35,914 nucleotides of DNA from Candidatus Woesearchaeota archaeon (GTDB lineage: Archaea; Nanobdellota; Nanobdellia; Woesearchaeales; WJIZ01), in assembly GCA_018221205.1 (NCBI GenBank), contig JAAOYF010000049.1, positions 1 to 35,914 on the forward strand, given 5' to 3'. A program made the translations under genes and the position numbers. The notes below the pieces were generated by a model, which saw only the letters and a program-made list of their open reading frames with translations, was not told the DNA's origin and did no database searches. Positions 1-35,914 of the stretch are shown in pieces; within the stretch, counting starts at the first letter, position 1, and every line of letters starts with the position of its first letter.

Positions 1-18
1 GCGGACAAATCTTCATTA

Positions 19-50
19 AAGTTCACCTCATTCTTTTTTGAGATGAACTT
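19..50. terminator. Hairpin, possible terminator or origin structure
   Basis: The arms 19-30 (AAGTTCACCTCA) and 39-50 pair at 11 of 12 positions around an 8-nt T-rich loop. An AT-rich tract follows. It could end transcription of a gene outside the left edge or be part of the origin; the sequence does not decide. Confidence 0.35.
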
Positions 51-113
51 ATTTATTAATCTGTCGATTAGTTAACACTGTCCGAATAATCATATATAAA
101 ATCTCTACCTATC

Positions 114-135
114 ACACCATCATTTCCTTTGGAAA
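114..135 (-). promoter_or_regulatory. ORB-like origin recognition box 1
   Basis: On the - strand this reads TTTCCAAAGGAAA, then TGAT, then GGTGT. It matches the best site of the window (11419-11440) at about 17 of 22 positions, with the same spacing between dyad core and G-rich tail. The tail is degenerate (GGTGT instead of GGGGG). It points away from the AT-rich segment. Likely bound by the Orc1/Cdc6 encoded at 315-1511. Confidence 0.6.
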
Positions 136-220
136 ATAAATACAAGAAAAAACACTTCTTTTATTTACTTTCTATATAGAAAATAATAAAATAACATATA
201 ACATATAACATAACAACACA

Positions 221-242
221 CTTCCATAAGAAATCAAGGGGT
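221..242 (+). promoter_or_regulatory. ORB-like origin recognition box 2
   Basis: On the + strand it reads CTTCCATAAGAAA, then TCAA, then GGGGT. The G-string is intact, the second half of the dyad is degenerate, and the spacing equals that of the other two sites; it matches the best site at about 16 of 22 positions. It is inverted relative to box 1 across the AT-rich segment. Confidence 0.6.
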
Positions 243-284
243 CACCTCTATCTAAAAAAACCTATATTTCCCACAGCAATAAAA

Positions 285-292
285 TATATAAA
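285..292 (+). promoter_or_regulatory. TATA box of cdc6, leaderless
   Basis: TATATAAA is centred about 26 nt ahead of the ATG at 315. Initiation would therefore fall at or next to the start codon, giving a leaderless mRNA. No Shine-Dalgarno sequence is visible. Confidence 0.6.
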
Positions 293-314
293 CCCCTATT
301 TCTTCTGGAACTAA

Positions 315-1511
315 ATGACCCTCTCTAAGTTTTTTGGTGACTATCTAAAAAAAGAGCCCCTTTTCCTCAATAAAACAGTCTTCCAAGGCGCTTATCTACC
401 TGAAACAATCCCTCATAGGGATGAACAGATCAACCAAATAGCAAAGATTCTTGCTCCTTTATTGAGGGGGGACAAGCCTTCAAATATCTTCATCTATGGT
501 AAGACAGGGACTGGAAAGACTATGAGTATGAAATACGTCGTCAAGAGCATGAAAGACGCACTGAAAGACAATGCCATTAAATTCATCTATGTGAATTGCA
601 AGCTCAAAAGGGTAGCTGATACAGAATATCGATTGATGGCGCAGCTAGCAAGAGAATTCGGGAAAGAGATACCTTCAACAGGGCTGCCGACAGACGAAGT
701 CTATAAGATACTCTTCAACGCGATTGAAAAAGAATCTAAACCCCTTTTGATTGTCTTGGATGAAATAGATCAATTAGTAAGAAAGACAGGTGATACAGTC
801 CTTTATAATCTGACAAGGTGCAACGAAGAACTCAAAAACGCACATATAACTATTGTAGGGCTGTCGAATGATATGGTATTCATCGATAATATTGACCCAA
901 GAGCAAAATCCTCATTATCAGAAGAAGAACTTATCTTTCCACCTTACAATGCTATCCAGATACAAGACATCTTAAAGCAAAGAGTGAAGATCGCTTTCAA
1001 AAAAAACACCCTGGATCCGGGAACAATAGAGAAATGTGCTGCGTATTCAGCAAGAGAGCATGGTGATGCAAGACGGGCATTAGAGCTATTGAGGGTTGCA
1101 GGAGAGCTGGCAGAGAGAGATGCTAAAGAGAATATCACGATTGATTACATAGACAAAGCAGAAGAAAAGATAGAGCGGGACCGATTACTGGACATCACCT
1201 CAACACAACCAAAACAGAGCCAATGCATACTCTATTCAATCATCGCGTTAGCAACAAATAAAAAAGGAAACATATTCACTGGTGAAATATATGAGCACTA
1301 CAAATCTCTCTGTAAAAAGACATCCCTGAGGCCGCTCACCCAAAGAAGGATTTCAGATGTCCTGGCTGAGCTGGATATGCTCGGCATCATAAACGCAAAG
1401 ATAATCTCAAAAGGCCGTTATGGCCGCTCAAGAGAAGTCTCATTGGCCGTTCCAAATTCATCCATCACCAACATAAAGAAAACGTTGGAGGAAGAACTAG
1501 CTTTAACCTGA
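315..1511 (+). CDS. cdc6: Orc1/Cdc6 replication initiator
   Basis: Origin-binding AAA+ ATPase that recognises ORB sites and loads the MCM helicase. The 398-aa length is normal for the family. The P-loop GKTGTGKT is at residues 62-69 and the Walker B LLIVLDEID at about 144-152. The middle holds the AAA+ lid, including the HGDARRALELLR sensor-2 segment. The last 100 residues form the winged-helix DNA-binding domain. The ATG at 315 fits a TATA box 26 nt upstream. It leads an apparent operon with both PolD subunits (22 nt to the next start) and sits directly beside the predicted origin, an arrangement also known in Thermococcales. Nothing is missing. Confidence 0.97.
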   Translation: MTLSKFFGDYLKKEPLFLNKTVFQGAYLPETIPHRDEQINQIAKILAPLLRGDKPSNIFIYGKTGTGKTMSMKYVVKSMKDALKDNAIKFIYVNCKLKRVADTEYRLMAQLAREFGKEIPSTGLPTDEVYKILFNAIEKESKPLLIVLDEIDQLVRKTGDTVLYNLTRCNEELKNAHITIVGLSNDMVFIDNIDPRAKSSLSEEELIFPPYNAIQIQDILKQRVKIAFKKNTLDPGTIEKCAAYSAREHGDARRALELLRVAGELAERDAKENITIDYIDKAEEKIERDRLLDITSTQPKQSQCILYSIIALATNKKGNIFTGEIYEHYKSLCKKTSLRPLTQRRISDVLAELDMLGIINAKIISKGRYGRSREVSLAVPNSSITNIKKTLEEELALT

Positions 1512-1533
1512 CTGGAATAGTTCTTCTAACCCT

Positions 1534-3057
1534 ATGAGTAAAAAAGAGCTAATTGAAAAATTATTAGAGAGAGGCTTATTGCTAGCTCCAGACGTCATTG
1601 ATAGGATTTCTGAAGAAACACCCTTACCAAAAGATGAAAAATTATTATATCTCAACACCGACTTGCTTGATCTCTCTAAAAAGATTGAGGTGAATTGGGA
1701 GGAGTTCGAGAAAGCAAGGGCATTGCTTGAAAAGAAAAATGATAGCCGTGCCTATAACCGATTCCTCAACTATATTTCAGAGGAACTGGAGCCAGAGAAA
1801 AAGGTCAAGGTCATGAAATCCTATGAAGAGATATCTTCCAAAAAAGAAGTGAGAGATTTTACACTTCATTTCAATGTCCGGTTCAATGCTTTGCAGAAGA
1901 TTCTCTACAACAGGGATGAATTGAAAGGAACAACATCGATAAGCAGGGTGCTCGCGAAGCGAGACCGGGAGAGAGTATCTATAATAGGGATGGTGAAGGA
2001 GAAACGCCAGACAAAAAAAGGGAACCTGATGTTTACAGTAGAGGATCCGACAGGAGAGATAAAGGTATTGGTGAACCAAAATAAACCAGACTTGTTCCTG
2101 GAGGCGAAGGATATAGTCCTGGATGAGGTCATAGGAATCTCTGGGGTGAACGGCGAGAATATTGTATTCGCCAATAATGTCCTCTGGCCCGATATTCCTA
2201 TGACCAATCAACTAAAGAGATCAGACGAAGAAGGATATGCGTTGTTTATCTCTGATCTGCACGTCGGCTCAAAAGATTTCCTCGGGAAAGACTTTGATCG
2301 TTTCATCCAATGGCTCAACCAAGAGACAGGGAACGAAAGACAGAAGGCCATTGCCTCAAAAGTGAAATATCTTTTCATCCTAGGGGACTTGGTTGCAGGG
2401 GTAGGAGTATACCCCAACCAAGAGGAGGATCTGACAATAACTGACTTGTACGACCAATACAATGAATTTGTCGATCTCTGCAAGAAGATTCCCAAGAATA
2501 TCCAGATGATCATCTGCCCAGGCAACCACGATGCTTTGAGGGTAGCAGAACCCCAACCCCCTTTCACGAATGAGTTCACAAAATGCCTCCATACCTTACC
2601 TAATACGACGATAGTCTCCAATCCTGCAGTCATAAACATCCACACGAGCGACGATTTCCCAGGATACAATATATTACTCTATCATGGCTATTCTTTTGAC
2701 TATTATGTTGCGAATGTCGACTCAATCCGTAACCAAGGAGGGTATGATCGCGCAGATCTAATCATGAAATTCCTTTTGAAAAGGCGCCATCTCGCCCCTA
2801 CACACACTTCCACACAATATGTTCCTTATACTGATAAGGATCCTTTGGTTGTTGAGGAAATCCCTGATATCTTCGCGACAGGGCACATCCATAAGGCAGC
2901 AGTCTCAAAATATAAGAACGTGACGTTGATAGCAGCATCCTGTTGGGAAGGAAGGACAGATTTCCAGGAAAAAGTAGGCCACCACCCAGAGCCTTCTCGC
3001 GTCCCATTAGTCAATCTACAGACAAGGGAAGTGAAGATATTGAGATTTGGAAAATGA
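1534..3057 (+). CDS. polB: DNA polymerase D small subunit (DP1)
   Basis: Exonuclease subunit of the archaeal replicative polymerase PolD, acting with the large subunit encoded next. The protein is 507 aa. An N-terminal helical segment is followed by an OB fold (about 146-225) and a calcineurin-like phosphodiesterase domain with its metal motifs intact: DLH at 241-243, GD at 284-285, GNHD at 330-333, H384 and GHIH at 450-453. These residues provide the Mre11-like 3'-5' proofreading site. The gene begins 22 nt after cdc6, and its stop overlaps the next start as ATGA, so the two polymerase subunits are probably translationally coupled. Confidence 0.96.
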   Translation: MSKKELIEKLLERGLLLAPDVIDRISEETPLPKDEKLLYLNTDLLDLSKKIEVNWEEFEKARALLEKKNDSRAYNRFLNYISEELEPEKKVKVMKSYEEISSKKEVRDFTLHFNVRFNALQKILYNRDELKGTTSISRVLAKRDRERVSIIGMVKEKRQTKKGNLMFTVEDPTGEIKVLVNQNKPDLFLEAKDIVLDEVIGISGVNGENIVFANNVLWPDIPMTNQLKRSDEEGYALFISDLHVGSKDFLGKDFDRFIQWLNQETGNERQKAIASKVKYLFILGDLVAGVGVYPNQEEDLTITDLYDQYNEFVDLCKKIPKNIQMIICPGNHDALRVAEPQPPFTNEFTKCLHTLPNTTIVSNPAVINIHTSDDFPGYNILLYHGYSFDYYVANVDSIRNQGGYDRADLIMKFLLKRRHLAPTHTSTQYVPYTDKDPLVVEEIPDIFATGHIHKAAVSKYKNVTLIAASCWEGRTDFQEKVGHHPEPSRVPLVNLQTREVKILRFGK

Positions 3058-6000
3058 ACATCGAAGAATATTTCGGGAGTATAATAAAAGAGGTCGAGAA
3101 GGCCTACGAGATAGCGAACATAGCGAGGAAGAAAGGCTTTGACCCTGAAGACCAGGTCGCTATCCCACTCACCCAGAATATGGCTGAACGAGTGGAAGGA
3201 CTTATCTCAGTGATTGTTCCAGAGATAAAGAATTCAGGCATCTCAGAGAGGATTAATGAATTGGAGGAACAATACGGGAAGCTGAGCTGGAAAGTCGCTT
3301 TCACCGTCGCCTTAGAGACAGCAAAAGAAAGGTTCTGTTCCTTTCCAGACAAGATCAAGGCGATGGAGACAGGCATCAGGGTAGGATTAGCATATCTTAC
3401 TTTAGGTGTTGTCGCTTCTCCACTAGAAGGATTTGTTGAGCTCAAACTGAAGAGAAGACAGGACAACAACAATGAATATTTCTGCCTGATGTTCTCAGGA
3501 CCGATAAGGTCAGCAGGAGGGACTGCAGCAGCTGTTTCTGTCATTGTCGCTGATTATATCCGGAAACAGATGGGGTATGATGAATATGATCCCACAAAGC
3601 TTGAAGTGAAAAGGGCAGCGACAGAATTGTATGATTATCATGATCGTGTGACCAATCTCCAATACCTCCCGAGTGAGGCAGAGATTGAATTCATGGCATC
3701 CAATCTCCCCGTGCAGATAGCAGGGGACCCGTCAGAGAAATTTGAGGTCTCGAATTATAAGGATCTGCCGAGGATAGACACAAACATCATAAGGAACGGC
3801 TTCTGCTTGGTCATGGGAGAGTGCCTCTGCCAGAAAGCCCCGAAGATATGGAATCAGATCTCCAAGATGAAGGAATTTGATTTGGGAAGCTGGGGATTCC
3901 TTAAGGATTTTGTCAAGCTGCAGAAATCAAAGAAAGCAAAGAAGAAAGAAGACACTGATGAGAAACTTTCTCCTGATTTCACCTTTATCAAGGATCTTGT
4001 TGCAGGCAGACCGATTTTAGGATTCCCTATGCGTAACGGTTCTTTCCGTCTGAGATATGGCCGCTCAAGAAACTCAGGCTATTCATCTGCAGCAATCCAT
4101 CCAGCAACCACCTATATCCTCGATAAATTCACCGCAGTAGGAACTCAATTGAAGATGGAGCGCCCGGGGAAAGCAGCATCCCTCTCAACATGTGATTCGA
4201 TTGAAGGCCCGCTTGTAAGGCTCACTAATGGCACAGTGCTTAGGATTAACGATATGAAACAAGCCAAGAAAGTGAGCTTTGAAGTAGCACAGATTATCTA
4301 TCTTGGTGATATCCTCGTCAACTATGGTGATTTCTTCAACCGCGCCCATAAGCTGGTGCCTGCAGGATATTGTGAAGAGTGGTGGATAAAGGAATACGAG
4401 CAGAACAAGGAAGAAGTCAGTATTCCAGAAAAAAGACTCAAAGAGATATTATCAGAGAGATATGATTCTTCCATAACAGCAGAGGAAGCATTGGAGATAT
4501 CAGAGAAATGTTCCATTCCACTGCATCCAAAATATACTTATTACTGGAACTCTCTTAAAAGAGAGGAGATGAAGGCACTCATTAAATGGCTCGACACAGC
4601 CCGTTTGATTTCAGAAGACAACAAGATAAGGAAGATCATCACAGAATATAAGGAAGAGAAGGCTCTTCTCGAACGGTTAGGCGTACCCCATTCAACAGTC
4701 GCTAAGGAATTTGTCGTTATTGAGGGGGACGACGCAAGGATTCTCTCCCAATTCATCACTCTTCTCAAAGAAGATTTGCCAGAGGCAGAAAGTAATGTAG
4801 AGGCGATAAATAAGATCTCATCAATAAAACAGAGGGACAGAGGAGGGGTTTTCATCGGCGCGCGTATGGGCCGCCCAGAAAAGGCGAAAGTCAGAAAGAT
4901 GGACGGACAGCCGCATTGTCTTTTCCCCATCGGTCAGGAAGGAGGTAGGCTAAGAAGTTTCCAGGCAGCATTGGAAAAAGGGAGGGTTGTTTCAGACTTT
5001 CCAGTGTTTGAATGTGGTTGTGGGAATCAGACTGTGTTGAAGGTATGTGAAAAGTGTGGAGCAAGAACAGAAAGGAGGTTCTTCAACAAAGCAAAAGGCA
5101 CACTCGAAGAAAAACAGGATCCAGAAAGGAATGCAACGTTCAGGAATCAGGCAATAGACATCAATTCAATATTCAACCACACCATCAAGAATCTCGGCCT
5201 CTCGATCTATCCAGATCTGATCAAAGGAGTGAGAGGTACCTCGAATAGGGACCATATGCCTGAGCATTTGGCAAAAGGAATACTGAGGGCAAAGCACAAG
5301 ATTCCCGTCAATAAGGACGGTACAACAAGATATGATATGACTCAGTTGGCGATAACACATTTCACTCCACAAGAGGTCTCGACCCCGATAGAAAAGTTAA
5401 ATCAGCTCGGTTATGAAAAGGATATCTATGGAAATGGATTGACAGAAGACACCCAAGTGATTGAACTCTTCCCGCAAGATATGATCCTGCCCGCAGCGAC
5501 AGAATCTCAAGAAGAAGGTGCTGACGAGGTCCTTTTTAGGTCAGCACTCTTTATCGACGATTTGCTGAAGCGGCTCTACAAGCAGCAGCCTTTCTACAAG
5601 CTGAAGTCCAAAGCAGACCTGGTAGGCCAGCTAGTCATCGCTCTGGCACCACACACATCCGCAGCAATTGTCGGAAGGATCATCGGGTTTTCCCAGACAC
5701 AAGGATTCTATGCCCACCCCATGCTGCATGCAGCCACAAGAAGAGATTGTGATGGCGACGAGGCATGCGTCACCTTATTGGTAGACGCACTTCTTAATTT
5801 CTCAAGGCAGTATCTGCCAAACACAAGAGGCGCAACCCAGGATGCCCCTTTGGTGCTGACAGCAAAGTTGACTGTTTCTGAAGTGGATGATATGGTGTTT
5901 GATGTGGATATAGCAGAAGAATATCCTTTGGAGTTTTATGAGGCCGCCATGGAGTATAAATCCCCCTGGGAAGTGAAAGTGAGGCAAGTCAAACATCTGC

Positions 6001-6494
6001 TCCAGACAAAGAACCCCTATCAAGGCCTTCTCTTCACCCACCACACCTCCAACATCAACGACGGAGTGAAGTGCTCTGCATATAAGACCCTTCCATCGAT
6101 GCAGGAAAAACTGCATGGGCAGATGGATCTTGCTCTGAAAATAAGGGCAGTGGACGAGGCAGAGGTAGCGAAGATTGTCATCGAGAAACATTTCATAAAA
6201 GATATACGGGGAAACTTGAGAAAGTTCTCCCAACAGCAGTTCAGGTGTGTCAGCTGCAACCAAAAATATAGGCGGCCGCCGTTGGCAGGAAAATGCATAA
6301 AATGCGATGGAAAGATCATCTTCACCATCTCAGAAGGATCTATTGTGAAGTATCTTGAGCCCGCATTAAGTCTGGCAGAGCATTACAATCTCCCCAACTA
6401 CCTAAAGCAAAGTCTTGAGCTGACTAAAGTGAGTGTGGAGAGCATTTTTGGAAAAGACAAAGAGAAACAAGCTGGTCTGGGCAAGTGGTTCTAG
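3054..6494 (+). CDS. polC: DNA polymerase D large catalytic subunit (DP2)
   Basis: Catalytic subunit of PolD. The open frame extends back to 2943, but the ATG at 3054 overlaps the DP1 stop (ATGA) and gives MNIEEYFG, the usual kind of N-terminus; I use it (1146 aa). The core motif DCDGDE lies at residues 898-903, within the two-double-psi-barrel polymerase core. Two Cys clusters look like zinc sites: CGC...CEKC midway (around nt 5014-5060) and CVSC...CIKC near the C-terminus. The tail ends in QAGLGKWF, a PIP-like motif for binding PCNA. No intein interrupts it, although PolD DP2 genes often carry one. The stop shares a CTAG palindrome with the convergent DUF424 gene. Confidence 0.96.
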   Translation: MNIEEYFGSIIKEVEKAYEIANIARKKGFDPEDQVAIPLTQNMAERVEGLISVIVPEIKNSGISERINELEEQYGKLSWKVAFTVALETAKERFCSFPDKIKAMETGIRVGLAYLTLGVVASPLEGFVELKLKRRQDNNNEYFCLMFSGPIRSAGGTAAAVSVIVADYIRKQMGYDEYDPTKLEVKRAATELYDYHDRVTNLQYLPSEAEIEFMASNLPVQIAGDPSEKFEVSNYKDLPRIDTNIIRNGFCLVMGECLCQKAPKIWNQISKMKEFDLGSWGFLKDFVKLQKSKKAKKKEDTDEKLSPDFTFIKDLVAGRPILGFPMRNGSFRLRYGRSRNSGYSSAAIHPATTYILDKFTAVGTQLKMERPGKAASLSTCDSIEGPLVRLTNGTVLRINDMKQAKKVSFEVAQIIYLGDILVNYGDFFNRAHKLVPAGYCEEWWIKEYEQNKEEVSIPEKRLKEILSERYDSSITAEEALEISEKCSIPLHPKYTYYWNSLKREEMKALIKWLDTARLISEDNKIRKIITEYKEEKALLERLGVPHSTVAKEFVVIEGDDARILSQFITLLKEDLPEAESNVEAINKISSIKQRDRGGVFIGARMGRPEKAKVRKMDGQPHCLFPIGQEGGRLRSFQAALEKGRVVSDFPVFECGCGNQTVLKVCEKCGARTERRFFNKAKGTLEEKQDPERNATFRNQAIDINSIFNHTIKNLGLSIYPDLIKGVRGTSNRDHMPEHLAKGILRAKHKIPVNKDGTTRYDMTQLAITHFTPQEVSTPIEKLNQLGYEKDIYGNGLTEDTQVIELFPQDMILPAATESQEEGADEVLFRSALFIDDLLKRLYKQQPFYKLKSKADLVGQLVIALAPHTSAAIVGRIIGFSQTQGFYAHPMLHAATRRDCDGDEACVTLLVDALLNFSRQYLPNTRGATQDAPLVLTAKLTVSEVDDMVFDVDIAEEYPLEFYEAAMEYKSPWEVKVRQVKHLLQTKNPYQGLLFTHHTSNINDGVKCSAYKTLPSMQEKLHGQMDLALKIRAVDEAEVAKIVIEKHFIKDIRGNLRKFSQQQFRCVSCNQKYRRPPLAGKCIKCDGKIIFTISEGSIVKYLEPALSLAEHYNLPNYLKQSLELTKVSVESIFGKDKEKQAGLGKWF

Positions 6495-6784
6495 TTTCCC
6501 AATATGATCTGGATATGAGGGATTCCCTCAATAACAAGCAAATGCTCTTTATTGGCTAATCCCTCCTTAAGAAAGAAATCAATGCTTTTCACTCCGACAA
6601 TATTGAGCGCATAAGTGTCTGCCAGCTGATTTCGCAGATTCTCCTCAGACATCTCTTCTCCTTTGTAGAAGCCAGCAGAAAGGTCGAGTTGCAGGCCCTT
6701 TTCTTCAAATTTCTTGCCTAGAATTTCACTATCACAGACAGCCAGGACAGTCTTTCCGCCGGAGATGTGTTTTTTGACGATCAT
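6491..6784 (-). CDS. DUF424 family protein
   Basis: A 97-aa protein resembling the small archaeal DUF424 family, whose biochemical role I do not know. Visible features are the N-terminal MIVKKHISGG and the conserved-looking CDSEILGKKFEE segment. A longer frame starts at 6817, but the ATG at 6784 overlaps the aIF2-beta stop as ATGA and gives the family-like start. The coupling to aIF2-beta suggests a role in translation, which is inference. Its 3' end overlaps the polC stop by 4 nt on the other strand. Confidence 0.75.
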   Translation of the reverse strand: MIVKKHISGGKTVLAVCDSEILGKKFEEKGLQLDLSAGFYKGEEMSEENLRNQLADTYALNIVGVKSIDFFLKEGLANKEHLLVIEGIPHIQIILGN

Positions 6785-7188
6785 ATTTTCGATTTCACAG
6801 AATGTCGTGCACCGCAAGCATTACATTTCAGATAAGAGAACTGGTCATCTTTCTCGATGATAGTGTCTGGTTTGCCGCATTCACTGCACAATACATATTC
6901 GTGAGCATATTGTTTAATCTTTTCGTTCACTTTTGAAGCAGCAGCCTTAGTGCCGATTAGCAATCCCTTCGGCTTCATGTTTCCTGGTGCAGCCAGTTCC
7001 TTTAGGATATACTTCAGAAGATGTTCTGGTCTTCTCCCTAAACTCTGGGCAATCTGCTTGAAATTGCTGATCACTGTCATGTTCCCTTGCAGGTGCCCGC
7101 GAACTTTAGGGATTTCAAAGCGCTGTTTTTCAAAAACACTCTCTGGAAGATTCTTCCTCGCATCCTTCAATAATCCCTTGTAATTCAT
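6781..7188 (-). CDS. Translation initiation factor aIF2 subunit beta
   Basis: Beta subunit of the heterotrimeric initiation factor that delivers initiator Met-tRNA to the ribosome. The protein has about 135 aa: an N-terminal helix, the alpha-beta core containing GNMTVISNFKQIA and GRRPEHLLKY, and a C-terminal zinc ribbon with CSEC and CNAC. An in-frame start exists at 7251 and an ATG at 7194, but the TATA-like sequence at 7211-7220 lies 27 nt ahead of the ATG at 7188, which suits a leaderless mRNA beginning MNYKGLLKDARK. The DUF424 gene follows with a 4-nt overlap. Confidence 0.93.
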   Translation of the reverse strand: MNYKGLLKDARKNLPESVFEKQRFEIPKVRGHLQGNMTVISNFKQIAQSLGRRPEHLLKYILKELAAPGNMKPKGLLIGTKAAASKVNEKIKQYAHEYVLCSECGKPDTIIEKDDQFSYLKCNACGARHSVKSKI

Positions 7189-7262
7189 AGTCATCAGAAA
7201 CAAAGAACGATTTATAAAGCTATGGGGCAAAATTTTATATACTATCCTCACAGAAAAAAACC
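7189..7262. promoter_or_regulatory. Divergent promoters of aIF2-beta and the SpoIIM-like gene
   Basis: Two TATA-like elements face outward. GCTTTATAAA on the - strand (7211-7220) serves aIF2-beta. TTTATATA on the + strand (about 7234-7241) lies 25 nt before the ATG at 7263. Both spacings imply leaderless or nearly leaderless mRNAs. Confidence 0.5.
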
Positions 7263-8123
7263 ATGGTCTTAGAATCTTTATTATTTCCCATGAAGGCAGA
7301 GAAGAAGCCTTGGGAGATGTTCTTCATCGGATTATTATATAGCACAGTGGGTATCTTTCTTGCATTATGGATATTTGAGAGGCAATCAAGTTTTGTCATG
7401 GTCTTTTTCATTGTGCTTGCCTGTGTACCTATTGTCTACAATACCTTGAAATGGGAAGAGTCAAAGGACCTGGAACTGGATTCTCCGAAAAAGATCCTCA
7501 AGGAGCATAATAAGGCGATTATGGTGCTGTCGTTTCTCTTCTTAGGGATAATAGTATCAGGAGTCATATGGTATGTCTTCCTACCGGCGCAGAAGACAGG
7601 CTTTCTCTTCGAGCAGCAGATATCAACAATCGCAGAGATCAACAATAAAGTCTCGCCCGATCCAACAGGTCTCGCAACATCATCTTCCTTATTCTTCAGG
7701 ATATTCTTCAACAACATCAAAGTGCTCATCTTCTGCATCCTCTTCGCCTTCATCTATGGTGCAGGCGCAGTGTTCATCCTGACGTGGAACGCGACAGTCA
7801 TATCGGCAGCAGTAGGGAATTTTATCCGCTCAAAGCTAGCACCATTGGCAGGCCTTTCGGCAGTCGGCAAAGCGACCGGTTATTTTACATTGGTCTCAGC
7901 AGGATTTTTGAGATACGCTATCCACGGCATTCCAGAGATCTTATCTTATTTCTATGGCGGCATTGCAGGAGGCATCATCTCAGTCGCGATAATAAAGAAC
8001 CATTTTGCGACAGAGAAATCCGCAGATATTCTCTTTGATGTCGGAGAATTATTATTGATCGCTGTAGGATTTGTCTTTATTGGTGCGATCTTAGAGGTAT
8101 TTGTCACTCCATTATTATTCTAG
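7263..8123 (+). CDS. SpoIIM/DUF95-family integral membrane protein
   Basis: A 286-aa polytopic protein resembling the stage II sporulation protein M (DUF95) family that is common in archaea. The name reflects homology to a bacterial sporulation protein; the archaeal function is unknown. Hydrophobic segments lie at about 21-38, 43-60, 90-109, 150-175, 205-235 and 262-285. The segment HGIPEIL in the second half is typical of the family. TATA spacing supports the ATG at 7263. The 3' end overlaps the convergent OB-fold gene by 9 nt. No neighbour suggests a specific role. Confidence 0.78.
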   Translation: MVLESLLFPMKAEKKPWEMFFIGLLYSTVGIFLALWIFERQSSFVMVFFIVLACVPIVYNTLKWEESKDLELDSPKKILKEHNKAIMVLSFLFLGIIVSGVIWYVFLPAQKTGFLFEQQISTIAEINNKVSPDPTGLATSSSLFFRIFFNNIKVLIFCILFAFIYGAGAVFILTWNATVISAAVGNFIRSKLAPLAGLSAVGKATGYFTLVSAGFLRYAIHGIPEILSYFYGGIAGGIISVAIIKNHFATEKSADILFDVGELLLIAVGFVFIGAILEVFVTPLLF

Positions 8124-8720
8124 AACTTTTACTTTGCCGGGCATGTTCTCAAATAAGTCTCCCTCTTTCAGCAAAGTCTCGATCTCTTTCTCAGAATCAG
8201 GGAATTTCTTGATGATCTCTTCAACAGCAACACCCTTTCCTTTGTCAATGCTTTTGATATAACTGAGAAGACCTTTATCATCAGAGACAACATCTTCGAC
8301 CTCTATTTTCTCAGGCAGTACAATAGACTTCGTCTCTAACTTCCTTACTCTCATCCACTTCTCAGAGCTCTTCCTGAATATCTCAGGGACGATATACCGT
8401 TCATTGTTGAACTCCCGTGGCTTGCCGATGACCATCAGAATATCTCCGATCTGGATATCTTCAACACGCTGCTCAAAGACCCTGGCAGAGATTCTTCCCG
8501 TACCATCATCAATCATGAAAGAATCATCACTCTTAGCAACAACAACCCCGATAAGATTCACCCGACTTACTTGCATCTCGCCAAAGTTCAGATAATTAGG
8601 AGAGAACTCACCCTCTGTCCGGATATATTCACTCTCAAGAATACTCTTGACAGGCACTTTATAGGCCGTAGCTCTCTTAAATCCTACTGATGAAGCCCCT
8701 TCTTGGCTCAAAGATATCAC
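8115..8720 (-). CDS. RPA32-like OB-fold single-stranded DNA-binding protein
   Basis: Probable subunit of an archaeal RPA complex. Over up to 201 aa it shows an N-terminal segment (VPVKSILESEYIRTEGEF, then PNYL) very like that of Pyrococcus RPA32. An OB fold follows (about 50-115, with FMIDDGTGRISARVF), then a C-terminal winged-helix-like region (about 135-200). The start is uncertain: GTG at 8720 overlaps the end of mcm by 44 nt, and a TTG at 8711 is an alternative. A later start would cut into the conserved N-terminus. Placement directly behind MCM supports a role in replication or repair. The exact RPA architecture of this organism cannot be seen here. Confidence 0.82.
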   Translation of the reverse strand: MISLSQEGASSVGFKRATAYKVPVKSILESEYIRTEGEFSPNYLNFGEMQVSRVNLIGVVVAKSDDSFMIDDGTGRISARVFEQRVEDIQIGDILMVIGKPREFNNERYIVPEIFRKSSEKWMRVRKLETKSIVLPEKIEVEDVVSDDKGLLSYIKSIDKGKGVAVEEIIKKFPDSEKEIETLLKEGDLFENMPGKVKVLE

Positions 8721-10692
8721 CGGCGCGTTTTAATTTCTGGATCGTCTCTTCAAAGATACTTTCTTCAATCCCTCTCTCTTTTGCCATGTCAGAAAGGTCA
8801 TCTAATGAGATGGTCTTTCCAGATTTTTTCTCTAGATCAACAATCATCTCTTTGATAGTTGAGATATGGCTTCTTTCAGAAGCAGTGATGCCTGTCGAGA
8901 TCCTGTCGATATCGATCTTTCCAGTCTCCGGATCCATACCGACTTGTGCTAGACAATAATGCATCAGCTCAACAGCCTTCTTTGCATCTTTTCTTTCGAC
9001 AATCTGGCTTAATCGTAATCGTGCAGTCGCTTCAGCCATCCTGATGAGTGCCTCTAACTGCCGGGCCGAGATAGGGATGGCCTTGACTTCTTCATCTCCA
9101 CCGCTTCCCCTCATCTTAAGATAATACTTCTTGACTTCATCAACAGCAGCATCACTTAATTTCGGAAAGATTCTTTGGCGGGCATAAGAAAAATACTTCC
9201 GTAGCAGATTTCCATCAATCTCCGGAGTGACCATCTCAGGGCTTTGATGGATATTCAGCATAAACGATGCAATCTTGTCATCCTTGACAGCATCAGGCAG
9301 ATCCCTGATAGGAAAGATCAGGTCAAAACGATTGATCAATGTTGAAGGCAGTTCTATCTGTTTGGGGATGATCTCATACGGATCAAATCTGCCGAATTTA
9401 GGATTGGCAGCAGCTAGGACAGTAGTCTCACTCCTTAAGGTAGCTTGGATATTTGCCTTTGAGATCGTAACAGTCTGCCCTTCTAAAGCCTCATGCATCG
9501 CATCCCTGTCCTCAGTGCTCATCTTATCCAGCTCATCAATGCAGCATACTCCTCTATTGGCGAGAACCAAGGCACCTGCCTCCAGGCTCCAGCCAGACAT
9601 GAACTCATCTTTGACAACAGCAGCAGTCAATCCTGCACCACTAGCACCTTTTCCAGAGACAAATCTCCCTTTAGGGGCGACTTTAGAGATTCTTTTCAAG
9701 ATTTGGGATTTACCCGCACCAGGATCGCCGATGAGCAGCACATGGATATCCCCCCGAGTTACAGAAGAATCTTCCCTTACTTTCCTCACTCCACCAGCCA
9801 TCTGTACCAAGACAGCTTCCTTGATCATCTCATGGCCATAGATGCTCGGCACAACAGAATTGACCAATTTCTCATGCAGTTTAGGATCTTGAACTAAATC
9901 TAGAATCTCCTGCTCCTCCTCTGAGGTGATCTCAAGAGAAGAGAAATCCTCTTCAACGGCTTCGACAAAATTAGCCTCGATCATCAGTTCAAACCGGGTG
10001 CTTTTGCCTCCATCTTTGGCAAGGATAGGCACTTCCTTTAAGATGCCCATTACTCTGATTCCGCTTCCAGGATTTGTCCTTTTTTCAGTGATAGGACTCA
10101 CCAGATCATTTTTCAATAGAAGATTCATTCGTTTAGGCTGCTCTCCCCCTTCTAAATCAGTAGTAGATTCCTCTAGGACAATGCCCTGTGCATCGACCAT
10201 CTCCTTATCCAGTAGCCTAAACTTTCCCTTTCTTCCGCAGCCACACCTGGTAGGCTCTCGGAATTTAGTTTCCAGCTGCAGCACATTAAGGACATTCCCG
10301 CAGCTAGGACATTCGAATTTCGCAGAAATAACCTGCGGTCTGACATCACTTTTCTGCCGAACCGTTCCCTCGATAAATAATATCTTGTTCAGATGTCTTG
10401 CTCTGATATTTCTTATCATGATCTTATGGCCTTCAGGAAGGTTGAAGAAACGGGCCTTGAATCCTCTCACCTCTCCGAGAGTATCAAATTGTTCGATAGC
10501 GATCTCAGCAGCCTTGATGGTCTCTTCAGGCTGCTCAAGGATCTCCTCTGCAAGATCTGGCTCGAATTTGATCAGTTCAGAAAAATCTATCAACAAAAAT
10601 TTCTCATCCTTCTTTATCCTCTCGATGAGCTGCTCCTTGCAGCTACCATCGATGAATTCACTGAATTTTTGGATTTGGTCTTGGACTTCCAT
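8677..10692 (-). CDS. mcm: Replicative helicase MCM
   Basis: Hexameric 3'-5' DNA helicase of the replication fork. At 671 aa it is full length. The N-terminal domain carries a zinc site (C128, C131, C150, C152). The AAA+ domain has Walker A GDPGAGKS (322-329), Walker B CIDELDKM (about 384-391), sensor 1 LAAANP and the arginine finger in NRFDLIF (R455). The C-terminal winged helix covers about the last 80 residues. No intein or frameshift is present. It follows TBP by 50 nt, after a T8 run, and overlaps the RPA32-like gene downstream, which suggests co-transcription of helicase and single-strand binding protein. Confidence 0.97.
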   Translation of the reverse strand: MEVQDQIQKFSEFIDGSCKEQLIERIKKDEKFLLIDFSELIKFEPDLAEEILEQPEETIKAAEIAIEQFDTLGEVRGFKARFFNLPEGHKIMIRNIRARHLNKILFIEGTVRQKSDVRPQVISAKFECPSCGNVLNVLQLETKFREPTRCGCGRKGKFRLLDKEMVDAQGIVLEESTTDLEGGEQPKRMNLLLKNDLVSPITEKRTNPGSGIRVMGILKEVPILAKDGGKSTRFELMIEANFVEAVEEDFSSLEITSEEEQEILDLVQDPKLHEKLVNSVVPSIYGHEMIKEAVLVQMAGGVRKVREDSSVTRGDIHVLLIGDPGAGKSQILKRISKVAPKGRFVSGKGASGAGLTAAVVKDEFMSGWSLEAGALVLANRGVCCIDELDKMSTEDRDAMHEALEGQTVTISKANIQATLRSETTVLAAANPKFGRFDPYEIIPKQIELPSTLINRFDLIFPIRDLPDAVKDDKIASFMLNIHQSPEMVTPEIDGNLLRKYFSYARQRIFPKLSDAAVDEVKKYYLKMRGSGGDEEVKAIPISARQLEALIRMAEATARLRLSQIVERKDAKKAVELMHYCLAQVGMDPETGKIDIDRISTGITASERSHISTIKEMIVDLEKKSGKTISLDDLSDMAKERGIEESIFEETIQKLKRAGDIFEPRRGFISRI

Positions 10693-10729
10693 TGAAGATT
10701 ATACCCTCTACCATGTTTCGTAAATAATC

Positions 10730-10742
10730 CGTAAAAAAAACA
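10730..10742 (-). terminator. T-run terminator behind TBP
   Basis: On the - strand, just after the TBP stop codon, the sequence runs into eight consecutive T. Oligo-T tracts are the typical archaeal intrinsic terminator. MCM transcription may partly read through or start in the remaining 40 nt, where no strong TATA box is visible. Confidence 0.4.
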
Positions 10743-11306
10743 TCACTTAAGTTTCTTCAGGTTGACAACAAGCATATCAACTGCTTGATACACTTCTTCC
10801 TCGCTCTTCGTTCCTGTGCAGACAATCTTTCCGTTGCTGAACAAGAGGAAGGTTGCTTTCGCTTCCCTTAGCTTATACACCAGTCCTGGGAATTGCTCAG
10901 GCTCATACTCGGTGTTTTCAAGCTTCATAGCAAGTGTGTTGAGGTTTAGCACCATGCCTACACTGCCAGATGCAACAATGTTCTGGATATTCAGTTCCGG
11001 CTTGATCTTGATCTTGATGTTTATCTTCTCCAGGCTTTTGATGATCTTCTTCAAAGACTCCTCTACTTCTCGCAAGGTCCTTGCCCCAGTGCACACGACC
11101 TTTCCTGAACTGAAGATCAATGCGCTTGTCTTAGGTTCCTTGATCCTGATGACCAAACCAGGGAACTGCTCTGGGTTATACTCAGTATTGCTTAAAGTTG
11201 CAGCCATCTTCTCTAGTGGAATATCATGCTCTAGGCTGGTAGAAACAACAATGTTGACTATCTTAATATCTTTCTTCTCCTTGGATTTTGCCTTTTTCTT
11301 TGCCAT
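10743..11306 (-). CDS. tbp: TATA-binding protein
   Basis: Basal transcription factor that binds TATA boxes and recruits TFB. The saddle fold is visible as a direct internal duplication: the first half contains NTEYNPEQFPGLVIRI...GKVVCTG and the second NTEYEPEQFPGLVYKL...GKIVCTG. A frame opens at 11348, but the ATG at 11306 has a GGAGGT ribosome binding site 6 nt upstream and gives MAKKKAKSKEKK, a lysine-rich N-terminal extension, for 187 aa. The leader is about 25 nt if the TATA box at 11354-11361 is used. It shares its upstream region with the TrmB-like gene and an ORB site. Confidence 0.97.
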   Translation of the reverse strand: MAKKKAKSKEKKDIKIVNIVVSTSLEHDIPLEKMAATLSNTEYNPEQFPGLVIRIKEPKTSALIFSSGKVVCTGARTLREVEESLKKIIKSLEKINIKIKIKPELNIQNIVASGSVGMVLNLNTLAMKLENTEYEPEQFPGLVYKLREAKATFLLFSNGKIVCTGTKSEEEVYQAVDMLVVNLKKLK

Positions 11307-11350
11307 AGTGATACCTCCAGGGAACTCTAAAAAACCCAATGCCCCCAAGT

Positions 11351-11400
11351 TCCATTTATAAACGCGCCCGCCTTTATAAATACTTCTCTTTATAAATGGA
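11351..11400. repeat. 12-bp inverted repeat containing TATA boxes upstream of tbp
   Basis: TCCATTTATAAA (11351-11362) is repeated exactly inverted at 11389-11400, with a third TTTATAAA at 11373-11380. These are TATA elements for tbp and possibly the divergent gene. The symmetry could also make an operator, for instance for TBP autoregulation, which is inference. Confidence 0.5.
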
Positions 11401-11418
11401 GATATTCCACCTTATAAA

Positions 11419-11440
11419 CCCCCATGATTTCCACTGGAAA
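11419..11440 (-). promoter_or_regulatory. Full ORB-like site between tbp and the TrmB-like gene
   Basis: The perfect dyad TTTCCA(G/C)TGGAAA at 11428-11440 is joined on the - strand by TCAT to GGGGG (11423-11419). This is the canonical archaeal ORB layout (dyad core, about four bases, G-string), and the match is better than those at the cdc6 origin. It probably binds Orc1/Cdc6. Whether it acts in replication or in control of tbp is not decided by the sequence. Confidence 0.6.
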
Positions 11441-11474
11441 TTGATTCTTCACTCTTGAGTGGCGAAAAGAGAAA

Positions 11475-11486
11475 GCTTTATAAAGC
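11475..11486 (+). promoter_or_regulatory. TATA box of the TrmB-like gene
   Basis: The palindrome GCTTTATAAAGC is centred about 57 nt before the chosen ATG at 11537. Transcription would start near 11506 and leave a leader of about 30 nt containing the GGAGG ribosome binding site at 11523-11527. Confidence 0.5.
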
Positions 11487-11536
11487 ACTTTGTATTCTGA
11501 ACAGTATGAAAAGGGGTGCTGTGGAGGCTTGAAAAG

Positions 11537-12334
11537 ATGATTGTACAAAAGAATTTCCTATCTAAACTGCGTGAATTCGGCCTGAATACCTACGAATCGA
11601 AGTTGTGGACAGCGCTCTTATCAAGAGGCTCCTCAACAGCCGGTGAATTATCTGATATCGCTAACGTACCGAGAAGCCGTACCTATGATGTTCTAGAGTC
11701 TTTAGAAAGAAAAGGATTCATCATAAGAAAATTAGGCAAGCCGATAAAGTATATTGCTGTCGAACCTACAGAGGTCCTTGATAGGGTCAAAGATAAAGTA
11801 AGCAAAGAGACCGATTCAAGGATGAAGATGATCGAAGAGCTGAGAGACTCTGATATTCTCGAAGAGCTTTCATTGCTCCACTCTCAAGGCATTGAATTGG
11901 TAGATCCTACAGAATTGACTGGTTCAATAACAGGCAGAGATAACTTACATAATCATCTTGAGTCAAGATTAGCAAAAGCTGAGACAACTGTCTGCATGCT
12001 CACAACCCCAGAGGCTTTGAAAAGAAAACAGGAATTCATGATCCCTATGCTGAAGAGGTTAAAAGACAAAAACGTCTCAGTGAAGATCGCAACACAGATG
12101 ACAAAAGACAACAGAGCATTGATACAGGAATATCAAAGATATGCAGAAGTCAAGCATACTCAGATCAGAGGAAGATTCACCATAATCAATTCCTCAGAAG
12201 TCCTCTTCATGTTGCTAGATGATAAGATTGTCCATCCAGCATATGACATGGCGATCTGGGCTAACAGCAAATTCTTCGCAGCAACCCTAGAAGGCATCTT
12301 CAATGAGAAGTGGAATGGTATGAAATCGGTTTAG
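11537..12334 (+). CDS. TrmB-family transcriptional regulator
   Basis: A 265-aa sugar- or metabolite-responsive type of archaeal regulator. The N-terminal winged helix (about 5-75) contains GLNTYESKLWTALLSRG and the recognition segment VPRSRTYDVLESLERKGF, typical of TrmB proteins. The C-terminal part resembles a PLD-like effector domain. The frame opens with GTG at 11516, but the ATG at 11537 has GGAGG nine nt upstream and starts MIVQKNFLSKLREFG like its relatives. The gene is alone, divergent from tbp, so its targets cannot be inferred; it may be a general regulator of central genes. An ORB-like site lies about 100 nt upstream. Confidence 0.88.
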   Translation: MIVQKNFLSKLREFGLNTYESKLWTALLSRGSSTAGELSDIANVPRSRTYDVLESLERKGFIIRKLGKPIKYIAVEPTEVLDRVKDKVSKETDSRMKMIEELRDSDILEELSLLHSQGIELVDPTELTGSITGRDNLHNHLESRLAKAETTVCMLTTPEALKRKQEFMIPMLKRLKDKNVSVKIATQMTKDNRALIQEYQRYAEVKHTQIRGRFTIINSSEVLFMLLDDKIVHPAYDMAIWANSKFFAATLEGIFNEKWNGMKSV

Positions 12335-12392
12335 AGGGTAGCAACCAAACATTTAAATACCCATTATTCTCTAAAGACTCAGAGGTGATATT

Positions 12393-12584
12393 ATGGCACT
12401 AACTGTTCCCGAAGTTACTCTAGCAATAATCATTGGCACTCTTGCAGCTATTGTCTACTCGCTCAGAGTTTTAGTTTCTATGGAAAGACGTATGGCGAGA
12501 ATCGAGATGCATATTGAAAGAGTTGTCGAAAAGATCATCAAAGAAGAGATTAAGATCGAACGCTCTCTCAAGAAAAGAAAATAA
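12393..12584 (+). CDS. Small single-pass membrane protein, unknown function
   Basis: A 63-aa protein with one hydrophobic helix (residues 5-27) and a charged, probably coiled-coil cytoplasmic tail (about 29-63) rich in Glu, Lys and Arg. A strong ribosome binding site (GAGGTGAT, 12382-12389) precedes the ATG, and a TATA-like ATTTAAAT (12351-12358) fits a short leader. That makes it a real gene despite its size. Its stop directly abuts that of the convergent hjc (TAATTA). I recognise no family. Confidence 0.8.
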   Translation: MALTVPEVTLAIIIGTLAAIVYSLRVLVSMERRMARIEMHIERVVEKIIKEEIKIERSLKKRK

Positions 12585-12971
12585 TTATTTTATTATTTCT
12601 TCTAATAACAATCCTTTATTCTTGATGAGCTCTTTTGTGACAGCATAATTTGCTCCAGTAAATTTTAGGTCCTCTAGATTGACAAAATGCCATTCCATTC
12701 TATCGAAACGAACAGCGATCCAGGACTCAGCCCCAAAAAGCTGAGAGAATTCTTTCAGTTCATCAATCTCTTTTTTGGTCAGATACCTTATATCACTGCC
12801 AGATGCTTTACATTCTATAGCAAGTTTACGAAGATTATTTCCAGCCAATATATCAGGAGAAGGATATTTCGAACTGCCCGAACCAGCTACTCGAATGGCA
12901 GCCCAACCCACAGACCAAAATTTATGGATCAACTCCCGCTCAGCATTGATGCCTTTAGACTTCACTGACAT
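12585..12971 (-). CDS. hjc: Holliday junction resolvase Hjc
   Basis: Archaeal structure-specific nuclease that cuts four-way junctions during recombination and fork repair. The 128-aa length is normal. The nuclease core is complete: E11 in NAERELI, R27 and SG in RVAGSGSS, D40 in PSPDI, then E53 and K55 in IECKAS. The ATG lies 27 nt after a TATA-like element (12991-13003, - strand) located over the end of the RNase Z gene, so the mRNA is probably leaderless and transcribed independently of rnz. Confidence 0.95.
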   Translation of the reverse strand: MSVKSKGINAERELIHKFWSVGWAAIRVAGSGSSKYPSPDILAGNNLRKLAIECKASGSDIRYLTKKEIDELKEFSQLFGAESWIAVRFDRMEWHFVNLEDLKFTGANYAVTKELIKNKGLLLEEIIK

Positions 12972-12996
12972 AAGAAAAAAGCTAATTGAAATTTAT

Positions 12997-13890
12997 TTAA
13001 ATCTTTACCTTCATCAGATCAAAAGCGCATTCAGTATTCTCGAAATTCTGCCTGGCATCTTCGTTCAACTCCAAAGTACTTTTATAACGGGCACTGAAAT
13101 GCGTAAGGATCAATCTCTTTACATCTGCTTTAGACGCAATACCTGCAGCTTGCCGGGCAGTCATATGATTATAGTCTTCACTCTTCCCTTCTAGGTCGCT
13201 TGCATACGTAGCTTCTGAAATCAACAGATCAGCATTCTTAGCTAATTTTACACAATTGCTGCAAGGTTTGGTATCAGAGATGATGCTGATTTTTTTGCCT
13301 TTAACAGTATTGGTCACATCATCAGCTTTTATCTTCTTGCCTTTGAACATGATATCTCTCCCTTTCTGCAGTTTACCCAAAAGAGGACCATCAGGGATGC
13401 CGATCTTCTTTGCCTTGGCTACATTGATCCTTCTTCTATCCTTTTCGACAAAATTATAGCCATAGCAAGTGATGCCATGTTCCAATTCATAGGCCTCCAG
13501 ATAGAATTCATCATCCTCAAAGAATCTTCCCTGGCCTATCTCCTTCACTTCCATCTCAATCCGTCTGTCCATGACAAATGTCTTGAACATGTGCTCGAAT
13601 CTCTTCGATGTTCCTTTAGGCCCATAGATCTCTAACTTCTTGGTATATTCGTTTGCAGCCAGGCTCTGGATCAACCCAGGCAATCCCAAAACATGGTCTC
13701 CATGCCAATGGCTGATCAGGATCTTAGACACTTTAGTCAAAGGAATCCCGGCTTTCTTGAACTGCCTTTGTGTCCCTTCTCCACAATCGACCAACACCCC
13801 ATGAGTGTTGAAACTGATAAGAATCGCGCTCTGATTTCTCTCTTTCGTCGGTACCATACTGGAAGTGCCTAAAAAGGTGATGTCTATCAT
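12997..13890 (-). CDS. rnz: Ribonuclease Z (tRNA 3' endonuclease)
   Basis: Metallo-beta-lactamase fold endonuclease that trims the 3' ends of precursor tRNAs. The 297-aa short form has the signature HWHGDH at residues 61-66, an ELEHG segment in the middle, SDTKPC (aspartate ligand), SEATY and the C-terminal LTHFSARY (histidine ligand). The ATG at 13890 is 26 nt from a TATA element at 13911-13921, so it is probably leaderless. It is divergent from the tRNA-splicing endonuclease, putting two tRNA maturation enzymes back to back. Confidence 0.95.
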   Translation of the reverse strand: MIDITFLGTSSMVPTKERNQSAILISFNTHGVLVDCGEGTQRQFKKAGIPLTKVSKILISHWHGDHVLGLPGLIQSLAANEYTKKLEIYGPKGTSKRFEHMFKTFVMDRRIEMEVKEIGQGRFFEDDEFYLEAYELEHGITCYGYNFVEKDRRRINVAKAKKIGIPDGPLLGKLQKGRDIMFKGKKIKADDVTNTVKGKKISIISDTKPCSNCVKLAKNADLLISEATYASDLEGKSEDYNHMTARQAAGIASKADVKRLILTHFSARYKSTLELNEDARQNFENTECAFDLMKVKI

Positions 13891-13982
13891 ACCTTCAAGA
13901 GTCTCAACACTTTATTTAAATCTTTATCTTTTCAATATAGAAAATAAATATCTTTTTATAGCGAGCTTTACTTTAGCCGGCT
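13891..13982. promoter_or_regulatory. Divergent promoters of rnz and endA
   Basis: The - strand GATTTAAATAAAG (13910-13922) serves rnz, and the + strand CTTTTTATA (13952-13960) serves endA. Each is centred about 26 nt from its start codon. The short repeated segment TTTAAATCTTTA lies near both the rnz and hjc starts. Confidence 0.5.
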
Positions 13983-14537
13983 ATGGCAAAGAAGAAAGAA
14001 AAGAAAGAACAAGAGTTAGTCACTTCACTGTTCCTCAAAGAAAGGGTCGTGACAGAAAACTCAAACGCTGCTCGCGAATTGAATAACCAGAGTGTTTTTG
14101 GCACACCCACTGCAGATGGAAAAGTCCAGCTCTCATTGGTTGAGGCACATTACTTGCTCGAGAAAGGAAGAATGAAGATTCTGGATGGAAGAAATAAAGC
14201 AATCGAGCCCGAGAAATTCCTCAGGAAAGCCCAAAAGCTCGAACCGAACTTCTGGGTACGCTATTGTGTCTACAAAGATCTAAGAAATCGAGGCTATGTT
14301 GTCAAGACAGCCATGAAATTCGGAGCAGATTTTAGGGTGTACGATAGAGGTATCAAGCCAGGAGAGGACCATGCAAAATGGGTCGTCTTCCCGGTCCATG
14401 AAGCTTCTGAATTGACGTGGTATGAATTCTCAGCAAAGAACAGGGTAGCACATTCAACAAGGAAAAGATTATTGATCGGCTGTGTGGATGAAGAAGCCGA
14501 TGTCACATATTGGGAAATTCGATGGGTCCGCCCATAA
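13983..14537 (+). CDS. endA: tRNA-splicing endonuclease, homomeric type
   Basis: Removes introns from precursor tRNAs by cutting at bulge-helix-bulge motifs. At 184 aa it is the short form that usually assembles as a homotetramer. The catalytic triad is Y120 (FRVYDRG), H130 (EDHAKW) and K161 (STRKRL). The N-terminal 80 residues form the usual small alpha-beta domain, and the lysine-rich first ten residues are probably disordered. TATA spacing supports the ATG at 13983. This organism therefore likely has intron-containing tRNAs or rRNA processing sites. Confidence 0.95.
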   Translation: MAKKKEKKEQELVTSLFLKERVVTENSNAARELNNQSVFGTPTADGKVQLSLVEAHYLLEKGRMKILDGRNKAIEPEKFLRKAQKLEPNFWVRYCVYKDLRNRGYVVKTAMKFGADFRVYDRGIKPGEDHAKWVVFPVHEASELTWYEFSAKNRVAHSTRKRLLIGCVDEEADVTYWEIRWVRP

Positions 14538-14569
14538 CATATTTAAAATAAGCCCGCTTTGATTCTCCC

Positions 14570-15400
14570 ATGGATACAAGAGAAAAAATTCTGGCCTTTA
14601 TCAGGCAGCATGGCCCTACACTGCCGACTAAAATAGCAAAAGAGATTGAGGCTGTTTCCTATATCGCCTCTGCCCATTTGGCCGAGCTGAAAGAACAGGG
14701 CAAGATAAAGATCTCGAACATAAAGGTTGGTGGAGGTTCTCCATTGTATTTTCTGCCAGGTCAAGAGGCCCACTTAGAGGGGTTCATATCAAATCTGAAT
14801 GAAAAGCAGAAAAAGGTCTATGGACTGCTCAAGCAGAAAAAGATCATAAGAGATTCTTCATTGGTGCCGGTGTTCAAAGCAGCCATAAGGACAGTGAAGG
14901 ATTTCGCTGTTCCTTACACAGTATCGATAAAAGGAGTCAAAGAGATATTCTGGAAATTCTATGATCTGACAAAGGAAGAGACAGAGAAATTGACAAGGGC
15001 ATTGGTCGGAGTCAGGAAAAAGCCCATAAAGAAAAAAGAAGAGCAGAAAAAACTGAAGCAAAAAAAGACAGCTACAAAGACACCCGGGGAGTTCTATCAG
15101 GAAGTCATCAACTATTTCCAGGATAACAGCATAAAGGTCATAGAAGAGAGCATCATAAGGAAAAAATCAGACCTTGAGTTCATAGTAGAATTGCAGAGCT
15201 CTGTCGGCAGCCTGAAATATTTTGTAAAGGCAAAGAGCAAAAAACGCATTAATGACGGCGACCTAAGCTCTGTATTCATCCAGGGCCAGACAAAGCGTCT
15301 GCCAGTCCTCTTCTTATCAAAAGGAACCATGACAAAAAAAGCCGCTGAGATGCTCGAGACAGAATTTAAGGGAATGAGGTTCAATAAAATTGGGAGTTAA
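14570..15400 (+). CDS. Winged-helix protein with a nuclease-fold-like C-terminus
   Basis: A 276-aa protein with no name I can assign. Residues 1-75 form a clear winged-helix domain (TLPTKIAKEI then ASAHLAELKEQGKI). About 76-145 is helical and charged, and 145-165 is a lysine-rich linker. The last 100 residues alternate strands and helices (SDLEFIVEL, LKYFVKAKSKK, RLPVLFLSKG, TKKAAEML), like the PD-(D/E)XK or Mrr nuclease fold. The usual (D/E)XK is replaced by a K-A-K arrangement, so catalysis is doubtful. TATA spacing supports the ATG. It overlaps the FEN1 start by 11 nt, so it is probably co-transcribed with DNA repair and tRNA genes and may bind DNA. Confidence 0.72.
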   Translation: MDTREKILAFIRQHGPTLPTKIAKEIEAVSYIASAHLAELKEQGKIKISNIKVGGGSPLYFLPGQEAHLEGFISNLNEKQKKVYGLLKQKKIIRDSSLVPVFKAAIRTVKDFAVPYTVSIKGVKEIFWKFYDLTKEETEKLTRALVGVRKKPIKKKEEQKKLKQKKTATKTPGEFYQEVINYFQDNSIKVIEESIIRKKSDLEFIVELQSSVGSLKYFVKAKSKKRINDGDLSSVFIQGQTKRLPVLFLSKGTMTKKAAEMLETEFKGMRFNKIGS

Positions 15401-16424
15401 TATTACTGATCTTCTTGCACGGAAAGAGATCGATACCTCCATATTGAAAGACAAGATCATCGCCGTAGACGCCCACCTATTCCTCTATCAATTTCTCACC
15501 ACCATAAGGCAGCGGGATGGTGCTTTGTTGATGGATTCACAAGGCCGTGTGACTTCTCATCTGTCAGGGTTATTCGCCAGAAACACAAAATTGATGCAGC
15601 AAGGCCTAAGGCTTGCCTATGTCTTCGATGGGAAACCCCCAAAACTCAAGGAAAAGGAACGAGAAAGGAGGAAATCCCTTAAAGTAGAGGCAGAAAAAAG
15701 ATACGAGCAGGCAAAAGCAGCTGAAAATATAGAAGAGATGAAGAAATACGCCGCAAGAACAACACGCCTGACTAAAGAGATGATCGAAGAAGCAAAGCAA
15801 TTGCTCCATGCTCTGGGCATTCCAGTCATAGAGGCGCCTTCTGAAGGAGAAGCGCAGGCAGCTCACTTAGTGAAAGGGGAAAAAGCATTTGCCGTAGCTT
15901 CTCAAGACTCAGACGCCCTGATGTTCGGCACTCCAAGATTGATCAGGAATCTTTCTATAGCAGGAAGACGAAAGCGCTCTGGAAAACTGGCATTCGAGAC
16001 CATAAAGCCAGAGATGGTTTCTTTGGCAGACACGCTCAATAATCTCAGCCTCGATCAGGATCAGCTTATCGCTTTAGGCATGCTCGTGGGGACAGATTTC
16101 AATGACGGCGGCATCAAAGGAATCGGTCCGCAAAAAGCAATCAAACTATTGGAAAAGCACAAGAATGATTTTGATACCTTGTTCAAAGAGGTGAAATGGG
16201 AAGATTATTTTGATTATCCCTGGACAGAAGTCTTTTACTTATTCAAGAAGATGCCCGTGCATGAGAATGTTAAATTAGAATGGGAACCCATAAACAGAGA
16301 GAAAATAAATGAGATATTAGTAGAAGGCCATGATTTCTCAGAAGAACGCATCAATTCTTCATTAGATAGGCTAGAAAAAGAGAAAGAGAAGCAGACACAG
16401 AAAGGCTTAGGAGAGTTTATCTGA
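15390..16424 (+). CDS. fen: Flap endonuclease FEN1
   Basis: Removes 5' flaps during Okazaki fragment maturation and repair. The 344-aa protein starts at a TTG codon with GAGGT nine nt upstream; this start gives Met-Gly-Val, the conserved FEN1 N-terminus that packs into the active site. Acidic metal ligands are present: D27, D80, E152, E154, D173, D175 and D236. The C-terminus QKGLGEFI is a PIP box for PCNA. The gene overlaps the winged-helix gene by 11 nt and the Trm5-like gene by 1 nt (TGATG), so the three form an operon. Confidence 0.96.
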   Translation: MGVNITDLLARKEIDTSILKDKIIAVDAHLFLYQFLTTIRQRDGALLMDSQGRVTSHLSGLFARNTKLMQQGLRLAYVFDGKPPKLKEKERERRKSLKVEAEKRYEQAKAAENIEEMKKYAARTTRLTKEMIEEAKQLLHALGIPVIEAPSEGEAQAAHLVKGEKAFAVASQDSDALMFGTPRLIRNLSIAGRRKRSGKLAFETIKPEMVSLADTLNNLSLDQDQLIALGMLVGTDFNDGGIKGIGPQKAIKLLEKHKNDFDTLFKEVKWEDYFDYPWTEVFYLFKKMPVHENVKLEWEPINREKINEILVEGHDFSEERINSSLDRLEKEKEKQTQKGLGEFI

Positions 16425-17254
16425 TGCCACGACATCTAAAAGAGCTGTTAAAGAAGGATCTGACAAAAAAGGAGCTAGAGATGATGCCAACAAGCTTCGA
16501 TCTTGTCGGTGATATACTTATCTTCGCAGACTTTCCTAAAGAACTGATAAAAAAAGAGAAGAAGATAGCAAAAAAAGTCCTAGATAATCTTCCTCAAGTA
16601 AAAGTAGTCTGCAAAAAAGCAAAACAATATTCCGGAACATTCAGAACTCCTAAATTGAAGATCCTTGCAGGACAGAAAAGAAAAGAGACAACACATACAG
16701 AGAACAACATCCGCGTTTTATTAGATGCTGAAAAAGTCTATTTCTCTCCAAGATTAGGTCACGAGAGAGAAAGGATAAGCAAACGAGTAAAGAAAGACGA
16801 ATCAGTATTGGTCATGTTCTCTGGCTGCGCAGTCTATCCGATAAATATAGCAAAAAACACCAAAGCAAAAGAGATTATCGGCATAGAGATCAATCCCATT
16901 GCCCATAAATACGGATTAAAGAATCTCACCCTGAACAAAACAAAGAATATTTCATTGTACAAAGGCGATGTCAATGATATCCTCCCAAAAATAAGGAAAA
17001 AATTTGATCGGGTGCTGATGCCTCTGCCCAAAAGCGCAGAAGAGTATTTAGATATCGCACTAAAAAAACTGAAGAAAGGAGGGATGTTGCATTTCTATGA
17101 CTTCCTGCATGAGAATGAGTTCAAAGACGCAGAGAAGAAAGTCAAATCAGCCTGCAAAAAGAATAAGCGTTCTTGCAGGATTATTTCTTTGGTCAGATGC
17201 GGACAGTTCGGCCCTGCGAAGTTCAGAGTTTGTCTGGATGCACAGATAAAGTAA
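16424..17254 (+). CDS. Trm5-like tRNA (guanine-37-N1) methyltransferase
   Basis: Probably methylates G37 next to the anticodon to prevent frameshifting. The 276-aa sequence carries Trm5 landmarks: SFDLVGDI, DNLPQVKVV, YSGTFRTPK and VYFSPRLGHER. The SAM motif is MFSGCAVYPI, followed by IGIEINPIAHKYG and VLMPLPKSAEEYL. It is shorter than the roughly 330 residues of standard Trm5b and lacks the N-terminal D1 region that recognises the tRNA elbow. Several G-rich positions of the SAM loop are altered (SGCAVYP where AGVGPF is common). It is translationally coupled to FEN1. Specificity is inferred. Confidence 0.85.
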   Translation: MPRHLKELLKKDLTKKELEMMPTSFDLVGDILIFADFPKELIKKEKKIAKKVLDNLPQVKVVCKKAKQYSGTFRTPKLKILAGQKRKETTHTENNIRVLLDAEKVYFSPRLGHERERISKRVKKDESVLVMFSGCAVYPINIAKNTKAKEIIGIEINPIAHKYGLKNLTLNKTKNISLYKGDVNDILPKIRKKFDRVLMPLPKSAEEYLDIALKKLKKGGMLHFYDFLHENEFKDAEKKVKSACKKNKRSCRIISLVRCGQFGPAKFRVCLDAQIK

Positions 17255-17345
17255 GTGTGCTCAGCAGTTACTTCCGTATGCCAAAAGGCAATGGTGTTCA
17301 CTTCATCATCGCACACACCAGAGAATGATAATCTGATATAAAAAG

Positions 17346-18488
17346 CTATCCAAACATCCGAAGATATTCTTCCCTATGCAGCTCTTCTTCTCTCTTCACC
17401 TTAATGACCGCATCTAAGAAATCTTTTCTTTTCACCTGAGACCTATTGTCTCTGATGGCAAAATAACCTGATTCAGTGCACACTGCTTTTATCTCTGCTC
17501 CAGAAAACTCATCCATCTTCTCAAGCAGGACATTCACATCAATGTCGCTATTGAGATTCATATTTTTGGTATGGATCTTGAATATCTCCAATCGTCCTTT
17601 CTTATCAGGATTAGGGACACGGATTAATCTATCCAGACGGCCGGGCCGTATGACAGCAGGATCCAGGATATCTTTTCGATTGGTGGCGCCTATAATCTTT
17701 ACATTATCAAGAGACTTGAAGCCGTCTATCTCAGCAAGAAGCTGCATGAATGTCCTGTTTGCCTCTCTCTCACCAGAAGTGCCCACTTCCATTCGTTTAG
17801 CAGCAAGACTGTCGAGCTCATCGATGAATACGATGCTTGGAGCTTTCTTCCGCGCCAATTCAAAGATCTCTTTGACTAATTTCGCTCCCTCGCCGATGAA
17901 TTTCTGGACAAGCTCGCTCCCGACAACTTCGATGAACGTTGAATGTGTTGAAGCAGCGACAGCTTTCGCCAATAAGGTCTTTCCTGTTCCAGGAGGACCA
18001 TAGAGTAGAATCCCTTTTGGAGGAGTGATGCCTACTTTCTTGAACAGTTCAGGCTTTTTCAAGGGCAGTTCAATGACCTCTTTGATCTCCCGCTCCTGTT
18101 CCTTCAGGCCGCCGATCGCATCCCATTTCACTTTAGGCTTCTCCACAATGACAAATTTCTCGACATTGAATTTCTTTGACGTATCGATAGTCTTGACAAT
18201 ATTCAGGTTCTTCTGGTCGCATAACACTCCATCACCGACTTTCAATTTCAGTGATTTGTCAAAGTTGACATAGAACTGGTTGCCGTTAGGGATACGGATG
18301 ACAGCATTCTCCTTGACAATGTCCATCACTTCGCAGACCATCAGTGGAGGAAGCTTAAGACGATCAATCTCTTCCTTCAGTTTGTTGATCGTTTCCTTCA
18401 ACATACGATTTTCTTCTTCAAGAAGTGTAGAAGCAGAAGTGTAGCTATACAGCACCGAGTCGATGATGTTCTTATCCTTCGTCGTCAT
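17346..18488 (-). CDS. pan: Proteasome-activating nucleotidase (PAN)
   Basis: AAA+ unfoldase that feeds proteins into the 20S proteasome. The 380-aa protein has an N-terminal coiled coil (about 15-45), an OB domain (about 48-105), Walker A GPPGTGKT (164-171), Walker B IVFIDELD (219-226) and arginine residues in RPGRLDR. The C-terminus is M-F-G, a variant of the Hb-Y-X docking motif with Phe for Tyr. The ATG at 18488 is 26 nt from a TATA element (18511-18518), so PAN has its own promoter. It sits behind three peptidase genes on the same strand, which fits a protein-degradation block. Confidence 0.94.
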   Translation of the reverse strand: MTTKDKNIIDSVLYSYTSASTLLEEENRMLKETINKLKEEIDRLKLPPLMVCEVMDIVKENAVIRIPNGNQFYVNFDKSLKLKVGDGVLCDQKNLNIVKTIDTSKKFNVEKFVIVEKPKVKWDAIGGLKEQEREIKEVIELPLKKPELFKKVGITPPKGILLYGPPGTGKTLLAKAVAASTHSTFIEVVGSELVQKFIGEGAKLVKEIFELARKKAPSIVFIDELDSLAAKRMEVGTSGEREANRTFMQLLAEIDGFKSLDNVKIIGATNRKDILDPAVIRPGRLDRLIRVPNPDKKGRLEIFKIHTKNMNLNSDIDVNVLLEKMDEFSGAEIKAVCTESGYFAIRDNRSQVKRKDFLDAVIKVKREEELHREEYLRMFG

Positions 18489-18524
18489 TGTGATGGGTTA
18501 GTTAGTTACCATTTAAATAGATTG

Positions 18525-19517
18525 TCATAATAGTTTTCCTTTCTTCATGACTAATTTCTTATCAAAATAAATATCCGGCCGCGTAATAACACAGTCGATA
18601 TGCAGCGGAACATTCACTGTTCCGCCAAAACCGATATTATTGCCAAGGGCGATATGGCAAGTACCATATACTTTCTCATCTTCAAGGACAATGCCGGTGA
18701 CTTTTGCTTTTCTGTTCAGCCCAATACCAAGTTCTGCGATATTACGTGCCTTTCGTCCTACTTTATCAAGCACCTTTTCGATCTGAGGAGGTTTCTTCCC
18801 ATCAGTCACCTTCTTCAAGAATCCATTCTCGACGAAAAAGATCAACGGATGCCCCGTCTTTCCGAAGCCCGCAATGCTACCATCAACAACAAACACACCA
18901 GAAGCAGTTCCTTCGACAGGTGCGATGAAAGCTTCTCCTTCAGGCAGATTGCCCCAATAACCTTTTTTATCAAAGATTCCGGCTTTAAGGCCGTGCGCTT
19001 TCCTTCCTTTGACACTGAAACCGAAATCAGTGCCGAAAGATGTTTTTATCCTTACAGTCTTTGCTTTGTCGAGCTTCTTTCCCAGCTTCAACGTATCTTG
19101 CTTTAATCTTTTATAATCAATATCAATGCTTCTTTTCAGGATATCCCCAGTGATCATCGGCATCGACGCAATCCGTATGCCTTTCTTGGTCATATCTCTC
19201 CGTGCTTTTGTATGCGATAGAGAAAAACTGGTGATAAAGAGGGCAACCTTATACTTCTTCATCTCCTTGCTTGCTTTCAGAGGGGGCTCCTGCCCATTGA
19301 CCTTAGCGAGAGGGATTTTTAACAGCTCAACACTATCAGAGAACAGCAATCCGATCTTCTTGAAACGTTTAGCTAATCTCTCTTTTCTGACATCATAGAC
19401 AATAACAACACTCTCTTGTTGCTTCACTCCAAGGTTCTTCGAGTAAACAATAGAAATAGCCTTGTCTAGTTTAGATAACAAACTTCCCTTTCTTATGTAT
19501 CCAGTGTCTCTTGCCAT
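18525..19517 (-). CDS. M29-family aminopeptidase-like protein, short form
   Basis: Resembles thermophilic M29 (AmpS/AmpT-type) metallo-aminopeptidases that release N-terminal amino acids. Candidate metal ligands are all present: Glu in LPEGEAF (about 195), Glu in IAELGIG (about 262), His in CHIALG (about 288), and His and Asp in PLHIDCV (306, 308). At about 330 aa it is shorter than the usual 400, mainly at the N-terminus. The start is uncertain: ATG 19532, ATG 19517 and TTG 19481 all lie inside the end of the upstream paralogue. The block is co-directional with PAN and two other peptidase genes. Confidence 0.8.
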   Translation of the reverse strand: MARDTGYIRKGSLLSKLDKAISIVYSKNLGVKQQESVVIVYDVRKERLAKRFKKIGLLFSDSVELLKIPLAKVNGQEPPLKASKEMKKYKVALFITSFSLSHTKARRDMTKKGIRIASMPMITGDILKRSIDIDYKRLKQDTLKLGKKLDKAKTVRIKTSFGTDFGFSVKGRKAHGLKAGIFDKKGYWGNLPEGEAFIAPVEGTASGVFVVDGSIAGFGKTGHPLIFFVENGFLKKVTDGKKPPQIEKVLDKVGRKARNIAELGIGLNRKAKVTGIVLEDEKVYGTCHIALGNNIGFGGTVNVPLHIDCVITRPDIYFDKKLVMKKGKLL

Positions 19518-21228
19518 TCTTTTCAATGCCATAGATGTCCAGTTGTTGTCTTGGCGCGTTGATCACGATGTCTGTATGGTAAACGCTTGCCCTATCAGGC
19601 TCAAAACCGCTTCCCAACGCAATATGGATCATATGCGCAATCTTCTCGTTCACGATGAGATAATTGCACAGCTCTGCTTTGGGATTGGTATTGATCGCAA
19701 ATTCACCGATGTTCATGAAATTTTTCTTCTGTATCTCAATGATTTCTCGCGGGAGAGATTTATTCTTCTCCTGCTTGCGCAACGCCTTCATGCCCTCGTT
19801 GCGCTTGTCTTGAAATTTTTTGAGAATATCACTTGGACCATCAACTATCTTATAAGTGTTTCCCTTGCAGTTCACGACTATGGGCCTCTTAGTATCTAAC
19901 CGATAGCTCTGGTCTAGGCTGATGACAACATCACCGATGAACTGTCCCTTGACATATTCTGGTGTGACAAACCCCTCGCCGCCAGGAATATTTGCCATCG
20001 TTCCTGCTTTGATGCCTTTCTTCAGTAATTTTGGCTGGATCAGATGTCTGGTAGCCACATCACTTCCCCGGAAATATCTCCTACCGTGCTTTCCGACAAG
20101 GCCGACCTTCAGATCTGTCTGATATTTTCCGAACTTCTTTCCTTTGACAATGATATACTCGCTCTTATCCCCGATGTTCCTGATTTTCCAATCTCGCTTG
20201 GCCATAGCAAGCCAATCTATAAAACTGGTCTTGATGAAGATATCGATAGGAAGGGTTTCAGTAAATGCAATCCGAGACAAAGGCTTTCGAGGATCTAACC
20301 TCGTCTGAGGATCAAAATCAAGCTTGAACATCATCCGTGCCGGACTGCTCCACCTTGTCTTATTCCCAGGAGCAGGATAACCGACATATTCTCCAAAGAT
20401 ATGCTTGCCCCGATATCCTTTTCCGCGTGTACCGAAGACAGCACTGGCAACCTCCATCCTGTTGATCCGTAACAACGAAGATAGCATATTGAATTTCTTA
20501 AATATCAATTCATCACTCTGTTTCGAAAGCTCACAACCAAGCAGCGTAGTCTTTAACTCTGACACGCGCTCAGCATCATCAAGCTGTGTCTTCCGCGCAG
20601 ATGACGCAGCCATACTTATTTTATGCTTCCTAACAGCACGCATCATCGCATAACAGATCTGGAAATTATCAAGATAATCTTCGACAGGCAAACCCAATTC
20701 AGCTTTCTTCCTGAGCAGGGTGAAGCCGATACTCACCCTTTCCTTTTTCTTTAGGTCATACACTTGCTTGAAGACAACTTTTCCTGTCTTCACCAGATCC
20801 TTTTGCCTATATTCTTTCATCCAGGACATATCAAAAGGCAATGTTCCCGAGAAACCGTTTTTTCCAGCCCTCAGCACAATTTCCGGAGCTTTGAAGATCC
20901 GCCCCAATTCTCCTTTACATAATCCATCTGCAAGCAAGATAAATTCTTTCAGGGCCTTTGTTTTCTTGTTTTTAACGCCTTTCTGCAGATTATTATAGGT
21001 TTTCCACACTTCTTCCAACACAGCCAGGCTGCCGGATCTTCCTTTATACACAAAAACAGAGATATCTCCACCCAGTTCATCGACTGCCTGAGAAAGTGGA
21101 GCAAGAGAATAATATGCTTTCTTCTGATCAAGGCCAAGACTGACTAAAACAGATTTTCCTTTTATCTTGCCGAGAGATTTCTTATAGCGCTCAACAACCT
21201 TCTGCAGCTTTTTCAGATCATATCTCAT
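19471..21228 (-). CDS. M29-family aminopeptidase-like protein, long form
   Basis: A 585-aa paralogue of the next gene. The C-terminal half (about 380-570) carries the M29-like ligands: E418 in IPGGEGFVTPE, E509 in NIGEFAIN, H535 in MIHIALG, and H551 and D553 in VYHTDIVI. The N-terminal 300 residues are an extension without an obvious domain, although a Rossmann-like strand (KSVLVSLGLD) is visible near 25. Its start overlaps the M24 stop as ATGA, and its end overlaps the short paralogue. Activity is inferred from retained ligands; substrate preference is unknown. Confidence 0.75.
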   Translation of the reverse strand: MRYDLKKLQKVVERYKKSLGKIKGKSVLVSLGLDQKKAYYSLAPLSQAVDELGGDISVFVYKGRSGSLAVLEEVWKTYNNLQKGVKNKKTKALKEFILLADGLCKGELGRIFKAPEIVLRAGKNGFSGTLPFDMSWMKEYRQKDLVKTGKVVFKQVYDLKKKERVSIGFTLLRKKAELGLPVEDYLDNFQICYAMMRAVRKHKISMAASSARKTQLDDAERVSELKTTLLGCELSKQSDELIFKKFNMLSSLLRINRMEVASAVFGTRGKGYRGKHIFGEYVGYPAPGNKTRWSSPARMMFKLDFDPQTRLDPRKPLSRIAFTETLPIDIFIKTSFIDWLAMAKRDWKIRNIGDKSEYIIVKGKKFGKYQTDLKVGLVGKHGRRYFRGSDVATRHLIQPKLLKKGIKAGTMANIPGGEGFVTPEYVKGQFIGDVVISLDQSYRLDTKRPIVVNCKGNTYKIVDGPSDILKKFQDKRNEGMKALRKQEKNKSLPREIIEIQKKNFMNIGEFAINTNPKAELCNYLIVNEKIAHMIHIALGSGFEPDRASVYHTDIVINAPRQQLDIYGIEKNGKRHWIHKKGKFVI

Positions 21229-22289
21229 TTTACAATCAATTTTTTTGGAGTCTTCGTTAGAATTCTTAATCTTCCTTTCTCCATGACAATACTATCTTCG
21301 ATGCGCATGCCGAATTTTCCAGGAACATAGATGCCAGGTTCGACAGTGAACACCATATTATTCTCAAAACTATCTTTAGAGGCAGGCAAGAGATTAGGCC
21401 ATTCATGTATCTGCAAACCAATGCCATGCCCCAGGCCATGAGTAAAATATTTACCATATGTTCCTAACAGACTGACAGTCTCCTCAAAACTTTTGGTGCA
21501 TCTCTTTCCGAGCTTGATATCCATGATGACCTTTTTCTGTGTCTCCAAGAGAAGTGAATACACTTTTTTCTCCTGCTGAGAAGGCTTTCCGAGATAGATT
21601 GTCCGGGTCATATCAGCATGATATCCTTTGTACTTGATACCAAAGTCAATGACGAGAAAACCTTTCCGCAACGAAATATTCTTTGCCTCATAATGGGGCA
21701 TCGAAGCACCTTTTCCGCTGGCAACAATAGGTTTGAACGCAAGCTCACAGCCTTGTTTGATCGTCTCCACATGCAAAAATTGTTCAACTTCTTTCTCAGT
21801 CTTGAAGGTCCGTATTCGAGATATACATTTCTGCAGTATCTTATCAGTAAGAGAACATGCTTTCCCCAAAATCTTAATCTCTTCCTTGGATTTTATCCTT
21901 CTGATCCTGACACAGTCCAGAGCAATATCTTTTACTCTGCCTTTGATATATTTCTTCAATGATCGATAGACAGCCAAGTTCATATCAACTCTTGATATGC
22001 CTAAGGTTTTCACACGAATCCTCCTTTTACGCAGGACTTCCTTGAGAAAATCAAATAATCTTTTGCCTTTCTTCCATTTCATCACCCTAACTTTTGAATC
22101 TTGCTTGGCCCGTTCATATTCCATTTCAGGAACTAAAAGAAAAGAAGGTTTGTTCCGAGGAACAACCAAGCAACCCATCCCCCGATAACCAGAGAGATAG
22201 TATTGATTTTTATCATAATAATCAGAATCAAATGTGCAGAACAATGCGATATCGATCTTTTTTTCCTGCAGCACCTTCTTAATGTTCAT
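21225..22289 (-). CDS. M24-family Xaa-Pro dipeptidase/aminopeptidase
   Basis: Metallopeptidase of the pita-bread fold that removes residues next to proline. With the ATG at 22289 it has 354 aa; the frame extends to 22376, but a TATA-like TTTTTAAAG lies 26 nt before 22289 and the extension overlaps the TyrRS end. The N-terminal creatinase-like domain spans 1-135. All five dinuclear metal ligands are present: D215 (VIDFG), D226 (HADMTR), H288 (HGLGHGIG), E317 (VEPGIY) and E331 (RIEDS). It is the first gene of a coupled peptidase set with the two M29-like genes. Confidence 0.9.
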   Translation of the reverse strand: MNIKKVLQEKKIDIALFCTFDSDYYDKNQYYLSGYRGMGCLVVPRNKPSFLLVPEMEYERAKQDSKVRVMKWKKGKRLFDFLKEVLRKRRIRVKTLGISRVDMNLAVYRSLKKYIKGRVKDIALDCVRIRRIKSKEEIKILGKACSLTDKILQKCISRIRTFKTEKEVEQFLHVETIKQGCELAFKPIVASGKGASMPHYEAKNISLRKGFLVIDFGIKYKGYHADMTRTIYLGKPSQQEKKVYSLLLETQKKVIMDIKLGKRCTKSFEETVSLLGTYGKYFTHGLGHGIGLQIHEWPNLLPASKDSFENNMVFTVEPGIYVPGKFGMRIEDSIVMEKGRLRILTKTPKKLIVK

Positions 22290-22320
22290 GGGAAAATAGA
22301 AAGACAGCGCCTTTAAAAAA

Positions 22321-23382
22321 TTACCGTGTAACAGTAAAATGCTTGATCTCTTCAGCAAGCTTCTTGGCAGTTCCACTGTTCAATTTTTTCCGTACAGGCT
22401 CAAGCAACCCATTAAGATAACCTGAAACAGCTTCCTTGACATCCATCGGATGAATTTTTTTGTCAGCAAAAGCCTTCTCCAAATCACCATAGCTCGTAAA
22501 GCTGACATCCCCACCAAACTTAGCAGGCCGCTTGATATCAAAGCTTTTAATTTTTTCAAAGATGATATATTTACAATACTCCAAAATAGGATTATCCTCA
22601 ACAACACCTTCAGGACAGTACGCTTTCTTTATCTTCCGGGAAATCTCATCAGCACTATCACTCATAAAAATAGCAGTATCTGGCTTTGACTTAGACATCT
22701 TCATCTCAATAGCTCGATCAGCTCCTTTCAATCCTTTAGGGGGCTGCCCCAACCCCAGTAACATATGATGGCTCACCACAATAGGCTTCCAATAACCAAG
22801 TTTTGGCCCTAATTCCCGGGCAAGAACATTCACTTTACGCTGATCCATCCCTAATTGGGTGATGTCTGCTTTCAGATGGAAGATATCTGCTGCCTGCATG
22901 CAGGGATAGAGTATCTGAGAAGCTTGCAAAGATTCACTTTCCTTCCTTCCCATGATCTGAGCAGTACGGACAATCCGTTTGATAGTGGAATGCCTGCTCA
23001 CCTGCATGACTTTTTCCCAATATCCTTCCTCTTTGACAAGATCAGAAGCCCAAACAAAGTCAACATGAGAAAGATCCATATCACAGGCCTTCCATACCTC
23101 AATCAAGTACTTACCGACTTTCTGTATATGCTCCAAATTTCCGCTTAGCTTGTTATTTGCCCAGGCATGCCAGTCCGCTATCAGCATCTTGAATGTACAG
23201 CCAGCCTTGATCATCTTGTTGATGTTGATTGCCCGAAGCAGACCCTGTGCAATATGGATATCCACACCAGAAGGCTCAAACCCATCATACGCAACAATCT
23301 CCTTTTTCTTCAAGATCTCTTTAAGTTCATCTTCAGTGAGAATCTCCTCTCCAACTTCCTTAATCAAAGCCATTCTATCCAT
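22321..23382 (-). CDS. tyrS: Tyrosyl-tRNA synthetase
   Basis: Charges tRNA-Tyr. The 353-aa length and sequence are of the archaeal/eukaryotic type. The HIGH-equivalent is HIAQ (43-46), KMSKS is at 228-232, and the tyrosine pocket is suggested by Y32 and the YPCMQAAD segment (159-166). The compact C-terminal anticodon domain is present. ATG 23382 fits a TATA-like TTTTAATAT about 26 nt upstream; a second ATG at 23373 has GGTGAT nine nt upstream, so the start may be three codons later. It is divergent from the PRC-barrel gene. Confidence 0.95.
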   Translation of the reverse strand: MDRMALIKEVGEEILTEDELKEILKKKEIVAYDGFEPSGVDIHIAQGLLRAININKMIKAGCTFKMLIADWHAWANNKLSGNLEHIQKVGKYLIEVWKACDMDLSHVDFVWASDLVKEEGYWEKVMQVSRHSTIKRIVRTAQIMGRKESESLQASQILYPCMQAADIFHLKADITQLGMDQRKVNVLARELGPKLGYWKPIVVSHHMLLGLGQPPKGLKGADRAIEMKMSKSKPDTAIFMSDSADEISRKIKKAYCPEGVVEDNPILEYCKYIIFEKIKSFDIKRPAKFGGDVSFTSYGDLEKAFADKKIHPMDVKEAVSGYLNGLLEPVRKKLNSGTAKKLAEEIKHFTVTR

Positions 23383-23484
23383 ATCACCCTAGAAATATCC
23401 AAGATATTAAAACCTTATGATTGGATTTTGTCCCTACTGGCCAAAAACAAAAGATTTAAATACATCTCACCTCTAAAAACCAGC

Positions 23485-23748
23485 ATGACTGAAGGAGATA
23501 AGAAGTTCGCAAAACAGATTCTGGGCAAGACAGTGGTCTCAAAAACCGGTAAGAAGTTCGGCACAGTTGGGGACATTATTTTCGAGACAAGATCAGGGGA
23601 ATTGATCCATCTTGTATTGGCAACCCCTACAGAATACATCGCGAAATTAGAGCTTGAAAAAGATTCTGAAGGAAAACTATTGATTCCATTCTCATCAGTC
23701 ATCGCTGTCGGCGATTTTGTCGTTGTTTCTGAAGAAGATATTATTTAA
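23485..23748 (+). CDS. PRC-barrel domain protein
   Basis: An 87-aa single-domain protein. The fold is suggested by LGKTVVSKTGKKFGTVGDIIFET and the closing IPFSSVIAVGDFVVV. Archaeal PRC-barrel proteins of this size are common; some act in RNA metabolism or, as CdpB-type proteins, in cell division, and I cannot choose between these. A long open frame reaches back to 23167 but runs over the TyrRS gene; the ATG at 23485 lies 27 nt after the TATA-like ATTTAAATA. Its last codons are part of the 17-bp repeat described next. Confidence 0.85.
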   Translation: MTEGDKKFAKQILGKTVVSKTGKKFGTVGDIIFETRSGELIHLVLATPTEYIAKLELEKDSEGKLLIPFSSVIAVGDFVVVSEEDII

Positions 23749-23823
23749 GTCGTGGGCTTGAGCGAAGCGAAACCCACATTGCGTGCCAACTGAGCGTAAC
23801 CAGTTGGAAGATATTATTTAAGT
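23734..23823. repeat. Hairpin insertion flanked by 17-bp direct repeats
   Basis: GAAGATATTATTTAAGT occurs at 23734-23750 (including the PRC-barrel stop codon) and again exactly at 23807-23823. The 56 bases between hold two hairpins. The first has arms GTGGG (23752-23756) and CCCAC (23773-23777) around GAGCGAAGCG. The second has perfect 7-bp arms CCAACTG (23786-23792) and CAGTTGG (23801-23807). Removing 73 bases restores a continuous junction between the PRC-barrel stop and the rfcS promoter, as expected for insertion of a small mobile or repetitive element with target duplication. Confidence 0.7.
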
Positions 23824-23828
23824 TAACT

Positions 23829-23836
23829 ATTTAAAT
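23829..23836 (+). promoter_or_regulatory. TATA box of rfcS
   Basis: ATTTAAAT is centred 26 nt before the ATG at 23859, giving a leaderless mRNA. The right copy of the 17-bp direct repeat ends only 5 nt upstream of it, so the insertion now replaces the sequence where TFB-recognition elements would be. Confidence 0.5.
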
Positions 23837-23858
23837 CAACTCAGCTTCCTAGAATGCC

Positions 23859-24812
23859 ATGGAACATGCTATTTGGACTGAGAAATACCGTCCTAAAACC
23901 TTCTCAGATATCAAAGGCCAGAAAGAGATAGTAGGCAGAGTGAAGAACTTCGTAGAGCAGAAGAACATGCCTCATTTATTGTTCGCAGGCCCCGCAGGAG
24001 TGGGCAAGACATCTCTAGCGCTCGTTATAGCCAAGCAGCTTTTCGAAGGGCAATGGCACCAGAATTTTCTAGAATTGAATGCATCAGATGAAAGGGGAAT
24101 CGATGTCATCAGGAACAAAGTCAAGGATTTTGCAAGGACAAGGGCAATAGGAGATGTTCCCTTTAAGATCATTTACTTAGATGAATGCGACGCCCTTACG
24201 AAAGAGGCCCAGCAGGCATTGAGGCGAACCATGGAGAATTACACTCAAACGTGCAGATTTGTCTTAGGCTGCAATTATTCAAGCAAGATAATCGACCCTA
24301 TCCAATCAAGATGTGCAGTCTTCAGGTTCAAACCATTAGAGAAAGAAGAACTGCATAAGATAATAGACATAATTGCAAAACAAGAGGACCTAAAAGTTGA
24401 TGAGAAGGCAAAAGCAGCATTGATAGAGGTCTCAGAAGGAGACTGCAGAAAATTAGAGAACATTCTACAAGCGAGTGCAGTCATGGGCAAGCATATAACC
24501 GAAGATACTATCTTCTCCATGGCATCATCTGCCAAACCAAAAGAAGTCATTGACATTCTTAACCTTGCAGTCAGCAATAAATTCGTAGATGCAAGAAACA
24601 AACTCTTAGATACCATGCTTAAGCACGGATTATCAGGATTAGATATCATAAAACAGATGCAGAAAGAAATACTGAATCTAGACTTAGAAGGAAGGAAGCA
24701 ACTAGAACTGATAGCAAAATGCGGCGAAGCCGAGTTCAGAATATCTGAAGGCTCTGATGAGTACCTCCAATTAGAAGCGTTCTTGGCCCAGGTGGCGTTG
24801 ATAAAAAATTAA
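23859..24812 (+). CDS. rfcS: Replication factor C small subunit
   Basis: Clamp-loader ATPase subunit that opens PCNA and places it on primed DNA. The 317-aa protein has Walker A GPAGVGKT (44-51), Walker B LDECD (107-111), the SRC motif (150-152, arginine finger) and a C-terminal collar of helices. A neighbouring ATG at 23854 is out of frame; 23859 gives MEHAIWTEKYRPKTF, the normal RFC box I. No intein is present. The large subunit is not in this window. The stop TAA overlaps that of the convergent lipoprotein gene within TTAA. Confidence 0.96.
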   Translation: MEHAIWTEKYRPKTFSDIKGQKEIVGRVKNFVEQKNMPHLLFAGPAGVGKTSLALVIAKQLFEGQWHQNFLELNASDERGIDVIRNKVKDFARTRAIGDVPFKIIYLDECDALTKEAQQALRRTMENYTQTCRFVLGCNYSSKIIDPIQSRCAVFRFKPLEKEELHKIIDIIAKQEDLKVDEKAKAALIEVSEGDCRKLENILQASAVMGKHITEDTIFSMASSAKPKEVIDILNLAVSNKFVDARNKLLDTMLKHGLSGLDIIKQMQKEILNLDLEGRKQLELIAKCGEAEFRISEGSDEYLQLEAFLAQVALIKN

Positions 24813-25744
24813 GTCAAAGAATGTTTGACTAGAACACTCTTCTCCTTGAACCCTTCATAATCATACACCAGTTTGACTACAACCGGCTGCTCATAATCTG
24901 AATTCGTAGCAACAGTCTGAGTGCATGTAACAGGTTTCTCATTGCCATACAGCGTGATAAAGCCGGAAGTAGCATCTCCCTCACTCAAGCCGCTACATTC
25001 TAATCCTTCGATGCCAGAATCAACCTCGATATAGATCCTGTCCTCAAATTTCCTGCTGCTTTCATCGCAGCTGCTTTCCATCAGATAGATCCGGCCATTT
25101 CCCTTATGCACCACATCAAAAGTGAAGCTTATTTTATTCTTGGCCCGGGAATTCTCCTTGAAATCCTCTATCTGAAGAGGAGCACCAGAGCTGAATACAT
25201 CCTTGTTCTCATTGATCGTGCACACATCATCATCGTCATCATCAAGGTTATCTCCTTTGATACAGATCTTTGAATTTGCAGTGGTCTCATACAGATAACA
25301 GACATCTGCCCTGAACGTAAACTTTGTATTCCCAGTTAACATACCCACATGGTTGAAATCACGATATTCCACAAACACAGGAGAGCTTTCATCGATATCT
25401 CCTTCAGAATCCTTTCTGTTGGCTCGGACATCCTCTTCAGGGTTCTGCACAAGCCCAAGTTCTGTCTTGCTGAACTCACTGGCAAGAACACCTGAGATAG
25501 TCACTCTGATATCTTCTTTGTTGATGGCAGCCTCTCCTTCATTCTCTAATCTCACAGCGATGTCAAAAGGAAAATCTCCTCCATCAAATACTTCATCAGG
25601 AGGTGCATCCTCCTCAAAGGAGATGATCAGGCCGTCAGTGCCGCCGATGAAAGGATCTTCATCTGTTGTCGCGACAGTACTTCCATCATCACATCCGTAG
25701 ATGACAAAAAGTGCCAAAAGCAGTAGTATGATTGTTTTTTTCAT
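24809..25744 (-). CDS. Surface lipoprotein C of the five-gene cassette
   Basis: A 311-aa secreted lipoprotein. The signal peptide (residues 1-17) ends in a lipobox before C18 (VIYGC). The mature part is acidic and all-beta in appearance. It shares with the two upstream genes a first domain (G-L-I-I-S-F, APPDEVF, IAVRLENEG), a CY-x-Y-x-T...C-I segment (VCYLYETT, KICIKG), a GAPLQI block and a final VKLVYDYEGF. A run of six Asp (in NLDDDDDDVC) could bind calcium. A TATA-like GTTTATAAAC (25768-25777) 27 nt upstream suggests an extra promoter. Function unknown. Confidence 0.75.
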   Translation of the reverse strand: MKKTIILLLLALFVIYGCDDGSTVATTDEDPFIGGTDGLIISFEEDAPPDEVFDGGDFPFDIAVRLENEGEAAINKEDIRVTISGVLASEFSKTELGLVQNPEEDVRANRKDSEGDIDESSPVFVEYRDFNHVGMLTGNTKFTFRADVCYLYETTANSKICIKGDNLDDDDDDVCTINENKDVFSSGAPLQIEDFKENSRAKNKISFTFDVVHKGNGRIYLMESSCDESSRKFEDRIYIEVDSGIEGLECSGLSEGDATSGFITLYGNEKPVTCTQTVATNSDYEQPVVVKLVYDYEGFKEKSVLVKHSLT

Positions 25745-25779
25745 GGTAGCTAACCTCTTATATTCAAAGTTTATAAACC

Positions 25780-26736
25780 TTACCGGTCAATATTGACAAT
25801 CTCGATCTTCTTATCGATCCAGTCCATATATCGATAGTCTAATTGAATTTGAAGGATGGTCTCAAAAGCGCTCTTGGAGACTGGCTTTCTGAACGTGCAG
25901 AAGATGAATCCATTTCCGCTTTCATCAAGCCTCACAGGATCGCGATAATCTCCATTAGGCGTGCATCGTGGTGAGGAATCATAAGGTAATTTAGCTTGAA
26001 CGATAACCCTGTCGACATCATTATAATCTAAATTCAAAGGACAGTCATTCCTGACATTCTCATCAACGACCTTTCCCCTTCCGACATTTCTGATATAGAT
26101 GCCGAAATGGACATTGTTGGCAGAGATCTCTTCATCAACTTTCGTGACAGCAACAGGCGCTCCTTGAGTGCCTAAGCTATACACCTTTCCTCTTCCACCC
26201 CTACCCAATGTACAGACCTTTTCTTCATCATGCACAGTATACGGCTCAGGATCGATGCATACCAGTGGCTCAGCGATCGTCCGATATTTATAACAGGCAG
26301 CAACGACCAAAGTAGGATTATAGAATTCTGAATTAAACAATGTTCCAACTCTATCAGCATGGAACTGCATCACTTCTCTTCCTCCTTGGGGACTGAACTG
26401 GCTCCTTCCCTGCAGATCTGAAGTCAGGAACGGTCCGCCATCCCACCTCTCTCCAGAGAATGATTTCTCATCAAAACCATAGATCTCTAATTTACCATCA
26501 AAGCTGTCCGTAACCGGATATGCTCCCACATTCCTGACCTCAATGAGGATATCAAGATCATCTCCAGAGAAGATCTTATCAGGAGGACTATTGCGCAAGA
26601 ACTCTAATTCCAATCCTTGAGAACCAGTGCGGTAATCCCGTTGGGAAATCCCCTCTCCATCAGGGTTTGTTCTTCTAGAACAGGCAGTCAACAAGACCAA
26701 TAATATGACCATAACTACGATGACTTCTTTTTTCAT
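25780..26736 (-). CDS. Surface lipoprotein B of the five-gene cassette
   Basis: A 318-aa lipoprotein, paralogous to its neighbours. The signal peptide ends at VLLTAC (C19). After a short Arg- and Gly-rich linker, the first domain contains GLELEFLRNSPPDKIF and IEVRNVGAYPV, resembling extracellular immunoglobulin-like folds that follow the CARDB pattern. Next come ACYKYRT...VCID, TQGAPVAVTKVDEE, a second IRNVGRG domain with three Cys, and the terminal LDYRYMDW. It starts 44 nt behind lipoprotein A, with a weak TATA-like element in the gap. No catalytic motif is visible; binding or structural roles are likeliest. Confidence 0.75.
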   Translation of the reverse strand: MKKEVIVVMVILLVLLTACSRRTNPDGEGISQRDYRTGSQGLELEFLRNSPPDKIFSGDDLDILIEVRNVGAYPVTDSFDGKLEIYGFDEKSFSGERWDGGPFLTSDLQGRSQFSPQGGREVMQFHADRVGTLFNSEFYNPTLVVAACYKYRTIAEPLVCIDPEPYTVHDEEKVCTLGRGGRGKVYSLGTQGAPVAVTKVDEEISANNVHFGIYIRNVGRGKVVDENVRNDCPLNLDYNDVDRVIVQAKLPYDSSPRCTPNGDYRDPVRLDESGNGFIFCTFRKPVSKSAFETILQIQLDYRYMDWIDKKIEIVNIDR

Positions 26737-26780
26737 TTCCTTTACTACTCACCCATAAATTTCTATATAAAAGTATCGAT

Positions 26781-27737
26781 TCAATTGCTGTTTACGATAG
26801 CGACTCTTCGAGAAATGGTTTCTTGATATCCATAGAGCAGCTCAACCACAATCGGAGTATCAAAAGTCAGGACACTCCGCGGAAGGGCATTATTTTCAGT
26901 GATGCTGCAATGTATGATATATTCATCTTTCACCTGCCTAGGTTTCTGGCATTCTATCTCATCCTCATAAGGCTGAGAGAGAGGATCACCAAGAGAGTAT
27001 TCATAATTCGAGAACCGAAGGCTTGTGAGCAGTAGGCTTTTATCCGGGTCACCAACAGCCCGCGCTTCACAGATGTTGCCATAGCTGAGAGGATCTACGA
27101 TCAACCCCTTTCCTTTGTTCTTGATACGGATAGTGAAATCAATAAGGACAGTATCTTCTGAGGTAGGGATGACTCTTTGCTCTATCCTTGTTATCGCCAC
27201 CGGAGCACCCTGGCTGCTTGCTGTCAGATCCTTGGCCCTGCATGTTTTCTCTGCCACCCGGGTATTGGCAGGATCAGTGTCGATGCACAAAGTATCAGAG
27301 AATACTGTCTTGTAGGCATAGCAGAGCTGGAATGCAAGCCTAGAATCAATTTTTGTGCGTGCATCACCGATTTCTCTTGCCTTCATCACTGCCCCTAGAA
27401 CTTGTCGTTCACCTTTCGCATACGCAAGGCTTTTCCCTTCAAGATCAAAGAAAATAGAATTCCCTGATAATCGGAATCCATCCGGAAGTTGCCACGATTC
27501 TATCTCCATGAGATCCTGTTCCAGGATCGGAACAAGAACCCCGCCGGTGACATCACTGAATCCCTCATTCCTCACTTCAATGCTGCTGTAGAAGGATGAG
27601 CCTTCGACAACCTCATCTGAGAAGCCTTCAAGAAATTTAAGATCAATACCAGAGGTGCCTGTTTGGAGTATGATGTCTCCAGGGTCAGGAACAGAGCTGC
27701 ATGCAGTGAGCAGCACGAGGAAAAGTAATCGTTTCAT
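26781..27737 (-). CDS. Surface lipoprotein A of the five-gene cassette
   Basis: A 318-aa lipoprotein with a short signal peptide and lipobox LLTAC (C13). Its layout matches lipoproteins B and C: GIDLKFLEGF and IEVRNEGFSDV, then LCYAYKT...LCIDTDP, SQGAPVAITRIEQ, a second domain with IRIKNKGKG, Cys-bearing loops, and VELLYGYQE near the end. Its ATG overlaps the stop of the multi-pass protein as ATGA, so the two are made together. The conserved Cys probably form disulfides outside the cell. No known family could be assigned by eye. Confidence 0.75.
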   Translation of the reverse strand: MKRLLFLVLLTACSSVPDPGDIILQTGTSGIDLKFLEGFSDEVVEGSSFYSSIEVRNEGFSDVTGGVLVPILEQDLMEIESWQLPDGFRLSGNSIFFDLEGKSLAYAKGERQVLGAVMKAREIGDARTKIDSRLAFQLCYAYKTVFSDTLCIDTDPANTRVAEKTCRAKDLTASSQGAPVAITRIEQRVIPTSEDTVLIDFTIRIKNKGKGLIVDPLSYGNICEARAVGDPDKSLLLTSLRFSNYEYSLGDPLSQPYEDEIECQKPRQVKDEYIIHCSITENNALPRSVLTFDTPIVVELLYGYQETISRRVAIVNSN

Positions 27738-29806
27738 GTTGTCGCATCCGCAATGTTGATGAAATGTTTATCTGAGAGTACATAGTCATAACTTACCGCC
27801 ATCCTGAAATATCTTGTGGTGACATCACCAGGTTGCAGCAGGATGTCTTTTTGGCTGACCTTGAAGAGAAGCCCACAGCTCTGCCGCATCCCCTTCGGAT
27901 TCTGCAGTACACTAGCAGTATTCTCTCGCAGGTGGAAGTAGCGGTAGCCTTTATAGAACTCTTGGTCAAGGACCGCACTTTCAGTCATAGAGAGATCGCA
28001 TGTTCCAGGATCAATGGAAGCTCCCTCAGGCAGATAAAATTCAATATCCTTGATCTGGGCGATATCACCCAGCCAGGCATTCTTCATCTCAACATTGAAT
28101 AACTCTTTCGTATCTTGGCTGCCATCAAGCTTGATCACAACAGGCATCCTTTCACTCACCCCGATCTGCACAGGCCCCACACTGTTCTTGGTGATAGGAT
28201 TGATGTCGCTGATATCATTTATTTTCAGGATGTCGAGGTCTTTGGAGATGACGCGCTGCTTCCGCAAGGTGCCGATCCTCTCCTTGCTGACAAAATATCT
28301 TTTCAGATAGGCTTGGGTAGCAAAGTTGAACTTTGCCCTGAATCGTATCTCATATTTACCTTCTTCCAGTTCTCCCTCCTTAAAAGTGCAGAGGATGTTC
28401 TGGACATCATAGCTTTCGATGATCAGTTTTCCAGAGGGCCAGATCCCTCCATCCACAACTTTCTCACCAGCCTTATAGGCAGCACAGCTGATATCCACAG
28501 TGATGTTCTCGAAGCTGAACTCATCATCATCCGAGATAAAGTTTTCTGCGGTGAGGGTCGCGCTTAACGTGATTTTTTGATCGCTGAAATACTTGAGAGG
28601 ATTCTTCCCTATATCTTCGAGGTAGACCCCCAGGTTTTTCTTCGCGTTTGCGTCCACCTGGCTGGTATAATAGTCCTGCCCAGAGCCGTAATAGATGGAT
28701 TTGTTCATCCATTCATAATACCTGCTCTTCCAATAGCTTAATTTGAAGACATTCCTCCTCTCCTGCAATTGCTCCTCATCCACTAAATTTTGGTTGATGG
28801 CATCCTGGAAAGCAGTGCTCGCCCGTATGAAGCTGACGAAATAGAAAGCAACAAAGAAGATGATCAGCACAGAGGTCAGCCAGCTGGGCTGATAGACCTG
28901 AGCAAAGATAAGGAAACCGAAAGTGAGGAACGGAAGGTTGGCCATAGTCGTGCCAGGGAATGCACTCGCAAAGAACGACGGCATGAAGAAATCAAAGAGT
29001 ATCAGAAGCAGCAGCCAATATTTGATCCTTACCCGGTCTGCTTTGAACGTCTCACCCATGCAAAAGAAGATGTAGAACAGTATAAAGAAGAAAAAGTGGA
29101 TTCTGCTGCCTAAAGTGTCGATCGCACCGAACATATACAGGTTATAGAAGACCCACATCACCACAATCGTGGCGATGAAATCTTCCATCGATGTCTGATA
29201 GAATGATAGGTAGATGGCAGTGAAGAACAGGATGAAGAACTCAAAGATGTTCTTGGTGCCGAGATAGGTGAAAAGAACAGGGATAGAGCTCAGGAGATAA
29301 GTTACAAGAATCATGCCTAACCACACCCTCAGGATATGGGGCTTCCCACCACGCAGGTTGAACCAGGCAAAGAGGACAGCCAAAAAGAAGATATTGAAAT
29401 GGAACATGTTATAGATCCCGATAAAACCCTGTCCAAGGATAGCATTCTGGAAATAGGCAAGGTCAAATCCGCCGAATCGTACAGCAGGATTCCTCACTTC
29501 CCATAAGAAATTATACAACAGCGCGAGAAGCAATAAGATACCGCTTCGGTTGAACGTCGCATCTATGACTTTTCCAGCGCCGCCGCCAGCCATTCCTCCC
29601 AAAGCACTGCCAGCGACAGCAACCGGTGCGATAGCAGCAGCCCTTACCGGATGCTGGCTTCGTTTATCAACCCGGTCCCGATAATTATCATAGACCGCTT
29701 TGCCGCCGAACGCATCATAAGGGGCCTTGAGAAAAGCCTTTATCCTGCCTTCAGAAAGCCGTCCTTTATAGGCATCACTCAGCCTTTTACGGGGGTCTAT
29801 CGTCAT
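27734..29806 (-). CDS. Multi-pass membrane protein with large beta-rich tail
   Basis: A 690-aa protein. Residues 1-85 are basic, then Gly- and Ala-rich, and probably cytoplasmic. About nine hydrophobic segments follow between 88 and 327 (near 88-103, 120-150, 158-183, 186-204, 207-228, 236-252, 262-282, 289-305 and 309-327). Residues 330-690 are soluble, with two Cys pairs (440/473 and 603/644) and beta-rich segments; the end (RYFRMAVSYDYVL) resembles the final strand of the lipoproteins. The tail is probably outside the cell. The start is 14 nt after the 390-aa gene. It could be the platform of the cassette; whether it transports anything is unknown. Confidence 0.75.
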   Translation of the reverse strand: MTIDPRKRLSDAYKGRLSEGRIKAFLKAPYDAFGGKAVYDNYRDRVDKRSQHPVRAAAIAPVAVAGSALGGMAGGGAGKVIDATFNRSGILLLLALLYNFLWEVRNPAVRFGGFDLAYFQNAILGQGFIGIYNMFHFNIFFLAVLFAWFNLRGGKPHILRVWLGMILVTYLLSSIPVLFTYLGTKNIFEFFILFFTAIYLSFYQTSMEDFIATIVVMWVFYNLYMFGAIDTLGSRIHFFFFILFYIFFCMGETFKADRVRIKYWLLLLILFDFFMPSFFASAFPGTTMANLPFLTFGFLIFAQVYQPSWLTSVLIIFFVAFYFVSFIRASTAFQDAINQNLVDEEQLQERRNVFKLSYWKSRYYEWMNKSIYYGSGQDYYTSQVDANAKKNLGVYLEDIGKNPLKYFSDQKITLSATLTAENFISDDDEFSFENITVDISCAAYKAGEKVVDGGIWPSGKLIIESYDVQNILCTFKEGELEEGKYEIRFRAKFNFATQAYLKRYFVSKERIGTLRKQRVISKDLDILKINDISDINPITKNSVGPVQIGVSERMPVVIKLDGSQDTKELFNVEMKNAWLGDIAQIKDIEFYLPEGASIDPGTCDLSMTESAVLDQEFYKGYRYFHLRENTASVLQNPKGMRQSCGLLFKVSQKDILLQPGDVTTRYFRMAVSYDYVLSDKHFINIADATT

Positions 29807-29820
29807 AGAAGCCTCTTTTT

Positions 29821-30993
29821 TCAGTCTTCATCTTCCAGCGTAACGGTTATTTTTCTGATCTCAAGCCGCTCCTCTGGAATGATCTTCAGGGAATTGTCCC
29901 CTCTCTCGACGAAATTGTCTATCAAGGTGCTCCATTCAAAGTCATAATGCCTTGTCATGAAGGTCTTTCTCTCATTGATAAGGATCTCTGCCTCTTTCTC
30001 TTCTTCATCATCAACAAAGAAGAAGGTGAGGTTGATATTCTTGTCCCCATCTCTGAACTCTTCCCATTCATCATCATCTATCTCAAAGAAATAGGTATAA
30101 GATGGCTGCTCAATAAGGTCAGTCACGATCTCGATCTGGTCAATCAGATATCTGCCTCGATCGCTGCCGAACTCTAGGGTGTTGTCTCCACGGATGAGAA
30201 GGTTGGGTGCAAATTCTATTGGATGCACGGTGCCGCAATCAGGGACAGAGCTATACACGATCTTCTCATTGATAGAGATGTCTAGTATACCTACCTCTCC
30301 TTGTTTGCATTCAGGGACAAATCTCAGGTGAGCTTCCTCGACATTCTTCGCTTCTTCCCGAGGAACAACAAAAGAGATGACACTTTCCCTTGTGCTGATA
30401 TCAGTTACATCAGCAGTGACTTTGAAATTCTCAAGAAGATACTCATTAGTGCCCCAGAACTTTGCCCCTACACCGCTTACCTCAAAATAGAGGTTGTTGG
30501 TGGCAGCAAGAAGATCTTCCGGGACAGGGATAGGATCGACATTCACCTTATCCACTTCATTGTCATAGATCTTATGGCCATTTAGGCTGATCATCAATCT
30601 CCCTTTAGCGGTTTTCGCAAAGAAGCTGATGAGTATATTGTCGGTGTTATCAGGATCATCCAATCTGAAATCAATCTCATGGTCCTGCTTGTCAAAAAGC
30701 CCGTTCTTGACATAGATGCTTGAGACATCCCGCAGAACATCAGCAGATGTTCTTGTAAATAAGTTCACTGAAGGAAGATTCCGTTCAACTTCATCACTGC
30801 CGATGACATCCATGATGATGCTTGTCTCCTCAAAGAGCAGATCATCTCCTTCTGTTTCTCGATCTTCACGGACAGTCTCATTCTCCCCGATGAGATCAAG
30901 CCGCTCTTCAGAGGGAAGGAAGAGGATATAGATAATGATCAGTGCAGAAACGATTGCAATCAAAACAGCAGCATTCATCTGGGCTTTTCTCAT
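29821..30993 (-). CDS. Membrane-anchored protein with three beta-sandwich-like repeats
   Basis: A 390-aa protein with one N-terminal membrane helix (about 8-26) after MRKAQ, followed by an acidic ectodomain. Three internal repeats are visible at about 135-196, 239-293 and 337-388. Each reads (I/L)-x-(L/I)-N-(G/E)-x-K, then a loop, then x-G-D/N-N-x-L-x-(F/I), and ends in a strand with the pattern I/F-x-(I/V)-x-(T/V/A)-D/E. This is the pattern of galactose-binding-like jelly rolls. GGTGAG before the ATG is a ribosome binding site. It is the first gene of the cassette. Ligand unknown; carbohydrate or surface binding is a guess from the fold. Confidence 0.75.
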   Translation of the reverse strand: MRKAQMNAAVLIAIVSALIIIYILFLPSEERLDLIGENETVREDRETEGDDLLFEETSIIMDVIGSDEVERNLPSVNLFTRTSADVLRDVSSIYVKNGLFDKQDHEIDFRLDDPDNTDNILISFFAKTAKGRLMISLNGHKIYDNEVDKVNVDPIPVPEDLLAATNNLYFEVSGVGAKFWGTNEYLLENFKVTADVTDISTRESVISFVVPREEAKNVEEAHLRFVPECKQGEVGILDISINEKIVYSSVPDCGTVHPIEFAPNLLIRGDNTLEFGSDRGRYLIDQIEIVTDLIEQPSYTYFFEIDDDEWEEFRDGDKNINLTFFFVDDEEEKEAEILINERKTFMTRHYDFEWSTLIDNFVERGDNSLKIIPEERLEIRKITVTLEDED

Positions 30994-31033
30994 TTTCTCA
31001 CCTTTCGCTATTGGAGAGTTAAAAAATGAATAT

Positions 31034-31047
31034 CTTTATATATAAAG
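31034..31047. promoter_or_regulatory. Palindromic TATA box shared by pelota and the surface cassette
   Basis: CTTTATATATAAAG is a perfect 14-bp palindrome. It lies 25 nt before the pelota ATG (31066, leaderless) and about 47 nt before the opposite start at 30993, which has its own ribosome binding site. One element may therefore position transcription in both directions. Confidence 0.55.
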
Positions 31048-31065
31048 TTTTGCCTTTTCTCGAGT

Positions 31066-32118
31066 ATGAAAAAGATACATGCAGATTTCAAGAAAGGCGT
31101 CGTGAAAGTGAGGATAGAGAACGCCGATGACTTATGGTATCTGAGCCAGGTCATAGAAGCAGGAGATCTTGTTAGTGGCAAGACTCTCCGCAAGGTCAAG
31201 CATGGTGATGAAGAGGGCAAACAGAAAGCCTCGAAGAAACCAGTTTTCATCAAGATCAAGGTCGAAAAGATAGAATATACAGAGAATGAGCTGAGGACAC
31301 TAGGCATAATCGAAGAAGGCCCTGAAGACGCTCCCAAAGGAGAGCATCACTCTTTTTCCCTTGAAGAGGGTTCTGAAATCAGCATAGAAAAAGAGTGGCT
31401 CAACTTCCAGAGAAAGAAGCTCGAAGAGGCCTTTTCCTCAAAGATCTCCCCCATCTTGATCGTTGTCTTTGACCGAGAAGAAGCATTCTTCGCAAAGATG
31501 AAGAAATACGGATATGAATTATTGGCCAATATCCAAGGCAATGTTGCAAAAAAAGACATGGACGAGGGCAAGAAGCCAAATTTCTATCTGGAAATCCTTC
31601 AAAAAGTGAAAGAATACGATGACCGCCTGCATCCAGACCACATTATAATGGGCTCACCCGCATTTTGGAAAGAAGAACTGCTGAAAAACCTGAATGATGA
31701 AGCGTTGAAGAAGAAGATGGTGCTCGCAACCTGCTCAGCCGTGGGAAAAACAGCGATCAACGAAGTCCTGAAAAGAGATGAAGTGAAGAAAGTGCTCCAT
31801 CAAGACAGGATAACAAAAGAGATCAATATAATAGAAGAACTCATGAAAGAGATCAGTAACCAAGGGAAAGCAGCCTATGGATTGAAAGAAGTGGAGCAGG
31901 CAGCACAGGCCAGCGCAGTGGAGACATTGCTCATAACAGATGGCTTCATCCAAAAAGCGAGAAACGAAAATACTTTTTCTCAAATAGATGCGATCATGCG
32001 GACAGCAGATAAGAATAAGGCCTCTGTCAATATCATCTCCTCAAAGCACGACGGCGGTAAGAAGTTAGATGGCTTAGGAGGCATAGGTGCTATTCTCAGG
32101 TATAAGCTGAACTATTAA
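31066..32118 (+). CDS. pelA: Pelota (aDom34) mRNA surveillance factor
   Basis: Release-factor-like protein that enters the A site of stalled ribosomes and promotes their dissociation with aEF1-alpha and ABCE1. At 350 aa it is full length. The N-terminal Sm-like domain (about 1-125) contains DDLWYLSQVIEAGD, followed by the central domain (about 130-260) and the C-terminal eRF1-domain-3-like part (about 265-350) with AVETLLITD and IISSKHDGGKKLDGLGGIGAILRY. As expected for pelota, there is no GGQ tripeptide. The promoter palindrome is 25 nt upstream. Confidence 0.95.
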   Translation: MKKIHADFKKGVVKVRIENADDLWYLSQVIEAGDLVSGKTLRKVKHGDEEGKQKASKKPVFIKIKVEKIEYTENELRTLGIIEEGPEDAPKGEHHSFSLEEGSEISIEKEWLNFQRKKLEEAFSSKISPILIVVFDREEAFFAKMKKYGYELLANIQGNVAKKDMDEGKKPNFYLEILQKVKEYDDRLHPDHIIMGSPAFWKEELLKNLNDEALKKKMVLATCSAVGKTAINEVLKRDEVKKVLHQDRITKEINIIEELMKEISNQGKAAYGLKEVEQAAQASAVETLLITDGFIQKARNENTFSQIDAIMRTADKNKASVNIISSKHDGGKKLDGLGGIGAILRYKLNY

Positions 32119-32128
32119 AACCACAAAC

Positions 32129-32174
32129 CTTATAAAAATACCATCCTCATTTATTTTAAAAAGAGGTAATAGAT
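32129..32174 (+). promoter_or_regulatory. TATA box and ribosome binding site of acs
   Basis: CTTATAAAAAT (32129-32139) predicts transcription from about 32160. The short leader contains GAGGTA (32163-32168), six nt before the ATG at 32175, so this gene is not leaderless, unlike most of its neighbours. Confidence 0.5.
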
Positions 32175-34130
32175 ATGTCCGATACTATCCAATCCATGTC
32201 TACAGAGGATAGAAAATTTCCCCCTAGCCATGAGTTCTCTGAAAAAGCGCATATTAAGAATTTCGACCATTACAAGCACATCTATGATGAGTCTGTGAAA
32301 GATCCTGAAAAATTCTGGGCTGAAAAAGCGCAGCAATTGCATTGGTTCAAGCCCTGGGATAAAGTATTCACCTGGGACAAGGAAGAAGTCAAGTTCACCT
32401 GGTTCGAGGGCGGCAAGACCAATGTCTCCTATAACTGCCTCGATAGGCACTTGGAAAAAGACGGAGACAAGACAGCCATCATCTGGCAGGGTGAACCAGA
32501 AGATCAGGTGATAAAACTTTCTTATAAAGAGCTCCATAGGCAAGTGTGCAGATTCGCCAATGTCCTGAAAAAATACGGCGTGAAAAAAGGGGACCGCATT
32601 TGTATTTACATGCCCATGATCCCCGAATTAGCTGTTACCATGCTCGCCTGCACACGGATAGGGGCCATGCACTCCATAGTCTTCGCAGGTTTCAGCGCAG
32701 AATCGTTGAAAGACCGCATTCTTGACTCTCAATGCAAGCTGTTGATCACCGCAGACGGCAGTTTCCATGCCGGAAAGTCGATCCCGCTGAAAAAGATTGC
32801 AGATACTGCTGTTTCACAATGCGATTGCGTAGAGAAAGTCATTGTCGCTAAAAGGGTGCATACAGATGTCCAGTGGGGAGAGAGAGACATCTGCTGGCAG
32901 GATGAAATGAATGCTCCGGACATAAGTGATGACTGCCCCGCAGAAGAGATGGATGCAGAAGACCCCCTATTTATATTATACACATCAGGAACAACAGGCA
33001 AGCCGAAAGGAGTCTTGCATACGACAGGCGGCTATCTGACCTATGCCTACCAGACATTCAAATGGGTATTTGATTACTGTCCAGAAGACGTCTACTGGTG
33101 CACCGCTGATATCGGCTGGATAACAGGCCACAGCTATATCGTCTACGGTCCATTAGCAAACGCGGCCACAACAGTGATGTTTGAGGGCGTCCCGACCTAT
33201 CCAGATAACGACAGGTTCTGGCAGATTGTTGAAAAGTTCAGAGTGTCCATATTCTACACAGCCCCGACAGCGATCAGAGCAGTGCAAAGGTATGGCGACG
33301 ATCCGGTGAACAAGCACGATCTTTCTTCTCTCAGATTATTGGGGTCTGTCGGCGAACCCATAAATCCAGAAGCATGGATGTGGTATTACAATGTTATAGG
33401 AAAAGAAAAATGTCCCATTGTCGATACCTGGTGGCAGACAGAGACAGGAGGCATCTTGATCACTCCCCTACCAGGAGCCATAACGCTCAAGCCAGGCTCA
33501 GCAACGTTCCCTTTTCCAGGCATCGAGCCTGCCATACTGAAAGAAGATGGCTCAGAAGTCGGCGTGAATGAGGGCGGCTTTTTAGTGATCAAAAAACCAT
33601 GGCCAGGCCTGATGAGGACAGTCTATGGCGACCATCAACGCTATATCGATACATACTGGAGCCGATTTAAAGACGTCTATTTCGCTGGAGACGGCGCACG
33701 GCGTGATGAAGATGGCTATTTATGGCTCATGGGAAGGATTGATGACGTTATCAACATTTCCGGCCATAGGATAGGGACAGCAGAAGTAGAATCTGCCTTG
33801 GTCAGCCATCATGACGTGGCAGAAGCAGCAGTCGTTCCTTTCCCCCATGAAATAAAAGGACAGGCACTCTATTGTTTCGTGACCCTGAATAAAGGAGTGG
33901 AAAAAACCAACAAGCTGATGCTCGAGTTAAGGCAACATGTCGGACAGGAGATTGGCCCTATTGCCAAGCCTGATAAGATCCAGTTTGCAGACGTTTTACC
34001 AAAGACAAGATCCGGAAAGATCATGAGGAGAATCCTGAAAGCGTTAGCAGAAGGCAAGGATGATGTCGGCAACACCACAACCTTAGCAGATCCAAGTGTT
34101 GTAGATGTCCTCAAGCAAGGGAGATCATGA
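32175..34130 (+). CDS. acs: Acetyl-CoA synthetase, AMP-forming
   Basis: Converts acetate, ATP and CoA to acetyl-CoA, AMP and pyrophosphate through an acetyl-adenylate. At 651 aa it is a normal length. The adenylate-forming signature [11 protein letters not shown] is at 269-279. WWQTETGG follows at 419-426; the second Trp corresponds to the residue that limits the pocket to acetate. The C-terminal PKTRSGK has the catalytic and regulatory lysine at K615. Using this enzyme rather than the ADP-forming one is notable for a small-genome archaeon. A broken isochorismatase-type gene overlaps the stop codon. Confidence 0.95.
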
Positions 34131-34373
34131 ATTCTTTTTTTATTGATTATTGATATCCAGGAAAAGTTCAGAAAAGCCATTCCCAATCTGAATGAGGTAA
34201 TAACAAACACAAACAAACTCATCAAAGCATTTCAACTATTAAAAATACCCATAATTCTGACAGAACAATACCCAAAAGGACTCGGCAGCACAGTAAAGGA
34301 AATTAGCATAAAACCAACAATAATAAAAGAAGATTTTGACTGCTTCAACCACAATGATTTCTCAAATAATTAA
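34127..34373 (+). pseudogene. Truncated, frameshifted isochorismatase-family hydrolase
   Basis: The readable part (from TTG 34143, 76 aa) contains IIDIQEKFRKAIP and ILTEQYPKGLG, the N-terminal hallmarks of the isochorismatase/nicotinamidase fold, including the first catalytic Asp. An ATG at 34127 overlaps the acs stop as ATGA but is out of frame. Removing one T from the T7 run at 34135-34141 joins it, giving MNSFLLIIDIQEKF. The frame ends after a DFDCF segment, about 100 residues short of the usual 170-200, so the catalytic Cys is missing. It is a remnant, unless the T-run is an assembly error and the loss of the C-terminus is real. Confidence 0.75.
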
Positions 34374-34627
34374 GCAGTAATTCTTTTCTGCAGCAACGAC
34401 CAAATCACATAGAATGCTATTGAGCTTAACAAGGCACCAATAATATCGGGAATTATCATAAGGATTTTCTCTCTATTGGTCGGTCCACAACATCCCGTCC
34501 CATCAGGGTAGCATAATCCCTCACAGCCATGATAGGATAAGAGAGAAAAATTATAAAAGAAAAAAAGCGCAACAATAAATAGCAATAGAGTTACGATGAG
34601 CTTTGCTTTTGTAGGTTTGAAGTTCAT
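34370..34627 (-). CDS. Small Cys-rich membrane protein, unknown function
   Basis: An 85-aa protein with two hydrophobic helices (about 9-28 and 54-78) separated by a loop with four Cys (CEGLCYPDGTGCCGP). The frame extends to 34921, but that part lies over the pyrophosphatase start; the ATG at 34627 is 27 nt after a TATA-like element (34647-34660, - strand), which fits a leaderless mRNA. The Cys loop is on one side of the membrane and may form disulfides. It partly replaces the lost end of the isochorismatase gene. No family recognised. Confidence 0.65.
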   Translation of the reverse strand: MNFKPTKAKLIVTLLLFIVALFFFYNFSLLSYHGCEGLCYPDGTGCCGPTNREKILMIIPDIIGALLSSIAFYVIWSLLQKRITA

Positions 34628-34727
34628 ATATCTCCCCAAGCCATAAAAGATTATAAATCTTTCTAGGCGATAACTTTTTATAGTGCTAATTCGTCTAGTA
34701 TCTAAATTTACTATATGGGGTGGAATA
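34628..34727. promoter_or_regulatory. Divergent promoters of the small membrane protein and hppA
   Basis: AGATTTATAATCTT on the - strand (34647-34660) serves the small gene. CTTTTTATAG on the + strand (34674-34683) predicts transcription from about 34705 toward hppA, with GGGGTGG (34717-34723) as ribosome binding site. Confidence 0.45.
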
Positions 34728-35914
34728 ATGGGTTTAGCGATATTATCTGCAGTTATTGTGATTGCAGTATTGGCATTACTGTTTGTCTTCTTGAAGTTCT
34801 CAAATATCAAGAAGGCTGATGCAGGAACACCGAAGATGAAGGAGATTGCAGATGCAGTCCATGAAGGTGCGATGGCATTTCTCTTTCGCGAATATAGGGT
34901 TCTCCTGTTATTCGTCATCATTGTTGGCGGCGTGTTATGGTATTATCTTAATCCACTGACTGCATATTCATTCTTGACAGGGGCGATCCTCTCTGTTTTG
35001 GCAGGATTCATCGGCATGAAAATAGCAACCATTGCTAATGTCAGGACAACCCAGGCAGCAAGAAAATCTCTTGGAGGCGCTTTGAAAGTCGCATTCTCCT
35101 CTGGCTCTGTCATGGGCTTCTCAGTTGTCGGATTTGGCCTATTAGGAGTCGCAATTCTCTACTGGCTTATCGGAGATCCAGAAGTCATCATCGGCTTCGG
35201 CTTCGGCGCTTCTTCAGTGGCACTATTCGCAAGAGTAGGTGGAGGCATCTACACAAAAGCAGCAGATGTAGGCGCTGACTTAGTGGGAAAAGTTGAAGCA
35301 GGCATTCCTGAAGACGACCCAAGAAATCCAGCGACAATCGCAGATAATGTAGGAGATAATGTAGGAGATGTCGCAGGCATGGGCGCAGATCTGTTTGAGA
35401 GCTATGTAGGCTCAATCTTAGCGACAATGATTCTCGCTCTGACAATTGTCGGAGAGAACACGAGATTTGTCCTTCTGCCATTGATGCTCGCAGCAGCAGG
35501 GATCATCACCTCAATGATCGGAACCTTCTTAGTGAGGACAAAGAAAGAGAAGAATATCCACGGCGCATTGAATATCGGTTTATTCACTGCAAGCATTCTC
35601 TTTGTTCCTTTAGTGTATCTCATAACCAGATATCTCATGCCTCAAAGTTTCCAGCTAGGAGGAGTGACCTTTACCGCAATGGGGATCTTCTATGCGACAG
35701 TCGCAGGATTGGTCACCGGAGTCTTGATCGGCCTTGTAACAGAATATTATACTGCATATGAGCACAGACCGACGAGGAAAGTTTCTGAAAGCTCAAAGAC
35801 AGGAGCTGCGACAAACCTCATTGAAGGGCTCGCACTCGGAATGCGCTCGACAGTCCTGCCTATCATCTTTATTGCCATTGCTATTTGGGTAGCCTACTTC
35901 TTTGCAGGCCTTTA
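34728..35914 (+). CDS. hppA: Membrane-bound pyrophosphatase, partial
   Basis: Ion-pumping pyrophosphatase that uses pyrophosphate to move H+ or Na+ across the membrane. The first 395 residues are in the window and the gene runs off the right edge. Several membrane helices are present. The catalytic loop is unmistakable: DVGADLVGKVEAGIPEDDP, then NPATIADNVGDNVGDVAGMG and ADLFESYVGS. The helix-6 glutamate stands in DLFE, as in Na+-type and K+-independent enzymes, rather than four residues later as in plant enzymes. The K+-dependence motif (GNTTxA) lies beyond the edge, so ion specificity is open. The ATG at 34728 has a good ribosome binding site. Confidence 0.95.
   Translation, partial: MGLAILSAVIVIAVLALLFVFLKFSNIKKADAGTPKMKEIADAVHEGAMAFLFREYRVLLLFVIIVGGVLWYYLNPLTAYSFLTGAILSVLAGFIGMKIATIANVRTTQAARKSLGGALKVAFSSGSVMGFSVVGFGLLGVAILYWLIGDPEVIIGFGFGASSVALFARVGGGIYTKAADVGADLVGKVEAGIPEDDPRNPATIADNVGDNVGDVAGMGADLFESYVGSILATMILALTIVGENTRFVLLPLMLAAAGIITSMIGTFLVRTKKEKNIHGALNIGLFTASILFVPLVYLITRYLMPQSFQLGGVTFTAMGIFYATVAGLVTGVLIGLVTEYYTAYEHRPTRKVSESSKTGAATNLIEGLALGMRSTVLPIIFIAIAIWVAYFFAGL

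Follow-up and report, generated by a model that had tools for sequence, protein, structure and literature searches.

How archaea tie the supply of their replication proteins to the initiation of replication is largely an open question. It is raised here by a motif of the replication origin, the origin recognition box (ORB), that in many very small, uncultured archaea also lies in the promoter of the genes for TATA-binding protein (tbp) and the replicative helicase (mcm). Sequence comparison of this promoter suggests that the replication initiator may also control expression of tbp and mcm. The window (the whole stretch of DNA analysed, 35,914 nucleotides) is contig C31 of a 1.28-Mb genome in 74 contigs, whose relatives are annotated as Woesearchaeota/Nanoarchaeota.

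The tbp-mcm promoter and the origin

We identified the following features around the site (strand in brackets):

8115..8720 (-): OB-fold protein (Pfam OB-fold), overlapping the end of mcm and likely in the same operon
8677..10692 (-): mcm, replicative helicase, about 50 bp downstream of tbp on the same strand (Pfam MCM, E=6e-89)
10743..11306 (-): tbp, TATA-binding protein, first gene of the operon (Pfam TBP, E=2.6e-62)
11355..11362 (-): further TATA-like box TTTATAAA, 56 nt after the G-tract
11373..11380 (-): conserved TATA box TTTATAAA in the context AGTATTTATAAA, 38 nt after the G-tract, a distance class that relatives share
11389..11396 (-): upstream TATA-like box TTTATAAA, 22 nt after the G-tract and 16 bp from the conserved TATA
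11411..11418 (-): TTTATAAG, immediately next to the G-tract; 7 of 7 relatives of family f1 keep its first letters, TTTA
11419..11440 (-): ORB of the tbp-mcm promoter, TTTCCAGTGGAAATCATGGGGG, a dyad, TCAT and a G-tract toward tbp (sequence and scans)
11477..11484 (+): TATA-like box of the TrmB-like gene (sequence)
11516..12334 (+): TrmB-like regulator, divergent neighbour, whose start may be the ATG at 11538 (Pfam TrmB, E=5.6e-21)

The site consists of perfect 6-bp dyad arms, TTTCCA and TGGAAA, with one G between them, followed by TCAT and then GGGGG. With the G-tract at the canonical distance of 4-5 nt from the dyad TTCCANNGGAAA, it is a complete archaeal ORB. It is the sole match in the window at up to three mismatches, and itself has none (0.08 matches expected). 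The genome scan proposed in a first-pass annotation of this DNA found three ORBs in all, the tbp ORB and two at oriC: with one mismatch allowed, a relaxed ORB pattern matched the 1.28-Mb genome at 222-241 (+), 115-134 (-) and 11420-11439 (-), all inside this window, and its reversed control gave no match in the whole genome. A matrix built solely from non-tbp sites of other genomes scores the tbp ORB at 28.2 bits, higher than the two ORBs at oriC, and the next-best site in the window reaches 8.5 bits. The site at 11419-11440 is a genuine ORB motif. A one-mismatch match elsewhere in the genome (C28:12017) was rejected as chance; it lies among overlapping ORFs with no related gene, and was gone with a better pattern.

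The first-pass annotation had called the site the best ORB of the window, with a perfect dyad and GGGGG at canonical spacing, and placed it between tbp and a TrmB-like gene, 11 kb from the origin. The scores, the sequence and the Pfam matches to tbp, mcm and the TrmB-like gene agree with this description, and the distance to the ORB pair on the cdc6 side is about 11.2 kb. The features on that side are:

115..134 (-): oriC ORB, left arm, TTCCAAAGGAAATGATGGTG, 23.9 bits (matrix and genome scan)
135..221 (no strand): AT-rich spacer between the inverted ORBs, 87 bp, 83% AT, a candidate unwinding element
222..241 (+): oriC ORB, right arm, TTCCATAAGAAATCAAGGGG, 25.8 bits (matrix and genome scan)
315..1511 (+): orc1/cdc6, presumed reader of all three ORBs (Pfam Cdc6_C, Cdc6_lid)

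Outward-facing inverted ORBs around an AT-rich spacer are the usual layout of an archaeal origin. This layout is present upstream of cdc6, and region 115-241 is likely the oriC of this genome. Minus-plus inverted ORBs also occur in at least 16 of the 38 cdc6 upstream regions of the order. The two sites had been described beforehand as poorer copies of the tbp site. Their scores are indeed lower, but they are not merely poor, as they form an inverted pair of the oriC type. The contig starts at base 1, and further oriC ORBs to the left are possible.

Among solved structures, the Cdc6 protein of the window is closest to Sulfolobus Orc1-1 (2qby_A, E=1e-107) and to Aeropyrum ORC1 (2v1u_A, E=4e-96); both align with it along its full length and share the winged-helix wing GRYG. 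In the region of the ORB-contacting arginines, the helix arginines QRR and the wing GRYG align as motifs, with one wing R replaced by K. Two PolD subunits are also encoded in the window (Pfam). Several ORB-bearing genomes, G030, G056 and G071 among them, give only weak Cdc6 matches, a point against Orc1 as the reader of the tbp ORB; these are MAGs, and the gene may be missing from them.

Conservation, direction and spacing in the order

The order was sampled with 145 genomes, evenly but not exhaustively, and the MAGs among them are fragmentary. The strict ORB pattern YTCCANNGGAAAYNNNGGGG matched 143 sites in 90 of these genomes, and the reversed control matched none. Assigned by the nearest tbp or cdc6 gene, 55 sites lie upstream of tbp (54 of them in the sense of tbp), 39 upstream of cdc6 and 49 elsewhere. 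Three kinds of locus (cdc6, tbp-mcm and a family of coiled-coil/helix-turn-helix genes described below) hold 126 of the 143 sites (88%).

A matrix trained without tbp sites, with thresholds set from shuffles, detected an ORB at 12 bits or more in 81 of 122 distinct tbp upstream regions, compared with 4 of 1220 shuffled regions. The G-tract is directed toward tbp in 80 of the 81, and some tbp loci carry two direct ORBs. About a third of the tbp upstream regions in the order have no detectable ORB, so the link between ORB and tbp is not essential. In the window's own family, f1, the ORB is kept in 7 of 7 relatives, and the conserved blocks of the alignment are the ORB and the TATA boxes. The first-pass annotation had named two findings that would speak against a role at this promoter, occurrence of the pattern at many unrelated promoters and lack of conservation upstream of tbp in close relatives; the counts above run contrary to both. 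No ORB was seen at tbp or mcm among 30 loci of the same class, outside the order, that were inspected for genes. Searches of the open-access literature turned up no earlier description of an ORB in the promoter of tbp or mcm.

The ORB also has a regular place with respect to the promoter. In relatives, a conserved TATA box in the context AAGTATTTATAAA follows 3' of the G-tract and is often preceded, at 16 bp, by a second TATA-like box. The distance from G-tract to TATA peaks at 38-39 and 52-53 nt: of the 55 regions where the TATA context was found, 16 have 37-39 nt, 26 have 52-53 nt and a few have about 116-139 nt, counts that depend on our own TATA pattern. Measured from the centre of the dyad, the distances peak at 53 and 67. 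Inspection of several longer-distance loci identified a second, weaker ORB-like copy in between. Spacing to TATA is required by a promoter element and not by an origin. Because direction (80:1) and quantised TATA distance are fixed across species, we read the tbp ORB as a promoter element. The tbp-trmB intergenic region gave no Rfam match for an RNA element.

Rearranged genomes identify the genes that the ORB accompanies. Among the 132 genomes in which mcm was located, 120 have tbp as the gene immediately before it on the same strand. In family f7 (G012, G094, G136), tbp is on another contig and mcm itself carries the ORB promoter, including a second, weaker ORB and the same TATA context as at tbp; the separation of tbp from mcm in this family was probably one event. 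In G092, the ORB is between tbp and mcm, 56 bp upstream of mcm. These mcm sites (f7 and G092) make up 4 of the 49 strict sites counted as elsewhere. In G077 and G085, cdc6 is on another contig, with none within about 30 kb downstream of tbp, and the tbp ORB is kept. Since the ORB stays with mcm in f7 and persists at tbp without linked cdc6, it belongs to the tbp-mcm operon, as an element of its promoter. In several relatives (G003, G048, G057, G066, G090 and G115 among them), the matches to mcm fall into pieces inside one open frame of about 1100 codons, the pattern that inteins in the helicase gene would give.

Possible roles of the tbp ORB

The motif is that of oriC, mcm is close by, the distance to the cdc6 origin is about 11 kb in most genomes, and two direct ORBs occur at some tbp loci. 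The site could therefore be a second replication origin or a helicase-loading site alongside the cdc6 origin, as the first-pass annotation had offered as one option. We consider this very unlikely. There is no inverted partner at tbp, where 80 of 81 ORBs have the same direction, as compared with the outward-facing pairs upstream of cdc6. AT content is 61% in the tbp-trmB intergenic region, which has no AT-rich unwinding zone, compared with 83% between the oriC ORBs. The fixed spacing to TATA also argues against an origin. Third-position GC skew was computed strand by strand for the genes of two genomes that have long contigs, and shows no inversion at tbp. In G019 it is below zero at both tbp and cdc6; in G044 it is likewise below zero at the two genes and switches sign near 150 kb. 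It does not invert at cdc6 either, which makes it weak evidence, and 40 skew samples from G123 gave no clear signal. Neither inverted ORBs around an AT-rich element nor a skew inversion was thus found at the tbp site. As a separate observation, G019:C2 and G044:C1 have strong skew with no inversion at the cdc6 ORB pair, and the dominant origin of these two genomes may not be at cdc6.

The tbp ORB might instead sequester Orc1 close to the origin, with its promoter location a secondary matter. A single high-scoring site close to oriC in most genomes would suit such titration, and a precedent is the negative ORB cluster downstream of Haloarcula oriC2 (PMC4010727). However, titration needs neither direction nor TATA spacing, both of which are conserved, and the ORB stays with tbp-mcm when cdc6 is unlinked; we regard titration as unlikely. 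Little probability is likewise left for ownership of the site by another DNA-binding protein with the same sequence specificity, for instance the TrmB-like neighbour or some further regulator. The site is in a divergent promoter between tbp and the TrmB-like gene, and dyad symmetry would suit a dimeric regulator. However, cdc6 has this motif too, with the same G-tract and spacing, and comparison with the window's protein identified no TrmB-like gene upstream of tbp in 70 relatives, among which the ORB persists. We therefore rejected the TrmB-like regulator as owner of the site and consider it probably an incidental neighbour. In these relatives tbp has upstream neighbours of various kinds and in either orientation, and the ORB accompanies both orientations. 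Chance resemblance or a frozen, functionless relic has nothing in its favour beyond the view from a single genome. It is hardly credible given 143 real matches against none in the control, the conservation, the 80:1 direction and the quantised spacing.

Thus, we infer that the Orc1/Cdc6 of the cell probably binds the tbp ORB and regulates the tbp-mcm operon. Coupling by Orc1 at this promoter was also the first reading of the site, and it is consistent with both the confinement of the motif to few kinds of locus and its conservation at tbp; the idea of an initiation or loading point, proposed with it, finds no support. In the mechanism that we propose, the Orc1/Cdc6 that marks the origin would bind the tbp ORB as a directional monomer, with its winged helix on the dyad and its initiator-specific motif on the G-tract. 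The G-tract would point to the promoter and stand about 38 nt before the conserved TATA, and bound Orc1 would modulate transcription of tbp, mcm and the OB-fold gene. Supply of helicase (and TBP) would then follow the amount or nucleotide state of the active initiator. The place of the ORB upstream of the conserved TATA favours activation over simple occlusion, although occlusion is also possible because the TTTATAAG box abuts the G-tract. If regulation by Orc1/Cdc6 is correct, an entire order of DPANN archaea uses an origin motif as a transcription element too.

Other ORB loci and comparison with known systems

Of the 49 strict sites elsewhere, 28 (at 23 loci) adjoin a gene for a protein with a coiled coil and a C-terminal helix-turn-helix (L102, L121, L180, L182-L184, L186, L188-L190, L193-L195, L197, L199-L201, L203-L206, L209, L213). 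The protein is 120-150 aa long, sometimes longer, with the helix-turn-helix consensus CSKATFYRYIxELK, and has no Pfam match above the cut-off; no member of the family was found in the window's genome at E<=1e-6. Each of the 23 loci carries two or more GTCTCA/TGAGAC words no further than about 200-250 bp from the ORB, as did 1.8% of shuffles and 0 of 19 tbp loci. The words flank the ORB on both sides and are usually arrayed at intervals of about 11 bp. In this the loci resemble iteron or partition-type loci, or autoregulated promoters, and they are possibly further origins. It is conceivable, if on balance doubtful, that in this order Orc1 governs, as master regulator, a small replication regulon recognised by its ORBs and comprising cdc6/oriC, tbp-mcm and the coiled-coil/helix-turn-helix locus. 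If so, a cell-cycle transcription circuit would be built from the origin motif.

ORBs were also seen in other settings. Genomes of family f92, from another order of the class (L298-L316), mostly have a single strict ORB each. It occupies a long intergenic region, as a rule flanked by a helix-turn-helix gene of about 90 aa and a convergent coiled-coil gene of about 205 aa. No cdc6 was found within 1.5 kb of these loci, and the ORB is a candidate origin away from cdc6. In family f91 (L292, L293), an ORB is located 171-185 bp upstream of an FtsZ-like gene (GVGGAGCNTITR motif) in the same sense, a possible link between initiator and cell division. In two related genomes of family f22 (L207, L208), the ORB is 82-97 bp upstream of a gene for a TYW1/Taw1-like radical-SAM wyosine enzyme. 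The ORB pattern alone offers a route to origins and initiator targets in uncultured genomes.

Archaeal ORBs are bound by Orc1/Cdc6, as at Sulfolobus oriC1, at Pyrococcus oriC and in the Aeropyrum ORC1-ORB structure (2v1u). The tbp site resembles them in its dyad and canonically spaced G-tract, in the presence of the motif at the genome's own oriC, and in the Orc1-1/ORC1-type protein encoded 11 kb away. Unlike origin ORBs, it is single, fixed in direction and at a fixed spacing to TATA, and is not part of a pair around an AT-rich zone. Bacterial DnaA is both initiator and transcription factor, with boxes in promoters, and is titrated by datA-type sites. Like DnaA boxes, the motif described here is an origin motif reused in promoters of replication genes. 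However, the initiator protein is unrelated, the conserved target is the tbp-mcm operon and the function is predicted; if the prediction holds, it would be a parallel to DnaA with different machinery.

In Thermococcales, ORB and mini-ORB repeats are found inside the DP1 gene (PMC2643942). These too are at a replication gene and outside the cdc6 upstream region, but lie within the gene, whereas the tbp ORB has the conserved direction and spacing of a promoter element. Sulfolobus Orc1-2 is a member of the Orc1 family that regulates transcription in the DNA-damage response; it is a non-initiator paralogue with the motif ANTTTC and without the ORB-contacting arginines (PMC9738581). The predicted system is similar in that an Orc1-family protein would act at promoters and change transcription. 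The precedent is indirect, as here the element is the origin motif itself and its presumed reader is the initiator.
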